Assembly: GCA_016432545.1 (NCBI GenBank)
Contig: CP066694.1
Location: 620,001-684,000, forward strand
Direction: 5' to 3'
Length of the DNA: 64,000 nt
Source of the DNA: an archaeon
GTDB taxonomy: Archaea > Thermoproteota > Nitrososphaeria > Nitrososphaerales > Gagatemarchaeaceae
Part shown: one piece after another, positions 1 through 64,000 of the stretch
Layout of the letters: every line of letters begins with the position of its first letter
Position numbering within the stretch: position 1 is the stretch's first letter
Translations under genes and position numbers: made by a program
The notes under the pieces: generated by a model
Database searches by the model: none
What the model saw: the letters and a program-made list of their open reading frames with translations, nothing else
Told to the model about the DNA's origin: nothing

Positions 1-791
1 TTCGAGACGCCCTTGGAGACGGAGAGGATCCCCGGGATCCCCACTCTTGCCCCGTGGCAGACCGCGTCGACCGCAGAGTCTCTTACGACCATTCTCTTCG
101 TCGTCCCAAGCGAGCTCTCCACGGGCTTGACCAGCCGCCTCAGGGGGGCCTCGTCGCCCATCTTCAGCCGGAAGGCCGCGTCGTTGAGCTGATGAAGCGT
201 AACGAACCCTGCGCCTTCTTCCAGCGGCCCGACCTTTGTCCGCCTCAGCTCGACCATGGTGGCACCGACCCCGAGGACCTCTCCCATGTCGTAGACCAGC
301 TTCCTGATGTAGGTCCCAGACTGGCACAGGCACCTGAACATGTGCAGGTTGCCGTGGGACTCTGTCAGCTCCAGTTCGTAGACCGTCCTGGTCCTGACCT
401 GCCTGCTGACCGAGGAGCGCTGGGGCGGCCTCTGAAAGATCTCGCCCGTGAACTCGGCCACTACTGATTCGAGCTGCTTCTTCGGGACTGACGAGTGGAT
501 GCGGAGGGCGCCCCTGTACTCCTTTGGGAAGAGGAGCAGCAGGCTCAGGGCTTTGGTCGACTGGCCGAGTCCGATGGGGAGAAGGCCCGAGACCCCGGGG
601 TCGAGGGTGCCGCTGTGCCCTGCCTTCTCGACTCCGAGGAGGCGCCTGACCCAGGCGACGACTTCGTGGCTGGTGGGGCCCCTCGGCTTGTCGAGGGGTA
701 TCAGGCCGTAGTCCAGGAGCTCCTTGACCGGGCGCTCAGAAGGCGCGAACCCGTGGGTGGGGTCGCTCGGCTCTTCGTCGAGGACGAGCAT
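1..791 (-). CDS. cbf5: tRNA/rRNA pseudouridine synthase Cbf5 (dyskerin family), 3' end cut by window
   Basis: Catalytic subunit of archaeal H/ACA RNPs, which convert uridine to pseudouridine in rRNA and tRNA; it also makes tRNA Psi55. The N-terminal part shows IPLDKPRGPTSHEV followed by GTLDPGVSGLLP, the TruB/Cbf5 catalytic-loop region. The last readable residues (CHGARVGIPGI) match the start of the C-terminal PUA domain, so only the end of PUA is missing. I chose the ATG at 791; an in-frame TTG at 806 would overlap the cmk stop by a few bases. It is the last visible gene of the ribosomal-protein run, a common archaeal neighbourhood. Confidence 0.93.
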   Translation of the reverse strand, partial: MLVLDEEPSDPTHGFAPSERPVKELLDYGLIPLDKPRGPTSHEVVAWVRRLLGVEKAGHSGTLDPGVSGLLPIGLGQSTKALSLLLLFPKEYRGALRIHSSVPKKQLESVVAEFTGEIFQRPPQRSSVSRQVRTRTVYELELTESHGNLHMFRCLCQSGTYIRKLVYDMGEVLGVGATMVELRRTKVGPLEEGAGFVTLHQLNDAAFRLKMGDEAPLRRLVKPVESSLGTTKRMVVRDSAVDAVCHGARVGIPGILSVSKGVS

Positions 792-811
792 GTTCCCCTG
801 GATCAAAGCAC

Positions 812-1372
812 TCAGCTCCTCCTGCTCTTCACGTACTCGAGGATGATCTCCGCGACCTGCGCCTCGTCGATGGTGTCGGTGTCGACCACGAGGTCGAAGG
901 GCCCCAAGTCCTTGCCGAACTCGATCGAGTAGATCTTCTTGTACAGCTTGTAGTTCTCGGTGTCGCGGACCGAGAGGACGGACCTGCACTCTGCCACCGA
1001 GAGCCCGTCCCTCTTCGCCATCCTGGCGGCCCGGCTCTCAACGCTCCCCGAGAGCCAGACCTTGACCCCGTCCCCCGTGAGCCACGGCACCGGATAGCTG
1101 GTGATCACTACGTCGCCCTTCTTAGCTTTCTTCAGGAGCCGCTCGTCCACTTCCTTGTCGAAGCTCGAGGAGCGCTTCCTCTCCTGCAGGAACTTCATCC
1201 CCTCGCCCTTGTCCCACCAGTCCTCGCCGCCGGTGCTGTACCCTTCTTCGGCTGCCATCTCCTTGAGCACGTCTCCCCCTCCCACCATCTGCAGTGAGAG
1301 CTCCGAGGCAACCATCTTCGACACGGTCGTCTTCCCGACCGCCGGCATTCCAGAGATGATTATGGCCTTCAA
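812..1372 (-). CDS. cmk: Cytidylate kinase (archaeal type)
   Basis: Phosphorylates CMP/dCMP with ATP in the cytoplasm. The protein (about 186 aa) opens with a P-loop, ISGMPAVGKTTVSK, directly after a short beta strand, as in archaeal Cmk. The start is TTG at 1372, nine bases past the stop of the DUF106 gene; an upstream in-frame codon would add a non-homologous tail overlapping that gene. It lies between the EMC3-like gene and cbf5, the usual archaeal order secY-adk-DUF106-cmk-cbf5. Related small kinases are hard to separate, but position and size favour Cmk. Confidence 0.85.
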   Translation of the reverse strand: MKAIIISGMPAVGKTTVSKMVASELSLQMVGGGDVLKEMAAEEGYSTGGEDWWDKGEGMKFLQERKRSSSFDKEVDERLLKKAKKGDVVITSYPVPWLTGDGVKVWLSGSVESRAARMAKRDGLSVAECRSVLSVRDTENYKLYKKIYSIEFGKDLGPFDLVVDTDTIDEAQVAEIILEYVKSRRS

Positions 1373-1380
1373 GGTCGAGC

Positions 1381-2235
1381 CTAGGTCGTTGTGCGAAGGA
1401 GCTTGCTCAGGATGCCCGAGAAGGTGAAGGAGCTGAGGATGTACCACCAGAACAGAGCCATCGTCCCGTTCGGGTTGACGAGGTAAGGTATCGGATAGGG
1501 CGAGAAGGCCACGGTGACGTTGAGTCCCCCCAGGAAGAAAGCCATCAGGTAGTAAACGCCCAGCAGCGGGACGATGGTGATCCCGGTCACCTTCAGCCGG
1601 GCGGTCTGGATCTTGCTCTGGGTCTGCTTCATGGCCAGATCTCTGCGCGCGAGCTTCTCGAGCCTCGCCTTGTCCTTGGCTAGCGTGGCTTCTCTCTTCT
1701 CTTTGTTGTAATCTGCAAGCTCGGCCTTCATCTTCCTTTCAGCGTCGAGGTTGACGAAACGCCTGGTGACGAACTGGGTCACGAGCCCCAGGCCGACGGA
1801 GGTGAGCGTCACGATGAGCGTGGACTCCGGCGGCCGGATTCCAGGTATTGAGAAGTGTGCCAGGGTGGTCCGCACGGTGTCGTTGACCGCCACGAGGTGT
1901 GGGCCGACCGAGGACTGGGGGACTATGAAGGTGCACCCAGCGAGGGAGCCCTTCGGGTCGGTCTTGCACGTGCCGGAGAGCGAGAGCGAGGCGTTGTCGT
2001 AGGTCGCGGTTACTGTCTGGTTGGGGGCCAGCTCCTTTCCTCCTATCGTCACTATCGAGCCAGCGAGGTCGGTTGAGGGAGCGAGCGAGACGGCTGGTCC
2101 GGGGAGGGCCGGCGGGAATAGGTACGGGACGATGACATAGTTGGCGAGGAGGGCGACGCCAACGACTCCCACCAGGAGGAGCGCGAGCCCGGGGCGCCTC
2201 TGGCCCTTGGGAGCCCTGGAATTCTTGGAGCTCAT
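1381..2235 (-). CDS. DUF106/EMC3-family membrane insertase-like protein with extracytoplasmic insert
   Basis: 284 aa. The C-terminal two thirds match the archaeal DUF106 family, relatives of YidC, EMC3 and Get1 that help insert membrane proteins: a membrane segment near 138-160, a charged coiled coil near 165-215, then two more membrane helices. The N-terminus has an extra membrane segment (about 17-38) followed by about 90 residues of Ser/Thr/Val-rich, beta-like sequence with two Cys (CKTDPKGSLAGC), which looks like an Ig-type domain outside the cell. Start ATG overlaps the adk stop by four bases (ATGA), implying coupled translation. Its place beside secY fits a role in membrane protein biogenesis. 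Confidence 0.85.
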   Translation of the reverse strand: MSSKNSRAPKGQRRPGLALLLVGVVGVALLANYVIVPYLFPPALPGPAVSLAPSTDLAGSIVTIGGKELAPNQTVTATYDNASLSLSGTCKTDPKGSLAGCTFIVPQSSVGPHLVAVNDTVRTTLAHFSIPGIRPPESTLIVTLTSVGLGLVTQFVTRRFVNLDAERKMKAELADYNKEKREATLAKDKARLEKLARRDLAMKQTQSKIQTARLKVTGITIVPLLGVYYLMAFFLGGLNVTVAFSPYPIPYLVNPNGTMALFWWYILSSFTFSGILSKLLRTTT

Positions 2236-2807
2236 CTGGACATTGCCTCCTTCAGCACCTTCGCCACGCTACCTGCTGCGTCGGCGGACCTGCCCGAGTC
2301 GTTCCTGAGCATCAGCATCGGCGCTCCAGTCACGGTTGAGGTAATTGCTACGAACTGCCTGGCGAGCGCCAGGTCAGCCTCTATGTCCGCCTTGCGCGCC
2401 TCGTCCCTCCTCCTCGTGCCGTCCTTCAGCCTCCGAGCGAGCACCTCGTCCGGGGTCGCCTCCAAGAGGACGATGTGCGTGGGCTTCAGAGCGACCGCGA
2501 TGTCGAAGGGGATCCCCGGCCAGAAGCCTTCGGGGGTGCGTATGAACACGTGGGTGTCGATGAGGACGACCTGCTCCCTCATCTTGGAGATGCGGACCGC
2601 GGCCAGCTTCTGAAGGCGCCGCTGCTTCTCCACCGGGAGCTTCCTGAGGTCGTCCCTTTCCGTGGCCCAGCCGAGGCGCTTTGCTTCCGCCGTCATCTCA
2701 GAGCCGAAGTTGGCGACCCTGGACCCCTTGATCATCTTGAGCAAGGCGCCCACTATGGTGGTCTTGCCGACTCCTGGTATCCCTACGATGACCGCCCGCA
2801 GCCTCAC
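2232..2807 (-). CDS. adkA: Archaeal adenylate kinase
   Basis: Converts AMP and ATP to two ADP. 191 aa with VGIPGVGKTT at the N-terminus, the P-loop of archaeal AdkA rather than bacterial Adk, and an arginine-rich lid region (RRLKDGTRRRDEAR). I chose GTG at 2807, four bases past the secY stop, because archaeal AdkA begins almost directly at the P-loop strand; a TTG at 2837 would overlap secY and add about ten unrelated residues. Coupled to secY upstream and overlapping the DUF106 gene downstream. Confidence 0.9.
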   Translation of the reverse strand: MRLRAVIVGIPGVGKTTIVGALLKMIKGSRVANFGSEMTAEAKRLGWATERDDLRKLPVEKQRRLQKLAAVRISKMREQVVLIDTHVFIRTPEGFWPGIPFDIAVALKPTHIVLLEATPDEVLARRLKDGTRRRDEARKADIEADLALARQFVAITSTVTGAPMLMLRNDSGRSADAAGSVAKVLKEAMSR

Positions 2808-2811
2808 TGGC

Positions 2812-4260
2812 CTAGCCAGCTCCGATGAGTCCGGCAAGGGTCGGAGAGACCTCTTCCACCTGCTCCTTGAGCAGGTTCTGGTAGTACTGCAGGATGATGT
2901 CGCACATCAGGAGTATGCCTATGCCCGAGCCGAAGACCCCGAAGAGGTCCGAGACCCCGGCCACGAGGCCTATCATTATGCCTCCGATTATGGTCAACGT
3001 CGGGATGTACCTGTTGAGGACCTGCTCTATCGAGAGGCCGGTCCTGCGGAACCCTGGGACCTGGACGTTGGCGTCCATCAGGTTCTTCGCCACCGCCCTC
3101 GGGTTGAGGCCGCCGATCTCGACCCAGAGCCGGGCGAAGAGGACCGCCATGCCGACCAGGTAGAGCAGGTAGATCGCCGCGTGGATTGGGTTCGTCACAG
3201 TGTCCTCGACCCCCTGGGGCGCGGTCATGTAGTAGACGAGGCCCCCGTTAGGGAACTGACTCTGGGTCCCGTTGACTGCCGCCGGCCAGCTCCCGATGTA
3301 CTTCAGCCACCACGACGGGTTGGAGCTCTGATAGTTGTAGAGGATCCTCGTGAAGAAGGTGATGTTCGCGCTGAGCGCAGACACGAGGATGACCGGAATG
3401 TTGGAGACGTAGAGGAGCTTGATGGGGTAGACTCCTTGGAAGCCTCTGTACTTCACGGAGGTGATCGGGAGCTCGATCCTGATTCCCTCGATGTAGACTA
3501 TGACCAGGAGCATCACCAGGGTAAGGGCGAATGTGAGGAGGCTCGGGTAGCGAAACTGCCGGACGAGGATGTCGGAGACGTTGTTGCTGAAGAGGGAAGA
3601 GAGGAGCGCTGGGAGGAAGCCGAAGATCTCAGGAGGCTGTCCGATCGTGATGGGGGAGAAGGTGTACCACATTACTGTCTGGCAGACTCCCGCCAAGATG
3701 AAGAGGCTGACGCCGCTCCCCAGGCCCCATCCCTTCTGAATCATCTCGTCCAGGAGAAGGACGAAGAGGCTCGCGATGAAGAGCTGGATGAAGATCACGA
3801 TGTCCTGGTTGGGAGTGAGGCAGTTGCTCGTGACGGTGGCGCTGCAGGGGAAGCCGAGCGCACCGCCGAGTATGTAGGCGAGGGACTCGCCCACTATCAC
3901 TATCAGAGTGAGGAACTTCGTCGCGGAGCCGAAGATCGCCCTGTCAGCAGGGTCGTTCATCTTCAGCTTGATGATGTCGCTGCCCACGAGAAGCTGCAGG
4001 ATCAGGCCTGAGGTGACGATGGGCCCTATTCCCAGCTCCATCAGGGTTCCCTGGGTCGAGGCGAAGACGACCCTGAGGAAGGCTAGCTGGTCCTGCTGGT
4101 GCCCCGGCCCGCCGAACCCGTAGAGCGGGGTCGTCGCCATTACAAGGTAGGCGATGAGCGCGAAGCCGGTCCAGATGAAGCGCTCGTTGAGGCTGGGTTT
4201 GCGCTCTGGTTTGGGGATCTCCGGCAGCACGGTCCCTACGTTCTTGATGAACTCGCGCAT
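2812..4260 (-). CDS. secY: Preprotein translocase subunit SecY
   Basis: Channel subunit of the Sec translocon in the cytoplasmic membrane. 482 aa, near the usual archaeal length, with about ten hydrophobic helices, an early plug-type loop (TTPLYGFGGPGHQQD) and the conserved turn LGIGPIVTSGLILQLL after it. ATG at 4260 is preferred; a TTG at 4269 adds three residues. It follows uL15 and precedes adk, the standard spc arrangement. The 449-residue open frame on the opposite strand here is a shadow. Confidence 0.96.
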   Translation of the reverse strand: MREFIKNVGTVLPEIPKPERKPSLNERFIWTGFALIAYLVMATTPLYGFGGPGHQQDQLAFLRVVFASTQGTLMELGIGPIVTSGLILQLLVGSDIIKLKMNDPADRAIFGSATKFLTLIVIVGESLAYILGGALGFPCSATVTSNCLTPNQDIVIFIQLFIASLFVLLLDEMIQKGWGLGSGVSLFILAGVCQTVMWYTFSPITIGQPPEIFGFLPALLSSLFSNNVSDILVRQFRYPSLLTFALTLVMLLVIVYIEGIRIELPITSVKYRGFQGVYPIKLLYVSNIPVILVSALSANITFFTRILYNYQSSNPSWWLKYIGSWPAAVNGTQSQFPNGGLVYYMTAPQGVEDTVTNPIHAAIYLLYLVGMAVLFARLWVEIGGLNPRAVAKNLMDANVQVPGFRRTGLSIEQVLNRYIPTLTIIGGIMIGLVAGVSDLFGVFGSGIGILLMCDIILQYYQNLLKEQVEEVSPTLAGLIGAG

Positions 4261-4279
4261 CGAGGCCAATGGACGCGCC

Positions 4280-4684
4280 CTACCCCTCGACCGCTAGCTT
4301 TCCACCGGCGGCCTCTATCTTGGCCTGAGCTCTCTTTGTGAAGTACCCGACCTTGACTTCGTAGGCGCCTTGGACCGCGCCGGACCCCAGGAGCTTCTGG
4401 AAGCCCAAGGAGGTCAGGTCGAGGCTCTTTCCGCCCCTCGCGAGCGAGTCGAGGTCGCCTACGTTGACCCAGGTGGTCGGCTTCGCGTAGTATCCTGGGG
4501 GCCTGAACGGGTCCCTCCCGAAGTGGTCGGGGTCGTACTTGATCAGCCAGCTCCACTTGTGCTTGTGGAGGCCCGCGTTTCCGTGGCCGCCCTGCTTTCC
4601 CGAGTGGCGGTGTTGCCCGATCTGCCCGTATCCGTGGGTCCTCATGCCCCTGTACCTTCTTGCCTTCCTAGCCCTGGTCGGCAA
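4280..4684 (-). CDS. rpl15: 50S ribosomal protein uL15
   Basis: 134 aa. The basic, glycine- and histidine-rich N-terminus (RKARRYRGMRTHGYGQIGQHR, then GGHGNAGLHKHK) is typical of the archaeal/eukaryotic uL15 (L27a) type. It begins with TTG directly after the uL30 stop (ATG ATG TAG TTG), so start and context agree. Sits between uL30 and secY as in most archaea. Confidence 0.95.
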   Translation of the reverse strand: MPTRARKARRYRGMRTHGYGQIGQHRHSGKQGGHGNAGLHKHKWSWLIKYDPDHFGRDPFRPPGYYAKPTTWVNVGDLDSLARGGKSLDLTSLGFQKLLGSGAVQGAYEVKVGYFTKRAQAKIEAAGGKLAVEG

Positions 4685-5149
4685 CTACATCATCCTCCTC
4701 ACGATCTCTTCGAGCTTGGGGTTCTTCCCGAGGATCCCGTTCTCGGAGGCCTGGCGCCTCATGGACCTCCTGAACCCTCCCTTGGGCGGGGCGAGGCGGA
4801 AGTATGGGCGGATGCCTCCCACGGCCGTGAGCCTGAGGCCTTCCTTTAGCATGCGCCCGGCCATCTCCTCGTGGCTCTTGAACCCGAGCTCCTTGAGCGA
4901 GGCGGCGTCCAGCTCCTTGGTCTCGGTGACCATCCCGCGCTTCTTCAGGAGGGAGGCGAGGAAGTCGGCATCGAGGTCTGACCACGCCACGAAGTCTTTG
5001 CAGAGCTTGAGCATCCCGACTGTGTTCGGGTCGTCGGTGACTACCGACGCTGAGAACCTTCGGGCAACCTTGAGCTCCTCGAGGGCCTTTCTGACCGGGC
5101 CCGGGGAGTTGATCGCTCCGTGGAGGTTGAGCACGAGGAGGAGAGCCAT
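4685..5149 (-). CDS. rpl30: 50S ribosomal protein uL30
   Basis: 154 aa, the long archaeal form (bacterial L30 is about 60 aa). It opens with an LLLVLNLHGAINSPGPVRKALEELKV core. ATG at 5149 is preceded by GGTGAT as a ribosome-binding site, just after the uS5 stop. The open frame runs much further upstream, but that part is an out-of-frame shadow of uS5. Confidence 0.94.
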   Translation of the reverse strand: MALLLVLNLHGAINSPGPVRKALEELKVARRFSASVVTDDPNTVGMLKLCKDFVAWSDLDADFLASLLKKRGMVTETKELDAASLKELGFKSHEEMAGRMLKEGLRLTAVGGIRPYFRLAPPKGGFRRSMRRQASENGILGKNPKLEEIVRRMM

Positions 5150-5160
5150 CCATCCATCAC

Positions 5161-5787
5161 CTATACGTTGAGCCCGTGCGACATCCGGAAGGCGTCGTAG
5201 GCTGCGTTGGCTAGGGAGGACATGGTGTTCGTTGAGCCGAAGGTCCTGATCCACGCGTCCTTCACGCCCGCCAGTTGGAGGAGGTTCTTCAGGGCGGGCC
5301 CCGCGACGAGACCGAGGGCTCGCGGCCCGGGGATCACTTCGATGGTGACGCTCCCTGCCTTTCCCTTGATCTTGTAGGGCACAGAGTGCATCCGGCCGCA
5401 TCTGCACTCCCAGCTGCCGCATCCGAGTTTGACAGGGATTATGTTGAGGAGGGCTTGGCTGGTCGCCTTCTCGATGGCCTCTCGCGTCTGCATCGCCTTG
5501 CCCTTGCCGACGCCGAACCAGCCGGCGCCGTTGCCGACAGCGACCACCGCCGAGAACCTGGTCAGCTCGCCGGCGTCCGTCTGCTTCTGAACCACGCTGA
5601 CTCCCACCACCTCGCTCCTGAGCTCTGGGAGGAGTTTCTTGACGATCTCCGCCTCGCGGATCCTGAGCCCGTTCCTGAAAATCTCGTCCAGAGTAGTGAT
5701 CTTGCCTTCGTTGACCTGGGCTCCGAGCTTGGTCCTCGGGACCCACGGGCGCTCTTCCTCCTCCTGTGCTCGCCTGTAGGAAGACAT
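5161..5787 (-). CDS. rps5: 30S ribosomal protein uS5
   Basis: 208 aa. Contains the double-stranded-RNA-binding S5 core (RFSAVVAVGNGAGWFGVGKGKA) and the C-terminal S5 domain (VIPGPRALGLVAGPALKNLL, then GSTNTMSSLANAAYDAF). Cys residues at CGSWECRCGRMHS are common in archaeal uS5. The start ATG overlaps the uL18 stop as TGATG; a GTG one codon earlier is possible. Confidence 0.95.
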   Translation of the reverse strand: MSSYRRAQEEEERPWVPRTKLGAQVNEGKITTLDEIFRNGLRIREAEIVKKLLPELRSEVVGVSVVQKQTDAGELTRFSAVVAVGNGAGWFGVGKGKAMQTREAIEKATSQALLNIIPVKLGCGSWECRCGRMHSVPYKIKGKAGSVTIEVIPGPRALGLVAGPALKNLLQLAGVKDAWIRTFGSTNTMSSLANAAYDAFRMSHGLNV

Positions 5788-6365
5788 CACTTTCCTACTC
5801 CTATGGCCGACTTCGCCTTCTCAAAGGCGGCCGGGTACTCCTCCGGGGTGAAGCCCGCCTTCAGCAGGCCTGAGAAGGCCTTCTTGTAGGAGTCCTGGTT
5901 TTCCTTGGAAAGCTTCGACGCGTACTCCGCGATCGACTTGCCGCTTATCCTGTCCTCGGAGGGGAAGGCATCCTCCCCTGCGGGTATCTCGACGCCTGAG
6001 TCGATCACTCCCTTGAGGAAGGCCGAGACCCTCGCACCCTTGATGAACGGGACCAGGCCGTTGTAGAGCACCGCCTCCTTGACCCCCTTGGAAAGCGCCT
6101 TCTTGCCGGCGAGCATCCCCAGGAGGTAGCACGCAGGTGTTGACTTTGTGGAGCCCTTCCACCCGATCTTGGCGAGCTCCCTCGAGTGCGAGGAGGAGAC
6201 CACCGCATCCCCTTCCACTCGGGGCGTCACGAATTGAGACGAGACGTGCTTGTTGGAGAACCTCACGACTAGGAGGGGCTTCGAGGAGGTGATTGCCTTC
6301 CGGCGCGACCGATAGTCGGTGACGCCCTCCCGTCTCCGCCTCAGGACAGGGGCATGGGCCTGCAT
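5787..6365 (-). CDS. rpl18: 50S ribosomal protein uL18
   Basis: 192 aa, 5S rRNA-binding protein with the archaeal/eukaryotic L5e-like extended C-terminus. The core SSKPLLVVRFSNKHVSSQFV and the R-rich N-terminus (VLRRRREGVTDYRSRRKAI) identify it. ATG at 6365 overlaps the eL19 stop (TAATG), and its own stop overlaps the uS5 start, so three genes are linked by overlaps. Confidence 0.94.
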   Translation of the reverse strand: MQAHAPVLRRRREGVTDYRSRRKAITSSKPLLVVRFSNKHVSSQFVTPRVEGDAVVSSSHSRELAKIGWKGSTKSTPACYLLGMLAGKKALSKGVKEAVLYNGLVPFIKGARVSAFLKGVIDSGVEIPAGEDAFPSEDRISGKSIAEYASKLSKENQDSYKKAFSGLLKAGFTPEEYPAAFEKAKSAIGVGK

Positions 6366-6799
6366 TACTTCTTGGCCTCCTTCATGAGGTCCAGGAGGTG
6401 CTTTACCCCCCTGACCTGGCCGCCCTTGACCTGCTTGTAGAGGCTCTTGTAGGCGTCCTGGCTGAGTTCCTTCCTCTCCTTCGCGACCTTGAGTCTCCAT
6501 CGCAGGGCGCGGACCTTGATGATCCATGCGTCCTTGCGAGGGTTCCTCGCCTTGGCCGCGCCCTCTGTGGACCCAGAGCCGCGGCCCCTCTTGAGCTTGC
6601 GCATGGCGACCCGATGGCGCCCCCTGGAGACTCCCTTCTCCGGGGCTGCCCTTATCGCTCCGAACCCGATGAGCCCCCGTATGGTGCTACGGGTGATCGC
6701 ATCCTGAATCAGGTCAGAGTACTCCTCGTCGAAGATGACCCTGTCTAGCCCGACGCCGAGCACAGAGGCTGCGATCCTTCGCTTACTCCTTAGGTTCAA
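6365..6799 (-). CDS. rpl19e: 50S ribosomal protein eL19
   Basis: 144 aa, an archaeal/eukaryotic large-subunit protein absent from bacteria. N-terminal LRSKRRIAASVLGVGLDRV is the family signature, followed by the SRGRHRVAMRKLKRGRGSGS basic stretch. TTG at 6799 lies 17 bases inside the eL32 gene; no later start preserves the conserved N-terminus. Confidence 0.94.
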   Translation of the reverse strand: MNLRSKRRIAASVLGVGLDRVIFDEEYSDLIQDAITRSTIRGLIGFGAIRAAPEKGVSRGRHRVAMRKLKRGRGSGSTEGAAKARNPRKDAWIIKVRALRWRLKVAKERKELSQDAYKSLYKQVKGGQVRGVKHLLDLMKEAKK

Positions 6800-7211
6800 T
6801 TATCCTCAACCCTGTCGGATTCACGACCCTGATCCCGAGCTCCGTGGCCCTCTTCAGGATGGTGTCCCTCTTCTTTGCGCCTACGGTGCGCCCGATCCGC
6901 GCTACGTCCCGTCCGGGAACGAGGTCGTCTAGGTCTGCCGGCCTTGAGACGAGAGCCTCGAAGTGGCCGCTCGGGTGGAGCCCCCGGGACTTTACCGGGC
7001 CCCTATACCCAACTCTGACCAGCTTGGGCCAGCCCTTGTCCTGGCGCCGCATCTTGTTGTCGATGCCCTTGGGCTTTCTCCACTCTGGGTGTATCCTGCC
7101 GTACCTCCAGCTCTCCTGTCTGATGAACTTGGGCCTTGTCGAGGAGACCAGCTTGCGCTTGGCGACGAGCTCCTTGAGCCCCTTCTCCTGCGACTGCTTT
7201 GACTTTGGCAA
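6783..7211 (-). CDS. rpl32e: 50S ribosomal protein eL32
   Basis: 142 aa, archaeal/eukaryotic. The family core FIRQESWRYGRIHPEWRKPKG with KMRRQDKGWP and VGYRGP is clearly present. Starts with TTG four bases after the uL6 stop. It overlaps eL19 at the 3' end. Confidence 0.94.
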   Translation of the reverse strand: MPKSKQSQEKGLKELVAKRKLVSSTRPKFIRQESWRYGRIHPEWRKPKGIDNKMRRQDKGWPKLVRVGYRGPVKSRGLHPSGHFEALVSRPADLDDLVPGRDVARIGRTVGAKKRDTILKRATELGIRVVNPTGLRIIEPKE

Positions 7212-7214
7212 TTT

Positions 7215-7760
7215 CTACCAGCCCTCCTCCTTTTGGTAGATATACACGCCGTCGAGGAAGACCCTCTGGTCCTTCCTGCGGATCTTGGTGGCAAGCTCCA
7301 CGTTGGCGGCTGTCTGCCCGACGTCTTCCACTGAGACCCCTTTCACGATGATGTCGTCGCCCTCTATCGTCACCTTGCAGGAGCCGACGACCTTTGAGAC
7401 CCTCGGGGACCTCTCGCCCACGAAGTTCTCCACGTGGATCTCGTCGCCCTTGGTCTTGACCGAGATTGGGAAGTGGGCGTAGACGACCTTGAGCCTGTAG
7501 GTGTACCCCTTGGTGACCCCGGTGACCATGTTGTTGACCAGGCTCAGGACAGTGTTGATGATCACGTTGTCCTTCTTCTTCTTCGAGAAGGGCGAGAAGA
7601 GGACCTTTCCGTCCTCTACTGCGATGTCCACGTTGACCTTGTCGAAGTGCTTGTGTGCCTCCCCCAGCTTTCCCTTGACGGTGAGGGTCCTCCCCTTGAG
7701 GCTCGCTGTCACCCCTTCTGGGAGCGAGACCGCGGTCTGCTGTAGCTGCTTAGTAGACAA
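7215..7760 (-). CDS. rpl6: 50S ribosomal protein uL6
   Basis: 181 aa with two L6 alpha-beta domains: VSLPEGVTASLKGRTLTVKG at the start and the C-terminal half ending in FLDGVYIYQKEE, the archaeal style of ending. The TTG start at 7760 overlaps the uS8 stop by 11 bases. It sits in the normal order uS8-uL6-eL32. Confidence 0.94.
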   Translation of the reverse strand: MSTKQLQQTAVSLPEGVTASLKGRTLTVKGKLGEAHKHFDKVNVDIAVEDGKVLFSPFSKKKKDNVIINTVLSLVNNMVTGVTKGYTYRLKVVYAHFPISVKTKGDEIHVENFVGERSPRVSKVVGSCKVTIEGDDIIVKGVSVEDVGQTAANVELATKIRRKDQRVFLDGVYIYQKEEGW

Positions 7761-8142
7761 AGCCTATGAGCCTCCCGCCGATCTTCTTCTCCTGGGCCTC
7801 TACATGGGACATCACTCCCTGCGGCGTGGAGATGATCAGCGTCCCGACCCCGACTGCGGGGAGATACCTGTGTTCCCAGTCGACGAGCTTGAGCGACCTG
7901 ACCGGGAACCGGGGGGAGATCACTCCGCAACGGTTGATCCTTCCAAGCAGCTGGACCTTGAGCTTGCCCCCCACCCCGTCGTCGATGTGCTCGAATTCCC
8001 CCACGTACTTCTTCTTCTGGAGGACCTTCAGGACCTCCCTCGCGAGGTTCGAGGACGGTATCACGATCGCCTCCTTCTTGTGCCTCATCTCCGCGTTCTG
8101 AAGGCCTGCGAAGAGGTTCGAGAGTATGTTTGTGGCTGCCAA
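7750..8142 (-). CDS. rps8: 30S ribosomal protein uS8
   Basis: 130 aa, the usual archaeal length. N-terminal NILSNLFAGLQNAEMRHKKE and the C-terminal VGTLIISTPQGVMSHVEAQ loop are diagnostic. Binds 16S rRNA helix 21 early in assembly. TTG start at 8142, 12 bases after the uS14 stop codon. Confidence 0.95.
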   Translation of the reverse strand: MAATNILSNLFAGLQNAEMRHKKEAIVIPSSNLAREVLKVLQKKKYVGEFEHIDDGVGGKLKVQLLGRINRCGVISPRFPVRSLKLVDWEHRYLPAVGVGTLIISTPQGVMSHVEAQEKKIGGRLIGFVY

Positions 8143-8153
8143 CTTCTATTCCC

Positions 8154-8315
8154 CTAATCGTACTTCCTGAAGCCGAGCTTCTCGGCTACCTCCCTGAAGC
8201 ACTGCCTGCACAAGACCAGGTCGTAAGACCGGATGACTGCCCCGTACTGCCCGCACCTCTTGCAGTAGTGGGTCGACTTGCCGTACTTCCTTACCTTTGT
8301 ATGCCGTTCTTTCAT
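8154..8315 (-). CDS. rps14: 30S ribosomal protein uS14, zinc form
   Basis: 53 aa, the short zinc-binding form with CKRCGQYG and CRQCF pairs (C-x2-C ... C-x2-C). ATG at 8315 overlaps the uL5 stop (ATGA). Small enough to be missed by length filters, but sequence and position are unambiguous. Confidence 0.95.
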
Positions 8316-8809
8316 GAAACAGTAACCCCGAAGTTGTTCCTGAAGTAGTCGAGGGAGTCCTCCCTCGACACGCGGTGGGCCTTGCCCACCTTGGAGGTGC
8401 GCCTGCTCCTCCTGGAGACGCTGTAGCCTGGCCTCTCGAGGAGTATCGAGACGTTCATCCCGAGGATCCCGATCTCCGGGTCGTAGCGGATTCCGGGGAT
8501 CTCGATGTGCTCCTTGATCCCGAAGGACACTGAGCCTCTGCTGTCGAAGCACGACTCCGGGAGCTTCTTCTCTCTGGCAGCGAGCAGTTTCTCGATCAGG
8601 GCCTGCGTCTCCTCTCCCCGCACCGTGACCACGACCCCGATCGGCTCGCCTTTGTGGATGCCAAAGTCTCTGACGGCCTTCTTGGCCTTCGTCTGGCTGG
8701 GCTTCTGACCCGTCACCTGTTGGAGGACCTTCTTGCCCCTCTCGATGGCCTCGCCTGACTTACCGAGACCGATGTTCAGGACGACCTTGCCGACCTTGAG
8801 CTTCCTCAT
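8312..8809 (-). CDS. rpl5: 50S ribosomal protein uL5
   Basis: 165 aa from ATG at 8809. I prefer this start because AGGAGAG lies six or so bases upstream and family N-termini begin with a short M-R-x-x-K-V-x-K-V strand. A TTG at 8839 overlapping the eS4 stop would add ten residues. The core [37 protein letters not shown] and [15 protein letters not shown] identify uL5, which contacts 5S rRNA and P-site tRNA. Confidence 0.93.
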
Positions 8810-8835
8810 CGGACTCTCCTGGACGGCTTTCTGGC

Positions 8836-9561
8836 TCAAGAGGCGGCCCCCACGGTGATCAGCGGCTCTTCGGTCCCGACGGGGAAGACCAGCCGGGAGG
8901 GGATCTCAGCCTCGCCGCTGGGGAGGGATATCCTGACCATCTTCTCCCTCGAAATCGTCCCGTTCTTCACTTCTACTATCTTGCCCGTCTGTCCTGCCCG
9001 CAGCCCGGTGAGCACGAGGCCAATGCCTCCCTTTTCGAGGCGCGCCTGGCCGAGTACCTTCTGGGAGGGGACCTCGAGGAGGATCGCGTCGCCGGGAGAC
9101 AGGTTGAGCTTGTCGTCCAGGACAGAACGGCCGTCGTGAAGGCCGTACTGGGTGTGACCCCCTCTCACCTTGGTCTTTGAGTGGATGCTGCAGAGCTTCT
9201 TGGCCGTCTCTGAGGAGGAGACCTTGGCAAGCACCAGCCCCTTGGGCGAGGGGACCAGGCGGTAGTCCACGCCTTCGAGCGGCACGCTGACGAGGTTGAA
9301 GAGCCCCACTGGGAAGCTGGGCGTCGACCTCTCGACACCGTCCACCTTCACCTTACCGGTCTTGACCATGTACTTCAGCTCCTTCGAAAGGGTGGCCATC
9401 GAGGCCAGGTCCCTGAGGACGACCCCGAGAGGGTAGGAGGTGGCAATCGGGTGCGGCCCGGGCGTGGGCTTGAACACGAAGCGCGGACCCTTCCTGGAGA
9501 TGTCCCAGGAGCGGGGCGCCGCGACCCGCTTGAGCTTGTTGCGACCGCCTTTCTTTCCCAA
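8836..9561 (-). CDS. rps4e: 30S ribosomal protein eS4
   Basis: 241 aa, archaeal/eukaryotic S4e with the S4 RNA-binding motif (LKYMVKTGKVKVDGVERS) and a KOW-like C-terminal segment (LTGLRAGQTGKIVEVKNGT). N-terminal LKRVAAPRSWDISRKG is the family signature. TTG start immediately after the uL24 TAG stop. Confidence 0.95.
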   Translation of the reverse strand: MGKKGGRNKLKRVAAPRSWDISRKGPRFVFKPTPGPHPIATSYPLGVVLRDLASMATLSKELKYMVKTGKVKVDGVERSTPSFPVGLFNLVSVPLEGVDYRLVPSPKGLVLAKVSSSETAKKLCSIHSKTKVRGGHTQYGLHDGRSVLDDKLNLSPGDAILLEVPSQKVLGQARLEKGGIGLVLTGLRAGQTGKIVEVKNGTISREKMVRISLPSGEAEIPSRLVFPVGTEEPLITVGAAS

Positions 9562-9852
9562 CTAGGCGCTTCCCTCCAGCCTTGCCTTGCGGGTCTTGTC
9601 GTCGAGCGAGATCGAGGTCAGGATTACCTTGGAGGAGTCGATGGGGACCGGCGAGGTGCCTCCCTTGATCTTCTCCCTGGTGACTCCCTCGACGTTGAGC
9701 TTGCCGTCCTTGGGGTGGACCCTCGTGACCTTGCCCTCGATGTCCTTGAACTCTCCCCTGACTATCCTGACGGAGTCCCCTGCCCTCGGCTTCGCTGTCC
9801 GTCGGCCGAACTTCTTCCTGAGGTCGTCGGAGAGGGTGGAACCGAACTTCAT
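9562..9852 (-). CDS. rpl24: 50S ribosomal protein uL24
   Basis: 96 aa from ATG at 9852. GGAGG sits seven bases upstream of this ATG, which decides against the ATG at 9858 and the longer frame overlapping uL14. KOW motif present (AGDSVRIVRGEFKDIEGKVTRV). Assembly-initiating large-subunit protein. Confidence 0.93.
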   Translation of the reverse strand: MKFGSTLSDDLRKKFGRRTAKPRAGDSVRIVRGEFKDIEGKVTRVHPKDGKLNVEGVTREKIKGGTSPVPIDSSKVILTSISLDDKTRKARLEGSA

Positions 9853-9863
9853 GCCCATTCCTC

Positions 9864-10298
9864 CTATATGATGATGGATGCCAGGTTGGCTATCCTCGGC
9901 CACTTCTCTGCGGCCTCGCTCGCGACAGGGCCCTTGATGTCCGTGCCCTTCAGGTCGCCTTCGGGCGTGATGATCACCGCGGCGTTATCCTCGAAGACTA
10001 CTCTCTGGCCGCTGACCCTCCGGACCGGGTACTTCTGCCTGATTATCACTGCACCGAAGACCGTCTTCTTCAAGTCCGGTGGGCCCTTCTTCACAACGCA
10101 GACGATCGAGTCGCCGACAGAGGCTGCCGGGACCCTGCTCAGCCTGCCCTTCGCCTTCGTGACCTGGACGACCCTCAGGGTCTTCGCCCCCGTGTTGTCC
10201 GCGCACGTGATCACCGCGTAGAGAGGGATTGCGCGGGTGATGTAGTTCTTGAACTCCTCTACCCCCTTTGCAGAGACTGCACGAGACTTCGTGGACAC
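9864..10298 (-). CDS. rpl14: 50S ribosomal protein uL14
   Basis: 144 aa. Core ADNTGAKTLRVVQVTKAKG, GDSIVCVVKKGPPDLKKTV and the C-terminal GPVASEAAEKWPRIANLASII are diagnostic. The GTG start overlaps the uS17 stop (TAGTG). Upstream in-frame sequence belongs to the uS17 gene in another frame. Confidence 0.95.
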   Translation of the reverse strand: MSTKSRAVSAKGVEEFKNYITRAIPLYAVITCADNTGAKTLRVVQVTKAKGRLSRVPAASVGDSIVCVVKKGPPDLKKTVFGAVIIRQKYPVRRVSGQRVVFEDNAAVIITPEGDLKGTDIKGPVASEAAEKWPRIANLASIII

Positions 10299-10624
10299 TA
10301 CTTTGCCCCCCTCGACTCGACGACCACGAAGGAGATCGTCTTGGAGAGCGGCCTGCACTCCGCTATTGTGACCGCGTCACCGTCGGCTACCGTTATGCAA
10401 GACGGAAGGTGCGCGCTGATCCTGCTGCGGCGCCTCTCCCCTCTGTTGTACTTCTTCACCATGTGGAGAAACCCCATCTCGACCACTACGAAGCCCTTGC
10501 CGGCCGTGGAGACTGCCTTGCCTGTGAGGAGGCGGCCGCGGACCTTGAGGCTCCCGTGGAACGGGCACCTCTCGTCCTGGCACGTCTTCTTGGGCGCGGC
10601 TATCTCGAGTCCTGCGGTGCTCAT
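10298..10624 (-). CDS. rps17: 30S ribosomal protein uS17
   Basis: 108 aa. Archaeal uS17 with the CQDERCPFHGSLKVRGR N-terminal segment and the VKKYNRGERRRSRISAH loop. ATG start overlaps the rnp1 stop (ATGA), so the two are probably translated together. Confidence 0.94.
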   Translation of the reverse strand: MSTAGLEIAAPKKTCQDERCPFHGSLKVRGRLLTGKAVSTAGKGFVVVEMGFLHMVKKYNRGERRRSRISAHLPSCITVADGDAVTIAECRPLSKTISFVVVESRGAK

Positions 10625-10854
10625 CCCGTCCGCCCCCAGCGGTCCTGCAGCCTGCCCATGATGGTCGAGCCTTCGACCGGCCCCTCGATGCCTGACAGGA
10701 CGAAGAGGCTCCCCTTCTTCTCCACCATGAGCTTCCTGTCACCAGACTTTAGCAGGAGCGTCTTGGAGGTCTCGAGCACGACTGTGCCGGCGAGGCCCAC
10801 CTTGCTCGGGTCCTCGGCCCTAGCGACCGAGACTGCGCGACCTATGACGTTCAC
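10621..10854 (-). CDS. rnp1: RNase P protein component 1 (Rnp1, p29/Pop4)
   Basis: 77 aa. Archaeal RNase P subunit that binds the RNA with Rpp21 for tRNA 5' processing. Sm-like beta sequence with GLAGTVVLETSKTLLL and the C-terminal GSTIMGRLQDRWGR. GTG start overlaps the uL29 stop. Slightly short, but its place between uL29 and uS17 is the standard archaeal one. Confidence 0.88.
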   Translation of the reverse strand: MNVIGRAVSVARAEDPSKVGLAGTVVLETSKTLLLKSGDRKLMVEKKGSLFVLSGIEGPVEGSTIMGRLQDRWGRTG

Positions 10855-11057
10855 TCGCCGATCCCCTTCTCGTGCATTATCGTCAGGACGACCGCGATGT
10901 CCTTCTTGATTCTCTGGATGTTGCCGACGTCCTTCTTGACGACGCCTCTCTGTGCGCCGCCGCGAAGCTTGGAGAGCTCCGACCTGAGGTCGAAGAGCCT
11001 CTGCCTCAGCTTCTCAGCGTCCTGCGTTCTCAGTTCCTTCGGCTTGAGTTGGGTCAT
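10851..11057 (-). CDS. rpl29: 50S ribosomal protein uL29
   Basis: 68 aa, two-helix protein at the exit tunnel. KPKELRTQDAEKLRQRLFDL and NIQRIKKDIAVVLTIMHEK are typical. Its ATG at 11057 lies 44 bases inside the 3' end of the uS3 gene, a longer overlap than others in this run. Confidence 0.93.
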   Translation of the reverse strand: MTQLKPKELRTQDAEKLRQRLFDLRSELSKLRGGAQRGVVKKDVGNIQRIKKDIAVVLTIMHEKGIGE

Positions 11058-11688
11058 TCTCTTTGTTCTCCTCTTGCTTCACGTCCTCCTTGAACTGGAA
11101 GTCCGGGGGGAGGGCGTCTTTGAGTGCGATCTTGACTTTGATTCCGTAGAGGCCCAGCTTCAGGAGGACGTCGGTCGTGGCCTCGCTCACTGACCTGGCG
11201 GCGGTGTCACCGCTCTTCGGGACGATCCCGGCCCGGTACTTTTCGCCGTGGGACCTGTCGCTCCTCAGCTTGCCTGCGACCGAGATCTCGACCCCTGCCG
11301 CGCCTGCTGCCATGATGTTGTTGACCGTCCACATCGCGGCGCGCCTGAACGCAGTTCCCCTTGAGACGATCTGGGCAATCCGTGCAGCCATGATTCGTGA
11401 GTTGAGCTCCGGATTCTCCACCTCGGTGACCGCAATCTGGGCGTTGGGGTACTCGAACCTGGCCGCGACCTTGTCCGTGAGGTCCTTAATCCCCGTTCCT
11501 CGCCTTCCGATTGCCAGGCCGGGCCGAGCGACGTAGACCTTGAAAGTGGTCCCCACCGGCGACTTTTGTATCTCCAGGCCCCCGTAGCCCGCGTCCCTCA
11601 GTTCCTTTTCGAAGAACTCGTCCATCACCGCAAAGGCGCTGGAGGTGGTGAGAATCGACTTGACTGTGGTTCTCTGCTGGACGGCCAT
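11014..11688 (-). CDS. rps3: 30S ribosomal protein uS3
   Basis: 224 aa. KH domain (VYVARPGLAIGRRGTGIKDL) followed by the C-terminal S3 domain (GVEISVAGKLRSDRSHGEKY). The acidic Glu/Asn/Asp-rich tail (KQEENKENDPTQAEG) is encoded over the start of uL29. ATG start one base after the uL22 stop. Confidence 0.95.
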   Translation of the reverse strand: MAVQQRTTVKSILTTSSAFAVMDEFFEKELRDAGYGGLEIQKSPVGTTFKVYVARPGLAIGRRGTGIKDLTDKVAARFEYPNAQIAVTEVENPELNSRIMAARIAQIVSRGTAFRRAAMWTVNNIMAAGAAGVEISVAGKLRSDRSHGEKYRAGIVPKSGDTAARSVSEATTDVLLKLGLYGIKVKIALKDALPPDFQFKEDVKQEENKENDPTQAEGTENAGR

Positions 11689-11689
11689 C

Positions 11690-12151
11690 CTATACTTCCT
11701 TGCCTACGACTTCGATGTGTACCAGCTGGTGGAAGTTGGGGGAGCTGCGGCCGTACGCCCTTGGGTAGTAGTCCTTGATCGTCCTGCCGGCGTACCCTGC
11801 CGCGTGGATGATCTTGACCTTCTCCGGGTCGAGGCCCTTGAACTCCGAGTTCCCCTCGAGGTTCCTGAGGACGTCGAGGTAGGCCTTGGCCGCTTTCACC
11901 GGGTAGGAGCCTGTGGGGAATCCTTGGAGCTCGCTGCGGTGCCCCACCTTTAGCTTGTGGCGCCTGAATGCGATCGGCATCTTCTTGATTGCCACCTGCT
12001 CTAGGTGCTCTATTGCCTTCGAGACTGACATGCCTCTTATCGTGACTGCTATCTCGCGGGCGGCCTTGGGGGAGACGTTGACCTCTCTCCCGCTAGCCCT
12101 GACGTGTACCGCTGGGTCGAAACCCTCGAAACTGTAACCATACTGAGGCAC
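11690..12151 (-). CDS. rpl22: 50S ribosomal protein uL22, first gene of the run
   Basis: 153 aa. HVRASGREVNVSPKAAREIAVTIRG and FRRHKLKVGHRSELQG identify uL22, and HVRAS near the start is reminiscent of thaumarchaeal homologues. GTG start. Unlike many archaea, no uS19, uL2, uL23, uL4 or uL3 gene lies upstream; a promoter and the divergent sdhA follow instead, so the S10 cluster is split here. Confidence 0.95.
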   Translation of the reverse strand: MPQYGYSFEGFDPAVHVRASGREVNVSPKAAREIAVTIRGMSVSKAIEHLEQVAIKKMPIAFRRHKLKVGHRSELQGFPTGSYPVKAAKAYLDVLRNLEGNSEFKGLDPEKVKIIHAAGYAGRTIKDYYPRAYGRSSPNFHQLVHIEVVGKEV

Positions 12152-12187
12152 TTTACCCCTCTCGTAGTCTTTCGCGCTTTGTCGAAG

Positions 12188-12198
12188 GCGTTAAAAGC
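12188..12198 (-). promoter_or_regulatory. TATA-type promoter of the ribosomal run
   Basis: On the minus strand GAAAG-CTTTTAACG lies about 40 bases before the uL22 GTG, resembling an archaeal BRE plus TATA box. It is the only promoter-like element seen before uL22, and almost no spacers interrupt the following 12 kb. Confidence 0.5.
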
Positions 12199-12297
12199 TT
12201 TCTGAAGCGTCAGGAGAAAAATCCGACGGTAAGCCCTTGCCATCCGGGAGAGAATCTAACCAAACGAGTTTACCCGAGGGCCGATTCTGACGCGTCA

Positions 12298-12307
12298 ATC
12301 TTATAAT
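12298..12307 (+). promoter_or_regulatory. TATA-type promoter of sdhAB
   Basis: CTTATAATG on the plus strand, about 45 bases before the sdhA TTG. It forms a divergent promoter region with that of uL22; the roughly 195-base gap holds no other gene that I can support. Confidence 0.45.
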
Positions 12308-12347
12308 GCCTGAGAACGGGGTCCGAAAATCGTCTGGGACAGTCTGA

Positions 12348-14105
12348 TTGTGGTCTTCAAAGCCTGAGAAGAAGCCGGTGGAGCTCTCTGACAGGTCCTT
12401 CGAAGAAAAGACCTGCGACGTTCTCATTATCGGGGCGGGCGGCGCCGGACTACGGGCCGCGATAGAGGCGTTTGACAAGGGCGCAACTACGCTGATAGTC
12501 TGCAAGTCCCTCATGGGGAAGGCGCACACGGTGATGGCCGAGGGAGGGATAGCGGCGGCCTTGGGAAACGTCGACGCGGAGGACGGGTGGGAGGTGCACT
12601 TCTCTGACACTGTCGTGGAGGGCCAGAACCTGAGCAACTGGCGGATGGCGGAGATCTTCGCGAAGGAGGCGATCGACAGGGTCTATGAGCTGGAGAGGTA
12701 CGGCGCCCTCTTCGACCGGACAGGGGACGGGAAGATCAGTCAGAGGCCGTTCGGGGCCCATACGTACAGGCGCCTGTGCCACATAGGCGACAGGACGGGG
12801 CTCGAGCTGATCAGGACCCTTCAGGACCAGGTCATCGCGAGGGGGGTCCCGTTCATGGACGAGGTCGCGATAACTCGTGTGCTGAGGGACAAGGATTCCG
12901 GGCGGGCGGCGGCCGCCGTGGGGATCGACATCAGGACTGGCAGGCTTCTGCTCTTCAGGTTCAAGGCGGTCATTCTCGCCACAGGAGGGATAGGCAAGGT
13001 CTACGAGGTCACCTCCAACTCCTACGAGAGCACGGGAGACGGGATCGCGATCGCCTACCGGGCCGGGGCGGAGCTCATGGACATGGAGATGATGCAGTTC
13101 CATCCGACCGGCATGATATACCCGGCGGGGGTGAGGGGGATGCTGGTGACAGAGGCGGTCCGAGGGGAGGGCGGGGTCCTGACCAACGCGCAGGGCGAGC
13201 GGTTCATGTCGAAGTACGACCCCAAGAGGATGGAGCTCTCGGCGAGGGACGTCGTCGCGAGGGCGATCTACTCCGAGATCACAGGGGGGCGGGGGACGGC
13301 CAACGGGGCGGTCTACCTGGACATCTCGCACAGGGGGGAGGCCTACATCAAGAAGAACCTCCCGAGCATGTACGACCAGTTCTTGGAGTTCGCGGGGGTC
13401 GACATCACCAAGGAGAAGATGGAGGTCGCGCCGACGGTCCACTACCAGATGGGCGGGGTGAAGGTCGACCCGGAGACCTGCGAGACGACAGTGAAGGGAA
13501 TGTACGCGGCAGGGGAGGTCGCCTGCGGCCTGCACGGGGGGAACAGGCTGGGCGGCAACTCGCTCTCGGACATCCTGGTCTTCGGGAGGCGGGCAGGGGG
13601 AGCGGCCGCAGACGCGGTGAGGGGGACAGAGGCAGGTTCTGCGCCGCAGGAGGCGGTCGAGGAAGAGGTGACGAGGATACTCTCGCCCTTCGGGGTGAAG
13701 GACGGCGCGAACCCGTTCCACCTCAAGGAGGAGATAGCTCGAAACATGTGGACGCACGCAGGGATCGTCAGGAATCAGAAGGACCTTGAGGCAGGAGTGG
13801 AGGAGCTCAACAAGATCGCGGAGCTGGCGAAGCGCGTCGGTGCAGTAGGCGGGAGGGCCTACAACCAGTCCTGGCTCGATTCGCTTCAGGTATGGGACAT
13901 GATCCTTGGCTGCGAGGCACTTCTGCTGTCTGCGATTGAAAGGAGAGAGAGCAGGGGAGCCCACACGAGGTCCGACTTCCCTGAGAAGGACGACAAGTGG
14001 CTCGTAAACATAATAACCGTTGAGAGGGCCGGCCGCATGGTGCATGACCTCAGGCAGGTCCCCAAGGCCCCGGCGGAGCTGCAGGCTCTGATCAAGGAGG
14101 ATTGA
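12348..14105 (+). CDS. sdhA: Succinate dehydrogenase/fumarate reductase flavoprotein subunit
   Basis: 585 aa. Oxidises succinate to fumarate, or the reverse, on a covalently bound FAD. Dinucleotide-binding GAGGAGLRAAIEAF at about 27-40, the FAD-linking histidine in KAHTVMAEGG, catalytic-site segments around YRRLCHIGDRTG and FHPTG, and C-terminal HYQMGGVKVD and GGNRLGGNSL. TTG start at 12348 with a TATA box at a suitable distance. Its stop overlaps the sdhB start. The 531-residue frame on the other strand is a shadow of this GC-rich gene. Confidence 0.94.
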   Translation: MWSSKPEKKPVELSDRSFEEKTCDVLIIGAGGAGLRAAIEAFDKGATTLIVCKSLMGKAHTVMAEGGIAAALGNVDAEDGWEVHFSDTVVEGQNLSNWRMAEIFAKEAIDRVYELERYGALFDRTGDGKISQRPFGAHTYRRLCHIGDRTGLELIRTLQDQVIARGVPFMDEVAITRVLRDKDSGRAAAAVGIDIRTGRLLLFRFKAVILATGGIGKVYEVTSNSYESTGDGIAIAYRAGAELMDMEMMQFHPTGMIYPAGVRGMLVTEAVRGEGGVLTNAQGERFMSKYDPKRMELSARDVVARAIYSEITGGRGTANGAVYLDISHRGEAYIKKNLPSMYDQFLEFAGVDITKEKMEVAPTVHYQMGGVKVDPETCETTVKGMYAAGEVACGLHGGNRLGGNSLSDILVFGRRAGGAAADAVRGTEAGSAPQEAVEEEVTRILSPFGVKDGANPFHLKEEIARNMWTHAGIVRNQKDLEAGVEELNKIAELAKRVGAVGGRAYNQSWLDSLQVWDMILGCEALLLSAIERRESRGAHTRSDFPEKDDKWLVNIITVERAGRMVHDLRQVPKAPAELQALIKED

Positions 14106-14992
14106 GTCTGAACCAAGAAGTCGTGACCAAGAGCCTCGAGAAGACTGTCAGGCTGAAGGTCCAGCGAAGCACAGGCGAGGACCCCGGCAGCGTCAGGTAC
14201 GACACGTTCGAGGTCCCGAGGCAGCCCGGGATGGTGGTCCTCAACGCGATCCACTACATCCAGGCGAACCTTGATCCGTCTCTTTCCGCTAGGTGGAACT
14301 GCAAGGCCGGGAGGTGCGGCTCGTGCTCCGCCGAGATCAACGGCAGGCCCAGGCTGATGTGCAAGACCCCGGTCGAGAGCATCGAAGGCGAGATCACGGT
14401 CGAGCCCATGAAGGCGTTCCCAAGGCTGAGGGACCTCGTTACGGACGTCGGGGAGAACTGGAAGGTGGCGAAGATGATCCCTCCATTCACTCCACGGGAG
14501 TCGGGCGAAGGCGTGTGGCGATTCTATCAGCGCGACGTGGACAGGTCCAGGGAGTTCAGGAAGTGCATAGAGTGCTTTCTCTGCCAGGACGTCTGCCACG
14601 TCATCAGAGAGCACGAGGCCGAGTACGTGGGGCCCAGGTGGGTGGTCAAGGCGGCGTCCCTCGACATGCACCCAATGGACGGTCTAAACAGGTCCAAGTT
14701 CATGAAGGACGTCGGGGGGCTCGGGTACTGCAACATCACGAAGTGCTGCCAGGAGATCTGTCCGGAGCACATAGTCATCACCGACGACGCGATCATCCCG
14801 GAGAAGGAGAGAGTGGTGGACGTCCACTACGACCCTCTGCTGTGGTTGGTCAGGCACGTCCCCCGCAGCCAGGCCCAGCTGGAGGTCGTGATCAAGAAGG
14901 TGCTGAAGTACGTCTTCTGGGTCGCATTGGTGGCACCGGTGGTGCTGGTGCCCCTTTACTACCTGGCGAAGGTCTTCTTCCCTCTGCCCTAG
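14102..14992 (+). CDS. sdhB: Succinate dehydrogenase/fumarate reductase iron-sulfur subunit
   Basis: 296 aa. Carries electrons from SdhA to the membrane. N-terminal plant-type [2Fe-2S] ligands in CKAGRCGSC plus a later Cys, then two cysteine clusters (CIECFLCQDVC; CNITKCCQEICPEH) for the [4Fe-4S] and [3Fe-4S] centres. A hydrophobic C-terminal helix (about 272-292) is unusual for SdhB and could help anchor it. TTG start overlaps the sdhA stop. Convergent with the anchor gene that follows. Confidence 0.93.
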   Translation: MSLNQEVVTKSLEKTVRLKVQRSTGEDPGSVRYDTFEVPRQPGMVVLNAIHYIQANLDPSLSARWNCKAGRCGSCSAEINGRPRLMCKTPVESIEGEITVEPMKAFPRLRDLVTDVGENWKVAKMIPPFTPRESGEGVWRFYQRDVDRSREFRKCIECFLCQDVCHVIREHEAEYVGPRWVVKAASLDMHPMDGLNRSKFMKDVGGLGYCNITKCCQEICPEHIVITDDAIIPEKERVVDVHYDPLLWLVRHVPRSQAQLEVVIKKVLKYVFWVALVAPVVLVPLYYLAKVFFPLP

Positions 14993-15003
14993 AAGCTCAG
15001 TTG

Positions 15004-15162
15004 CTAGCGGAAGAGGACAGCTAGGACCAGAAGGGCGAAGCCTGACCCTTCTATTGCGGCGAGGGTCGTCGGAGGCGCCCCGATTGAGAACGCCTCTATC
15101 CCTCCGACCAGCATCACGACAAGACCGAGCAGGAAGAGCGGGTAGCGGGCCCTCTTGGGCAT
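15004..15162 (-). CDS. Small two-helix membrane protein
   Basis: 52 aa from ATG at 15162, with two hydrophobic segments separated by a short loop (SIGAPPTTLAAIEGSG) and a basic N-terminus (MPKRARY). No family recognised. It lies 31 bases downstream of the SdhC-like gene on the same strand and is convergent with sdhB, so a second small anchor subunit of succinate dehydrogenase is possible but unproven. Confidence 0.5.
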   Translation of the reverse strand: MPKRARYPLFLLGLVVMLVGGIEAFSIGAPPTTLAAIEGSGFALLVLAVLFR

Positions 15163-15193
15163 CCTCTGAGACTTTCCAATCAACTGCAAGCCC

Positions 15194-15883
15194 TCAGCAG
15201 AACGAGCATCCGAAGGCCGCCGCCCCACGGAGATAGAGGTCCGCGAAGATGATCGTCAAGAGGCTTATCCAGGCCAGTGCCTCGTGGCGCTTGTTGAGCC
15301 AGCTCTGCTTGTCGTACAGGTTCTTCCGCACGCCGCCCCCGTAGACGCAGCTGTAGCAGTCGATGTTCCCGCCGACCACGTGCCTGAATGCATGGCACGA
15401 GAGGGTCCACGCTGTGAGCATGAGGGCGTTGGCGAGCAGGACAAAGCTACCGAGACGGAGAAACAGAGAGCCTCCGAAGACCAGAGAGTGGTAGAAGTCG
15501 TAGTAGAAGAAAGGTAGGATCGCTATCCCTGCGTAGAGGAAGTACCTGTGGAAGTTCTCGAGTTGGAAGACCGCGTTCCGCTCGCCGGTGTAGTGCCTCC
15601 CCTGCCCCTCGCCCCTGTCAGGGTTCGAGCAGCCCAAGGGGTGCTTGAAGATGTGCCTGTGGTAGTCCTTTCTGTAGGCATAGCAGGTGAGCCTAAAGGC
15701 TCCAGGAAGGGGGACGATGAGGATCGTGGGGCTGTAGAAAGGGTCGATGTACCCGGCGAACTCGACGACAGGAAAGGCGAGCAGCGCCCAGAATCCCAGG
15801 CCAAGTATCCCGATGAACGAATAGAGCCTCCAGTTGGGCTCGAAGAGCTCGTACGGCAGCAGCTGCTTCCACTCGAGCTTCAT
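15194..15883 (-). CDS. Succinate dehydrogenase membrane anchor-like protein (SdhC type)
   Basis: 229 aa with about five membrane helices. Conserved-looking polar motifs AYRKDYHRHIFKHPLGC, NFHRYFLY, SCHAFRHVVGG and a C-terminal LNKRHEALAWISL-DLY pattern resemble the cytochrome-b-like anchor of actinobacterial Sdh1-type complexes; the histidines are candidate haem ligands. Several Cys (GCSNP, CYSC, GCSFC) are notable. It faces sdhAB convergently rather than sharing its transcript. Function is inferred from motif memory and proximity. Confidence 0.7.
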   Translation of the reverse strand: MKLEWKQLLPYELFEPNWRLYSFIGILGLGFWALLAFPVVEFAGYIDPFYSPTILIVPLPGAFRLTCYAYRKDYHRHIFKHPLGCSNPDRGEGQGRHYTGERNAVFQLENFHRYFLYAGIAILPFFYYDFYHSLVFGGSLFLRLGSFVLLANALMLTAWTLSCHAFRHVVGGNIDCYSCVYGGGVRKNLYDKQSWLNKRHEALAWISLLTIIFADLYLRGAAAFGCSFC

Positions 15884-15944
15884 GGCAGGAGGGCTCCTAG
15901 CGCGTGGCTCGCCGGGGCTGATAAAAAAGCAGTTGCGGCTACGC

Positions 15945-16367
15945 TCAGCCCATGCGGTCTGAGTCGTCGGCGTCTTGGTACTGAGCGCCGAGATATCCGT
16001 AAACGCCCGTTTTCAGGACTTTCATCCCGAGCAGCGCGCACTTGACGCGGGAGGGCCCCAGCTCAGGGTTGCCGAGCATCTTGAAGACGTCCTCCTTGGA
16101 GAGGACCTTGACCCAGTCGAGCTTCTTGCCCTTGGCCAACTCGGTGAGCATCGAAGCCGAAGCCAGGCTGATCGCGCACCCCTTCCCCGAGAACTTGATC
16201 TGGTCGATGCTGGAACCGTCCCCCACCTTGATCTGCATGTCGACTTCGTCGCCGCAGAGAGGGTTGGTGTCGTGAGACTCGATGTCGAACTTCTCGAGCT
16301 TCCCGAAGTTGCGCGGGTTCCTGTAATAGTCGAGGATCAATTCCCTGTAGATGTCTGCGCTGCTCAT
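15945..16367 (-). CDS. sufU: SufU/IscU-like iron-sulfur scaffold or sulfur-transfer protein
   Basis: 140 aa. The NifU_N fold is marked by three cysteines in NPLCGDEVD, GKGCAIS and RVKCALLG, with the Asp after the first. In SUF systems of this kind it takes sulfur from SufS. ATG start overlaps the sufS stop (ATGA). Last gene of the SUF run. Confidence 0.9.
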   Translation of the reverse strand: MSSADIYRELILDYYRNPRNFGKLEKFDIESHDTNPLCGDEVDMQIKVGDGSSIDQIKFSGKGCAISLASASMLTELAKGKKLDWVKVLSKEDVFKMLGNPELGPSRVKCALLGMKVLKTGVYGYLGAQYQDADDSDRMG

Positions 16368-17578
16368 ATCTTGAAGATCTGCGCCGCCTTCTCGAGTCCG
16401 GCCCGTAGGGCGTCGATGTCGTCGTTGGAGTTGTAGACATGGAAGCTGGCCCGGCTGGTCGCGGCGACGTCCAGCCAGCGCATCAGAGGCTGGGCGCAGT
16501 GGTGGCCAGAACGGATCGCTATCCCTTCTTCGTCGAGGATCGTGGCGAGGTCGTGAGGGTGCACGTCAGCGAGGTTGAACGATATCACGCCTGCCTTCTT
16601 CTCTGGGTCGGACGGGCCGTAGTGCTTGAAGCCCTTGACCTTCGCGAGCTCAGAGAGGGCGTAGCCGATGAGACGCCTTTCGTGGTCTCTGACCTTGCCC
16701 ATCCCGATGGAAGTCAAGTAGTCTACGGCTGCCCCGAGCCCGATCGAGTCGGCTATGTTGACCGTACCTGCCTCGAACTTGTAGGGGACATCGTTCCAGG
16801 TCGAGTGGTCGAGGAAGACCTCGCGTATCATTTCTCCGCCGCCGTGGAATGGATCCATCTCCTCGAGGAGGGCCTTTCTCCCGAAGAGCCCCCCTATCCC
16901 GGTGGGGCCGAGCATCTTGTGGCCTGAGAATGCGTAGAAGTCGCACCCGATGGAAGAGACGTCCACTGGTAGGTGGGGGACTGCCTGGGCGCCGTCGACT
17001 ACGGTGGTTGCGCCCGCGCTGGAGGCCTTCGCGCAGAGGGAACCCACATCGTTGGTGGTCCCGAGCACGTTCGAGCAGTGAGTAAGTGCCACGAGGCGAG
17101 GAGCCTCACGCAGGAGTTCCTCGAAGCTCCCGAGGTCCAGGGTCCCGTCCGGGTTGAGCTCCACGAACTTCAGCCTTGCCTCCTTGTGCTTTGCCAGGAG
17201 CTGCCAGGGGACGATGTTGCTGTGGTGCTCCATCATCGTTGTGACGAGCAGGTCCCCCCTCTGGACGAACTTCTCGCCCCAGGCGAACCTCACGAGGTTG
17301 GTAGCTTCGGTGGTCCCCCTGACGAAGACGAGCTCCTTCGCCGACGATCCTATGAACGCGGCTGTCTTCTTCCTCGCGCCCTCGTAGGCAGCAGTCGCCT
17401 CTTCCCCAAGTGTGTGGACCGACCTGTGCACGTTGGAGTTGTACCTGGAATAGTAGTCGTCGAGCGCCTGGATGACCTGCTTCGGCTTCTGGGTGGTCGC
17501 GGCGTTGTCAAGGTAGACCAGCCGCTTTCCTCTGACCTGCCTTCTCAGGATGGGAAAGTCGGCCCTGATCCTCTCCAT
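16364..17578 (-). CDS. sufS: Cysteine desulfurase SufS
   Basis: 404 aa. PLP enzyme releasing sulfur from cysteine. PLP lysine in SGHKMLGPTGIG, catalytic cysteine in SGHHCAQPLM, N-terminal YLDNAATTQKP. ATG at 17578 gives the usual DFPIL start; a TTG at 17602 would add eight residues. It lies between the Rieske-type gene and sufU. Confidence 0.94.
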   Translation of the reverse strand: MERIRADFPILRRQVRGKRLVYLDNAATTQKPKQVIQALDDYYSRYNSNVHRSVHTLGEEATAAYEGARKKTAAFIGSSAKELVFVRGTTEATNLVRFAWGEKFVQRGDLLVTTMMEHHSNIVPWQLLAKHKEARLKFVELNPDGTLDLGSFEELLREAPRLVALTHCSNVLGTTNDVGSLCAKASSAGATTVVDGAQAVPHLPVDVSSIGCDFYAFSGHKMLGPTGIGGLFGRKALLEEMDPFHGGGEMIREVFLDHSTWNDVPYKFEAGTVNIADSIGLGAAVDYLTSIGMGKVRDHERRLIGYALSELAKVKGFKHYGPSDPEKKAGVISFNLADVHPHDLATILDEEGIAIRSGHHCAQPLMRWLDVAATSRASFHVYNSNDDIDALRAGLEKAAQIFKI

Positions 17579-17617
17579 GTCGAGGACTTCTGCCTCTAGC
17601 AAATGGTCATCGCCGCC

Positions 17618-17926
17618 CTAGACCTCGACAAAAATCGTCTCGCCGTCTATTTTAACATTGAAGCGCCTGAGCGGCTCGGTGGCCGGCGGGTTCTGGACCT
17701 GGCCAGTCCGCAGGTCGAACTGAGAGAGGTGGAGCGGGCAGACTATCCGCTCTTCGAGGACGAATCCGAGCGCGAGGTCGGTCTCTTCGTGGGTGCACGT
17801 TCCGCTGACCGCCGAGACCTCCCCTCCGATCTTCGAGAGGATAAGGTGGTTGCCGCCGATGTCCACCGGATAGATAGCACCCTCTGCCAGCTCTGAGTAC
17901 TTCACCGCGGGCAGGAACTCGGGCAC
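17618..17926 (-). CDS. Rieske-type [2Fe-2S] ferredoxin in the SUF run
   Basis: 102 aa. Rieske ligands CTH and CPLH are present (SGTCTHEETDLALG; RIVCPLHLSQFD). No membrane segment and no oxygenase domain, so a soluble electron carrier. GTG at 17926, four bases past the sufD stop and preceded by GAAGGTGA, fits better than the longer frame inside sufD. Its location suggests it supplies electrons for cluster assembly, which is inference. Confidence 0.88.
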   Translation of the reverse strand: MPEFLPAVKYSELAEGAIYPVDIGGNHLILSKIGGEVSAVSGTCTHEETDLALGFVLEERIVCPLHLSQFDLRTGQVQNPPATEPLRRFNVKIDGETIFVEV

Positions 17927-17930
17927 GAGG

Positions 17931-19346
17931 TCACCTTCGGTACTTGTAGTGGCGCTCGAAGATGTCCTCGGACTGCCTGACTTCGGGGGACGTTTCTCCG
18001 GTCTTCGCAAGAAGGGTCTCCCGGTCGACCATCCGCCTCTTCTCCCCCAGCCACTTGCCTTCGATCATGAACCTCGCGCCCTCGCGAGTCGACTCGATGG
18101 GGACCCTGGAGAGCACTGGCTCAAAGAATCCCAGAACTACCATCTTCCGGGCCTCGTCAGGAGGAAGACCCCTTGCCTCCAAGTAGAAGAGCTGCTCCTC
18201 GTCGATCTGGGCGACGGAGGCCGAGTGGGTCGCCTTTACTTCGTTGTTGTCGATCTCCAAGCCAGGTATCCCGTCCGACCTGGCGGAGCGGCCGAGGATC
18301 ATCGCATGGTGGGCGAGGTAGGAGCGCGAGTTCTTTGCAGCGTTGACGATCTTGATCATGCCCTTGAAGATCGTCTGCGACTCCCCCTTGAGGACGCCCC
18401 TTGCCTGCGTGGAGCCGGTCGAGTCGGGCGAGTTGTGCCTGAGATTGGACTCGAAGTCGTACCTCTGCTTGGCGTCTGTGAAGAAGATCTCGAACCCCTC
18501 CGCCTGGGAGCCTCTGCCGTCGAGCAGGAAGTTCATCCTCGAGCGGGAGACCGAAGCCCCGAGCGCGAGGGCACTCACTGACGCCCGAGAGTCGTTGAGG
18601 GTCTGGATCGCTCGGTTGGACACGTGGACTGCCCTTTCGTCGAGGAGCTGGACCGACGAGAAGTCCACGTGGGACCCCGGCCCGGCGAGGAGCTCTACGT
18701 TGGAGGCCACGAAGGAGGGATCGGAGGAGCTCTTGGAGTAGAGCTCATCTAGGAAAACGAACCTGGAGCCCTCCTCGGCGACGAGGAAGCACTGGTCGAC
18801 CACCGCCGAGGTGGGCGAGTCGAGCAGGACCATCCTCCTGAGTGGCCTTTCCACAGTCACGCCCTTGGGGACGTAGACGACTGTCCCGCTGTTGAAGAAG
18901 GCGTTCACGAAGGCGGCGTACCTGTCATCCGCAGACCTCACGAGGCGCCCCTCGAAGAGCTTCTTGACGAGCGGCTCGTTCTCCGCCATGGCCTCGTGGA
19001 GGGAGAGGAGCTTGACGCCCTGCGAGTCGAGGTCCTTGTCCACCTCTGCGTGGACCTGCGTGTGATTGCCCTGGAGGATGATGTTCCTCTCCCCTCCTGT
19101 CAGATACCCCTGGAAGAATGCGCGGAAGTCCAGCTTTGAGCCCGTGCCCTGGACCGAGAACTGGCCGAGTTCGAAGTCGCTGATTCTCGCGTACTTGGTG
19201 TACAGTGGGTTCTTCTCGGGAGGAAGGACGGCGAACTCCTTCAGCGAGTCGAGCCTGGCCCTGGCGAGCCACTCCGGCTCTTGGAGGGAACTTGAAAGAG
19301 AGCGGACGAGAGATTCGTCGAAGGTGCCGGCGATTGCCTGGGTCAT
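17931..19346 (-). CDS. sufD: Fe-S assembly protein SufD
   Basis: 471 aa. Beta-helix SUF scaffold partner of SufB. The C-terminal core (GLEIDNNEVKATHSASVAQIDEEQLFYLEARGL) has the conserved His, and the N-terminal helical region is typical of SufD. ATG start follows sufB by 20 bases. With SufB and SufC it forms the BC2D-type scaffold complex. Confidence 0.92.
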   Translation of the reverse strand: MTQAIAGTFDESLVRSLSSSLQEPEWLARARLDSLKEFAVLPPEKNPLYTKYARISDFELGQFSVQGTGSKLDFRAFFQGYLTGGERNIILQGNHTQVHAEVDKDLDSQGVKLLSLHEAMAENEPLVKKLFEGRLVRSADDRYAAFVNAFFNSGTVVYVPKGVTVERPLRRMVLLDSPTSAVVDQCFLVAEEGSRFVFLDELYSKSSSDPSFVASNVELLAGPGSHVDFSSVQLLDERAVHVSNRAIQTLNDSRASVSALALGASVSRSRMNFLLDGRGSQAEGFEIFFTDAKQRYDFESNLRHNSPDSTGSTQARGVLKGESQTIFKGMIKIVNAAKNSRSYLAHHAMILGRSARSDGIPGLEIDNNEVKATHSASVAQIDEEQLFYLEARGLPPDEARKMVVLGFFEPVLSRVPIESTREGARFMIEGKWLGEKRRMVDRETLLAKTGETSPEVRQSEDIFERHYKYRR

Positions 19347-19366
19347 TGTGGCATGCTCCCGGGCGG

Positions 19367-20779
19367 CTAGCCCACGGCGTTGGTCATTTCGATCGACATC
19401 AGGCGGTTGAACTCGACGGCGTATGTCATGGGTAGCTCCTTCGCGAAGGGCTCGAGGAACCCGTTGACGACCATGCTCAGGGCGTCGCCCTCCGAGATCC
19501 CGCGGGCCATCAGGTAGAAGAGCTGCTCCTCCCCCACCTTCCCAACGCTCGCCTCGTGCGTGACTGTCGCATCGTCCTCCTGGATCTCCATGTACGGGTA
19601 CGTCGCCGTGGTGCTCTTCCCATCTATCAGAAGAGCGTCGCAGCGGACAGTGCTCTTGACGTTCTTGGCCCCCTTCGCGATGTGGAGGAGGCCCCTGTAG
19701 GCTGTGTGGCCGCCGTCCTTCGAGACGGAGCGGGAGATTATCCTCGAGGTAGTGTCCCTGGCGAGGTGGACGGCCTTGCCCCCCGTGTCCTGGACCTGGC
19801 CTGCGCCTGCGTAGGCCACGGAGATGATGTCCGCCTTGGCCCGGGGGCCGAGTAGATAGATTGACGGATACTTCCTAGTCAGCTTTGACCCTCCGTTGAA
19901 GTCGACCCATGAGACTGTCGCCTCCTCGTGGGCGTGCGCCCTCTTGGTGACAAGGTTGAGCACGTCCCTTGACCAGTTCTGGAGGGTGGTGTACTTCACG
20001 AAGGAACCCTTGCGGGCAACGATCTCGACTATGGCGGAGTGGAGGGACTGCGATGAGTACACGGGCGCCGAGCACCCCTCGATGTAGGTCACTTCGCTGT
20101 AGGGCTCCCCGATGATGAGCGTCCGCTCGAACTGGCCCATGTTCCTCTCGTTGATTCTGAAGTACGCTTGGAGCGGAGTGGTGACTTTGACGCCCTCCGG
20201 CACGTAGACGAAGCTCCCGGCGCTCCAGACCGCCGTCTGGAGGGCGGCGATGTAGTTGTCCTTGTATGGCACGACCGTCCCGAAATACTTCTTCATGATG
20301 TCCGGGTACTGCTTCAGGGCCGTGACCGTGTCAGTGAAGACGACTCCCTGCTTTGCGAGGTCCCCCTGGATGCTGTGGTAAACGGCCTCGCTCTCGTAGA
20401 TGGCGCCAACTCCCGCCAGGAACTTCTTCTCTGCCTCGGCGATTCCCAGCTTGTCATACGTCCTCCTGATGTACTCGGGGAGCTGGTCCCACGAGTCCGC
20501 TGCCTTCTTCGTGGGGCTCGCATAGTAGTAGAATGATTGGAAGTCGATGTCCGCCAGGTCGGGAGCCCACGCGGGCGGCTTCAAGTCCAGGAAGTACTTC
20601 AGCGCCTGCATCCTCAGCTGCTCCATCCAGGCGGGCTCGTCGTGGAGCCTCACAATCTCTTGGACGACCCTCTCGCTCAGGCCCTTGGTCCCTGCGACCG
20701 CATAGGAGTCGACCGGGTCGCTGAATCCGTACTTCTCCTTGTAGTCCTCTGTTACGATGTCTACCTTTGAAGCAGTCAC
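19367..20779 (-). CDS. sufB: Fe-S assembly scaffold SufB
   Basis: 470 aa. Scaffold on which new clusters are built. EGCSAPVYSSQSLHSA contains the conserved Cys-Ser-Ala-Pro, and HEASVGKVGEEQLFYLMARG contains the C-terminal His/Glu pair. GTG start. A promoter and palindrome separate it from sufC, so it can be transcribed apart from sufC. Confidence 0.94.
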   Translation of the reverse strand: MTASKVDIVTEDYKEKYGFSDPVDSYAVAGTKGLSERVVQEIVRLHDEPAWMEQLRMQALKYFLDLKPPAWAPDLADIDFQSFYYYASPTKKAADSWDQLPEYIRRTYDKLGIAEAEKKFLAGVGAIYESEAVYHSIQGDLAKQGVVFTDTVTALKQYPDIMKKYFGTVVPYKDNYIAALQTAVWSAGSFVYVPEGVKVTTPLQAYFRINERNMGQFERTLIIGEPYSEVTYIEGCSAPVYSSQSLHSAIVEIVARKGSFVKYTTLQNWSRDVLNLVTKRAHAHEEATVSWVDFNGGSKLTRKYPSIYLLGPRAKADIISVAYAGAGQVQDTGGKAVHLARDTTSRIISRSVSKDGGHTAYRGLLHIAKGAKNVKSTVRCDALLIDGKSTTATYPYMEIQEDDATVTHEASVGKVGEEQLFYLMARGISEGDALSMVVNGFLEPFAKELPMTYAVEFNRLMSIEMTNAVG

Positions 20780-20795
20780 TCTCTCATCCTCGAAT

Positions 20796-20809
20796 ATAAC
20801 ATAGGTTAT
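20796..20809. promoter_or_regulatory. Palindrome ATAAC-N4-GTTAT upstream of sufB
   Basis: ATAACATAGGTTAT, an inverted repeat with 5-bp arms and a 4-bp spacer, 17 bases before the sufB start and overlapping its TATA-like sequence. A near-identical copy precedes sufC, so this is a candidate binding site for an iron or Fe-S-responsive regulator. Confidence 0.6.
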
Positions 20810-20826
20810 TTTCCTCGTTAAAAGCG

Positions 20827-21603
20827 TTATGGGGCCTGAGGAGCCACCTGCTCCTCCCCCGCGTAGCCCTTGATCCAGGTGTATCCCCTCTCCTCGAGAA
20901 GCCTCGAGAGGTCCTCCCCTCCAGACTCGATGATCCTCCCCTGGTACATCACATGCACGAACTGCGGCTTCACGTACTTCAGTATCCTCTGGTAGTGGGT
21001 TATCAGGAGGGTCCCCATGTGCGGCCCCGAGACCTTGTTGATTCCCTCCGCGACTATGCGGAGCGCGTCGATGTCCAGCCCGGAGTCGGTCTCGTCGAGG
21101 ACCGCGAACTTCGGCTGCATCAGGGCCATCTGAAGGATTTCCGCGCGCTTCTTCTCCCCTCCGGAGAAGCCCTCGTTCAGGTACCGGGTCAGGAAGGCTT
21201 CGTCCATGCTCAACATCTTCAGCCTCTCGGCGACGGTCTCTTTGAATTCGAAGATGGTCGGCGCTTCGGTTCCGGCCGGCCTGGAATTGTTGAAGGCGGC
21301 CCTGAGGAAGGAGAACATGCTCACGCCCTGGACGCTGACAGGGTACTGGAACGCGAGGAAGAGGCCCTTCCTGACCCTCTTGTCAGGGGTAAGGCCGATG
21401 ATGCTCTCCCCATCGATCAGAACGTCGCCGGAGGTGACCTGGTACTTCGGGTGCCCCATGAGCGTGTAGGCGAGGGTGCTCTTGCCTGAACCGTTGGGCC
21501 CCATGAGCGCGTGGGTCTCACCCTGCGAGACCGCGAGGTCCACGCCCTTCAGAATCTCCTTTCCATCCACCGAGGCGCGGAGGCCCTTTATCTCGAGCTT
21601 CAT
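20827..21603 (-). CDS. sufC: Fe-S assembly ATPase SufC
   Basis: 258 aa. ABC-type ATPase of the SUF scaffold. Walker A GPNGSGKST, signature FSGGEKKRAEILQ, Walker B FAVLDETDSGLD. Soluble, with no membrane partner nearby. ATG start. First gene of the SUF run, with its own promoter (CTTAAATAC on the minus strand near 21,632-21,640). Confidence 0.96.
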   Translation of the reverse strand: MKLEIKGLRASVDGKEILKGVDLAVSQGETHALMGPNGSGKSTLAYTLMGHPKYQVTSGDVLIDGESIIGLTPDKRVRKGLFLAFQYPVSVQGVSMFSFLRAAFNNSRPAGTEAPTIFEFKETVAERLKMLSMDEAFLTRYLNEGFSGGEKKRAEILQMALMQPKFAVLDETDSGLDIDALRIVAEGINKVSGPHMGTLLITHYQRILKYVKPQFVHVMYQGRIIESGGEDLSRLLEERGYTWIKGYAGEEQVAPQAP

Positions 21604-21643
21604 TCGAATGAGAGCGAACGACGTTCAACCGTATTTAAGGGTT

Positions 21644-21657
21644 ATAACATAAGTTAT
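21644..21657. promoter_or_regulatory. Palindrome ATAAC-N4-GTTAT upstream of sufC
   Basis: ATAACATAAGTTAT differs from the sufB copy at one spacer base. It lies just upstream of the TATA-like sequence of sufC, where a repressor or activator would act. Confidence 0.6.
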
Positions 21658-21740
21658 ACCGCGACCGCGATCTGGCGTCTGATGGCCGAACTTCCCGCGA
21701 TTCGACTGGTCCGGCGCAGAGAACAGGCGAATCAGTTACT

Positions 21741-24308
21741 CTAGCTGACGCTTATCGATACCGGCGCGGTCGTGACTGTCTCTGGGCTCGCCGAGGAGTC
21801 CGTGACCGTGAGTTCGAACTGCCAGGTGCCTACCTCCCCCAGGTTCCCCGTGGAGACCGCGTACAGAGTGGACTCGTTGCACGAGAAGGAAGTCCCCAGG
21901 TTTTGGAACGAGACGTCGGAGGGACCTTCCACAAGCCACTGACAGGTGAAGGGACCCGTCCCGCCGAAGATGTCCGAAGTCATGAAGATGACTGCGCCGT
22001 GTCCGCTCGCCACCGAGGAGAGGCTCGTGTCCACAGAGGGAGCGACGAGCGCTGGGTTCACCGCCACTGGCTTGGTCAGGGAGATCGCTGACGAGGGACT
22101 CCCCGCGGAGTCGGTGACGACTGCGCAGAACCAGGTGTCAGAAGAGATGGTCGGCAGGTCGCTGAAGTGGACCGAGAGTGCGGTCCCATTGCTCGAGTCC
22201 GCTAGGGTCGAGGAGTCGGAACAGGAGCTGGTTGAGCTGGAGTACACTGCTACAGAGTAGGGGGAAGTCCCTCCGGTCCAGGAAACGGTGACCGGGACCG
22301 ACTGGCCCGTGTCAATGCCCGACGGAGCGGAGAGGGCGGGAACGTGCAGGGCGGCATTTACGACGACTGTGATCGGCGCAGAGGCGACGGTTGGCTTGCC
22401 GTCTGCGGAGTCGGCCACCTGGAGCTTGAATTGCCACGACCCGGTCGATGAGAGGCCGCTCAGACCGAGGCTGGGCGAGCCAGAGCACGGGAAGGCAGTC
22501 TGGGCGACGAAGGAGGATGAAGCAGGCGACTTCTTGAGCCACTGGCAGGTGTACGGCTCGGTCCCTCCGCTCAGCGGGCCGGAGGTCGAGACTGAGGAGT
22601 TCTGACCGAGGTCCATGACGGGCGGCGCTGCCACGAGGGACGGGGCGCCGAGAGGCGGGTTGACTGTCACGTCCGCAGAGGGCGAAGAAACAGCGGCAGG
22701 GATGGCGGAGTGGTCCACGATGATCGCGCAGTAGGTGGTGTCCGCACTCAGGGTCGGCAACCCGATGAACTTCGCCTTGAGTCCGCTGACGCTCTTCGTG
22801 GCCACGATCGGGGAACTGACGTTGCAGGAACCCGAACTGCTCGCGTGGAGCACTACTGTGTACTTCGGGATCCCCCCGCTCCAGCTGACGAAGGCGTTGA
22901 CTGACTGCCCGCTGTCAATCACTCCGGAGGACAAGGTCAAGGCGGGGGAGGTGAGCGCCGTGTTGACCTTCAAGGAGGCAGGCTTTGAGATGACGTTGAC
23001 AGGGGTGTTTGAGCTGTCGGTCACGGAGAGCTTGAACCTCCAGACCCCCGTGGGGCCCAGGGACCCGGTCGACTGGCCGAAGAGTGAGGGCCCGCACAAG
23101 AACGGACTGCCGAGGTCGGAGTATACTCCCGCGCCGGGTGCCTCCACGAGCCACTGGCAGGTCAGCGGGGCAGTCCCGCCCACCGCCGCAATGTTGGAGG
23201 TGTAGACGGTCGGGGACTGTCCCGACTCGATTACCTTAGCGGAGACGAAGACCTTGTTGACTTTGAGCGGAGCGTTCACTGAGACTGTCACCGGGCTTGA
23301 CTGGATCGTGGTCGGGAGCCCCGCGCTGTCGGTCACGCTCAGTTCGAACTGCCAGCTCCCTGCCTTTGTAAGTGCCCCGGTCGGGGTCGAAGGCAGGGAT
23401 GACGTATCGCAGGAGAAGGCGCCGCCCAAGCTGGTGAACGAGGTGGCTGCGGGGGCCTTCTTGAGCCAAGAACAGCTGTAAGGTCCGCTTCCCCCCGAGA
23501 AGGGCGAAGTCGTGGAGATCGTGAGGCTCTGCCCAACCACGACCCCTCCAGCGGATGCTGAGACTACTGGCGCGCCCAAGGCTGCGTGGGCGACTACCCC
23601 CGCGCTCAGTGAGGAGGTGATGGCAGGGACTCCCGAGTCATCAGAGACAGTGGCGCAGTACCAGATGCCCATCGTGACGTTCGTGTTGAACAGGACGGAG
23701 ACGCTCCAAGACGACGATGTCAGGTCGGAAGCCGAGGAGACAAGGGTAGAGTTCGAGTCGCAGGCTGCCGACCCACTGCTGTAGAGCGAGGACCCGAAGG
23801 TGGAGGTCCCGCCGGTCCATGACACTACGATGCTGGCACTCTCGCCCGAGTCGAGGACGTTCGGATTGGCTGTTACGAGGGGCGTCCCGAGCACACGGTT
23901 GACCGTTACTGACGCGGCGCCGGAGACGACCGTCACAGGAGACGGTGAGCTATCGGTCACCTGGAGCTCGAAGCGCCAAGTACCGACGGTCGAGAGAGGC
24001 CCTGTGGAGGTCGAGGGCAGGGTGGTGGTGTCGCAAGAGAACGCGGAGTTCAGGTTTGAGAATGAGCCAGCTCCGGGGGCCTTCGACAGCCACTGGCAGG
24101 TATAGGGGGAGGTCCCTCCGGCGAATGCGACCGCCGTCGAGAGAAGCTCGCTCTGGCCGCTGTCGATCGTTCCGGGGCTGACCCCTATCACAGGGGGAGA
24201 CAGGCTCGCGTCTACGGGCGCCAGAGGAATAAGCAGGACCAGGAAGAGGAGGAGTGAGAGGGCAGCGAAGGGCGCCCTGCGGGCCCTGTGGAGTCCGTTG
24301 TTCGGCAC
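21741..24308 (-). CDS. Secreted protein with eight tandem Ig-like repeats
   Basis: 855 aa with a basic N-terminus and a signal-like hydrophobic stretch (about 16-35). The rest is eight repeats of roughly 95-105 residues. Two kinds alternate as A-B-A-A-B-A-B-A. Type A carries a CQW or CSW segment and a second Cys (FSCDTT), then W-F-L-VTDS. Type B has VSWTGG and a later Y/F-C-A. Paired Cys suggest one disulfide per domain. No C-terminal membrane anchor is seen. Probably a surface or adhesion protein. GTG start; Ser/Thr-rich throughout. Confidence 0.85.
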   Translation of the reverse strand: MPNNGLHRARRAPFAALSLLLFLVLLIPLAPVDASLSPPVIGVSPGTIDSGQSELLSTAVAFAGGTSPYTCQWLSKAPGAGSFSNLNSAFSCDTTTLPSTSTGPLSTVGTWRFELQVTDSSPSPVTVVSGAASVTVNRVLGTPLVTANPNVLDSGESASIVVSWTGGTSTFGSSLYSSGSAACDSNSTLVSSASDLTSSSWSVSVLFNTNVTMGIWYCATVSDDSGVPAITSSLSAGVVAHAALGAPVVSASAGGVVVGQSLTISTTSPFSGGSGPYSCSWLKKAPAATSFTSLGGAFSCDTSSLPSTPTGALTKAGSWQFELSVTDSAGLPTTIQSSPVTVSVNAPLKVNKVFVSAKVIESGQSPTVYTSNIAAVGGTAPLTCQWLVEAPGAGVYSDLGSPFLCGPSLFGQSTGSLGPTGVWRFKLSVTDSSNTPVNVISKPASLKVNTALTSPALTLSSGVIDSGQSVNAFVSWSGGIPKYTVVLHASSSGSCNVSSPIVATKSVSGLKAKFIGLPTLSADTTYCAIIVDHSAIPAAVSSPSADVTVNPPLGAPSLVAAPPVMDLGQNSSVSTSGPLSGGTEPYTCQWLKKSPASSSFVAQTAFPCSGSPSLGLSGLSSTGSWQFKLQVADSADGKPTVASAPITVVVNAALHVPALSAPSGIDTGQSVPVTVSWTGGTSPYSVAVYSSSTSSCSDSSTLADSSNGTALSVHFSDLPTISSDTWFCAVVTDSAGSPSSAISLTKPVAVNPALVAPSVDTSLSSVASGHGAVIFMTSDIFGGTGPFTCQWLVEGPSDVSFQNLGTSFSCNESTLYAVSTGNLGEVGTWQFELTVTDSSASPETVTTAPVSISVS

Positions 24309-24419
24309 GCTGTCACCTGCTCGTCGGGCCGGCAGCCTCCTCTCTTAAGTCTGCCAAGAGGCGTAACTGAGCCTAGACTCACGATCTCCTATTTCGTCCG
24401 TAGGGCCTTCCCTCTTCTG

Positions 24420-24905
24420 TTACGAACCGGAGGCCTTCTTGGCGACAGCCTCGAGGAACTCCCTGTCCAGGGAGGAGAAGGCGCCGAGCTGGTCGCTGTC
24501 GATGTCGATTTCACCCACGACCCGGCCGTCGCGGAAGATGGGGACCACGATTTCAGCCTTGGTCGAGAGGAAGCACTGCAGGTACCTGGGGTCCTTGCTC
24601 ACGTCCGACACGATTTCCGTCCTCCCTGCCTTGGCGGCGAACCCGCAGACCCCCTTTCCGATGGGTATCCGCGTGTGCTCGGTCGCGGCGGGGCCCGCCC
24701 AGGCGTCCAAGACGAGGTCGTTCCCTTGGACCATGTATATCCCCACCCAAGAGTAGGACGGGACGTTCCTGTTGAGCTCCTTGACGATGGCCTCTCTGGC
24801 CTCCTTTCCTCTTGCGGCCTTCAGGGTGGATTCAAGCGTCGAGAGGACACTTTTTGCCTGCTCTCTGCTGAGTCGGACTGTCGAGGCCTTCAATTCGGGG
24901 CGCAC
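24420..24905 (-). CDS. GAF-domain protein, free methionine sulfoxide reductase-like
   Basis: 161 aa, a single GAF domain after a short helical start. IPIGKGVCGFAAKAG, a downstream Cys (YLQCFLSTKAEIVVP) and GEIDIDSDQLGAFSS resemble the fRMsr family, which reduces free methionine-R-sulfoxide through cysteines in a GAF pocket. Only two of the usual three Cys are obvious. GTG start with TATA-like GATAAATACC close upstream, implying a nearly leaderless transcript. Confidence 0.7.
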   Translation of the reverse strand: MRPELKASTVRLSREQAKSVLSTLESTLKAARGKEAREAIVKELNRNVPSYSWVGIYMVQGNDLVLDAWAGPAATEHTRIPIGKGVCGFAAKAGRTEIVSDVSKDPRYLQCFLSTKAEIVVPIFRDGRVVGEIDIDSDQLGAFSSLDREFLEAVAKKASGS

Positions 24906-24936
24906 TCTCGCCTTGCGGTATTTATCTCCGATGTGG

Positions 24937-25632
24937 CTATGGCGTCCGTTCGATGCCGAATCTGTATGCCAGGGCCGCGGCGACCGAGCCCAGGACCGGA
25001 CCCACCAGGTAGACGAACCAGTAATAAGGGAGGAAAGAGCCTGCGATCATTGGGCCGAACGCGCGCGCTGGGTTCATCGCAGCGCCGGTCAGGGCTCCCC
25101 CGACCAGTACGTCCGCGAGGACCGCGAGTCCGATTCCGAGCCCCCCGATCTTAGGAGCTCTCTCGTCGACGGCGGTGCCGTAGACGGCGAAGACCAGCAC
25201 GAAAGTAAGGAGCGCCTCAATGGCGACACCCTGGACTACTGCGACCTGTCCTGAGAGTGTGGGGGCTCCCCAGTGGGCAGCGCTGCCGAGCGAGGACGGA
25301 AAGGAGAGGACGAGGAGAAGGCCCGCTGCCGTCGCCCCGGCGAGCTCAGCAACTACGTACGGGACGAGGGCGTTCAGCTCCAGCTTGCGGCCCACTACCA
25401 GCCCGACCGCGACCGCAGGGTTGAGGACCCCGCCGGAGACTCCCATGGTCGCCGAGACGGCCATCGCCAGGCCCAGGCCGTTCGCGAAGGCTGCGATCAA
25501 GATGCCCGAGGAGAGCGCCTGTCCGCCGAGAGCCTGGGCCCCGACTGCCGAGCCTGCTCCGACGAGCACGAAGACGAAGGTCCCGAGGAACTCAGCTGTG
25601 ATTCTTCTTGACAGAGGAGCCCGAGACGACAT
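24937..25632 (-). CDS. MIP-family aquaporin/glycerol channel
   Basis: 231 aa, six membrane helices in two repeats with NPA boxes in LNPAVAV and MNPARAFGP. The residue before the first box is Val rather than the His often seen, and Arg follows the second box. Water or a small neutral solute is the likely substrate; it cannot be set from sequence alone. ATG at 25632 chosen; a GTG at 25662 adds ten residues. Divergent from the thermosome gene. Confidence 0.9.
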   Translation of the reverse strand: MSSRAPLSRRITAEFLGTFVFVLVGAGSAVGAQALGGQALSSGILIAAFANGLGLAMAVSATMGVSGGVLNPAVAVGLVVGRKLELNALVPYVVAELAGATAAGLLLVLSFPSSLGSAAHWGAPTLSGQVAVVQGVAIEALLTFVLVFAVYGTAVDERAPKIGGLGIGLAVLADVLVGGALTGAAMNPARAFGPMIAGSFLPYYWFVYLVGPVLGSVAAALAYRFGIERTP

Positions 25633-25699
25633 CCGAAGTTCCGGTCGCGCTTCGAAGTCCACTTAAGAATTTCCGGAGGTCGCTAAAGTTCGAGAATGG

Positions 25700-25708
25700 T
25701 TTATATAC
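25700..25708 (+). promoter_or_regulatory. TATA box of the thermosome gene
   Basis: TTTATATAC, a near-consensus archaeal TATA box 30-38 bases before the ATG at 25738, so the transcript should begin near 25,728-25,732 with a very short leader. Confidence 0.75.
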
Positions 25709-25723
25709 ACAACCTCAGGTTGT
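25709..25723. promoter_or_regulatory. Perfect 15-bp palindrome in the thermosome promoter
   Basis: ACAACCT-C-AGGTTGT lies directly downstream of the TATA box and upstream of the expected transcription start, the position where archaeal heat-shock repressors bind. Confidence 0.6.
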
Positions 25724-25737
25724 ATACCTCGAATTAC

Positions 25738-27372
25738 ATGTCTCAAGGGACACCAGTCATCATCCTGAAGGAAGGTTCGGGCGAGTCCAGAGGTAGGGAA
25801 GCCCAAAGGAACAACATCTCGGCTGCGAAGCTGATATCGGAGATAGTCAGGACGTCGCTCGGCCCGAGAGGGATGGACAAGATGCTCGTAGACTCGATGG
25901 GGGACGTGACGATCACCAACGACGGCGCTACAATGCTGAAGGAGCTCGACATTCAGCACCCGGCCGCAAAGATGATGGTCGAGATCAGCAAGGCGACAGA
26001 CAATGAAGTTGGGGACGGAACCACGTCGGCGGTCGTAGTCGCTGGTTCGCTTCTCGAGAAGGCCGAGGACCTGATTGGGAAGGAGGTGCACCCGGTCGTC
26101 ATAGTCGAAGGATACGCGAAGGCGGCAGAGAAGGCGCAGAAGGTCCTCGAGGAGATGGCGGAGAAGGTCGACCCCGCCAGCAGGGAAGACCTCATGAAGA
26201 TAGCAAACACGAGCATGATGACCAAGCTCGTTAACGAGGACTCGCCCCACCTCTCAAGGGTGGTGGTGGACGCGATTCTCCTCGTGGCCGAGAAGAGGGA
26301 GGCAGGGTACAAGGTCGACATCGACAACGTCAAGGTCGAGAAGAAGCCGGGCGGAGCGCTCACCGACACGAAACTCGTGCAGGGAATAGTCTTGGACAAG
26401 GAAGTCGTCCACTCCGGGATGCCGAAGAGGGCGGACGAAGCGAAGGTGGCCCTCATCAACTCCGCCCTCGAGATAGAGAAGACCGAGTTCTCGGCCGAGA
26501 TAAGAATCAACGACCCGACGCAGATGCAACAGTTCATGGACGAAGAGAGCAACATCCTGAGGGGCATGGTGGACAAGGTGAAGTCCGCCGGTGCTAGCGT
26601 CCTCGTCTGTCAGAAGGGGATCGACGACCTGGCGCAGCACTTCCTGGCAAAGGCGGGCATCCTTGCGGTGAGGCGGGTCAAGGAGAGCGATATGACCAAG
26701 CTCGCGAAGGCGACCGGGGCAAGGATCGTCACCAACCTGGACGACCTCTCGGGCAAAGACCTAGGATACGCAAAGCTGGTCGAGGAGAGGAAGCTCGAGG
26801 ACGACAAGTGGGTCTTCGTAGAGGGGTGCAAGAACCCGAAGGCGGTGACAATCCTAGTGAGAGGCGGGACGCAGCGCATCGTGGACGAAGCTGAGAGGGC
26901 GCTCCACGACGCACTCATGGTGACCAAGGACGTCGTCGAACTGCCCGCTGTGGTTGCAGGCGGAGGCGCCCCAGAGGCAGAGGTGTCCTTCCAGCTGAGG
27001 TCGTGGGCTCAGAAGCTCTCAGGCCGAGAGCAACTCGCGGCTCTGAAGTTCGCGGACGCCATGGAGAGCATCCCGCTGACCCTGGCCGAGAACGCCGGGA
27101 TGGACCCTATCGACACTCAGGTCGACCTCAGAGCGAGGCACGGAAAGTCGAAAGAAGGCAAGTGGTACGGAGTCGACGCGCTTAACGGCAAGGTCGCCGA
27201 CATGTACGCGAAGAACGTCTGGGAGCCCCTCGCGGTGAAGCTTCAGATTCTCAGGGCTGCCACCGAGGCCGCATCGATGATCCTGAGGATCGACGACGTG
27301 ATCGCGGCCAGCAAGATGAAGGCACCTCCGGGCGGCGGCGGAGGCATGGGCGGCATGCCCCCGATGGGCTAA
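25738..27372 (+). CDS. thsA: Thermosome (group II chaperonin) subunit
   Basis: 544 aa. ATP-driven folding chamber subunit. [34 protein letters not shown] and a Gly/Met-rich C-terminal tail ([13 protein letters not shown]) are diagnostic. ATG at 25738 follows the palindrome and TATA box; an upstream in-frame start at 25696 would put the promoter inside the gene. Single subunit gene in this window. Slightly overlaps the convergent gene that follows. Confidence 0.97.
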
Positions 27373-28322
27373 AACGTCGGAAAGCCGAGACTGGCTTCTG
27401 GAAAACCGCCTAACTTCACTGCCTTGTCATAGACCACGCTCGCGACTGCCACGTCCTCCAACGCGGCGCCTCCGGACTTGAACATCGTCTTGCCCTTTGG
27501 CTTGACCCTCCCTGAGATTATTTCCTTCAGTTCCACCGCCTTCCCCCAGTAGAATGTGCCCGCGGCTTCGGCCTGAATCAGGTCCCCGTACTCGGTCTTG
27601 GCCTGGGGGAGGTCGTCTACGGCTATGGTCTCGAAGGTGCCGACAGCCCCGGCCGTAATCTCCGAGTGCTCGGGATTGTTCCCCCCACAAACGTTGATGT
27701 GCGATAGGTCCTCGACTGCAGTCTCCTCGACGAAAGGGACCGCGGCGGACGTGATCGTGGACGCGACCTGGACCCCCCTCATTGCCCCTGAAGCCGTCAG
27801 GGCGGCCTCTGCGTCGATGCCGAGGCCCGAGAGCTTCCCTGCGAACGCCTCACGGTGCCCGGGGTTAGGGCTCCAGACCTTGGCCCGGGTCAGACCGACG
27901 GCCGTCTGAATCGCAATCACCTGGGTGAGCGCCTGCCTGCCCGACCCTAGGACCGCAAGAGTGGGGTTCCGGCTCGGGTGCATGTGCTTCGTGGCGACTC
28001 CCGATGCTCCTCCGGTCCTGAACCTGCCAAGGACGTCGGCACCCATGACCGCGAGGAGCTCGGAGTCCTTCGAGTCGAAGAGCAAGAAGACGAACCTGGT
28101 CCCCTTCGCAGAGCTCAGGTAGCACTTCAGGCCCGACCTCCCAAGGTACGGGAGAGAAGCGTGCATCGCGTTGATCACTGCCCCCGGCGCCCTGGACCTC
28201 GTTCGGGGCGAGTTCACCGCCTCTCCTGCGGACTCCCGCCTGAAGGCCTCCTCGAGCGCGGGAACGACCTCCTTCATGTCAAGGAGGGCCTCGACCTGCG
28301 GCTCAGAGAGTAGGAGCGTCAA
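27369..28322 (-). CDS. Ornithine cyclodeaminase/mu-crystallin family dehydrogenase
   Basis: 317 aa. NAD(P)-binding segment (LAVLGSGRQALTQVIAIQ) within an OCD/mu-crystallin fold; N-terminal half includes INAMHASLPYLGRSGLKCY. The family includes ornithine cyclodeaminase, archaeal alanine dehydrogenase and imine reductases; the substrate cannot be assigned. TTG start seven bases after the preceding coiled-coil gene, so probably co-transcribed with it. Confidence 0.8.
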   Translation of the reverse strand: MTLLLSEPQVEALLDMKEVVPALEEAFRRESAGEAVNSPRTRSRAPGAVINAMHASLPYLGRSGLKCYLSSAKGTRFVFLLFDSKDSELLAVMGADVLGRFRTGGASGVATKHMHPSRNPTLAVLGSGRQALTQVIAIQTAVGLTRAKVWSPNPGHREAFAGKLSGLGIDAEAALTASGAMRGVQVASTITSAAVPFVEETAVEDLSHINVCGGNNPEHSEITAGAVGTFETIAVDDLPQAKTEYGDLIQAEAAGTFYWGKAVELKEIISGRVKPKGKTMFKSGGAALEDVAVASVVYDKAVKLGGFPEASLGFPTF

Positions 28323-28328
28323 CTGGAC

Positions 28329-28571
28329 TTAGGCTTCTTCCTTCTTCTCTTCCGTCTCCGGATTGCCCCAGCGGCCTACCTTGGGGACGCCCTTGGTCCT
28401 GAAGAGTGCCATGCCCTGTTGATACCTCTGGAGCTCGACCTCCAAGAACCTGATGTCCGACGCCAGGGATGCGAGCTGCTTCTCCTTCCCCGACTTCCCG
28501 GTCAGCTCCGCGACCTTCGCTTTTTTCTCCTGGACCATTCCCGAGATGAGTTCCTCGTACTCGGTGGTCAT
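28329..28571 (-). CDS. Small coiled-coil protein
   Basis: 80 aa. Charged and helical (EELISGMVQEKKAKVAELTG; DIRFLEVELQRYQQGM), ending in an acidic-basic tail EEKKEEA. No family recognised. ATG start. It sits immediately before the OCD-family gene and divergent from the zinc-ribbon membrane protein. Confidence 0.6.
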   Translation of the reverse strand: MTTEYEELISGMVQEKKAKVAELTGKSGKEKQLASLASDIRFLEVELQRYQQGMALFRTKGVPKVGRWGNPETEEKKEEA

Positions 28572-28627
28572 CGCAGAAACCCGGCGGCCTGTCGAAACTA
28601 TAAAGGCGTTGTCGATTAGCGGTCGTC

Positions 28628-28900
28628 ATGCGGCCGCAGCTCTTGGTGGGCGGTCTCCTTGTCGGGCTGATGGGAGCCTCCTTCTTGGTCCTCGAGCTGC
28701 CCTTCGTATATTTTTGGGGGATACCGTTTTTGATTGGGGGGAGCCTGATGGCCCTCGCGAGTCCCTTCCTCTCGGAGACCCACGGGCCGGTCAAGCCGCC
28801 AGAAGGGTACAAGTTCTGCGTCTACTGTTCCAACCAGATGCCGGCGGAGGCGGAGAGGTGCCAGCACTGCAACGGCCTTCAGCCCAGGGAGGGAAGGTAG
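28628..28900 (+). CDS. Membrane protein with C-terminal zinc ribbon
   Basis: 90 aa. Two membrane helices (about 5-22 and 28-45) followed by a cytoplasmic zinc ribbon (CVYCSNQ and CQHCNG). TATA-like ACTATAAAGG lies about 25 bases upstream of the ATG. First gene of a plus-strand set with DUF371 and a GHMP-family gene. Role unknown. Confidence 0.75.
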   Translation: MRPQLLVGGLLVGLMGASFLVLELPFVYFWGIPFLIGGSLMALASPFLSETHGPVKPPEGYKFCVYCSNQMPAEAERCQHCNGLQPREGR

Positions 28901-29356
28901 GTGGAGGAGCTCGCGGCGAAGCCTGCGGGTCTGAGGGTCGCGCGGGACGTGGTCTACTTCAGGGGACACCCGATGGTCAGGTCGCTTCATCCGACGACGA
29001 TCGAGGTCACGGCCGATGAGCACCTGACAGAGAAGGGGGACTGCATCGTGGGGGTCGGGGCCACGAAGGGATGCGCCCAGCTGGACGAGGCGGTGAAGTC
29101 CGGCCTGAGGAGGCCCGGCTCAAGGGTCAAGGTCACGTTGAAGGTCGGTGGAGCTTCGTTCGTCGTGCGAGCAGGGGGCGACCCCGGCCTGGAGCTGACG
29201 CACCCGGGGGAAATCGTCATCAGGAGGAGCGGGTTTCTTAGCCCGAGGACTGTAGCGGTCGGAGCGGACGCTGCGGCGGCCGACATCCCGCGCGAGATGG
29301 TCCGGGCACTCTCGAGGGCCGACGCGAGGGGCGAGCTCGAGATCGAGGTCTCCTGA
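28901..29356 (+). CDS. DUF371 family protein
   Basis: 151 aa. FRGHPMVRSLHPTTIEVT and GDCIVGVGATKGCAQLD are the conserved features of archaeal DUF371, of unknown function. GTG start directly after the zinc-ribbon gene stop. Its adjacency to the GHMP-family gene suggests co-expression only. Confidence 0.85.
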   Translation: MEELAAKPAGLRVARDVVYFRGHPMVRSLHPTTIEVTADEHLTEKGDCIVGVGATKGCAQLDEAVKSGLRRPGSRVKVTLKVGGASFVVRAGGDPGLELTHPGEIVIRRSGFLSPRTVAVGADAAAADIPREMVRALSRADARGELEIEVS

Positions 29357-29358
29357 AG

Positions 29359-30303
29359 ATGGGGAAGTACAGCTCCACAGGCTACACGATGCAGGCGCTG
29401 GTGAAGTACCACGGGCTCAAGGACTGGAGCCTACGGCTCCCCTATCACGACAGCATCTCAGTCAACACGACCTCGATGATGACCGAGGCCCAGATATCGG
29501 ACGAAGCAAAGGGGGGAGTCTTCATGGGAGGCAAGCCAGTGGTCACGGCCAATTCTAGGCTCGAAGCAGTTGTGGGGAGGATCAAGCCCGGCGCCAGGGT
29601 CGAAGACTTCCGCATAGACAGCAAGAACCTGCCAAGGGGAGAGGCGAAGGGCGTGGGATACTCCTCGTCCGCAGGTGCGGCCCTTACCCTGCTCTGCCAC
29701 AAGCTCCTGGTCGGGGGAGAGCCTGACTTGAAGTCCCTCTCCAGGACTGCGAGGCTCTTTGCAGCCTCCGCGGCCAGGTCCCTCGTGGGCGGATTTTCGA
29801 GGCTCTACGCCGGGGACGACGACGAGGGGACCTACGCGGAGAAGTTCGCGGACGCATCAGACCTGGACCTGAGGATGGTCATAGTCCCCCTTCCCTCCAA
29901 GGTCAGGACAGAGGAAGCCCACAAGGAAGTGCTCACCTCCCCCTTCTTCGATGCGAGGGTCAGGTCCGCCCAGAAGCGATGCGACGAGATGGAGAAGGCG
30001 ATCCGTGGCAACGACATAGACGCAGTGGGGGTCTTGGCCGAGAGAGACACCTTAGAGCTCCACAGCCTCACGATGACCGGCGAGAACAGGCTTGTGATCA
30101 TGACGGAGGACACCATCAGGATAATCAGCAGGGTCAGGGAGCTGAGGAGTCAGGGGGCGAAGGCGTACTTTTCGATGCAGACGGGGCCCACGGTCTTCGT
30201 GAACACCACGGAGGAGCACGAGAAGGCCGTCAAGCGAGCAGTTGAGAAGATGGGATACAGAGCCTACCTGTCGGGCGTCGGGCCAGAGGCCAGGCTCGCC
30301 TGA
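29359..30303 (+). CDS. Diphosphomevalonate decarboxylase-like GHMP protein with altered active site
   Basis: 314 aa. The mevalonate decarboxylase family is recognisable from ALVKYHGLKDWSLRLP, the P-loop-like GVGYSSSAGAAL, AARSLVGGFSRL and the C-terminal AYFSMQTGPTVFVNT. In true decarboxylases the last segment carries a catalytic Asp (D-x-GPN); here Gln stands in its place and Thr replaces Asn. It may be a mevalonate- or phosphomevalonate-modifying relative, such as the kinase-only mevalonate-3-kinase type, rather than a decarboxylase. ATG three bases after DUF371. Confidence 0.75.
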   Translation: MGKYSSTGYTMQALVKYHGLKDWSLRLPYHDSISVNTTSMMTEAQISDEAKGGVFMGGKPVVTANSRLEAVVGRIKPGARVEDFRIDSKNLPRGEAKGVGYSSSAGAALTLLCHKLLVGGEPDLKSLSRTARLFAASAARSLVGGFSRLYAGDDDEGTYAEKFADASDLDLRMVIVPLPSKVRTEEAHKEVLTSPFFDARVRSAQKRCDEMEKAIRGNDIDAVGVLAERDTLELHSLTMTGENRLVIMTEDTIRIISRVRELRSQGAKAYFSMQTGPTVFVNTTEEHEKAVKRAVEKMGYRAYLSGVGPEARLA

Positions 30304-30327
30304 AAGCGGGGAAGTGATGGACCCGGA

Positions 30328-30555
30328 ATGAAGACGGTCAAGGAGTACCTGGTGGAACTTGAAAGAAACAAGGAGGGGAGGCCCGAGCAGGTCAGGGACG
30401 GGCTTGAGATCTACATCGAGCTGTGGAGGAAGACGATCCTGAGGGGAGTCATAGCTGACTCTGACCGTGTAGAGGACGCCCTCGAGAAGATAGAGAAGGC
30501 CGGCGGGCTCTACACGGCAGCCGAAGGGCCCACGGACGCAGCGCCTACCGGCTGA
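30328..30555 (+). CDS. Small conserved-looking helical protein
   Basis: 75 aa, charged and helical (VKEYLVELERNKEGRPEQVRDGLEIYIELW). ATG 25 bases after the GHMP-family gene on the same strand. No family recognised. Its end overlaps the convergent SDR gene by 11 bases. Confidence 0.55.
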   Translation: MKTVKEYLVELERNKEGRPEQVRDGLEIYIELWRKTILRGVIADSDRVEDALEKIEKAGGLYTAAEGPTDAAPTG

Positions 30556-31321
30556 CCTCGCCGCCGTCGACGACGAGGACCTGTCCGGTAATGAAGCTCG
30601 AGTCATCGCTGGCCAGGAACAGAGCGACCTTGGCCACCTCCTCCGGGGAACCGAAGCGCCCTAAGGGGATCGCGGCCCTGTAGGACTCCAGCTGAGCCTT
30701 GGCGAGCCATTCGACCCATATCGTTTCGATTGACCCCAAGGCCATGCAGTTGACCCTGACCTTCGGCGCGAGCGTCCTCGCGAGCATCCGCGTCATGGAG
30801 ATGACCGCGCCCTTGGCAGAAGCATAGACCAGGCCCTCAGAGTCGCCAGCGAGAGCGGGAGTTGATGCGATGTTGACGACCGCTCCCTTCTTCATGATCT
30901 TGGCGGCCGCCTGGGTGCATAGAAATGTCCCGAACGCGTCGACTGCGAAGACCCGCCTCCACATGTCGAGTGTGATCCTTGAGAGGGGGACGTTCCAGAT
31001 CCGCCTGTCCGACAGGCCCGCCGCGTTTACCAAGACATCCAGCCCGCCGAGCTCACTCCAGACCTCGCGGAAGAGGCGGGACACGCTTTCAGGGTCTGAG
31101 ACGTCGGCGTGCATCGCCGTGGCGGTCCCTCCAGACCTCCGGATCTCCCGGGCCACCCTGTCGATGTGCGGGTCTCCGGCCCTGTGGGCTATCACTACCT
31201 CGGCCCCCTCCGAGGCGAGCTTGCGCGCGATTGCCGCGCCGATGCCCTGAGAAGAGCCCGTCACGAGGGCGCGCTTCGAAGAAAGCCTCGAACCTCGAGC
31301 TGCAGGACTGTTCTTCCGCAA
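30545..31321 (-). CDS. Short-chain dehydrogenase/reductase (FabG-like)
   Basis: 258 aa. Classical SDR: TGSSQGIGAAIA cofactor loop, NAAG, catalytic YASAK with upstream Ser, and C-terminal ITGQVLVVDGG. NAD(P)-dependent oxidoreductase; substrate unknown. A TTG at 31321 is the longest start, and a slightly shorter protein beginning near RLSSKRALVTG is possible. Five bases past the HEAT-repeat gene, so likely co-transcribed. Confidence 0.85.
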   Translation of the reverse strand: MRKNSPAARGSRLSSKRALVTGSSQGIGAAIARKLASEGAEVVIAHRAGDPHIDRVAREIRRSGGTATAMHADVSDPESVSRLFREVWSELGGLDVLVNAAGLSDRRIWNVPLSRITLDMWRRVFAVDAFGTFLCTQAAAKIMKKGAVVNIASTPALAGDSEGLVYASAKGAVISMTRMLARTLAPKVRVNCMALGSIETIWVEWLAKAQLESYRAAIPLGRFGSPEEVAKVALFLASDDSSFITGQVLVVDGGEVSR

Positions 31322-31325
31322 GGAG

Positions 31326-31835
31326 CTAGGGCCTGGGAGCGCGGTCGCGGGCGGTGGAGCTCGCTGAGTACTTCTTCAGGAACTCGATGTTGAAGAGGGA
31401 TGCCTTTGCTGAGTTCCGGACCATCTCGTCGGGGTCGTCCAAGGCCTTCTTCAGGACCTCCTCCGAGTCTGCGGTCCCTATGGACCCGATCGCGGCGGCG
31501 GATTCGTGCCTGACGATGGGGTCGCGGTCTTCGCGGACTGCCTTGGCCAGCGCTGCGTTGCCCGCCGGGAGGCCGATCTGTCCGAGGGAGAAGGCAGCCT
31601 CGTGCCTGACCAGAGGGTCGGGGTCGTTGAACAGGACATCGGCGAGGGCCGGGACAGATTTCTCCGCTCCGACCTCGGCGAGTATGCACACCGCGTGGAC
31701 CCTCAATACGAGGCTCGGTTCGTTCTTCAGGACCTCGATGAAGTAGGACTCGTCCTTCCGGCCCCACGCATCCTCCATCCCTCTCATCACGTCCATGCAG
31801 TGGGCCTCGTCGTCGACTATGACGCTCGTGTACAA
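31326..31835 (-). CDS. HEAT-repeat protein resembling half of deoxyhypusine hydroxylase
   Basis: 169 aa, built of about four HEAT-like repeats. Two carry the dyads VRHEAAFSLGQIG and VRHESAAAIGSIG, the His-Glu pairs that bind iron in deoxyhypusine hydroxylase. The eukaryotic enzyme has four such dyads in two halves; this protein has one half, which could dimerise. A general PBS-lyase HEAT scaffold is the alternative. TATA-like sequence (TTTATAG on the minus strand, about 31,860) precedes the TTG start. Confidence 0.65.
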   Translation of the reverse strand: MYTSVIVDDEAHCMDVMRGMEDAWGRKDESYFIEVLKNEPSLVLRVHAVCILAEVGAEKSVPALADVLFNDPDPLVRHEAAFSLGQIGLPAGNAALAKAVREDRDPIVRHESAAAIGSIGTADSEEVLKKALDDPDEMVRNSAKASLFNIEFLKKYSASSTARDRAPRP

Positions 31836-31879
31836 CGTTTCGGGTGCCAGGGCTTCGGGCTATAAAGTGAACTGCGGCA

Positions 31880-33025
31880 CTACGTGAGCGCGGACCTCAG
31901 GTCGGCCAACAGGTCGACCGCGTCTTCGATGCCCACAGAGAACCGCACGAGGCCCTCGCCGATGCCGATTTCCCTCCTGCGCTCCGGGGTCAGGCTGGTG
32001 TGGGTCATGGTCGCAGGCTGCTCGACAAGAGACTCCACCCCCCCGAGGCTCTCGGCCACCGAGAAGAGCCGAAGTCTTCCGAGGAACTTGCGGGCCGCGG
32101 CCCCTCCCCCCTTCATCTCCGCTGACAGCATCCCGCCCCCAAGCCGCATCTGGGCCTTGGCGAGGCGTCTCTGGGGATGGCTGCTCAGTCCCGGGTAGTG
32201 GACAGACGAGACCTTCGGGTGCCTCTCGAGGAACTCGGCCACCTCCTGCGCGTTCTCACTGTGCCTCTCCATCCTCAAGTGGAGGGTCTTGGCACCTCTG
32301 AGGACGAGGAAGCAGTCGAACGGAGAAGGTACTGCCCCGAGCGCATTCTGGTTGAACTTCACCGCCTCGTAGACCCTGGGGTCAGAGATGGCGACAGCAC
32401 CTCCCACTACGTCGCTGTGCCCACCGATGTACTTCGTGGTGCTATGGACGGCCGCGTCCGCCCCTAGCGCAATGGGGTTCTGGAGGTAGGGGCTCGCGAA
32501 GGTGTTGTCTACGACCGTGGCCGCCCCCCTCTTCCGGGCGAGACTTGAGATCTTGCGTATGTCCGCAATCCGCATCAGAGGGTTCGTGGGGCTTTCGAGC
32601 CAGACGACCTTCGTCCTACCTCGAATTGCGGCCTCGACTGAACTCGGGTCCCGGGTGTCGACGTAGGTTGTCCCCACTCCGAACTTCCTGAAGGTCGTCT
32701 CGAAGAGTCGGACTGTGCCCCCGTAGAGGTCCTTCTCGGCAACGATGTGGTCACCCTTCCTGAGGATTGAAAGCAACAGTGTGGTCTCGGCCCCCATCCC
32801 AGAAGAGAATGCGAGCGCGTGGCGCGCCCCTTCCATCGATGCGATCCTCTGCTCAAGTGCCGTGCGCGTCGGGTTTCCGGTCCTGGAGTACTCCAGCCCT
32901 GCCGTGGGCTTGTCCGCGAACCGGCGAGCAAAGGTTGCCGAGAGGTGGATGGGGACAACTACGTCTCCGCTTAGCGGAAGCCCGGGCTCCTCGCCCGCGT
33001 GGACCGCCCTCGTGCCGAACTTCAT
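31880..33025 (-). CDS. Cystathionine gamma-lyase/synthase family PLP enzyme
   Basis: 381 aa. Cys/Met metabolism PLP family: YSRTGNPTR, SSGMGAETTLLL, VVDNTFASPYLQNP and PLP lysine in HSTTKYIGGHSDVVGG. With the cystathionine beta-synthase-type gene directly upstream it probably cleaves cystathionine to cysteine (reverse transsulfuration). Gamma-synthase or sulfhydrylase activity cannot be excluded. ATG eight bases after the upstream stop. Confidence 0.88.
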   Translation of the reverse strand: MKFGTRAVHAGEEPGLPLSGDVVVPIHLSATFARRFADKPTAGLEYSRTGNPTRTALEQRIASMEGARHALAFSSGMGAETTLLLSILRKGDHIVAEKDLYGGTVRLFETTFRKFGVGTTYVDTRDPSSVEAAIRGRTKVVWLESPTNPLMRIADIRKISSLARKRGAATVVDNTFASPYLQNPIALGADAAVHSTTKYIGGHSDVVGGAVAISDPRVYEAVKFNQNALGAVPSPFDCFLVLRGAKTLHLRMERHSENAQEVAEFLERHPKVSSVHYPGLSSHPQRRLAKAQMRLGGGMLSAEMKGGGAAARKFLGRLRLFSVAESLGGVESLVEQPATMTHTSLTPERRREIGIGEGLVRFSVGIEDAVDLLADLRSALT

Positions 33026-33033
33026 GGACCGGG

Positions 33034-34107
33034 TCAGGACTTGCGCACCTTATCACGTCTGCGGTCTCGGCGAGCCGACCCGGCCCTGCTGTGTCCGGTC
33101 CTCCTTCGAGCCGGCCCGGGGGCCTGCGACTCTGTCTTGAAGCCGTTCTTCCTCATCCATGAATCGTTGAAGACCTTGTTGAGATAGCTGCGACCTGTGT
33201 CTGGGAGAATGACGACGACGAGCTTGCCAGGGCCCAACGAACGCGCGGCCTTGATCGCCCCTACGACGGCGGCCCCCGACGAGGTCCCGGCGAGTATCCC
33301 CTCCTCCCTAGCGAGGCGCCTGGTCATGATCATCGACTCCTCGTCGGTGACTTTCACGAACGAGTCGACTACCTCCATGTCGAGCGTCGTCGGAAGGAAG
33401 TCCTCGCCTATCCCTTCTATCTTGTACGCCTTCGGGGCCGCCCTCTTCCCTCTGTGGAGAGCAGTGAGAATCGAGCCCTGGGGGTCCACGCCCACCACTC
33501 GGACCGAAGGGTTCCTCTCCTTGAGGTACCTGCCCGTCCCGCTGATCGTCCCGCCAGTCCCGACCCCGGCGACCAGCATGTCGACCTTCCCCTTGGTCTG
33601 ACTCCAGATCTCAGGGCCGGTGGATTCGTAGTGGGACCTCGGATTCGCCAGGTTCTCGTACTGGTTGGGCATGAACGATTGGGGTGTCTTTCTGACGATC
33701 TTCTTCGCAACTTCGACGTAGTGCTCGGGGTCGCCGGGGGAGACGTCCGACCGCGTCACTACGACCTTGGCGCCCATCGCCCTGAGTAGGGAGACCTTGT
33801 CGGCGCTCATCTTGTCTGGGACCGTGAAGACCAACTTGTATCCTCTCAACACAGCCGCCATCGCCAGGCCCATTCCGGTGTTCCCTGAGGTGGGCTCCAC
33901 GATTGTCCCGCCGCGGACAAGCAGGCCTTTCCTCTCCGCTTGCCTGATCATGGAGATTCCGATCCTGTCCTTGATACTCCCTCCCGGGTTGAAGAACTCG
34001 AGCTTGGCCAAGATCCTTGGCTTCAGCCCAGCCGTCACCCTCGAGAGTCTGACCATCGGAGTCTCTCCGATGAGCCCCAGGATATCCTCCGCAACGCGGC
34101 CGGCCAT
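33034..34107 (-). CDS. Cystathionine beta-synthase/cysteine synthase
   Basis: 357 aa. Fold-type II PLP enzyme: NPGGSIKDRIG holds the PLP lysine, EPTSGNTGMG binds substrate, GVGTGGTISG binds phosphate. The YLNKVFNDSWMRKNGF ending is typical of cystathionine beta-synthase-type proteins, but there are no CBS regulatory domains; a basic tail of about 40 residues (RRRTGHSRAGSARRDRRRDK) takes their place. TATA-like CACTTTATCAC lies upstream of the ATG. Operon with the gamma-lyase gene. Confidence 0.87.
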   Translation of the reverse strand: MAGRVAEDILGLIGETPMVRLSRVTAGLKPRILAKLEFFNPGGSIKDRIGISMIRQAERKGLLVRGGTIVEPTSGNTGMGLAMAAVLRGYKLVFTVPDKMSADKVSLLRAMGAKVVVTRSDVSPGDPEHYVEVAKKIVRKTPQSFMPNQYENLANPRSHYESTGPEIWSQTKGKVDMLVAGVGTGGTISGTGRYLKERNPSVRVVGVDPQGSILTALHRGKRAAPKAYKIEGIGEDFLPTTLDMEVVDSFVKVTDEESMIMTRRLAREEGILAGTSSGAAVVGAIKAARSLGPGKLVVVILPDTGRSYLNKVFNDSWMRKNGFKTESQAPGPARRRTGHSRAGSARRDRRRDKVRKS

Positions 34108-34149
34108 GTTGTCAGAGTCCCCGTCGGCCGAGTGTGATAAAGTGCCCTC

Positions 34150-36324
34150 TCAGCCCGAAATCCAAGCGACCGCATTCGGGAGGAAGTTGGTGATGTAGAC
34201 CTCCTGGTTGACCGGGTCGTACGCTAGGTGGGTGGGAGTAGAGCCGACGCCGTAGGAGTAGACCACGTCGTTTGTGCTCGGAATCGCTGAGATGCAGATC
34301 TGGTAGTAGTCAGCCAGGTAGATGTATCCGTTGTGCGGGTCGTAGACCATCTTAGGCAGGTCGCCGACCCAACCGATGGGGAGGACCGCGACCACCTCGT
34401 TGCCGCTGGAGATCGCAGTGATCTGGCGGAGGTAGGAGTCGACGACGTAGGTGTCCCTATTGGATGGGTTGTAGATCAGACTCGAGATGTCCCAGGTTAG
34501 CGAGATATTGGCCACGACAGAGTTGGAGCTGGAGATTGCGGAGAGATTGGACAGCCCGGGAAGCGTGACATAGGTCTCGTTGTTGGCGGGGCTGAACGCG
34601 AGGGCGGTGGGATAGGGGTTGTTGGTCTCGTTGCCGATGATCTGAGTGAAGTTCAGAGTCGCGACTACGGCATCGGCGGCGGAGATGCTCACCACGGTGC
34701 CCCCAAAGTAGTCCGCAACGTAGACCTGGTGATTGACGGGGCTGTAGGAGAAGGCAATGGGCTTCACGAACCCAGTGATGTTCGATACGACAGCGTTGGT
34801 GCTGTTAATCGCGTACACCGAGCCGAGAGCCCCGATGTACATTTCCTGGTTCCAGGGACTGTACCCCATCCGTACACTTCCTGGCTCCACGGTCGTGTCT
34901 TCAGTCCGCCCCCCCGGATTCTTCATTGAGTAGTTGCCCACTATGGTGTTGGAAGTGGAGAGAGCGATCACGTAGTTCGAGTCCGGGCAGGCAGCGAAAA
35001 CCTCCTGGCTCCCCGGGTCATAGGCAAGCTCACGCGGCCCGTCGCAGATCGTCACGGTCGCGACCACGACGTTGCTGGAGTTGATTACGCTGAGGGAAGA
35101 CTCTCCCCAGTTGGCAACGTAGGTGTAGTTGTTCGCGGGGTCGAAGACGATGCCGAGTGGCCGACTGCCGACGGATATGGAGTGGAGCGAGATCCACAGG
35201 TCAGAGATGGATGAGACGGCGTCCGACCCGTGGTCGACGACGTACACCCTCCGGTTGGCAGCGTTGAACGACGCCGCGAGAGGATCTGCACCGACCGAGA
35301 ACGTAACGGTGTAGAGTAGGCTGGATGCAACTGCCGTGACACTCGAATCGTTGCGATTGAGGACCCAGACCTCGCGGTGGAGTGAGTAGTACGTCATGCT
35401 GGAAGGCCCGACGCCCACCGCTATGGTCTTGACGACTAAGTTGTACTTCGAGATCACAGTGACTTCTGCTGATCCATAGTTGGAGACATACATCTTGCCG
35501 TTCGAGGCGGAGTACAGCAGGCCCCGCGGGCCCAGCCCGACCGCAATCGTCGTAATGAGGGGGAGCGCATTGTTGGCCTTGAAGACCGAGACGGTCCCGT
35601 CTCCTGCATTGGCCACGAAGATCTCCTTGTTCGCAGCGTCGAACGCTATCGCTCTTGGGTCAGAGCCGACGGCAGCTGAAGCGGTGGGCACAAACCTGTA
35701 GATGGAGGTGACAGTCATCGCATCGTGACTGAGCGCGAAGACATGACCGTTTCCAACAGCAAGCGCGGTGGGCCGGGAAGACAAGTGGATCGTGAGTGTT
35801 ACTGTTAGAGCCTTCCCGATGACAGAGATCGTGTTGTCGTCTCGGTTGGCCACGTAGGCGTACGAACTGAGGACTGCGATGTCCGACGGATGGGAGCCTA
35901 CTGTGACCGTGGCGACGACTGACAGGAGGCTGGGCGAGATGACGCTGACAGTCCCGTCGCCCTGGTTCACGACAAAAATCATTCTATGGTTATTGGGGCC
36001 CACTCCCAAGGCAATCGCCACGGGCTCCGACCCGACGGTGATGTTCGCGACCACCTTATCGTACTTGTTGAACACCGTCACCGTTCCCTCATCGTGGTTG
36101 GCGACGTAGGTGTACCCTTGGAAGGCGAGCGTCGCGACGGGCCCAGCCCCGGTGGGAAGCGTGGTCACGAACTTGGGCGAGAGTGGTGTGTACGCCTGGA
36201 CTTGGAGGGAAGGAAGGACGAAGGCGATCAGCATAACAACGAGAAGTGGAGCAGAGAAGGCCCGCGTCGCTCGCGCCCGGGGGGCGCGGCGGCCCATCGA
36301 CCCTCCGTCCCGTGCGGGGGACAT
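34150..36324 (-). CDS. Secreted YVTN beta-propeller repeat protein
   Basis: 724 aa with a signal-like segment (about 26-45) and some 14-16 propeller repeats of about 42 residues, each running like GSEPVAIALG...-VNQGDGTVSVIS. Recurrent YVAN, VYVVDHGSD and NNETYV phrases mark YVTN/YncE-type blades, enough for two seven-bladed propellers. Probably a cell-surface protein. ATG start with TATA-like CATTAAGTATCC about 20-30 bases upstream. Confidence 0.88.
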   Translation of the reverse strand: MSPARDGGSMGRRAPRARATRAFSAPLLVVMLIAFVLPSLQVQAYTPLSPKFVTTLPTGAGPVATLAFQGYTYVANHDEGTVTVFNKYDKVVANITVGSEPVAIALGVGPNNHRMIFVVNQGDGTVSVISPSLLSVVATVTVGSHPSDIAVLSSYAYVANRDDNTISVIGKALTVTLTIHLSSRPTALAVGNGHVFALSHDAMTVTSIYRFVPTASAAVGSDPRAIAFDAANKEIFVANAGDGTVSVFKANNALPLITTIAVGLGPRGLLYSASNGKMYVSNYGSAEVTVISKYNLVVKTIAVGVGPSSMTYYSLHREVWVLNRNDSSVTAVASSLLYTVTFSVGADPLAASFNAANRRVYVVDHGSDAVSSISDLWISLHSISVGSRPLGIVFDPANNYTYVANWGESSLSVINSSNVVVATVTICDGPRELAYDPGSQEVFAACPDSNYVIALSTSNTIVGNYSMKNPGGRTEDTTVEPGSVRMGYSPWNQEMYIGALGSVYAINSTNAVVSNITGFVKPIAFSYSPVNHQVYVADYFGGTVVSISAADAVVATLNFTQIIGNETNNPYPTALAFSPANNETYVTLPGLSNLSAISSSNSVVANISLTWDISSLIYNPSNRDTYVVDSYLRQITAISSGNEVVAVLPIGWVGDLPKMVYDPHNGYIYLADYYQICISAIPSTNDVVYSYGVGSTPTHLAYDPVNQEVYITNFLPNAVAWISG

Positions 36325-36445
36325 GTGATTGCTTTTTGGGAGTCCGGATACTTAATGGTTCTCGGAGGAGGGGGAGAGGACGCGCGCAGGCTGCGAGCCC
36401 GGGGGCCCTGGACAAGCTATATCCTAGAGTCTGACCTCCCTGCGG

Positions 36446-37039
36446 GTGGTTGTGAGCCTTAACGAGAGGAACTCAGCAATCATAGTGATTCTGCTCGGTC
36501 TGACCGTCTTCGCCCTCGGAGCCTTGGCGCTGAGCATCTGGGCTCTCCTCGGGATCGCGATCGCCTCGGCCTCGGCCACAGTGTTCACCTTCAGAGCCTT
36601 CGGCAGGCGGGTACTGCTTGCAGCGCTCGTTTCATCGGTATTTGGAGCAATGGTCGCCTGGATTGCAATGAGGACGATGATGCGACTGGTCGCGGTCAGT
36701 TCGGGGATCTCCCTGACCCTGACCGCAGGAGGGACCTTGGCGATCCTGGGAACGGCGCTCTTGATGGGAATCCTCCCGGGAGTGGGACTAGTGCACTTCA
36801 GGGCCAGGTTCGGCACGTCGATCTGGACGAGCATCGCGTACGGGTGGGTCCTTTCGATTCTGGGGGGCGTCCCGATGGCCCTGCTCCTGTCGGCGGAGAT
36901 TATTCGAATCGCGTCAGACCCGGCGATTCCGGTCGCGTTCCTCCTCGAGGTCCCGATCCTCTTCGCGTTAACTGTGGACCTGTCGCTCAGGGGTCTGGGG
37001 CGCTGGACCCGGCTGGGCGCTCCGAGCTTCCGCGGCTGA
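36446..37039 (+). CDS. Polytopic membrane protein of unknown function
   Basis: 197 aa with about six hydrophobic helices (starting IIVILLGLTVFALGALAL) and few charged residues. No family recognised. TATA-like CTATATC near 36,417 places transcription start at or just before the GTG start (36446, or GTG at 36452), so likely leaderless. Its 3' end overlaps the convergent GT39-like gene by about 70 bases. Confidence 0.65.
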   Translation: MVVSLNERNSAIIVILLGLTVFALGALALSIWALLGIAIASASATVFTFRAFGRRVLLAALVSSVFGAMVAWIAMRTMMRLVAVSSGISLTLTAGGTLAILGTALLMGILPGVGLVHFRARFGTSIWTSIAYGWVLSILGGVPMALLLSAEIIRIASDPAIPVAFLLEVPILFALTVDLSLRGLGRWTRLGAPSFRG

Positions 37040-38440
37040 TCGCTTCGAAGGCCCGCTCCCCGAGATTGAAAGCGCTCCGGTGAACAAGGGAGCGAGGCCA
37101 ACGGCCCCTAGGACTACCCCTATCACGACCCACGCGGCGGGGCCAGACTGGCTCGCCCACCAAGGGTCCAGCTGAAGGGCGAAGATGGCCGGCACGACGT
37201 CCTTGACGAAGGGAGAAGAGAACCACATCTGGTCCGGGGGGACGGCCCCCACAAAGGAGGCGAGGCCGCTGAGGACGACCCCTGCGAGGTAGAGCAGGTA
37301 CACGAGAGACCTGCGCAGGGCCGATCTCAGGGTCTCGAGTATGAAGCCCGCGGGGATCAGGAGCAGGGGGATCGCAGCAACGAGGAAACGCGGGCCGTAG
37401 GAGTTCCCGGCTGTCGGCGCGTACCACATCGAATATGGGACGAAGATGCAGAGGAACAGCACCAGGAGCATTGCGACCCTGGAGTCGAACTTCGACGGCC
37501 TCAACGAGCCAAGGAGTCCTACGACGCCCACCAGGAGCACGGGGGAGTACACGAAGATGCCTCTGAGGGGCGTGAAGAGGTTGAGGTAGGCACCGTCGAG
37601 GAGCGGGAAGCTGAACGCCCCTAGGACCCCGGCACCTCCGAGATACACCTGCTCGGACGCGGCGAACGGGTTCCCGAAGCTCGCGTAGTTGTAGGCGAAC
37701 AGCAGGAGGACCCCGGCCGCGGAGGCCATCGTGAAGAGGACCCCCCTCTCGAGCCTTGCGGCCCTGGGCCCCTTCGAGCCCAGGAGGAGATATCCCAGGA
37801 TGGGGAAGATCAGTATCCCGTCGACATAGTCGACGGTGAGGGCGACCCCGACCGAGACCCCGCACAAGAGAGCGTCGCGGGAAGGATGGCCGGGCTCGCC
37901 CTTGGAGGCGGAGAGCAGGAAGTAGACCGAAGAGAGGACGAACAGAGCGGACACGTCGCTCTGGAAGAAGAAGGTGGCGAAGGGCCAGCTGATCGTCGAG
38001 AAGGCGTACGAGAAGGCGACGAAGGCTGCCGCCAGCTCCCCGAAGAAGAAGTCCTTCCCGATCCTGTAGAGGACGAAGGCCGCCAGGGAGTTGGCGATCG
38101 CGACGAAGAGCTCCGAGGTGGGCAAGACGTACCCGAAGACGGCGAACCCGCCCTGCAAGTAGAAGCCAAGGGCGACGAAGGGGAAGGCGAGTATCGCAGC
38201 CCCCGGGGCGGACGCCGAGTAGTACGACCCGTTGTAGGCGAAGATGTCCACCGAGTTCTTCTGGAAGTCCCCGACCTGCCCGATCGCGAAGCTGTGGTGA
38301 GCGTAGATCGCCCAGTCCAGGTCGATGAGGCTCGACGGGTGGTCGGTGGCCCAGAACCCGTTGAGGGTGACGAAGTAGACAGCCAACGGGAGGAGGAAGA
38401 CGAGGAGGGGGAGTGGAAGGAGCGGATTGGTGTTCTTCAC
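36968..38440 (-). CDS. GT39/ArnT-like membrane glycosyltransferase-type protein
   Basis: 490 aa with about 11-12 membrane helices. An early loop holds DLDWAIYAHH and YYSASAPGAAILAFPFVALG, and FGNPFAASEQVYLGG and MWYAPTAGNSYGPRFLVAAIPLLLIP follow, as in membrane proteins of the dolichyl-phosphate-sugar transferase superfamily. These use lipid-linked sugars on the outer face. Donor and acceptor unknown. The C-terminal tail is Ser/Pro-rich. GTG start. Confidence 0.65.
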   Translation of the reverse strand: MKNTNPLLPLPLLVFLLPLAVYFVTLNGFWATDHPSSLIDLDWAIYAHHSFAIGQVGDFQKNSVDIFAYNGSYYSASAPGAAILAFPFVALGFYLQGGFAVFGYVLPTSELFVAIANSLAAFVLYRIGKDFFFGELAAAFVAFSYAFSTISWPFATFFFQSDVSALFVLSSVYFLLSASKGEPGHPSRDALLCGVSVGVALTVDYVDGILIFPILGYLLLGSKGPRAARLERGVLFTMASAAGVLLLFAYNYASFGNPFAASEQVYLGGAGVLGAFSFPLLDGAYLNLFTPLRGIFVYSPVLLVGVVGLLGSLRPSKFDSRVAMLLVLFLCIFVPYSMWYAPTAGNSYGPRFLVAAIPLLLIPAGFILETLRSALRRSLVYLLYLAGVVLSGLASFVGAVPPDQMWFSSPFVKDVVPAIFALQLDPWWASQSGPAAWVVIGVVLGAVGLAPLFTGALSISGSGPSKRSAAEARSAQPGPAPQTPERQVHS

Positions 38441-38490
38441 TTCATCCGACCTCTAACTGAATGGTTTGGCGATTTAAGGCTGAGAGAGAG

Positions 38491-38616
38491 CGGGCCCGGT
38501 GGGATTCGAACCCACGACATGCTGGTGACTCCGGTCGGGCATAAGAGCCAGCCGATCTAGGTAGTCCTCTCTAACCTGGCTTCTCGCAGGATTTTCCTGC
38601 TCTGAGCCACGGGCCC
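38491..38616 (-). tRNA. tRNA-Lys(CTT) with three introns
   Basis: Acceptor GGGCCCG pairs with CGGGCCC, and the T arm reads GTGGG-TTCGAAT-CCCAC. A normal 75-base tRNA emerges when three insertions are removed. The first is about 22 bases in the D loop (38,582-38,603), containing the hairpin GCAGGA-AAA-TCCTGC. The second is 14 bases between positions 24 and 25 (38,555-38,568). The third is 15 bases at the canonical 37/38 site (38,527-38,541). The spliced D loop is AGCCAGGTTA, the anticodon stem GCTGG/CCAGC, and the loop CTCTTAA with anticodon CTT. CCA is not encoded. Exact D-loop junction can shift by one or two bases. Confidence 0.88.
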
Positions 38617-38642
38617 ACGCACGAAGAGCCTTCGATAATTGG

Positions 38643-39311
38643 TTAAAGCGTTATCGGTGGCGGAGTGGACTTGTACCTCGGTCCGATGACCTCCATGAAT
38701 TTGGCTATTTCTAGTTGAGAAGTAACCCTCAGAGTGTAGACCCCGTGCTTCTCGGTGAGCCTGTTGCAGAGTATACCGAACCTTATCAGCTCGTCATGAA
38801 TCTGGTTCATCAAAGTCTTGAGCTTCATTCGTATCTGCAACGACAGTAGGTTATCGTAGACCCTTGCATGTTGGTTGTACGCCTTAGAATATCGTCGATA
38901 GAGCGATCCTTCCGCATGATAGACCCCTCTAATGCATCGAGAGGTGTATCCTTTCTTGAATATGACTCTTGGTATCATCGCGTCTGCTTTCTTCCCGATT
39001 GGTAGGCCCAGCCCCGAGAGATATGTGACGAGCTCTTTGTCGTTGATGTGATATCGCGTTGTGTTGTCATTTCGCAAGTACAAACGACCACTGACGCCGA
39101 AGGTCGTTTCCATCGTTGGTTTTACGAACTCTTCGTAGTACCAAAATTCTGACTTGTGGGCAGTGAACGCCACGACGTTTGACTCATGCCGTCCGTGAAG
39201 TCTCCGACTCAGGCATCCGTCTCCAAGATGAAGCCCGATTACCTCGGCGAGGTCAGGCGTAACGTCCGGGGGCACGTTCAATGACCGAAGTTGAACATAG
39301 CTGAATTTCAA
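38643..39311 (-). CDS. LAGLIDADG-family homing endonuclease
   Basis: 222 aa. Two LAGLIDADG-type helices: VIGLHLGDGCLSR near residue 24 and CIRGVYHAEGSLYRR near 123, each with the acidic metal ligand, so a single-chain double-motif enzyme. The DNA is clearly more AT-rich than its neighbours, a sign of transfer. It ends 26 bases upstream of the tRNA-Lys gene on the same strand and is not inside an intron in this window. TTG start. It appears intact. Confidence 0.85.
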   Translation of the reverse strand: MKFSYVQLRSLNVPPDVTPDLAEVIGLHLGDGCLSRRLHGRHESNVVAFTAHKSEFWYYEEFVKPTMETTFGVSGRLYLRNDNTTRYHINDKELVTYLSGLGLPIGKKADAMIPRVIFKKGYTSRCIRGVYHAEGSLYRRYSKAYNQHARVYDNLLSLQIRMKLKTLMNQIHDELIRFGILCNRLTEKHGVYTLRVTSQLEIAKFMEVIGPRYKSTPPPITL

Positions 39312-39400
39312 GAAGCGCGAGGTCCTGATGGGTGAAGGGGGGGAGAGTTCTGAAACTTCTTCAGCATTGATATACCGACGTTGGTTCTCAGTCGGATGAG

Positions 39401-40441
39401 ATGGCCAGACTAACCTTCGTCGGCCTCGGATTGGGCCCCAGGGGCATAAGCCTCGAGGGCGTCGAGGAGCTCCGAACCGCGGACGTCGTCTACCTAGAGT
39501 ACTACACGACCCCCCACGAGCCGACCCTGCTCCGAGAGCTGCAGAGCGCGACCGGGGCCAAGATCACGGTCGTCGACAGGGACTTTGTCGAGGACGGAAG
39601 GAGGATCCTCGAAGAGGCGGGCACGAAGAAGGTGGCTCTCGCGGTCCTGGGGGACCCGATGATCGCGACCACGCACGACGACCTGAGGACGAGGGCGATC
39701 AGGGCTGGCGTGGAAACCACTGTCGTCCACTCGGCCAGCATAGCGTCGGCCGCGGCCAGCGCGTCAGGCCTTCACTACTACAAGTTCTCGAGGACCACGA
39801 CCGTCACCAGGGAGTCGGTCAACAAGCTCTCTCAGGTGTACCACCTGCTGCACCAGAACCTCCTCGAGGGGGCCCACACTCTCCTGCTGTTGGAGTACGA
39901 CCAGCAGAGCGGCGAAGGGGTCTCGCCGGCGGACGCGGTCGCGGGGCTCCTGCTGGCAGAGGCGAACTTCAAGCGAGGAGTGGTGACCGAGGAGACCTTC
40001 GGCCTGGTGGAGTCCAGGCTGGGGAGGGAGAACTCTGCCATGGCCGGTGGGTCGTTCGCTGAGCTGGGGAGGAAGGAGTTCGGGGATTCGCCCCACTCCC
40101 TTGTCGTGCCTGGCAAGCTCCACTTCACAGAGGTCGAGTCGGTCTCGGCGATCTTCTCCCTGGCCCCGGAGAGCGTGCGCGGGAACTCGGACTCGGTCCT
40201 CAGGACAGCGCAGAGCCTCGTTCCGAAGTACGTGGAGAAGACGAGGAAGGCGCTCTCAGGCGCGGCATCGAAGCTGGGCCCGTCGTATTCAGCTGTGTTG
40301 GAGAACGCGGAGCTCTACCTGAGGGACGCGGAGAGGAACCTCGCGGAGGGGGAGGACGAGATCGCGATGCTCAACGTGGGCTACGCAGAGGGGCTTCTGG
40401 ACGCGCTCGGCTTCGCCGGCCTGGTCAAGGTGGAGTGGTGA
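39401..40441 (+). CDS. dph5: Diphthine synthase Dph5 fused to a DUF357 domain
   Basis: 346 aa. Residues 1 to about 255 are Dph5, the S-adenosylmethionine-dependent methylase of diphthamide synthesis on EF-2 (FVGLGLGPRGISLEGVEEL; VLGDPMIATTHDDLRTRA; GLHYYKFSRTTTV). Residues about 265-346 are an alpha-helical DUF357 domain (ENAELYLRDAERNLAEGEDE; YAEGLLDALGFAGLVKV), normally a separate archaeal protein. ATG start with TATA-like TTGATATACC about 25-30 bases upstream. Overlaps the next gene as TGATG. Confidence 0.9.
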   Translation: MARLTFVGLGLGPRGISLEGVEELRTADVVYLEYYTTPHEPTLLRELQSATGAKITVVDRDFVEDGRRILEEAGTKKVALAVLGDPMIATTHDDLRTRAIRAGVETTVVHSASIASAAASASGLHYYKFSRTTTVTRESVNKLSQVYHLLHQNLLEGAHTLLLLEYDQQSGEGVSPADAVAGLLLAEANFKRGVVTEETFGLVESRLGRENSAMAGGSFAELGRKEFGDSPHSLVVPGKLHFTEVESVSAIFSLAPESVRGNSDSVLRTAQSLVPKYVEKTRKALSGAASKLGPSYSAVLENAELYLRDAERNLAEGEDEIAMLNVGYAEGLLDALGFAGLVKVEW

Positions 40442-41040
40442 TGGAGAGGAAGCGCATGCTCGCCTCGGTCTTTGCGCTGAGGGTCGCAGGCGTCAGGGCG
40501 TCAAGGGAGGCGGTCGCGAGGAAGCTGGGAGTCGAGGAAGAGGACATTGTAGGGCCCCTGGCGGAGCTCGCAAAGTCAGGGCATCTACGCGCCTCCAGGG
40601 GAGGGCTCGCACTCACTGAGAAGGGGAGGAAGGCGATCAGGGTCGTCTTCATCGGAGGAGGGTTCGAGCTGATACACCACGGCCACCTCCATACGGTGGA
40701 GAGGGCGAGGGCCCTTGGGGACGCCCTGGTCGTGTCGGTCGCGAGGGACAGCACGATAAGGAAGAGGAAGGGGCGCGAGCCGGTCGCCGACGAGAGGCAG
40801 AGGGTCAGGCTACTGGAGGCCCTGAGGTCAGTGGATGCGGCGATACTTGGCGTCGAGGGCGACATCTACGAGACGCTCGAGATGGTGAGGCCCGACGTCG
40901 TGGCGCTCGGGTACGACCAGTATCACATGGAGCGGGAGGTGGCCTCGGAGGCGAGGAAGAGAGGGATGAAGGTCAGGGTCGTGAGGCTGGACTCCCCTTC
41001 CCCTGAAGTGAAGACGAGCTCGCTCCTCGGCAGGTACTAA
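40441..41040 (+). CDS. ribL: RibL-type FAD synthetase/cytidylyltransferase with N-terminal winged helix
   Basis: 199 aa. The nucleotidyltransferase core starts near residue 75 with GGGFELIHHGHLHTVERAR (HxGH motif) and continues to RPDVVALGYDQYH and a C-terminal TSSLLGRY. The first 70 residues look like a winged-helix fold. Archaeal RibL transfers AMP to FMN to give FAD. ATG start overlaps the dph5-DUF357 stop. Other cytidylyltransferase substrates are possible. Confidence 0.82.
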   Translation: MERKRMLASVFALRVAGVRASREAVARKLGVEEEDIVGPLAELAKSGHLRASRGGLALTEKGRKAIRVVFIGGGFELIHHGHLHTVERARALGDALVVSVARDSTIRKRKGREPVADERQRVRLLEALRSVDAAILGVEGDIYETLEMVRPDVVALGYDQYHMEREVASEARKRGMKVRVVRLDSPSPEVKTSSLLGRY

Positions 41041-41693
41041 CGCCGCCGGCCGAGCTTCTTCTCGAGGCGGGCCATCGCCTCGTTAACAGAGTCGCGCCGC
41101 GTCTCCTCGGTGAGCAGGCCCCTCGTGTCCTCCACGAGCATGCGGGCCACGTCTATCTTCCTCCGGGCCCCGTTCGCGACGTGGTCGTATACCGCCAGGG
41201 GAGAGCAGCTAGAGTAAAGGTCCTCCATGACAGCGAAGTACTTTCTGGCCCTCGGAAGGTCGCTCTTCATCACGGAATCGAGCACGAGGCGCTTGAGCTC
41301 TCCCACTGTGTCGAGCAGGCCCAGGAGATACGCTTCGGGAGAGGCTCCGAGGGACTCGCGAGAGGGAACCTTGCTGCCCTGCGAGAGAGCGACGACGGAT
41401 GAGGCCTCGACGAACTCCGCCTCGGGGGAGACGATGTACCGCGAAAGGGGCCCGGTCCCCTTTGCCTTCAGCTCTGCGAGCATGGATGAAGCGTTCGCAA
41501 GTTCCTTCTTGGCTTCCCCGAGCTTTCCCGTGTGTACGCTGATTATCGCCCGGGAGGAGGCAGAGATCACGTCCCTTGTGTCCTTGAGGACCCTGTCTCT
41601 GCGCTCGAGCTGGTCAGAGAAGTGGTGCTCCATTTCCTTCAGGGAGCGCCTGAGAGCGTCCATTTGCGAGGCGCCCGCGGGACCGGCAGTCAT
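41037..41693 (-). CDS. Translin-family protein
   Basis: 218 aa, all helical. DTRDVISASSRAIISVHTGK, EAFVEAS-like segment SPEAEFVEASSVVAL, YLLGLLDTVGELKRLVLDSV and YFAVMEDLYSSCSPLAVYDHVANG are the archaeal translin pattern. Family members bind single-stranded nucleic acids and some have RNase activity; the archaeal role is not settled. Convergent with ribL, overlapping by four bases. The start may also be at the ATG 30 bases further in. Confidence 0.87.
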   Translation of the reverse strand: MTAGPAGASQMDALRRSLKEMEHHFSDQLERRDRVLKDTRDVISASSRAIISVHTGKLGEAKKELANASSMLAELKAKGTGPLSRYIVSPEAEFVEASSVVALSQGSKVPSRESLGASPEAYLLGLLDTVGELKRLVLDSVMKSDLPRARKYFAVMEDLYSSCSPLAVYDHVANGARRKIDVARMLVEDTRGLLTEETRRDSVNEAMARLEKKLGRRR

Positions 41694-41747
41694 AAGCCTA
41701 CCGAGACCGCCGAACGCTTATCAGCGGAACGACGGCCCGGGCCTTGA

Positions 41748-42677
41748 TTGGACGGGACCGCGAAGGCGCTCGCGCAGACGGCTCTCGCGGGGGCGCTGTG
41801 GGGGACCTCGTTCCCTGTCGTTGCGTTCGGGATCGGCGAGGGCCTGGACCCCCTGAGCTTCGTCTTCTTTCGCTTCGCGGCCGCCGCGCCGCTGATGGTC
41901 GCCGCCTCGGCCCTCCTGGGGAAGAGGGTATGGCCGCTGCTCAGGTCGAGGGGGGTCTGGGTGGTCGGCGGGCTCAACGCTGTCGGGTTCTTCTGTCAGT
42001 TCGTAGGGCAGGCACACACGAGCGCGTCCCTGGCCGCGCTCCTGGTCAACCTCTCAGTCGTCCTCGCGGCGGGGGGAGGGGTGCTCTTTCTTGGAGAGAG
42101 GCTGGGCGTAGCCAAGGCGGCCGGGGTGGCGCTTGCGTTCGGGGGAGCGTTTCTGCTCACTACTGAAGGGGACCCGGGCTCCGTGGGGGGTGGCGAGCTT
42201 GTGGGAGTTGCGCTCTACCTGGTCGCGGCTGTGTCGTGGGCCGGGTACATCGTGTACTCGAAGAGGGAGACTGACAGGTTGGGCTGGGACCCGGTCGCGG
42301 TCTCTGCCTGCATAGTCCTGGTCACGGCCCTTCTCGCGCTTCCTCTGGCCCTGGCGGGCGGGCTGCGCTGGCCGAGCGGGACGGAGGCCTTGGCGGTTGT
42401 CGCCTACACGTCGGTATTCAACACGGCGCTGCCCTTTGTGCTCTACCAGTCCGGGCTGAAGCGACTGCCTGCGGGGACTTCTGCGGTGGTCCTGGCGGTG
42501 GAGATCGTCGTGGCGGTCGCGATATCCGTGGCCTTCCTGGGCGAGAGCCTGGGGACTGCGGGGGCGGTAGGAGCCGTGGCGGTATTGGTTTCGATTCTGT
42601 TGGTCTCAAGGGACCAATTGGGCAGCAAGAGCTTATCCGTTCGCGAAACCGACGCGGTGGGAGTAAGGGAACCTTAG
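41748..42677 (+). CDS. EamA/DMT-family membrane transporter
   Basis: 309 aa with ten predicted membrane helices in two EamA repeats (ALAGALWGTSFPVVAFGI at the start; VSWAGYIVYSKRETDRLG at the second repeat). Drug/metabolite transporter superfamily; substrate unknown. TTG start; the upstream sequence offers no better codon. Confidence 0.88.
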   Translation: MDGTAKALAQTALAGALWGTSFPVVAFGIGEGLDPLSFVFFRFAAAAPLMVAASALLGKRVWPLLRSRGVWVVGGLNAVGFFCQFVGQAHTSASLAALLVNLSVVLAAGGGVLFLGERLGVAKAAGVALAFGGAFLLTTEGDPGSVGGGELVGVALYLVAAVSWAGYIVYSKRETDRLGWDPVAVSACIVLVTALLALPLALAGGLRWPSGTEALAVVAYTSVFNTALPFVLYQSGLKRLPAGTSAVVLAVEIVVAVAISVAFLGESLGTAGAVGAVAVLVSILLVSRDQLGSKSLSVRETDAVGVREP

Positions 42678-42680
42678 CTG

Positions 42681-42989
42681 TTGGTAGTGAACCGATATAG
42701 GAAAGGCCGAGAACGCGAGTATCGTACGATGGAGATACTGAAGCGAGAGGGTTGGATGGTCTCGAGGAGCGCGGCATCTCACGGGGCCGTCGATGTCTTC
42801 GCAGCAAAGGGCGGCAAGATGCTCCTTGTCCAAGTCAAGAGCGGAAGGGCGAGGGTCCAGAAGGCCGAGCTGGAAGAGCTGGTCGAGTGGGGGAGGAGTT
42901 CAAACGGGGACGCGGAGGTCTGGCACTTCCGCAAGGGAGGGAAGCTTGAGAAGAGGAGGGTGCACGCCTCGAAGGGGGGAGGGGCGTGA
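42681..42989 (+). CDS. Hjc-like PD-(D/E)XK nuclease
   Basis: 102 aa. Archaeal Holliday-junction-resolvase-like fold: YRKGREREYRTMEILKREGW, SRSAASHGAVDVFAAKGGKMLLVQVKSG. The usual E-x-K is Q-V-K here, a variant seen in Mrr-type nucleases. Shorter than typical Hjc (about 120-140 aa). It may resolve junctions or be another small nuclease. TTG at 42681 or GTG at 42687. Confidence 0.75.
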   Translation: MVVNRYRKGREREYRTMEILKREGWMVSRSAASHGAVDVFAAKGGKMLLVQVKSGRARVQKAELEELVEWGRSSNGDAEVWHFRKGGKLEKRRVHASKGGGA

Positions 42990-43135
42990 AGGCGAAGTGC
43001 TACTTCTGCGACACAGAGCTGGAGGTCGTGCTGCACACCTACAGGGTCGGACCGAAGGAGGAGCCGGTCTGCGAGGAGTGCCACTCCAAGACCGTCAACA
43101 GAAGGGCGGCGAAGGAGAAGGAGTCGTCAGGCTGA
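42986..43135 (+). CDS. Small zinc-ribbon protein
   Basis: 49 aa, GTG start overlapping the nuclease stop (GTGA). Two C-x2-C pairs, CYFCDTELEV and CEECHSKTV, followed by a basic-acidic tail. Probably translated together with the Hjc-like nuclease. Role unknown. Confidence 0.75.
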   Translation: MKAKCYFCDTELEVVLHTYRVGPKEEPVCEECHSKTVNRRAAKEKESSG

Positions 43136-43486
43136 GGCGCACGCGCGCTTTAGCTGGCGGATGAGCGTAGAGCACTCGGTGAAGCGTTCGTCGTCGGCCC
43201 CGCGCTGGTGGCAGTCGAGGGCCCGCTCGTACTCATCGAGGGCTGAAAGGGCCTTGAGGGCCGGAGTCGCGCTGGGCTCCGAGAGTATCAGGCGTCCGGC
43301 CGTCTCGTACCAGTCGGCTGCGTCCTCGTACTGCTCGAGCTGGAAGAAGCACCGCGCGATCGACTCGCAGACCGAGACCTTGTGGATGGAAGAGGTGAAC
43401 GCTTCGAACTCTTCCTTGAGCTCGTAGACGGCGGCGTTGCCGCTGCGCATCTTCTGGACGCCGAAGAGGGCAGAGAAGTCGGTCAT
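43127..43486 (-). CDS. TPR-like helical protein
   Basis: 119 aa. One or two TPR-like helix pairs (IARCFFQLEQYEDAADWYETAGRLI; ALSALDEYERALDCHQRG). No family assigned. Its 3' end overlaps the convergent zinc-ribbon gene by nine bases. ATG start. Confidence 0.65.
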   Translation of the reverse strand: MTDFSALFGVQKMRSGNAAVYELKEEFEAFTSSIHKVSVCESIARCFFQLEQYEDAADWYETAGRLILSEPSATPALKALSALDEYERALDCHQRGADDERFTECSTLIRQLKRACASA

Positions 43487-43554
43487 CGGGAGTGGCTCGC
43501 GGGACGCGGGTTTGAGGTGCCTACTCTAGAAATCTTGAGCCTCGAATCAACGGT

Positions 43555-44037
43555 CTAGTGCTCGGTCATGACCGCGTCCTCTGCCTCCCTGAGGCGGCGC
43601 CGGGCCAGGGCCTGCTGGAACCGCTTCTTCTCGGCCGCTGTGCTCGGTAGGAGCTTCGGTATCGCGGTCGGCCTGCCCTTGGCGTCCAGGGCGACGTAGG
43701 TCAGGTAGCAGGAGCCTGTGTGGGTAGACTTGCGCGTGGTCGGGTCCTGTGCCTCGATGCGCACCCCGATCTCCATGGAGGTCTTGCCGACGTAGTTGAC
43801 GGTGCCCTTGAGGATGAGGAGGTTTCCGACATAGACGGGGGCGTAGAAGTTCATCCGGTCGATGGAAGCGGTGACGCAGTTGATCCCCGCGTGACGCCAT
43901 GCGACGATTGCCGCGATCTCGTCCATGTAGCGCATGATCGCTCCGCCGAAGACGTTGCCGAGGACGTTCGCGTCGGTGGGCATCATCAAGCGGGCGGTGC
44001 TCATTTCAGACTCGGAGGGGCGCTTTCCTGGGAGCAT
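43555..44037 (-). CDS. Acyl-CoA thioesterase, hotdog fold
   Basis: 160 aa. Single hotdog domain with GNVFGGAIMRYMDEIAAIVAWRHAG, ASIDRMNFYAPVYVGNLL and the C-terminal charged helix typical of YciA/BACH-type acyl-CoA hydrolases. The ORF begins with the first ATG-equivalent at 44037; a start at MSTARLMMPTDANVLGN is also plausible. Chain-length preference unknown. Confidence 0.85.
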   Translation of the reverse strand: MLPGKRPSESEMSTARLMMPTDANVLGNVFGGAIMRYMDEIAAIVAWRHAGINCVTASIDRMNFYAPVYVGNLLILKGTVNYVGKTSMEIGVRIEAQDPTTRKSTHTGSCYLTYVALDAKGRPTAIPKLLPSTAAEKKRFQQALARRRLREAEDAVMTEH

Positions 44038-44112
44038 CGAGTGGGAGCGGAGGTCCGAGGTTCATAAAGGTGAATCTGCCACGACTGCTCTCAGGCGGAC
44101 GGAGGACCCAGG

Positions 44113-45105
44113 CTATTGTTGAGACTCCTTCTCCTTGAGGATGGACGAGAGAAGGGAGAGGGATACGTTACCTCCGCTGACCACGAGTACGAGCTTGGAC
44201 CCGCCTTCTCCGCGGAGGGAGCCCTTCATCGCTGCGAGGGGGGCGGCCCCGGCAGGTTCGGCCAGGACGCGGGCCCTCGAGAGGAGGTCGTACATAGCGT
44301 CCCTGATCTCGGCGTCGTCCACGAGCCCTACCTTCGCGACGTGCTTCATGACTGCCTCGAGGGTCAGGGTGCCGGGGATCGAGGCCTGCATTCCGTCGGC
44401 GATTGTAGGCTTCGGGACGACCCTGGTGGGCCTTCCGGCGCGGATGGACTCGAGCATCGAAGGGATCGCAGTCGTCTCGGCCCCCAGCACCGTCACTTTC
44501 TCGAGGGAGGCCTTCAGAGCTATAGCGACTCCGGAGATCAGGCCCCCGCCTCCTATCGCGACCACAGCGGTGTCGAGGTCGGGGAGCTGGCGGGAGATCT
44601 CGAGCCCGCAGGTGCCCTGCCCTGCTATTATCACCGGGTCGTTGAACGCGTGAATCAGAGTCAGCTCCCTCTTCCGGGACAGGGAGGCGGCGTTCTCGGC
44701 CGTCTCGTCGTACCCCGAGCCGAACCTCACCACCTCGGCCCCCTGCTCCTCGATCGCGCGCAGCTTGGAGGGGTTTACGTTCTGAGGGACGCAGATGGTC
44801 GAGGAGACGCCGAAGAGACGCGATGCGTAGGCTACCGCGAAGCCGTGGTTCCCGGAGGAGGCAGTGATGACGCCTCTGCGGAGGCTCCCCTGGTCGAGCG
44901 TCAGGAGCTTGTTGACCGCTCCGCGGATCTTGAAGACCCGGATCGGGTGGAAGGTCTCGAGCTTCAGGTGGACCTCCCTGCCCAGGAGCTCCGAGATGCC
45001 GCGAGAGTGCTCGAGGGGAGTCTGCGGCACGTGCGGCCTGATCCGCGACTCGGCCTCCTCGATTTCCTTGAGGCCTGGGAGACCGGCCCCGCTCAGCCGA
45101 ACCAC
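44113..45105 (-). CDS. Threonine dehydratase/serine racemase-type PLP enzyme
   Basis: 330 aa. Fold-type II PLP enzyme: FKIRGAVNKLL holds the PLP lysine, SSGNHGFAVAYASRL binds substrate, GGGGLISG binds phosphate. Lacks an ACT domain, so catabolic or unregulated type; serine racemase is an alternative. GTG at 45105 is the nearest start, overlapping the fen1 stop by 13 bases; longer frames run through fen1 and are shadows. Confidence 0.85.
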   Translation of the reverse strand: MVRLSGAGLPGLKEIEEAESRIRPHVPQTPLEHSRGISELLGREVHLKLETFHPIRVFKIRGAVNKLLTLDQGSLRRGVITASSGNHGFAVAYASRLFGVSSTICVPQNVNPSKLRAIEEQGAEVVRFGSGYDETAENAASLSRKRELTLIHAFNDPVIIAGQGTCGLEISRQLPDLDTAVVAIGGGGLISGVAIALKASLEKVTVLGAETTAIPSMLESIRAGRPTRVVPKPTIADGMQASIPGTLTLEAVMKHVAKVGLVDDAEIRDAMYDLLSRARVLAEPAGAAPLAAMKGSLRGEGGSKLVLVVSGGNVSLSLLSSILKEKESQQ

Positions 45106-46118
45106 TTCTCGAGGCTCTCTGTCTGGGGTGGGGGCTTGTCCTGGACCCTGGCGATCGCAGACTCGACGCGGTCGCGGGAGAAGGAGTGCTGGCCCACGAG
45201 GTAGGAGACGACCCTGGACCGGTCCATCGGCTTCCACTCGGGCTTGACCCCCTTCACCGAGGGAGCGTCGAGGTAGAGCTTCCGTATCTCGGGATAGGGC
45301 ACCCCTCCCAGCTTGTCCTTGAGCTCAGAGATGTCCTCGAGGCGGGCGTACTTCTTGAGGTACTTGAGGGCCGTGACAGGTCCGACGCCATCGAAGCCGT
45401 CCGGGTTGAAGTCGGTGCCGAGGAGGATTGCGAAGTCGACCAGCTGCTCCCTGGTCAGTCCCGTGGAGGAGAGCACGTCCGAGAGCTTGATCCGCTCTGG
45501 CTGAACGTTGATGACTATTCCCTTGCTGGGGAGGCGCCTCTTGCCGGAGATCGTCACGTTGCGGACGAGGACGGGCGCCCCGAAGACGAGAGAGTCGTGG
45601 TCCTGGGATGCGACCGCGTTGACTGTGCCCTCCGTCGCCATCACCGACGCCTGGGCCTCGCCTTCGGAGGGAGCGTCGACCCATGGGATGCCCATCGCGT
45701 CGAGAAGCTCCTTGGCGTCCGCGACCATGTCCCTGCGAAGGACAGTCGACGCCTCTGCAAACTTTCTGGCCTGCGGCAGGTCCCCGGCCTGGAGCGCCTT
45801 CAGGTACTGGTCCTTTGCCTCGCTCCTTTGGGCAGAGCGGCGCCTGATCTCCTCGGTCTTGAGCTCGGGAGGCTTCCCGTCGAAGACGTAGACGAGCTTC
45901 ATCCCGAGCTCCATGAGGTTCACGTTGCGGTAGAAGAGCCCGGAGATGTGGGACGTGACCCGGCCATGCGAGTCCTTCAGGTGCCCCCCGTCCATGCCGC
46001 GGATGATCGCGAGGAACTGGTAGAGCGTGTTGTACCCGTCTACTGCAAGCTTCCAGCCGCTGAGGTCTTCGAGCTGGATCTTCTCCCGGGGAATCGAGCC
46101 GCTGAAGTCTACGCCCAT
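45093..46118 (-). CDS. fen1: Flap endonuclease 1
   Basis: 341 aa. Structure-specific nuclease for Okazaki fragments and repair. N-terminal block with LAVDGYNTLYQFLAII, the conserved FDG in VYVFDGKPPELK, internal block VDAPSEGEAQASVMA and DHDSLVFGAP, and helix-hairpin-helix LLGTDFNPDGFDGVGPVTALK. The C-terminal TESLEKWFG is a PCNA-interacting motif. ATG start. Confidence 0.95.
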   Translation of the reverse strand: MGVDFSGSIPREKIQLEDLSGWKLAVDGYNTLYQFLAIIRGMDGGHLKDSHGRVTSHISGLFYRNVNLMELGMKLVYVFDGKPPELKTEEIRRRSAQRSEAKDQYLKALQAGDLPQARKFAEASTVLRRDMVADAKELLDAMGIPWVDAPSEGEAQASVMATEGTVNAVASQDHDSLVFGAPVLVRNVTISGKRRLPSKGIVINVQPERIKLSDVLSSTGLTREQLVDFAILLGTDFNPDGFDGVGPVTALKYLKKYARLEDISELKDKLGGVPYPEIRKLYLDAPSVKGVKPEWKPMDRSRVVSYLVGQHSFSRDRVESAIARVQDKPPPQTESLEKWFG

Positions 46119-46158
46119 CTGGGGCCACGCGGCCCCCCGGCGCGATTTATCCCTTGGT

Positions 46159-46404
46159 TCACTCGTTGAGCCGGGTCGCTCGGACTTCGCCAGGGTTCTC
46201 CCTGGCTTCGATCCTCCTCTTGTCCTTGGAGACCCATCGGATGGTGATCAGTCCGATGATCTCGAGCTGCATCAGTAGCTTGTCGCGCTCGTCGGGGGAG
46301 CACTTGCTCCCGTTCTTGTTGAGCGCCTCGAGGAGGTCTTCGTCGGTAGTGCTGCCCTTCGCCTTTATCCATTCGAATGCGGCGTATCGCAGAGGGTATC
46401 TCAT
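46159..46404 (-). CDS. Small winged-helix-like protein
   Basis: 81 aa. Helix-rich with a pattern suggesting winged helix (YAAFEWIKAKGSTTDEDLLEALNKNG, then LLMQLEIIGLITIRWVSKDKRRIE as recognition and wing). A DNA-binding or ribosome-associated role is guesswork. ATG at 46404 preferred to the TTG directly before it. Confidence 0.6.
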   Translation of the reverse strand: MRYPLRYAAFEWIKAKGSTTDEDLLEALNKNGSKCSPDERDKLLMQLEIIGLITIRWVSKDKRRIEARENPGEVRATRLNE

Positions 46405-46479
46405 CAAAGGTCACTTCGGGTAAGAAACGGTGTTGGAAGGTGGCGCCTGTGCGCTATAAAAGGTGTGCAGGACGGCGAT

Positions 46480-46764
46480 TCAGGTCGGGATCTTGCTAGA
46501 CATCCGGCTCACTCCGAGGAGTTCGGACTGCCCGACGAGTGGGGCCTTCGAGACCACGTCCTCGATCTTGTCTACCACGCCATCCTCTTCGGGCACCACG
46601 ACGTCCACTATCACCGCTGAGAGACCATAGGCTATCGGCTCGATCCTCTGGTTGCGGATAGAGGCCCCGGGCGGGAGGGAGCTCGCGACCGAGTCGACGA
46701 TCTTCTGGTGCTCAGTAGTCGTGTCTTGAGGTAGGAGCTTGAGCCTGATAACGTAGGAGCCCAC
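46480..46764 (-). CDS. aef1b: Elongation factor aEF-1beta
   Basis: 94 aa. Guanine-nucleotide exchange factor for aEF-1alpha. YVIRLKLLPQDTTTEHQKIVD, IEPIAYGLSAVIVDVVVPEED match the archaeal family, close to its usual 90 aa. ATG nine bases after the zinc-ribbon gene, a pairing common in archaea. Confidence 0.93.
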   Translation of the reverse strand: MGSYVIRLKLLPQDTTTEHQKIVDSVASSLPPGASIRNQRIEPIAYGLSAVIVDVVVPEEDGVVDKIEDVVSKAPLVGQSELLGVSRMSSKIPT

Positions 46765-46773
46765 GGCGAGCCC

Positions 46774-46956
46774 CTAGGGTCCTTCGAATCCGCAGTTGGA
46801 GCAGGTGTACACGCGGGAGAACTTCCTGCACTTCTCGCACCGCCAGATCAGGGTCTCATGGCACTTTGGGCAGTTGAACTTGGTGGCCCGTTCCGCCGGC
46901 TTCACCGGACGGTTGCAGGAGGTGCAGAGCGGGAGCGTGACGGTCGCCTGAGACAT
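46774..46956 (-). CDS. Small zinc-ribbon protein next to aEF-1beta
   Basis: 60 aa with four C-x2-C knuckles (CTSC, CPKC, CEKC, CSNC), the HVO_2753/DUF1610-like small archaeal zinc finger. Linked to aEF-1beta in one transcript. A TATA-like CTATATCT (minus strand, 46,983-46,992) sits about 28 bases before the ATG, and the mobile element begins only a few bases beyond it. Confidence 0.88.
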   Translation of the reverse strand: MSQATVTLPLCTSCNRPVKPAERATKFNCPKCHETLIWRCEKCRKFSRVYTCSNCGFEGP

Positions 46957-46994
46957 TTCTTTTCGACCCTCCTTGTCCCGGCAGATATAGATTG

Positions 46995-47002
46995 CTGAGA
47001 AG
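46995..47002. repeat. Target-site duplication, left copy
   Basis: CTGAGAAG directly outside the left inverted repeat; the same eight bases lie outside the right one. Eight bases is the duplication length of IS6-family insertion. Confidence 0.85.
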
Positions 47003-47053
47003 GGTTCTGTCCAAACGGGGGGAGTCCATCTCTCTGTCCATCATCGGGAGATG
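47003..47053 (+). repeat. Left terminal inverted repeat, 51 bp
   Basis: GGTTCTGTCCAAACGGGGGG at the outer end; identical over 51 bases to the reverse complement of 49,961-50,011. Internally it ends at ATCGGGAGATG. Confidence 0.93.
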
Positions 47054-47067
47054 CTGGGACATCGGTT

Positions 47068-47724
47068 TCAAGGCCTCTTCTCCTCCGCCCGTCGCTTCCT
47101 CTCTCTGTCCAATTCCCTCGCCCAAGTTCCGTATCGTTCTTTGCTGACCATGAGGTTTTTCTCGACGCTCAGAAGGAACTCCTCGAGTATCATGAGTAGT
47201 TCCTCCTTCATCGGCTCCGAGATTTCTCTCTTTGGCTTCTTCAGCGAGGCCTTGCTCCCCTTCGTTCCCACATAGACGGAATCCTGCCTTCTTACTTCCA
47301 TGTTGGTTATCAGGTCGATAATGTGCCCCTTCCCCTTGAGATTCACCTTGTCCGTGTTGTAGGTATCTCTCAGGATTTTGTCCACTTCGAGGGCTTTTGC
47401 TTCTCCTCCTTCGGCCTGCGCCGCTTTGAGGAACAGAAAAAGGGCGAAGAGATTCTGCTTGCTCTTGTGCGAGGTCATTATCGGCCACGGCTTCTTGCCG
47501 TCGACTTGCGCTATCAGTTCCTCAGGTTTAGCGCTACCCTTCGATACCATGTCCGCAAGTTGGGCCTTCATCAGTTCCTCAATAGATGCCACAGCGAGCG
47601 TGAACGCCCTCGGCGAACCCCTCTTCATCAGGAGCCAAGCCTCGTCGCGAAGTTCCGCCGCATTGAGGTAAGCCTCCTTCGCAATCTCCCAATAGTCTGT
47701 TTCCGCATCCTTGGTCAATGACAC
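47068..47724 (-). CDS. abiV: AbiV-family abortive infection-like protein
   Basis: 218 aa from GTG at 47724 (TTG at 47718 and a start at 47766 are alternatives). Helical, with the AbiV pattern AYLNAAELRDEAWLLMKRGS followed by FTLAVASIEELMKAQLADM, the family's paired helices with a conserved Glu-Glu and Lys. Bacterial AbiV stops phage growth by halting translation. Its start overlaps the transposase stop, so both are likely on one transcript. It lies fully inside the inverted repeats, 14 bases from the left one. A more general HEPN-type toxin is the alternative. Confidence 0.7.
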   Translation of the reverse strand: MSLTKDAETDYWEIAKEAYLNAAELRDEAWLLMKRGSPRAFTLAVASIEELMKAQLADMVSKGSAKPEELIAQVDGKKPWPIMTSHKSKQNLFALFLFLKAAQAEGGEAKALEVDKILRDTYNTDKVNLKGKGHIIDLITNMEVRRQDSVYVGTKGSKASLKKPKREISEPMKEELLMILEEFLLSVEKNLMVSKERYGTWARELDRERKRRAEEKRP

Positions 47725-48860
47725 ACCTCTCGGTCGTGGGCCGCGTTCTGAATGACTGTCTCCCATTTGTTCCCCCCCTCAATCGAAATCCCCGCCGCCT
47801 CTGCGGGCGTCTTGCCCTTCAGGGCCATATGGGGCCTGAAGTAGTTGTGGTAGAGTTGGATTCCCTTCAGTATCGGGGAGTCGGCCCTCTTGACCCCGCG
47901 CATGACCTTCTCACGGTCTCTGAACTCTCCGTTTAGCCGTTCCATCTTGTTGTTGTTATGGTCGCCCTTCAGAGTGATGTGTCGGATGTGGACGGTCTTG
48001 GGCTGGTTCGGGTTGTAGATGTTGCGATACTCCCTCTTCCAAGCGTCGTGATAGGCTTCCATCCCGTCCGTGATTATCGTCTGAGGCTTCTTCCCCATCA
48101 GGTCGCGACTTCTCGCGAAGAGGCTTCCCGCGTCGTGCCTTCCCTTCGTGTCAGCGACTTCCTGAGCAATCCAGAAGCGGGTCTCGTCGTCCATCGTGGC
48201 GAAAAGATACTTCGTGTTGCCGCTAATCTTCAGATAGACCTCATCCGCCCTCCATGTGTCTGAGACCTGAGGGGTGATTTGACTCAGATACTTCTCCATC
48301 AGGGCGACATACTTCGCAATCCAGTTGTGGATTGTCTGTGGGGACCTGATTTCGACTCCCTGAAGCAAGAGGGCCTTCTGTGTAGTCCTCAGGCTCTCGC
48401 CTGAAAAGTAGAGTTGGAGGGCAGTGGTGATCGCCTGAGGAGTCGCCTTCATCCCCTCGAAGCCGATGTTTCGGGCGAACCTCTTGCCGCACGAGCGGCA
48501 CGAGAAACGTTGGATGTTCCCGTTCTGGTTGTGCCTGAGGCCGTCCTTGACTACCTCGACAGAGGCACAGAAGAGGCACGACTGGTAGTCAAGGGGCACG
48601 ACCCTCTTGGCGTTCTCTATTCTCCGCCTAATCTCAAGAGAGAGTTCGACCGCGAAGATGTGCTTACACTTCTGCTCTCGGTGGATGAAGTCGGGGCAAG
48701 CGCAAGTCCAGCCGAGTTCTGTCGAGAGGACTTGGTATTCCCCATTCCCCGACTGGCTCTTGACGCGATACTCGTTCTGGTCTATCCTTCGGACGTTGAA
48801 CTCGACCTCTGCGATTGTCTGCCCCTTCATCCTGCGAGAATCAAAAACGGGAGTGGTCAT
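47715..48860 (-). CDS. tnp: IS6-like DDE transposase with SWIM and zinc-ribbon domains
   Basis: 381 aa. A SWIM zinc finger comes first (C53, C55, C65, H67 in CACPDF...CKH). A zinc ribbon follows (C95, C98, C121, C124), then helix-turn-helix (about 140-180). The DDE catalytic domain has D206 (RADEVYL), D265 (ITDGMEAY) and E307 (NNKMERLNGEFR). ATG at 48860 overlaps the stop of the 30-residue ORF; the frame extends further upstream but crosses the operator region. Family call rests on the catalytic motifs, the ends and the 8-bp duplication. Confidence 0.9.
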   Translation of the reverse strand: MTTPVFDSRRMKGQTIAEVEFNVRRIDQNEYRVKSQSGNGEYQVLSTELGWTCACPDFIHREQKCKHIFAVELSLEIRRRIENAKRVVPLDYQSCLFCASVEVVKDGLRHNQNGNIQRFSCRSCGKRFARNIGFEGMKATPQAITTALQLYFSGESLRTTQKALLLQGVEIRSPQTIHNWIAKYVALMEKYLSQITPQVSDTWRADEVYLKISGNTKYLFATMDDETRFWIAQEVADTKGRHDAGSLFARSRDLMGKKPQTIITDGMEAYHDAWKREYRNIYNPNQPKTVHIRHITLKGDHNNNKMERLNGEFRDREKVMRGVKRADSPILKGIQLYHNYFRPHMALKGKTPAEAAGISIEGGNKWETVIQNAAHDREVCH

Positions 48861-48949
48861 CGGTCGGCCAACTCCCAGTCGTTCTGACGGGCCTCTGAGT
48901 CCTCGAAGGATTCGCCCATCTCCCTTGCGTCGATTTGCGCGGGTGTCAT
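48857..48949 (-). CDS. 30-residue ORF coupled to the transposase
   Basis: Encodes an acidic peptide (MTPAQIDAREMGESFEDSEA and ten more residues). Its TGA overlaps the transposase ATG (ATGA), as in translational coupling. It starts just downstream of the CACCTAT repeats. May be a leader that sets transposase translation, or chance. Confidence 0.45.
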   Translation of the reverse strand: MTPAQIDAREMGESFEDSEARQNDWELADR

Positions 48950-48955
48950 GTGTCC

Positions 48956-49005
48956 ATAGGTGTATATCCGCACCTATATTAGCATTGTCCCTATTGACAC
49001 CTATA
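48956..49005. promoter_or_regulatory. Candidate operator: three CACCTAT copies
   Basis: ATAGGTG (48,956-48,962) and CACCTAT (48,971-48,977) form an inverted pair with an 8-bp spacer, and a third CACCTATA lies at 48,998-49,005. They fill the gap between the divergent transposase and ribbon-helix-helix genes, the arrangement expected for an autoregulated operator. Confidence 0.6.
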
Positions 49006-49039
49006 CGCACACAGTTAAATACGAATGCTGAGGGGGAGA

Positions 49040-49180
49040 ATGCCGATGCAGAAGCGGTATAATGTCGCCATGACTGAGGAGTTGGAACGGAGGCTTGAAG
49101 CCGAGCGGAAAAAACGGGCTCTTGATTCGATTCCTGAGACAATACGGTATATCGTAAGTGACTATCTTGCGAAGGTCTGA
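49040..49180 (+). CDS. Ribbon-helix-helix (CopG/Arc-type) regulator
   Basis: 46 aa from ATG at 49040 (in-frame ATGs at 49025 and 49046). A short strand KRYNVAMTEEL is followed by two helices, ERRLEAERKKRA and IPETIRYIVSDYLAKV, the RHH pattern. AGGGGGAG precedes the start and TTAAATA lies upstream. Divergent from the transposase, so probably represses it through the CACCTAT repeats. Confidence 0.75.
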   Translation: MPMQKRYNVAMTEELERRLEAERKKRALDSIPETIRYIVSDYLAKV

Positions 49181-49233
49181 CGCTCGAAGTTGAAGCATAG
49201 TTATGACTAAATAACGGAGTGAGGGGCTCAATC

Positions 49234-49452
49234 ATGTTGCGGACACGCGGAGGACGGTCAACCTTCGGAGGGCTATTCGGTATACTACTCTTCATGGTTC
49301 TCGCGGTGGCGATCTTCCAGATTCTCGGCCAGACGTTCAACTCCTCGTCTTTGACGGGGGCGGGAACCAACTTCCTCGAAGTGCTATTCATTATGGTGAT
49401 TGTCATCTTCCTCATGAGACTTCTCGGAGGTGGGGGAAGAGGCGGAGTCTGA
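49234..49452 (+). CDS. Small two-helix membrane protein in the mobile element
   Basis: 72 aa from ATG at 49234, with GAGGGG eight bases upstream. Two hydrophobic helices (GGLFGILLFMVLAVAIFQIL; FLEVLFIMVIVIFLMRLL) and glycine-rich ends. No family recognised. TAAATAAC at 49,207 may be its TATA box. Its last 69 bases overlap the convergent membrane-protein gene. Confidence 0.6.
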   Translation: MLRTRGGRSTFGGLFGILLFMVLAVAIFQILGQTFNSSSLTGAGTNFLEVLFIMVIVIFLMRLLGGGGRGGV

Positions 49453-49953
49453 CTTCGCCTTTCTTTTTACGACCAATTCTTCGACCCAATCCTTGACCAA
49501 TTCTTCGAAGACGAAAATATAGTATCCTGACGCCGCGAAGATAGAGAGTGCAACGAGCGCCGTGATGAAGGCATATGGTGAGATGTCAACAGTCGAGAAT
49601 ATCCCCGCTCCTTCTACCATCACCCAGTCTACGAGCGCAATCACGCCAGACACGACCGAGAAGTATCGTATTCTCCTCAGAACGCGATAGGGGTATCGAG
49701 CATCTTTCTCGGGCTTTCCGCGTCTCAACATGGCGTCATGGACGTCCTTGGACTTGTCATGATACTCATGGGGAAGGAAGAATGCCGTCAAGACCATGAT
49801 TCCAGCCCACCCGAAACCGAAGGCCGTAGCGTCGAACTGCATTAACGCCAGCAACGCGAGCACCCCGATGATATAAGCCCCCACCGAAATTTCTTGGGTT
49901 TCACGCTTCCCTTCATGGCTATGGCGAATCTCCTTAAGAGAGGAATATCGCAA
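49384..49953 (-). CDS. Four-helix membrane protein in the mobile element
   Basis: 189 aa from TTG at 49953; an internal GTG (about residue 24) is another option. Four hydrophobic segments (first VGAYIIGVLALLALM), a basic loop between the second and third (YHDKSKDVHDAMLRRGKPEKD), and a charged C-terminal tail. No family recognised. It starts eight bases inside the right inverted repeat, so its promoter may lie in the repeat. Confidence 0.6.
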   Translation of the reverse strand: MRYSSLKEIRHSHEGKRETQEISVGAYIIGVLALLALMQFDATAFGFGWAGIMVLTAFFLPHEYHDKSKDVHDAMLRRGKPEKDARYPYRVLRRIRYFSVVSGVIALVDWVMVEGAGIFSTVDISPYAFITALVALSIFAASGYYIFVFEELVKDWVEELVVKRKAKSDSASSPTSEKSHEEDDNHHNE

Positions 49954-49960
49954 TCAGGCC

Positions 49961-50011
49961 CATCTCCCGATGATGGACAGAGAGATGGACTCCCCCCGTT
50001 TGGACAGAACC
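49961..50011 (-). repeat. Right terminal inverted repeat, 51 bp
   Basis: Reverse complement of the left end over all 51 bases, ending GGACAGAACC at the outer edge. Confidence 0.93.
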
Positions 50012-50019
50012 CTGAGAAG
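50012..50019. repeat. Target-site duplication, right copy
   Basis: CTGAGAAG, identical to the left copy. Removing the element and one copy restores a short intergenic spacer between the reductase gene and the zinc-ribbon gene promoter. Confidence 0.85.
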
Positions 50020-50035
50020 GAGAGGCGCTTTGCGT

Positions 50036-51205
50036 CTAGGCCAGGACTGAGCGGAGCTCGGTGGCTGCGACGACCCTTGCCACCCGGAGGAGCCCGGGGA
50101 GGCCGAGCGCAGCAAGGAGGGCGGAAGCGTGGAAGTCGAAGTCTGTCTGCGAAAGGCGGAGCATCAGCTTTGGGGTGGCCATCACGTCGACCAGAGATTC
50201 GAGGTCCTGGTTGGAGAGACGCTCGAAGAGCCCTCTGAGCCTGCGCATGGTGCGCATCTCCTTGAGGAAGCGAGAGTCCCACTCCCGCTGGTAGTTCGCC
50301 AGTGCCGAAGGTCGATCGGTCTTGATGCTCTCCGCACACCATCGGGCCGCCGCGACGGCACCGGCCACGGAGGTCATTATCCCCCCCGCCGTTGTCGGCT
50401 TGACCTGGCCGGCTGATTCGCCGACGAAGATCCTGCGCCTCGTGACAAAGCTGGAAATCGGGCCTCCCACGTAGATCGGGGCGGAGACCCTGCGGAGTAT
50501 CTTGGAGGGCCTGCTGGAGAGGAAGGCGTCGAGGGCCTTGAAGGGGTTGACGCCACGCCCAGCCGCACCGACCTTTGCCCTGTGGTTACCGAATGGAATC
50601 ACCCAGGCGAAGAACCCCGGATATTTCGAGGCGTCCGGGTAGACTTCGACGACCCTCTCCCTGACCCAGTCTCCCTCTATCTCGTACTTCGCAGCGGGGA
50701 GGATCCCGGACCTCGGGCTGGAGGAGGGGCCGGTCGCGTCGACGTAGTACCTGGCGGAGAGGCTCTCGCCCGCTTCGACTTTCACGCCCTCGGCGGTCGA
50801 GGAGACTGAGGAGACCCTCGAGCCCGTCCGGACCTGGGACCCGGCTGACGCAGCCTCTTCGGCGAGCTGCTTGTCGTAAGCGCTCCTGTCTAGTACGACG
50901 ACGTCGAGGGCGGTCGCATTGACGGCAAAGCGGCGGCCTCGGGGCGAGGTGATCAGCGCAGACGAGATGCCGTTCTGCACCACGTCCGGGGCGGGCGGGT
51001 GCCCGAAGAGCTTCAGGCCGCGAAGACTGACGAGTCCGTCGCACTTCTCGGGCTCGCCGACCTCGGGGTGCTCCTCGAGCACGAGGACGGAGAGGCCCCT
51101 GCGGGAGGCTTCGGACGAGAAGGCGAGCCCGGCGACGCTCCCCCCGCCGACTATGACGTCGAAATCGGGGCGCAATTTCGAAGGACTCTGCAAAGGCTTA
51201 TTCAC
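50036..51205 (-). CDS. Geranylgeranyl reductase family flavoprotein
   Basis: 389 aa. FAD-binding VGGGSVAGLAFSSEASRRGLS at the N-terminus and GESAGQVKPTTAGGIM near the C-terminal part are the family marks. Archaeal members saturate the isoprenoid chains of membrane lipids. GTG at 51205 chosen; the open frame runs on across pth2 on the other strand and is not real there. TATA-like CTTTATTAC just upstream implies a short leader. Confidence 0.87.
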   Translation of the reverse strand: MNKPLQSPSKLRPDFDVIVGGGSVAGLAFSSEASRRGLSVLVLEEHPEVGEPEKCDGLVSLRGLKLFGHPPAPDVVQNGISSALITSPRGRRFAVNATALDVVVLDRSAYDKQLAEEAASAGSQVRTGSRVSSVSSTAEGVKVEAGESLSARYYVDATGPSSSPRSGILPAAKYEIEGDWVRERVVEVYPDASKYPGFFAWVIPFGNHRAKVGAAGRGVNPFKALDAFLSSRPSKILRRVSAPIYVGGPISSFVTRRRIFVGESAGQVKPTTAGGIMTSVAGAVAAARWCAESIKTDRPSALANYQREWDSRFLKEMRTMRRLRGLFERLSNQDLESLVDVMATPKLMLRLSQTDFDFHASALLAALGLPGLLRVARVVAATELRSVLA

Positions 51206-51226
51206 AGTCGTAATAAAGTGGACGAG

Positions 51227-51574
51227 ATGAAACAGGCAGTAGTGGTGAGGACAGACATCAAGATGGGCAAAGGGAAGATTGCGGCGCAGGTCGCCCACGC
51301 ATCTCTCGCCGCGGCGGAGGAGGCCATGGGCAGAAGGTCGGCATGGTACGAGGCCTGGAAACAGGGAGGTCAGGCCAAGGTGGTGCTGAAGGCGCAGGGA
51401 GAAGACGAGCTTCAGGAGCTCTTCAGGATGGCGAGGGCAGCGAAGCTCCCTTCGGCGCTCATACAGGACAGGGGGCTGACACAGGTCGAGCCTGGGACGG
51501 TGACGTGCCTGGGGATCGGGCCAGGCCCTGACGAGGAAGTCGACAAGATCACCGGGAAGCTCAAGCTCCTTTGA
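51227..51574 (+). CDS. pth2: Peptidyl-tRNA hydrolase, Pth2 type
   Basis: 115 aa. Recycles peptidyl-tRNA. KQAVVVRTDIKMGKGKIAAQVAHASLAA holds the conserved active-site block, with TVTCLGIGPGPDEEVDKITG near the end. ATG start, divergent from the reductase and overlapping truD by four bases. Confidence 0.95.
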   Translation: MKQAVVVRTDIKMGKGKIAAQVAHASLAAAEEAMGRRSAWYEAWKQGGQAKVVLKAQGEDELQELFRMARAAKLPSALIQDRGLTQVEPGTVTCLGIGPGPDEEVDKITGKLKLL

Positions 51575-52839
51575 GAGGGGCCCCATCCGCCGACGCTGCC
51601 GTCGGCATGGAGGTCTATGTCACGGACGGCGCTCCGTGCACTGGCAGGGCCAAGGCGCTGGACTCGGACTTCCGAGTCCAGGAATACCTAAGCCTCGAGG
51701 GACTGCAGTCTGAGAGAGGCGAGGGGTACGTCCCTCTCTACAGGGTCGAGAAGAGGGGGATTGACACGATGCACCTGGCGAAGGAACTCGCAGCTGTCCT
51801 CAAGAGCCGGGTCAGCTACGGAGGGCTCAAGGACAAGAGGGCTCACGCGGTCCAGTACATCACTCCAACCAGCTCGAGGGCCCTTAGCCCTGCGAGGGCG
51901 TCGTCAGAAGGCTGGGAAGCCACGCTGGAAGGATTTCTCCCACGGCCGCTGTCCCGCGGACAGGTCGTAGCGAACTCTTTCGAGTTGATCCTCAGAGACT
52001 GCTGCAGCGAGGTCGGGGAGAGAGCGAACGACGCGCTTGAAACCTCTGCGGGCCACAGGCTTCCCAATTTCTACGGACACCAGAGATTCGGGCTGAGGGG
52101 GGTAGGTACGCACAGGGTGGGGCGGGAGATCGTGAAGGGGAGATTCGAGGAGGCCGTAAGACTGCTCCTCTGTGAGCCTCGGGAGAGAGACTCATCTGAA
52201 GCCGGCGAGGCGAGACAGGCCTTCAGGGAGGGGAGGTATGAGGAAGGGGTCGGGCTACTTCCGAGGGGCCAGGAGGAAGAAGCGAGCGTCGCACGCGCCC
52301 TCGCCAGAAGGCCAGGCGACTGGATAGGGGCCCTCAGGAGCGTCCCGGTCAAGCTCCGGAGGCTCTACGTCCAGGCCTACCAGTCGTATCTCTTCAACAG
52401 GACCCTGAGCAGGGCCCTCAGGAGTGGGCTGGACATCTCCTCGTACGAATCGGGAGACAACTGGAGCCGGCTCGGTGAGGACGGGCTTACGCTGTCTCGC
52501 GTCGGCGGGGTCAGGGACCCTCCGGAGCAGGGGGCGGTCCCGATGGTCCAGATCCCTGGATTCGCGATCAGGGACTACGGTTCGCGGTTCGACGCCTGCC
52601 TCAAAGAGGTCCTGGAAGAGGAGGGAGTCACGGGCGGAGAGTTCTACGTCAAGGAGATGCTGGAGGCGTCGGCCGAGGGAGGCTTCAGGGTCCCCCACCT
52701 CCTGGTCGCCGGTACTTCGGCAGAGTCCGGTCCGGGGACAGCGACCCTGAAGTTCACGCTGGCCAAGGGACAGTATGCGACCGTCTTCATCAGGGAGGTC
52801 CTGAAACCGGCAGACCCCGCAAACGCCGGTCTCGCCTAG
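51571..52839 (+). CDS. truD: tRNA pseudouridine synthase TruD
   Basis: 422 aa. Makes Psi13 in tRNA. SYGGLKDKRAHAVQYI contains the catalytic Asp region, and PNFYGHQRFGLRGVGTHRVG is the second family motif. TTG start overlaps the pth2 stop (TTTGA); translational coupling is likely. Normal archaeal length. Confidence 0.94.
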   Translation: MRGAPSADAAVGMEVYVTDGAPCTGRAKALDSDFRVQEYLSLEGLQSERGEGYVPLYRVEKRGIDTMHLAKELAAVLKSRVSYGGLKDKRAHAVQYITPTSSRALSPARASSEGWEATLEGFLPRPLSRGQVVANSFELILRDCCSEVGERANDALETSAGHRLPNFYGHQRFGLRGVGTHRVGREIVKGRFEEAVRLLLCEPRERDSSEAGEARQAFREGRYEEGVGLLPRGQEEEASVARALARRPGDWIGALRSVPVKLRRLYVQAYQSYLFNRTLSRALRSGLDISSYESGDNWSRLGEDGLTLSRVGGVRDPPEQGAVPMVQIPGFAIRDYGSRFDACLKEVLEEEGVTGGEFYVKEMLEASAEGGFRVPHLLVAGTSAESGPGTATLKFTLAKGQYATVFIREVLKPADPANAGLA

Positions 52840-52877
52840 AATCCTTATACGCCGTTTTCAGATGGCAACCTCAATCC

Positions 52878-53873
52878 ATGTCCGAGGAGGTCTTCGACCT
52901 TACGATCGTCGGCGCGGGGCCGAGCGGCTTGTTCGCGGCCTTCTATGCGGGGCTGAGGCAGATGAAGACGAAGGTGGTCGACGCCCTGGAGGAGCCGGGA
53001 GGACAGGTGGCCGTCCTTTATCCTGAGAAGTACATCTTCGACGCCCCCGGATTTGCGAAGATCCTGGCGAAGGACCTGGTCAAGAACCTGGTGGAGCAGG
53101 CCTTCCAGTACAGCCCCACGGTCGTCCTGGGCGAGAGGGTGACCGCGCTCCAGAAGAAGGACGGGATCTTTGAGCTTGGGACCGACAAGGGGACAAAGCA
53201 TCTGAGCAAGGCGGTCCTCATCGCGGCAGGAGTAGGGGCCTTTTCACCGAACAGGCTGGAGGCCCTGGGTGCGGCAGACTACGAGGGGAAGGGAGTCTAT
53301 TACTTCGTGAAGGACAAGAGCGTCTTCAAGGACAAGAGGCTCCTGATCGTTGGAGGAGGGGACTCGGCGGTGGACTGGGCCTTGAACATCAAGGGCCTCG
53401 CGAAGAAGATCACTCTGGTCCACAGGAGGGACATCTTCAGGGCGCACGAGCAGAGTGTCGCGGACCTGCTGAATTCTGAGGTCGAGATGAGGCTCTTCTA
53501 TGAGGTCAAGAGCGTCTCAGGGGACGGCGCTAGAGTCACGGGAGCGGTAATCTTCGACAACAGGTCGAAGGTCGAGACGACCATAGAGGTCGACGCGATC
53601 CTGGTCAACATAGGGTTCAGGGCAGACCTCGGTCCGATAAAGGACTGGGGGCTGCAGATCGACGGGAGGGAGATCTCTGTCAACGGCAAGATGGAGACCA
53701 ACATCCCGGGTGTCTATGTGGCGGGAGACATCGCGGGACCGATGGACGGAGTGAAGCTCAACCTGATCGCGACCGGGTATGCGCAGGCGGCTCTTGCGGT
53801 CAACGTGGCGAAGGCGTACATCGACCCGAACTCTAAGATCTTCCCAGGCCACAGCAGCGAAATGAAGAGATAG
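52878..53873 (+). CDS. Thioredoxin reductase-like ferredoxin-NAD(P) reductase
   Basis: 331 aa. FAD-binding VGAGPSGLFAAFYAGLR and NAD(P)-binding VGGGDSAVDWALNI, with VYVAGDIAGPMDGVKLNLIATGYAQA near the end. The CxxC of thioredoxin reductase is absent, which points to the YumC-type ferredoxin reductase group. ATG start. Convergent with eL15. Confidence 0.88.
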   Translation: MSEEVFDLTIVGAGPSGLFAAFYAGLRQMKTKVVDALEEPGGQVAVLYPEKYIFDAPGFAKILAKDLVKNLVEQAFQYSPTVVLGERVTALQKKDGIFELGTDKGTKHLSKAVLIAAGVGAFSPNRLEALGAADYEGKGVYYFVKDKSVFKDKRLLIVGGGDSAVDWALNIKGLAKKITLVHRRDIFRAHEQSVADLLNSEVEMRLFYEVKSVSGDGARVTGAVIFDNRSKVETTIEVDAILVNIGFRADLGPIKDWGLQIDGREISVNGKMETNIPGVYVAGDIAGPMDGVKLNLIATGYAQAALAVNVAKAYIDPNSKIFPGHSSEMKR

Positions 53874-53876
53874 GAC

Positions 53877-54338
53877 TCAGGTCGTAATGCCGAGGACGCG
53901 CCGGTAGTTGTAGTCCTTCCTCACGGCTGGGTGGAGCGGGTCCACTAGGATGCACTCGAACCATGCGTGGATGCCATCCTCCCAGACTGGGTAGGACCCG
54001 AGGAGCTTCAGGTTCGGGTGGCGCTGGGAGACTCTCCTCTCGGCTACCGCCTGGGAAGAGACAGCGGACTTGATCTTGAGGACTCCCATGTGCTTGGGCC
54101 TTCTGCCTGAGGTGGGGCGCTGCTTCCTCATCCCTCCTCTGGAGACCCTCGCGCGAACGACCACGACGCCCTCCTTGGCCTTGTAGCCCAGGGCGCGCGC
54201 CCGGTCGAGGCGCCACGGGCGGTCGACTCTTAGCATGGCCGGCTCCTTCCGAAGGTCTACGGCCCTCTCCCTGATGTTGGCAGCCTTCTCGTGGAAGATG
54301 CTCTGCCAAGTCTTCGCGATCTGCCTGTACATGGGCAT
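53877..54338 (-). CDS. rpl15e: 50S ribosomal protein eL15
   Basis: 153 aa, archaeal/eukaryotic L15e. RVDRPWRLDRARALGYKAKEG, RARVSRGGMRKQRP and the SQRHPNLKLLGSYPVWEDG block are diagnostic. Somewhat shorter than the usual 190 or so. TATA-like GTTTATTTGG lies about 25 bases upstream of the start, so it has its own promoter. Confidence 0.94.
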   Translation of the reverse strand: MPMYRQIAKTWQSIFHEKAANIRERAVDLRKEPAMLRVDRPWRLDRARALGYKAKEGVVVVRARVSRGGMRKQRPTSGRRPKHMGVLKIKSAVSSQAVAERRVSQRHPNLKLLGSYPVWEDGIHAWFECILVDPLHPAVRKDYNYRRVLGITT

Positions 54339-54379
54339 CTGAGCGCCTCGAAGGCGGTGGCCAAATAAACGTTCTCGGC

Positions 54380-55291
54380 CTAGGTGCCGGAAAAGAAGGC
54401 CGCTACCTTCTCACCGATGTACCTGACCGCGCTCCCCTGCGCTTCCTGGGTCTGGCCCCCGACGTGCGGGGTGAGGATGGTCCGGGGGGCGGTGAGGATC
54501 GCACCAGAAGGGGGCTCCTGTTCGAAGACGTCGAGCGCGGCGCCCATGATCTTGCGGTCTTCGAGGGCCTTCGAGAGGGCGGCCTCGTCGACCACCCCTC
54601 CGCGCGAAGTGTTGACCAAGAAGGAGGTCGGCTTCATCTTCGAGAGCCTGGCAGAGTCGACGAGGTGCCTGGTTTCCTCGGTCAAGGGAACGTGGAGGGT
54701 GATGTAGTCTGCGCTCCCGAAGAGCTGGTCGAGGGTTGCGAGCCGGGCGCCGACGCTTGACAAGGCGTCCGGCGGGATCGGGATGACGTCGTAGACTAGG
54801 ACGGGCATCCCGAGGACGTGCGCGATCTCGGCGATCCTCCTGCCAATCCTCCCAAAGCCGACGACTCCCAGGGTCTTGCTCTTCAGCTCGGTCCCCGTCA
54901 GTGAGTTCTTCTCCCACCCCCCTGACTTGGTGGACTTGTCGGCGTCCACAAGATGTCGGGAGAGGGCGAGCATCAGCGCGACGACGTGCTCAGAGACAGC
55001 CTCGACGAGGGACTCGGGACTGTTGATGACTTTGACCCCCTTTGACTCGGCGTATCCGACGTCTATGTTGTCCAGGCCGGTCCCCGGGCGCGCGACCAGC
55101 TTGAGGCGCGTCGCCTTGTCGAGGACCTCCCGGTCGACCTTCGTCCTGCTCCGGACCAAGATCGCGTCGAAGGTGCCGGCGATCCCGAGGAGCTCCTCGT
55201 GCGAGATTGTCGGGCGATAGTCGACTTCGACCTTGGGGCCGAGGCCGAGCTCGTTGACGTCGATCTGGTCGCAGATCAGTAACCGTGGCAT
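54380..55291 (-). CDS. serA: D-3-phosphoglycerate dehydrogenase, short form
   Basis: 303 aa. First step of serine synthesis from 3-phosphoglycerate. NAD-binding LGVVGFGRIGRRIAEIAHVLG, ARPGTGLDNIDV, LVNTSRGGVVDEAAL, and the catalytic-His region LTPHVGGQTQEAQ. There is no C-terminal ACT regulatory domain. ATG at 55291; longer frames overlap the next gene. Broader 2-hydroxyacid dehydrogenase activity is possible. Confidence 0.88.
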   Translation of the reverse strand: MPRLLICDQIDVNELGLGPKVEVDYRPTISHEELLGIAGTFDAILVRSRTKVDREVLDKATRLKLVARPGTGLDNIDVGYAESKGVKVINSPESLVEAVSEHVVALMLALSRHLVDADKSTKSGGWEKNSLTGTELKSKTLGVVGFGRIGRRIAEIAHVLGMPVLVYDVIPIPPDALSSVGARLATLDQLFGSADYITLHVPLTEETRHLVDSARLSKMKPTSFLVNTSRGGVVDEAALSKALEDRKIMGAALDVFEQEPPSGAILTAPRTILTPHVGGQTQEAQGSAVRYIGEKVAAFFSGT

Positions 55292-55295
55292 TGCT

Positions 55296-56465
55296 TCAGG
55301 CGCTCCGGCGGATGCACTGCCTCGCCGCCTCAGCGACGAGCGATATATCGGTTGATTGGACCTGGTCCAGTTCTGCGAGTGCACGGACGTCTTGTGGCTG
55401 TGCGGAGGCAAGGGCCACCGCGGCGTGCGAGCCAGGGCTCCCGCCCACCAGTTGCAGGCCCAACAGGCGCAGCGACCTGCGCTCGTAGAGGACTGAACAG
55501 ACTTCCGGACCTTCGCCCGTGACCGTCCGCGAGGCGTCGAGGCCTGCCCAGGTCGCCTCGTCGTGGGTCAGCCCCGCGACGGAGACCGGGACCCCGAAGA
55601 ACTCGAAGCTCTCGGGGGGAGGCGAGGTTAAATGCGCGTGCCGACCGGCAGCGTTGGCCCCTGCGACCCGGGGAGGCGAAGGGGCCGATCCTGCGGGCGT
55701 GCCGGATGCGAAGGCCCCCGGAGAGTAGGCGGACGAGCCCCCTGCCGCGAACAGCCCGGGCGTGTCGGAGGCCTGGGACGAGTCGACGAGGATGGCTCCC
55801 CTCTCTCCGACTGAGGCCTCGAGCAGGGGCGGGTTCGGGACCGTGGAGGGGAGGGCGAGGAGCAGGTCGCATGGGAGGAGCTCCCTTGTGGAAAGCAGGA
55901 CGACCTGGACCCTCGAGCTTCCGAGCGCGGCCGCGACCTGGCCGCGGGCAAGCCCTAAGCTGTGTTGGCTCGCGATGCCAGCCAGAGCCCCGGCTCCTTC
56001 GGCGCAGAGCCTACGAAGACCGATGGGAGAACCAGTGACGAGGGTCACTTTCGAGCCTCCAATGACGAGTCCGGCCGCGAGTGCGAGCGCCTCGGGCCCC
56101 TCCCCCTGGACGACCACGCGGTCCCCCGGAGGGGTTTCGTCCGGGCCAGCGTCGCCCGTCAGGAAGACCCCGGGCTTGGACGACCCTGGAAATCGCCTTA
56201 CCCTCTTCTTGGTTCCGGTCGAGACCACCACGGCGTCGTAGTGACCCCGGGACCGGGATGTGGAGACTGCGCGGGCTCCGTTTACAGAGATTACCCTCGT
56301 TCCCCACGAGACGGACCCTTCGAGCGACCCGAGGAATCGGGACAGACCTCCTGCTTCGGGGAGGGGCTCGGCCTCGAAGACTTCGACCGCGGCGCCCCTC
56401 GCAGACGCTTCGACGGCGGCGGCAGTGCCCGCCTTTCCTGCCCCGACGACTGCGACTCGCCGCAT
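55296..56465 (-). CDS. FAD-dependent pyridine nucleotide-disulfide-type oxidoreductase
   Basis: 389 aa. N-terminal VVGAGKAGTAAAVEASARG binds FAD, a second glycine-rich segment (VVQGEGPEALALAAGLV) binds NAD(P), and LFAAGGSSAYSPGAFASGTP follows. The C-terminal half ends in a dimerisation-like domain (SVLYERRSLRLLGLQLVGGSPGSHA). No redox-active CxxC. Substrate unknown. Four bases ahead of serA on the same strand, so probably co-transcribed. Confidence 0.75.
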   Translation of the reverse strand: MRRVAVVGAGKAGTAAAVEASARGAAVEVFEAEPLPEAGGLSRFLGSLEGSVSWGTRVISVNGARAVSTSRSRGHYDAVVVSTGTKKRVRRFPGSSKPGVFLTGDAGPDETPPGDRVVVQGEGPEALALAAGLVIGGSKVTLVTGSPIGLRRLCAEGAGALAGIASQHSLGLARGQVAAALGSSRVQVVLLSTRELLPCDLLLALPSTVPNPPLLEASVGERGAILVDSSQASDTPGLFAAGGSSAYSPGAFASGTPAGSAPSPPRVAGANAAGRHAHLTSPPPESFEFFGVPVSVAGLTHDEATWAGLDASRTVTGEGPEVCSVLYERRSLRLLGLQLVGGSPGSHAAVALASAQPQDVRALAELDQVQSTDISLVAEAARQCIRRSA

Positions 56466-56518
56466 GTTACTGCGAGAATTCGCTGAGGGTTATAACGGGG
56501 ACAGGGTCCGGACCGCCC

Positions 56519-57724
56519 GTGATCGTGGGGGTCGTCGGCAAACCTAATGTCGGCAAGTCGACCTTCTTCGCGGCCGCGACGATGAAGGACGTTCCCATCG
56601 CGGACTATCCTTTCACGACGATCCAGGCGAACGTAGGGGTCGCTTACCTGAAGACGAAGTGCGTGTGCAGGGAGCTCGGCGTCACTGACAAGCCAAGAAA
56701 CTCGCTCTGCGTCGATGGGTCCAGGCTCATCCCGGTCAGGCTGATCGATGTCGCGGGACTCGTCGAAGGGGCCTCGCAGGGAAGGGGCCTCGGGAACCAG
56801 TTCCTCGACGAGCTAAGGCAGGCGGACGCCCTGATCCAGGTCGTCGACGCCTCAGGCTCGACAGACCTCGAAGGGAAGAAGGTCCCGGTCGGGAGCCACG
56901 ACCCGAGCCTGGACGTGGAGATGGTGGAAAGGGAGTTCGACCTCTGGGTCTTCGGGCTCCTCAAGAGGGACTGGGAGAAGGCCTCACGCCTCGTCGAGCA
57001 GTCGCGAGGGAAGGCGGTCGACCATGTGGCAGACAGGCTCTCTGGGCTTTCAGTTTCCGCGGCGGACGTCGAGGAGGTCGTACTGAGGATAGGCCTGAGG
57101 ATAGAGAAGCCCAGCGCGTGGACGGACGCTCAGCTCATGGAGCTGGTGGTGGGGGTCAGGAAGCTGACGAAGCCCTCGCTCGTGGCTGCGAACAAGGCCG
57201 ACCTTCCAAGCGCCCAGGGGAACGTGGAGAAGCTCAAGGCCACGGGGAGGAAGGTCGTTCCCTGCGCCTCCGAGGCCGAGCTCCTCCTGAGGAAGGCCGC
57301 CGAGCACGGGCTCGTTAGATACGCGGCTGGGGACGGCACCTTCTCGGTGGACGACCCTTCGAAGCTCAGCCCCGCCCAGTCCGGCGCCCTAAAGATGGTG
57401 GATGAGAGGGTCCTGAAGGTCTACGGAGGGACGGGAGTCCAGACGGCCATCAACGAGGCCTTCTTCTCGCTTCTGAAGGCGATAGTGGTCTTCCCGGTCG
57501 AAGACGAGACGAAGTTCTCAGACAAGGCCGGGAACGTGCTCCCGGACGCTTTCGTCATGAAGGGGGGCTCGACCGCTCTGGACCTTGCTCGGGCCGTGCA
57601 CACGGAGCTGGCCGAGAGCTTCCTCTACGCGGTGAATGCCAGGGACGGGAGAAGGCTTGCGGCCGACCATAGGCTCGAGAACAGGGACGTGATCAGGATC
57701 GTCTCAGGCAGCAAGCGGGGCTAG
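56519..57724 (+). CDS. OBG/YchF-like GTPase (archaeal)
   Basis: 401 aa. G1 GKPNVGKSTF, switch region DYPFTTIQAN, G3 DVAGLVEGAS, G4 ANKADLPSA, and a C-terminal TGS-like domain (GSTALDLARAVHTELAESF). A ribosome-associated role is inferred from the family. GTG at 56519; GGTTATAACG about 25-30 bases upstream gives a leaderless start. The frame extends further upstream but overlaps the divergent oxidoreductase. Overlaps eS1 convergently by 21 bases. Confidence 0.9.
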   Translation: MIVGVVGKPNVGKSTFFAAATMKDVPIADYPFTTIQANVGVAYLKTKCVCRELGVTDKPRNSLCVDGSRLIPVRLIDVAGLVEGASQGRGLGNQFLDELRQADALIQVVDASGSTDLEGKKVPVGSHDPSLDVEMVEREFDLWVFGLLKRDWEKASRLVEQSRGKAVDHVADRLSGLSVSAADVEEVVLRIGLRIEKPSAWTDAQLMELVVGVRKLTKPSLVAANKADLPSAQGNVEKLKATGRKVVPCASEAELLLRKAAEHGLVRYAAGDGTFSVDDPSKLSPAQSGALKMVDERVLKVYGGTGVQTAINEAFFSLLKAIVVFPVEDETKFSDKAGNVLPDAFVMKGGSTALDLARAVHTELAESFLYAVNARDGRRLAADHRLENRDVIRIVSGSKRG

Positions 57725-58327
57725 GGCCTCGGCTCGCTTGGCTTCGGGCCTGGAGATCAGCTTGCTCTTTCGCACCCCCACGTGCCTCAGGTGCGTGACC
57801 TTCTTCGCCTCGTTGTAGACGTCCGACGCCACCTTCTGCAGGACGAGTTCCTGAGCGAAGCCTTCGTAGTTCATCCCCCCTGCCTTCTCCGCGATTACCT
57901 TGTCCATGACGATGCGGAGGTCGTGCTTCTTGGAGCTGTTCATCTTTCCTTGAGACAGGGCCATGCAGTAGACTCTCACGACGTATCCGTCCTTGGTCGT
58001 GTAGTCCTTGATGAAGTCAGACATCGAGGAGCCGCGCCTGATCAGGCTCCTAAGGAATTCTCTCGAGTATTCGTGGCCCTTGAAGACCGTGTGGGCGGTC
58101 TCCCCTTCTACCCGGTCGATCTGGAAGAAGAGCTTGAACGCGTAGTGCTGGGGGTCCTGCTTCAGGATGTCGTAGAGCGTCGTCTCGATGACCCTCCCCG
58201 TGGGCTTCTCGATGTCGGTGAGCGGGACCCTAGCGATCGGAGCGTTGCCGAACGAAGCAGAGGCAGTGACTGTGACCCAGGTCTTCAGCTTCCACTTGTC
58301 TCTGACCTTGGCGACCTTCTTCGGCAA
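57704..58327 (-). CDS. rps3ae: 30S ribosomal protein eS1 (S3Ae)
   Basis: 207 aa. KVRDKWKLKTWVTVTASASFG, ARVPLTDIEKPTGRVIETTL and FKLFFQIDRVEG are the family core. TTG start. Stands alone after serS on the minus strand with a spacer of about 34 bases. Confidence 0.94.
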   Translation of the reverse strand: MPKKVAKVRDKWKLKTWVTVTASASFGNAPIARVPLTDIEKPTGRVIETTLYDILKQDPQHYAFKLFFQIDRVEGETAHTVFKGHEYSREFLRSLIRRGSSMSDFIKDYTTKDGYVVRVYCMALSQGKMNSSKKHDLRIVMDKVIAEKAGGMNYEGFAQELVLQKVASDVYNEAKKVTHLRHVGVRKSKLISRPEAKRAEALAPLAA

Positions 58328-58361
58328 TCTTGGACGACCCGACTCTTTCGGGCTTATAACC

Positions 58362-59642
58362 TCACTGCCGTTTGAGCGAGGTCGTCCCGCCCATGTAGGG
58401 GTGGAGGACCTTTGGTATTGTCACCGAGCCGTCAGCCAGTTGGAAGTTCTCGACGAGGGCCACGAGGGTCCTGGTCACGACGGCCGTAGAGTTCAGGGTG
58501 TGGACGAGAGAGGTTGGGTCGCTCTGCTTGTCTCTGTACCTGATGGCGAGGCGCCGCGACTGGAAGTCGGTCACGTTGCTGGCCGACCCCATCTCCCTGT
58601 ACTTCCCCTGTCCCGGCAGCCAGGCCTCGATGTCGTAGGTCTTGGCTGACATGAATCCGGTGTCCCCGCTGCAGAGGGTCACGACGCGGTGGGGGATGCC
58701 GATGGCCCTGTAGATCTCCTCGGTGTTCCCTATCAGCTCCTCGTGGATGGCCCAGCTCTCCTCAGGCCTGCAGAATGCGACCTGCTCGACCTTGTAGAAC
58801 TGGTGCACTCTGAAGATGCCCTTGGTGTCCCTCCCGTGGGCCCCGGCTTCAACTCTGAAGCATGGCGAGAGGCCTGCATAGCGCATGGGGAGGCCCTTCG
58901 GCTCGAGGATCTCGTCGCTGTGCATCGCGACCAGCGAGTGCTCGGAGGTGGCGATCAGGTTGAGGTCCTCGCCCTCTAACTTGTAGATGACCGGACCGAA
59001 GTCGTCGATGTTGACCGCCCCCTCGTATGACGCTCGGTTGAGCATGAAGGGCGGCTCCACCGGCGTGAAGCCCTTGGCGGCCAGGAAGTCGAGGGCGAAG
59101 CGCATTATCGCGTGCTCGAGCCTGACGGCGTCGCCCTTCAGGAAGGAAAAGCGCGCACCGGCGACCTTGGCCGCCCGCTCCATGTCGAGCATGCCTAGGC
59201 CGTTCAGAATGTCCAGGTGGTCCTTGGGCTCGAACTTGAAAGCAGGGCCCTCGCCCCACGTGCGGACTACGACGCTGTCGGACTCGTCCTTCCCCTGGGG
59301 GACGCTCTGGTGCAGCAGGTTGGGGAGGGACATCAGGATCTTATCGAGGCGCAGACGCCTCTCCTCTGCCCGAGCTTCGAGGTCCTTGATCTGGCGTGGT
59401 ATCTCCTTGACCTCTACCAGCTTCTCATCGGCTGACTTCCCCCCCTTCTTCAGGCCGGCTATCTGGGCCGTCAGCTCGTTGTGCTTGTGCCTGAGGCGGT
59501 CGACCTCGGTCTTGAGCCGGCGCCAGTCCGAGTCGGCGGAGGCGGCCTCTTCGACCAAGGGAGCCTTACCTTCAGCCCCCCGTCGGCGGAGGCTCTCGAC
59601 TATCGCGCCGGGGTTCTCCCTGACTACCTTGATGTCGATCAA
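58362..59642 (-). CDS. serS: Serine-tRNA ligase, standard (bacterial-like) class
   Basis: 426 aa. N-terminal coiled-coil arm (about 25-105), then class II motifs with the late block GAHGRDTKGIFRVHQFYKVEQ and a C-terminal NVTDFQSRRLAIRYR and LNSTAVVTRTL. The rare methanogen-type enzyme lacks this layout. TTG at 59642 overlaps the pcc1 stop (TTGA), which settles the start over the upstream ATG at 59693. Confidence 0.93.
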   Translation of the reverse strand: MIDIKVVRENPGAIVESLRRRGAEGKAPLVEEAASADSDWRRLKTEVDRLRHKHNELTAQIAGLKKGGKSADEKLVEVKEIPRQIKDLEARAEERRLRLDKILMSLPNLLHQSVPQGKDESDSVVVRTWGEGPAFKFEPKDHLDILNGLGMLDMERAAKVAGARFSFLKGDAVRLEHAIMRFALDFLAAKGFTPVEPPFMLNRASYEGAVNIDDFGPVIYKLEGEDLNLIATSEHSLVAMHSDEILEPKGLPMRYAGLSPCFRVEAGAHGRDTKGIFRVHQFYKVEQVAFCRPEESWAIHEELIGNTEEIYRAIGIPHRVVTLCSGDTGFMSAKTYDIEAWLPGQGKYREMGSASNVTDFQSRRLAIRYRDKQSDPTSLVHTLNSTAVVTRTLVALVENFQLADGSVTIPKVLHPYMGGTTSLKRQ

Positions 59643-59917
59643 GCGGATGCTTTGTCCTCGGGCCCCGAGGGGCGTGGACCTGATAAAAGCCATACCCCCT
59701 GAAAGAGCGCAGCGTCTCGAAGGATGGAGATTGCAGTCGAAAGGGAGGTCGAAATCCTGGGCGACCGGATGGAATAGGAAAGGGTCGATGCCCTGAGCTT
59801 CGACTCCACTTCGAGGCCGGGTGGGAGGTTGGCGTTGTCAGGGGCAAGGACCTCTGCGAGAGAGAGCGCAGCGACTTCGGACCGCGAAGCGATTGAAAGC
59901 TGGACTTCGGCCCTCAA
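59639..59917 (-). CDS. pcc1: KEOPS subunit Pcc1
   Basis: 92 aa. Dimerisation subunit of the KEOPS complex, which makes t6A in tRNA. LAEVLAPDNANLPPGLEVES and the LSTAISILRDAALFQGVW helix are the Pcc1 pattern (aL-PDN near the start). The TTG start overlaps the stop of the DHH nuclease gene and its own stop overlaps serS. Small and easily missed. Confidence 0.82.
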   Translation of the reverse strand: MRAEVQLSIASRSEVAALSLAEVLAPDNANLPPGLEVESKLRASTLSYSIRSPRISTSLSTAISILRDAALFQGVWLLSGPRPSGPEDKASA

Positions 59918-61320
59918 GGAGAGACCCGCTCAGCGATGGCCTTGGAGAAGGCGTCGGCCATCGAGGCCGGGATCTTTGCCCCTGCTGCCATCGAGTGGCC
60001 CCCACCCACCCCAGACACGGCCTCGGCCGAATCGCGCATCAGCTTGGCCAGGTTTACCACCCCTGGATAGGAGTCCCCGACCCTGGAGGAGACCTTGACG
60101 TCAGAGTCCCGGCTCGTCGCGAATCCCACCACGACCTTGTCCCTGTAGCTCGGGGTCGAGGTCAGGATCGAGAGCACAGGACCCAGGAGCTTCTCGTCGA
60201 CCGCCCCCTCGCCCCTGACCAGCACGAGCGAGCCCTGCGTGGAGATCCTCGAAGGGTCGGAGGTGAGAGACTCCAGGGCTCTGCTGATCCCGGCCCTGTA
60301 GTCTGACAGCGTCTTCATTGCGGCGGCCAAGGACTCGGACCTGTCCCCCAGGCAGACCGCTACCCCGACCCCTGAGGCCTCCATCCGCCCGCAGGAGTTG
60401 AGCAGAGTTCCAAACTCCCTGGCGTCCCTCAGGGGCGTGTAGGGGTCCTCGAGCTCGAGCGTGTAGACCTCCCCGAAGAGCCCGGCGAGGGCCTCTGTTG
60501 CTCCTTCCGCCTGCCCGACCATGCTCGCGAGCACCTCAATGACCTTCTTCTTCTCGTCAGCGCTGAGAGATGAGACCGAGCGCCAGACACTTCCTTCCTT
60601 CAGGGCGAGCCCGGATTGGTGGAGCGCGGCGAGGATGGCGTCCTTGTTCCCGGTGACGCCCTTGAGGAGCGGAGTAGATGTCAGCGCGACTGACTCGTGA
60701 ACGGGACGCGTCTCTCGGCCGGTCAGCATCAGGTCGTTGGCCGTGGAGATGAGGCCCGCCGACTGCGCGTGCTCGAGCGCGGCCCTGTTGAGCCCTGTCA
60801 GGGACCTGCCCGGCCCGGAGTCCTGCCTGTCCGCGAGCGCGCCGACGACCGCGAGCGATGCGAGGGCCCGGGCGGACGGGTCCACCGAGGCGGCGAAGAA
60901 GTAGGCCATAGTCGAGGAGCAAGCCTCTCGACCGCCATCGTATCCATAGGCCCAGGCGTTGACCACCGACGGCCTCTGGGAGTCACTTTCCTTGATCTGA
61001 TGGTGGTCGATGACCAGGTACCTTCCGGCGAGAGCCGACTCGAGCTCGTCGAGGAGGGTCGAGGCCAGGTCGGTGAGGATGTAGTAGTCGTACTTCTGGG
61101 AGGCCAACGCGGCTACTCCCTTGGGGTCCAGGTCAGGGACCGTTCTGAGTGTGATGTTGGCCCGGGCAGACTTCAGCGCCGAGAAGACGAGAGAGCCGCT
61201 GCAGAGGCCGTCGGCGTCGATGTGGGTGACTGCAAGGATCCTCTTCCCGGACTGGGCGAGCTCCACCATCTGGGGAGCGAGGGATGCGTATCGGGCTCTG
61301 AGGCCTTCCGGGTCGGGCAT
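59914..61320 (-). CDS. Archaeal RecJ-like DHH-family nuclease
   Basis: 468 aa. DHH phosphoesterase: THIDADGLCSGSLVF, LVIDHHQIKES and a C-terminal DHHA1 region with GVGGGHSMAAGAKIP. Archaeal members act as single-strand exonucleases, one being GAN, which binds GINS, and others work on RNA. Which type this is cannot be set. ATG start 19 bases after uS15. Confidence 0.87.
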   Translation of the reverse strand: MPDPEGLRARYASLAPQMVELAQSGKRILAVTHIDADGLCSGSLVFSALKSARANITLRTVPDLDPKGVAALASQKYDYYILTDLASTLLDELESALAGRYLVIDHHQIKESDSQRPSVVNAWAYGYDGGREACSSTMAYFFAASVDPSARALASLAVVGALADRQDSGPGRSLTGLNRAALEHAQSAGLISTANDLMLTGRETRPVHESVALTSTPLLKGVTGNKDAILAALHQSGLALKEGSVWRSVSSLSADEKKKVIEVLASMVGQAEGATEALAGLFGEVYTLELEDPYTPLRDAREFGTLLNSCGRMEASGVGVAVCLGDRSESLAAAMKTLSDYRAGISRALESLTSDPSRISTQGSLVLVRGEGAVDEKLLGPVLSILTSTPSYRDKVVVGFATSRDSDVKVSSRVGDSYPGVVNLAKLMRDSAEAVSGVGGGHSMAAGAKIPASMADAFSKAIAERVSP

Positions 61321-61339
61321 CGGAAGGACCAGCCTCCGG

Positions 61340-61789
61340 CTAGGCTAGCTGTGCGACCACGGCCGTGTACTTGAAGTCGTTGGGGAGCAGGGCCCTCTGC
61401 TTGTAGTACTTCGAGAGCCTGTAGATCTTGGCTTCGACAAGCTCGAGAGAGTGAACGTTCTTGCGGTCGCTCCTGTGGGTACGGAGGTGCCTCTGCACCC
61501 TCTGCGCCCTGTCGATGAGGTCCTGAAGGTCCTGTGGCATCTTCGGTGCGGCGTTGCCTTCCGCCAGGATCTTCGAGATCGAGGAACCGAGCATCGGCTT
61601 CACCAAGGGGACTCCGTAATCGTCCCTGAGGGCGGTGCCTATCCGACTAGGAGAGATCCCGTCCTTACCCATCTTGAGAACTACGGAGCGGACTTCCTCC
61701 TTGCTCGTGGCGACCCACGCGGGGACGACCTTGCTGATCGGCCGAGTCTGGTGAGACTTTCCGTGCCTGTGAGAGTGAATCCTTGCCAA
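61340..61789 (-). CDS. rps15: 30S ribosomal protein uS15
   Basis: 149 aa, the long archaeal form. RIHSHRHGKSHQTRPISKVVPAWV at the N-terminus, then the S15 core with HLRTHRSDRKNVHSLELVEAKI. TTG at 61789 restores the conserved N-terminus, which the longest open frame obscures with unrelated sequence. Confidence 0.95.
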   Translation of the reverse strand: MARIHSHRHGKSHQTRPISKVVPAWVATSKEEVRSVVLKMGKDGISPSRIGTALRDDYGVPLVKPMLGSSISKILAEGNAAPKMPQDLQDLIDRAQRVQRHLRTHRSDRKNVHSLELVEAKIYRLSKYYKQRALLPNDFKYTAVVAQLA

Positions 61790-61851
61790 TCGGAAACTTC
61801 GGGCGGCTTCTGGGCGCTGGGCTGATAAACGTTGCCGGGGGCAGGAGTCTG

Positions 61852-62472
61852 TTAGGCCACCCGGGCGTACCTTCCCCGCCTCTCGATGCTCGCAAGTTGC
61901 CTTTGGACGTCTCTCGAATGCTTGGGGCCCGCCACCTCCGCGTATCCTTCCAGGAAGGCGCGCATGCCTGCCGCGGAGATTGAAGGATGGGCTCCGACCG
62001 TTGTCTCCTTGGCCAGGCGCAAGTCCACGGCGAAGTCCTCGAGCCTCGTCGTCCGGGAGGAGAGGCCGAAGTCGAGGAGGACCGGCCCCGCGTCCCTGAG
62101 GATCACGTTGGCGGTGGTAACGTCGCCGTGGACCATCCCGGCGAGATGAAGCTTCGCGATGCACCTCCCGAGCGCCCTGAAGTGACCCGGCGCACCATTG
62201 GGGGACCTCTCGACCCTGTCCTTCATCCTCTCGCCCCTTACCCTCTCCATGACGATGGTGGCGGCTGGCGGGTCGACGAAGTAGACATGGGGAGACTCGA
62301 CCCCTGCCTCCTTGGCATGGTGGGTCATCTCAGCTTCCCGTGTCGTCCTTGAGAGGCGGATCGCGTCGTCGAGGGCTGCGAGCCTGTACCTCAGGGGGCG
62401 CCGCACCTTGAGGATCGCTTCGAGACCCTCCCACCTTCCTTCCAGGATGTCGGCCTCGGCGCCCCTGAACAG
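61852..62472 (-). CDS. bud32: KEOPS kinase Bud32, non-standard start
   Basis: About 206 aa if read from CTG at 62472. Small atypical kinase/ATPase of KEOPS: RGAEADILEG near the N-terminus, LKVRRPLRYR holding the ATP-binding lysine, HGDVTTANVILRD catalytic loop, DFGLSSR and a basic C-terminus. The only ATG/GTG/TTG in frame (GTG at 62406) comes after the ATP-binding lysine, so the real start must be upstream. A CTG or a frameshift from kae1, whose stop lies in the adjacent frame, are the options. Confidence 0.82.
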   Translation of the reverse strand: MFRGAEADILEGRWEGLEAILKVRRPLRYRLAALDDAIRLSRTTREAEMTHHAKEAGVESPHVYFVDPPAATIVMERVRGERMKDRVERSPNGAPGHFRALGRCIAKLHLAGMVHGDVTTANVILRDAGPVLLDFGLSSRTTRLEDFAVDLRLAKETTVGAHPSISAAGMRAFLEGYAEVAGPKHSRDVQRQLASIERRGRYARVA

Positions 62473-62488
62473 AAGGGCGCCCCGGTAG

Positions 62489-63478
62489 TCAGCTCCTCCA
62501 GGGGATGTCGACAGAGTCGACCCTCCATGATTGCTTTACGTCCGCCTCCGCGACCGGGACGCTGATCCCTGCGGAGTGGGCGAGCCAACCGGTCCACGCA
62601 ATCTGGGCGCCGCAGTCCCCGCTGAGCTCCGGCGGGGTCGAAGCGACCCTGGCGCGGTGCCTCCGAGCCATCTTTGTCATCATCGATGAGAGCCTTCGGT
62701 TCGCCGCCACCCCGCCGACTATGAGGACCTCTTTCTTGCCGGTGAGGGCGAGGGCCCGCTCCGTGACCTCTGCCACCATCGCGAAGGCAGTCTCTTGTAT
62801 CGAGTAGCAGAGGTCTTCGAAGGAGCGCCCTCCGTCAAGGAGCGACTTCGCGGCGGTCAGGAGCCCGGAGAAGGAGACGTCGTTGCCTTTCACGGAGTAG
62901 GGGAGTGGGATGAAGTTCTTCGAGCGCCTGGCGGCGGCTTCGATGGCGCCCCCGCACGGAGAAGAGAGCCCGGCGTGCCTGCCGAACTGGTCGAGGAGCT
63001 GCCCGAGTGTCAGGTCGAGCGACTCGCCCAGGACTCTCCACCTTCTACCGCCGAACGAGATCACCATCGTGTGGCCGCCCGAGACGAGGAGGACGATGGG
63101 ATCCTTCGCGCCCGTCACGAGACACCCGAGCTCGATGTGGCCGACCGCGTGGTTGACTGGTACGAGAGGGACGTTGGCTGCCAGCGCCAGCGTCCTGGAG
63201 ACGACCGCCCCGACCCTGAGGCAGGGGCCCAGGCCTGGCCCCATCGAGTAGCAGACTGCGGAGACCCTCTCGAGGGGGACCCCGGCCTCGCCGAGGGCGT
63301 GTCTCAGGACCCCTTCTGCCGCCCTCTGGTGGCTCTGGGAGGCCTCGAAGGGGTGGATGCCCGAGCCGGCGGGCGCCTTGAAGACGTTCTTGGAGTTCGA
63401 CAGTATCTTCCCAGTGGAGGTAACCACCGAGACAGAGAAGGTGTGGGCCGTGCTCTCTATGCCGACTGCGTATTCCAA
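62489..63478 (-). CDS. kae1: tRNA t6A synthase subunit Kae1
   Basis: 329 aa. Transfers threonylcarbamoyl to tRNA A37 within KEOPS. VNHAVGHIELGC holds the metal-binding histidines, SGGHTMVISFGG and LLDQFGRHAGLSSP follow, ending ...VDIPWRS. TTG at 63478 gives the family start EYAVGIESTAHTFSV. Its stop lies 17 bases before the CTG proposed for bud32; many archaea fuse the two proteins, this one does not in the reading shown. Confidence 0.93.
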   Translation of the reverse strand: MEYAVGIESTAHTFSVSVVTSTGKILSNSKNVFKAPAGSGIHPFEASQSHQRAAEGVLRHALGEAGVPLERVSAVCYSMGPGLGPCLRVGAVVSRTLALAANVPLVPVNHAVGHIELGCLVTGAKDPIVLLVSGGHTMVISFGGRRWRVLGESLDLTLGQLLDQFGRHAGLSSPCGGAIEAAARRSKNFIPLPYSVKGNDVSFSGLLTAAKSLLDGGRSFEDLCYSIQETAFAMVAEVTERALALTGKKEVLIVGGVAANRRLSSMMTKMARRHRARVASTPPELSGDCGAQIAWTGWLAHSAGISVPVAEADVKQSWRVDSVDIPWRS

Positions 63479-63485
63479 AGCGAGC

Positions 63486-64000
63486 CTACATCTTTCTCGA
63501 CTGGCGGTAGAGGTCGCCGAGGATGTTGATGTAGGGCTTGACCTCCACCAGGAAGTCCTCGAACTTCCCGCGCTCGAAGGTGGCGTTCCTCTTCCCCCCG
63601 TCGATCGCAATCTTCGCGGCAAGGACTATGCCCCCGCTCCTGTCGGGCGTCGACCCTAGGCTAGGGAAGTGTATCAGGGCGCCGTACCCGACTTTCTTCT
63701 TCCCCTTGGTGAAAACCACGTTGTAGTACATGCTGAGGGTCTTTGTGAACTGGCGGAGTTGCTTCTCCCTGCTCTCGCTGCGCTTGACGTTGTCGAAGTC
63801 CGCGCGCGCGAGCGTGTCGATCATCTCCTTGAGCAGCTTCATCTCCCCGACCTTGTTGGTGTATCCAGCGTATTCGATCGGCATCTGGTACACGCTGTGC
63901 ATGACAGAGTCCCAGTCGTCGATGACTGCGAAGGTGTCGGTGTCGAGGTTCATCTCGCGCTTCAGCTCGTCCGAGAGGATGTCCTCGAGCGTCAGCTTCT
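63486..64000 (-). CDS. Unknown protein, 5' end beyond window
   Basis: At least 171 residues; the frame stays open to the edge (KLTLEDILSDELKREMNL upstream of the first visible Met). The sequence has helices (GEMKLLKEMIDTLARADF), then GKKKVGYGALIHFPSLGS and a GGIVLAAKIAIDGGKRNATFERG segment. No family recognised. It ends seven bases before kae1, so it is probably in the same transcript. Confidence 0.7.
   Translation of the reverse strand, partial: KLTLEDILSDELKREMNLDTDTFAVIDDWDSVMHSVYQMPIEYAGYTNKVGEMKLLKEMIDTLARADFDNVKRSESREKQLRQFTKTLSMYYNVVFTKGKKKVGYGALIHFPSLGSTPDRSGGIVLAAKIAIDGGKRNATFERGKFEDFLVEVKPYINILGDLYRQSRKM

Follow-up and report, generated by a model that had tools for sequence, protein, structure and literature searches.

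How a tRNA gene broken by three introns can still yield a working tRNA, and what brings such introns in, are the questions raised by a short locus in the genome of a member of the Gagatemarchaeaceae. For archaeal tRNA introns at unusual positions, integrases and transposition have been put forward as the source, and the agent has rarely been caught. We analysed the locus in a stretch of 64,000 nucleotides (the window; contig CP066694.1, positions 620,001 to 684,000) and compared it with its counterparts in relatives, which are mostly metagenome assemblies. The tRNA gene and its parts are as follows.

38491–38616, minus strand (read 38616 to 38491): pre-tRNA-Lys(CTT) gene, 126 nt (Rfam, intron enumeration, syntenic orthologues)
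38602–38616, minus strand: exon 1, tRNA nt 1–15 (enumeration and relatives)
38580–38601, minus strand: intron 1, 22 nt, AGCAGGAAAATCCTGCGAGAAG, site 15/16 in the D loop (relaxed BHB)
38569–38579, minus strand: exon 2, tRNA nt 16–24 (enumeration and relatives)
38555–38568, minus strand: intron 2, 14 nt, AGGACTACCTAGAT, site 24/25 (central helix TTAG/CTAG, relaxed BHB)
38542–38554, minus strand: exon 3, tRNA nt 25–37, with anticodon CTT at 38545–38543 (enumeration)
38527–38541, minus strand: intron 3, 15 nt, TGCCCGACCGGAGTC, canonical site 37/38 (strict 3-4-3 BHB, CTCT/GGAG)
38491–38526, minus strand: exon 4, tRNA nt 38–73 (enumeration and relatives)
38643–38648, minus strand: CTTTAA, likely TATA box of the tRNA-Lys gene (putative promoter role)

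Rfam RF00005 matched exactly 38491–38616 on the minus strand, with 37.8 bits (gathering score 29). An independent enumeration, which allowed up to three introns per gene and scored cloverleaf and bulge-helix-bulge (BHB) features, placed one intron after tRNA nt 15 (22 nt long), one after nt 24 (14 nt) and one after nt 37 (15 nt). Their removal gives a mature tRNA of 75 nt, GGGCCCGTGGCTCAGCCAGGTTAGAGCGGCTGGCTCTTAACCAGCATGTCGTGGGTTCGAATCCCACCGGGCCCG, with anticodon CTT and with perfect acceptor, T and anticodon stems. The sequence-only reading had proposed this anticodon, this mature length and three introns of about these lengths, one of them in the D loop and one at 24/25, all of which the enumeration bore out; it gave neither the strand, nor the adjacent LAGLIDADG gene, nor the other intron sets of neighbouring species. 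A 20-nt first intron, leaving a 12-nt D loop, scored slightly higher in the enumeration but was excluded because relatives without that intron have the D loop AGCCAGGTTA.

Each of the junctions can form a BHB motif, strict for intron 3 and relaxed, with 3–4 central pairs, for introns 1 and 2. When the entire pre-tRNA is folded, the minimum-energy structure contains the strict motif. Intron 1 forms its own hairpin (GCAGGA/TCCTGC), and its BHB is one central pair short and lies ~6 kcal/mol above the minimum-energy fold. In the full precursor, the relaxed motifs at 15/16 and 24/25 cost ~5–6 kcal/mol. The cost of the 24/25 motif falls to 1.5 kcal/mol when intron 1 has been removed, which suggests an order of splicing.

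Introns at non-canonical sites had led to the prediction of a broad-specificity splicing endonuclease, and the genome agrees with it. The EndA alpha subunit (L028) carries the catalytic Y/H/K and the lysine of the crenarchaea-specific loop, its K40 aligning with K44 of that loop in A. pernix (alignment to 3p1z/3ajv), while the second subunit (L029) has lost the catalytic His. Judged by sequence, the splicing endonuclease is thus of the two-subunit alpha/beta type with the crenarchaea-specific-loop lysine, a residue tied to cleavage of relaxed BHB motifs (PMC6379350). The RtcB ligase is present in the same genome.

Introns were counted in 30 tRNA genes of this genome whose acceptor and T arm are clean; 20 of these genes hold 37 introns in all, 11–65 nt long, or ~1.2 introns per gene in this subset, which is incomplete, with at least eight further genes present and uncounted. 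Published values are 0.84 introns per tRNA gene in Thermoproteales and 0.21 in archaea overall (PMC8450103). The tRNA-Val(GAC) gene (L051; G000:C1:826551 region) also has three predicted introns, and tRNA-Trp(CCA) (L055) is interrupted by 65 nt at 37/38 and by 34 nt in the D loop; such a length could accommodate a guide RNA, a situation known from other archaea. Two isolated Gly-like 3' tRNA pieces (L058 and L076; G000:C1:1054434 and 1460770) consist of a T arm and acceptor ending in CGACCGCA, with no recognisable 5' half; they could be what is left of attachment sites, or else belong to genes with many interruptions.

The three introns had been taken as a hint of Thermoproteales, an assignment that does not hold, as the host belongs to the Gagatemarchaeaceae (Nitrososphaerales, Thaumarchaeota). 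Multi-intron tRNA genes of Thermoproteales (Pyrobaculum) are treated in PMC8450103 and in Sugahara 2007 and 2008, as cited in PMC4090602. The present genome resembles them in that a single tRNA gene can hold as many as three BHB introns, that canonical sites are used along with non-canonical ones, and that the endonuclease is of the alpha/beta kind. It differs in that the host is a soil or groundwater thaumarchaeote and that the tRNA is paired with an endonuclease gene. Sites 15/16 and 24/25 are absent from the example sites given in PMC4090602, and 24/25 is known in Caldiarchaeum.

The surroundings of the gene allowed the same locus to be followed across species. Two neighbours are relevant here.

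38643–39311, minus strand: LAG-A, LAGLIDADG homing endonuclease gene, 222 aa from TTG (Pfam, profile, AlphaFold/Foldseek)
39401–40441, plus strand: conserved neighbour with TP_methylase and DUF357, called DphB (synteny and tree marker)

The nearest named records of DphB are Thaumarchaeota/Nitrososphaerales assemblies, including Candidatus Gagatemarchaeum stordalenia, and tRNA-Lys(CTT) adjoins DphB at this syntenic place in ~35 relatives. Their tRNA-Lys genes have zero (L151), one (L154, L156), two or three introns, at sites 15/16, 22/23, 24/25, 37/38, ~43/44 (L163) and 53/54, five or six sites in all, in varying combinations, the D-arm site of the automatic caller being uncertain by one to a few nt in L107, L131, L133/L134, L147 and L148. 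Each intron of the window is missing from some relatives: intron 1 from L154, L156, L128, L135 and others, intron 2 from L135–L138, L146 and L157, and intron 3 from L129, L131 and L132. Two combinations recur. Set A comprises introns at 15/16, 24/25 and 37/38, the last ending in CCGGAGTC, and was found in the window, L127, L139 and L145. Set B comprises an intron at 22/23 or none there, a 37/38 intron of the form GCTAGC..TGGGAGTC and one at 53/54, and was found in L128, L130, L135–L138 and many others. Removal of the introns nearly always gives the same 75-nt tRNA. Since introns come and go while exons stay near-identical in ~35 relatives, the introns are real and the gene is no pseudogene.

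The same comparison bears on whether the copy in the window is degenerating, with lysine AAG codons read by another tRNA. The unspliced gene does escape ARAGORN, which called no tRNA at 38491–38616. However, its stems are perfect, its exons are conserved in relatives whose introns diverge, and a pattern search of the 1,504,237-base single-contig genome (37/38 intron of up to ~30 nt allowed, T arm uninterrupted) found no second tRNA-Lys(CTT); the sole other match lies in the tRNA-Glu(TTC) gene. A second complete gene was what the sequence-only reading had named as speaking against the locus, so that this result favours function. We therefore rejected decay as hardly credible, and regard it as near certain, from sequence comparison, that 38616–38491 is a working tRNA-Lys(CTT) gene with three introns spliced by EndA.

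Two other genomes carry more than one copy. One (G033; L083/L225, C3:103.3–104.7 kb) has two tRNA-Lys(CTT) copies ~1.3 kb apart, the downstream one having lost its 5' acceptor strand, and the 412-aa ORF between them had no Pfam match. Another (G034; L082, L124, L126) has three intron-free copies, with one pair on a short contig.

What accompanies the tRNA on its 5' side is a likely source of the variation in introns. LAG-A lies on the same strand, 26 nt upstream, and the last three bases of the CTTTAA motif are the stop codon of its ORF; this overlap recurs in L131 and L145 (26 nt) and in L163 (27 nt). The protein matches Pfam PF14528 at 7e-5 and, by profile, I-DmoI at 4.5e-11. I-DmoI was also the best PDB match in Foldseek of its AlphaFold model (pLDDT 87.6), and two LAGLIDADG motifs (LGDG, HAEGS) keep the acidic residues D31 and E134 in the alignment. 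Accordingly modelled, 38643–39311 encodes a predicted LAGLIDADG homing endonuclease with the I-DmoI fold. The archaeal enzyme I-DmoI shares this fold and the two motifs and is encoded inside an rRNA intron, whereas the LAG-A gene is located neither in the tRNA nor in an intron.

Maturases are known among LAGLIDADG proteins, and one of them, bI3 maturase, is a Foldseek match of LAG-A, so that the protein might instead act on RNA, as a maturase or splicing helper for the neighbouring pre-tRNA. EndA and RtcB, however, suffice for BHB introns. Moreover, close relatives that share the introns have LAG-A in broken form or lack it, both acidic residues are kept, and some tRNAs next to LAGLIDADG genes have no intron. 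Hence, we consider a role in splicing very improbable and treat LAG-A as a putative DNA endonuclease.

Between tRNA-Lys and DphB, LAG-A is intact in the window, L131, L145, L147, L155 and L163, frameshifted in L132, L150 and L156, and absent from the slot elsewhere; at one fixed place it thus occurs sporadically as an intact, degraded or missing gene. A second branch, LAG-B, ~25% identical, lies on the 3' side of tRNA-Lys in L128 and L130. On a tree of the DphB gene only, LAG-A carriers are scattered. The sisters L131 and L146 (support 100/98) differ in both respects: L131 has LAG-A and introns at 15/16 and at a second D-arm site, L146 has no LAG and introns at 37/38 and 53/54. Because LAG-A divergence roughly tracks species divergence, most copies may reflect an old vertical presence with many losses. 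No relatives of LAG-A were found in viral contigs, and in the order outside Gagatemarchaeaceae the LAG-A profile matched in four genomes only, always in intein-like long open frames.

Matches to the LAG profile also lie beside tRNA-Leu(TAA) (L217, L218, L224), tRNA-Ser(GCT) (L223), tRNA-Leu(GAG) (L222) and tRNA-Phe (L219). As an independent sample, we took 18 other free-standing PF14528 ORFs of up to 400 aa among the matches listed. In total, 13 of these 18 have a tRNA gene no more than 200 bp away: Ala (L228), Gly (L229, L232), iMet (L231), Val (L237), Ser (L233, L234, L239, L241, L244) and Tyr (L235, L242, L243). Eight of the neighbours came from the first scan and five from the closer look that it prompted. 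Control windows from the same genomes contained a clear tRNA in one case out of 20, and were scanned with the main parts of the same pipeline (combined automatic scan) without a closer manual look. With an estimated neighbour rate of 4.7%, the binomial probability is p ~4e-14 for 13/18, and the true figure is weaker because the genomes share ancestry. Inteins had a tRNA neighbour in 0/19 cases, an unfair control given their shorter flanks.

Five free-standing LAGLIDADG genes in other families of the class had no convincing tRNA alongside, apart from one low-scoring ARAGORN call of tRNA-Met (L248), so that the association looks specific to Gagatemarchaeaceae on the sequences compared. The other free-standing LAGLIDADG genes of the window's genome (L177, L178, L180, L183, L185) had no tRNA found alongside. 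In three genomes (L235, L242, L243), multi-intron tRNA-Tyr(GTA) genes stand tail to tail with LAGLIDADG genes, one intron being apparently inside the T loop. In the open-access literature, which the search covered, LAGLIDADG genes next to thaumarchaeal tRNAs did not turn up in any report.

The 24/25 intron of set A occurs in 7/9 LAG-A loci vs 4/24 loci without LAG-A (Fisher p = 0.002), which is weak support because the counts were read by hand and the relatives are not independent. Intron-bearing tRNA-Lys genes without LAG are common (L127, L129, L139), so that introns and LAG are not obligately linked. Conversely, the tRNAs for Ser in L239, Gly in L232 and Leu(GAG) in L222 have a LAG neighbour and no intron.

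Four loci retain fragments of a disrupted resident tRNA on the flanks of the endonuclease-tRNA pair; the intact copy there has introns different from those of the resident. In L150, resident nt 1–28 with a set-B-like intron (4854–4898) are followed by broken LAG-A, an intact tRNA with 15/16 and 24/25 introns (from 4090) and a T-arm piece (3920–3938). L145 has an intact three-intron tRNA and then a 3' piece of set B (3557–3636). In L128, an intact tRNA with a 53/54 intron is followed by LAG-B and by the last 26 bp of tRNA-Lys (3962–3987), which lack that intron; L130 is similar and more decayed, with its piece at 3977–4000. The arrangement recurs at a tRNA-Leu locus (L224), where 25 nt of a disrupted tRNA-Leu precede the endonuclease on its upstream side. 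At the locus in the window, such a remnant is absent. By their sequence, the remnants in L150, L145, L128 and L130 point to replacement of a resident gene.

An ordinary multi-intron tRNA might simply have an unrelated LAGLIDADG neighbour, or one carried as a passenger by elements that integrate at tRNAs via integrases. Genes for tRNAs are classic integration sites, and the introns persist without LAG. In Caldiarchaeum subterraneum, the tRNA-Thr(GGU) locus shows a 5' fragment (nt 1–27), an insertion with one ORF and an intact tRNA that has acquired an intron at 24/25; its authors took the ORF for a putative recombinase and put forward a plasmid integrase model to explain the intron gain (PMC3293823). 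This layout is nearly the same as in L150 and L224. Here the ORF is a LAGLIDADG gene, and several tRNAs and both flanks are involved. L128 and L130, however, have a LAGLIDADG ORF alone between intact tRNA and remnant, and L150 has just broken LAG-A and the tRNA between its remnants, so there is no integrase at these places. Together with the 13/18 independently chosen ORFs at tRNA genes (among the matches listed), at least six different tRNAs, this makes the unrelated-neighbour or passenger explanation unlikely.

Homing and exchange best account together for the remnants, the sporadic distribution and the association with tRNAs, and for this reason we infer that tRNA genes are likely homing targets of LAGLIDADG endonucleases, which exchange them for copies with introns. 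The transcript is almost certainly cut at three BHB motifs by the alpha/beta splicing endonuclease, and its exons are joined, presumably by RtcB. In the proposed homing mechanism, the LAGLIDADG gene and the tRNA would behave as one compact cassette, whose endonuclease would recognise and cut tRNA-Lys(CTT) genes. Repair would install the endonuclease and the intact tRNA with its own intron set, while pieces of the displaced resident gene would remain. Later the endonuclease would decay and be lost, and the introns would persist as footprints. We consider this joint explanation, a functional three-intron tRNA-Lys spliced by EndA plus homing of a LAGLIDADG/tRNA cassette, reasonably probable.

The closest functional parallel is SegB, a GIY-YIG protein encoded in phage genomes, whereas the genes described here have a LAGLIDADG fold, cellular archaeal chromosomes as their location and intron-bearing alleles as their partners. 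SegB of T-even phages is a free-standing homing endonuclease beside tRNA genes that was reported to cut within tRNA-containing sequence (PMC13096335); for LAG-A, cleavage is putative.

That introns shield the incoming tRNA copy from cleavage is offered only as a hypothesis, because some LAG-adjacent tRNAs are intron-less and one split resident had an intron nearby: the resident of L150 was broken despite an intron at 22/23 near the break, and hence an intron does not always protect. A stronger version, in which homing LAGLIDADGs bring immunity-giving introns and repeated rounds with differing targets left three introns as scars of homing, is tentative and seems to us somewhat doubtful. If it were true, homing would have left behind many of the non-canonical tRNA introns of archaea. 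At a single tRNA locus, a few dozen genomes display intron turnover, an endonuclease arriving, decaying and vanishing, and pieces of displaced genes. Homing beside a tRNA would give tRNA introns a means of spreading, and one that can be tested.
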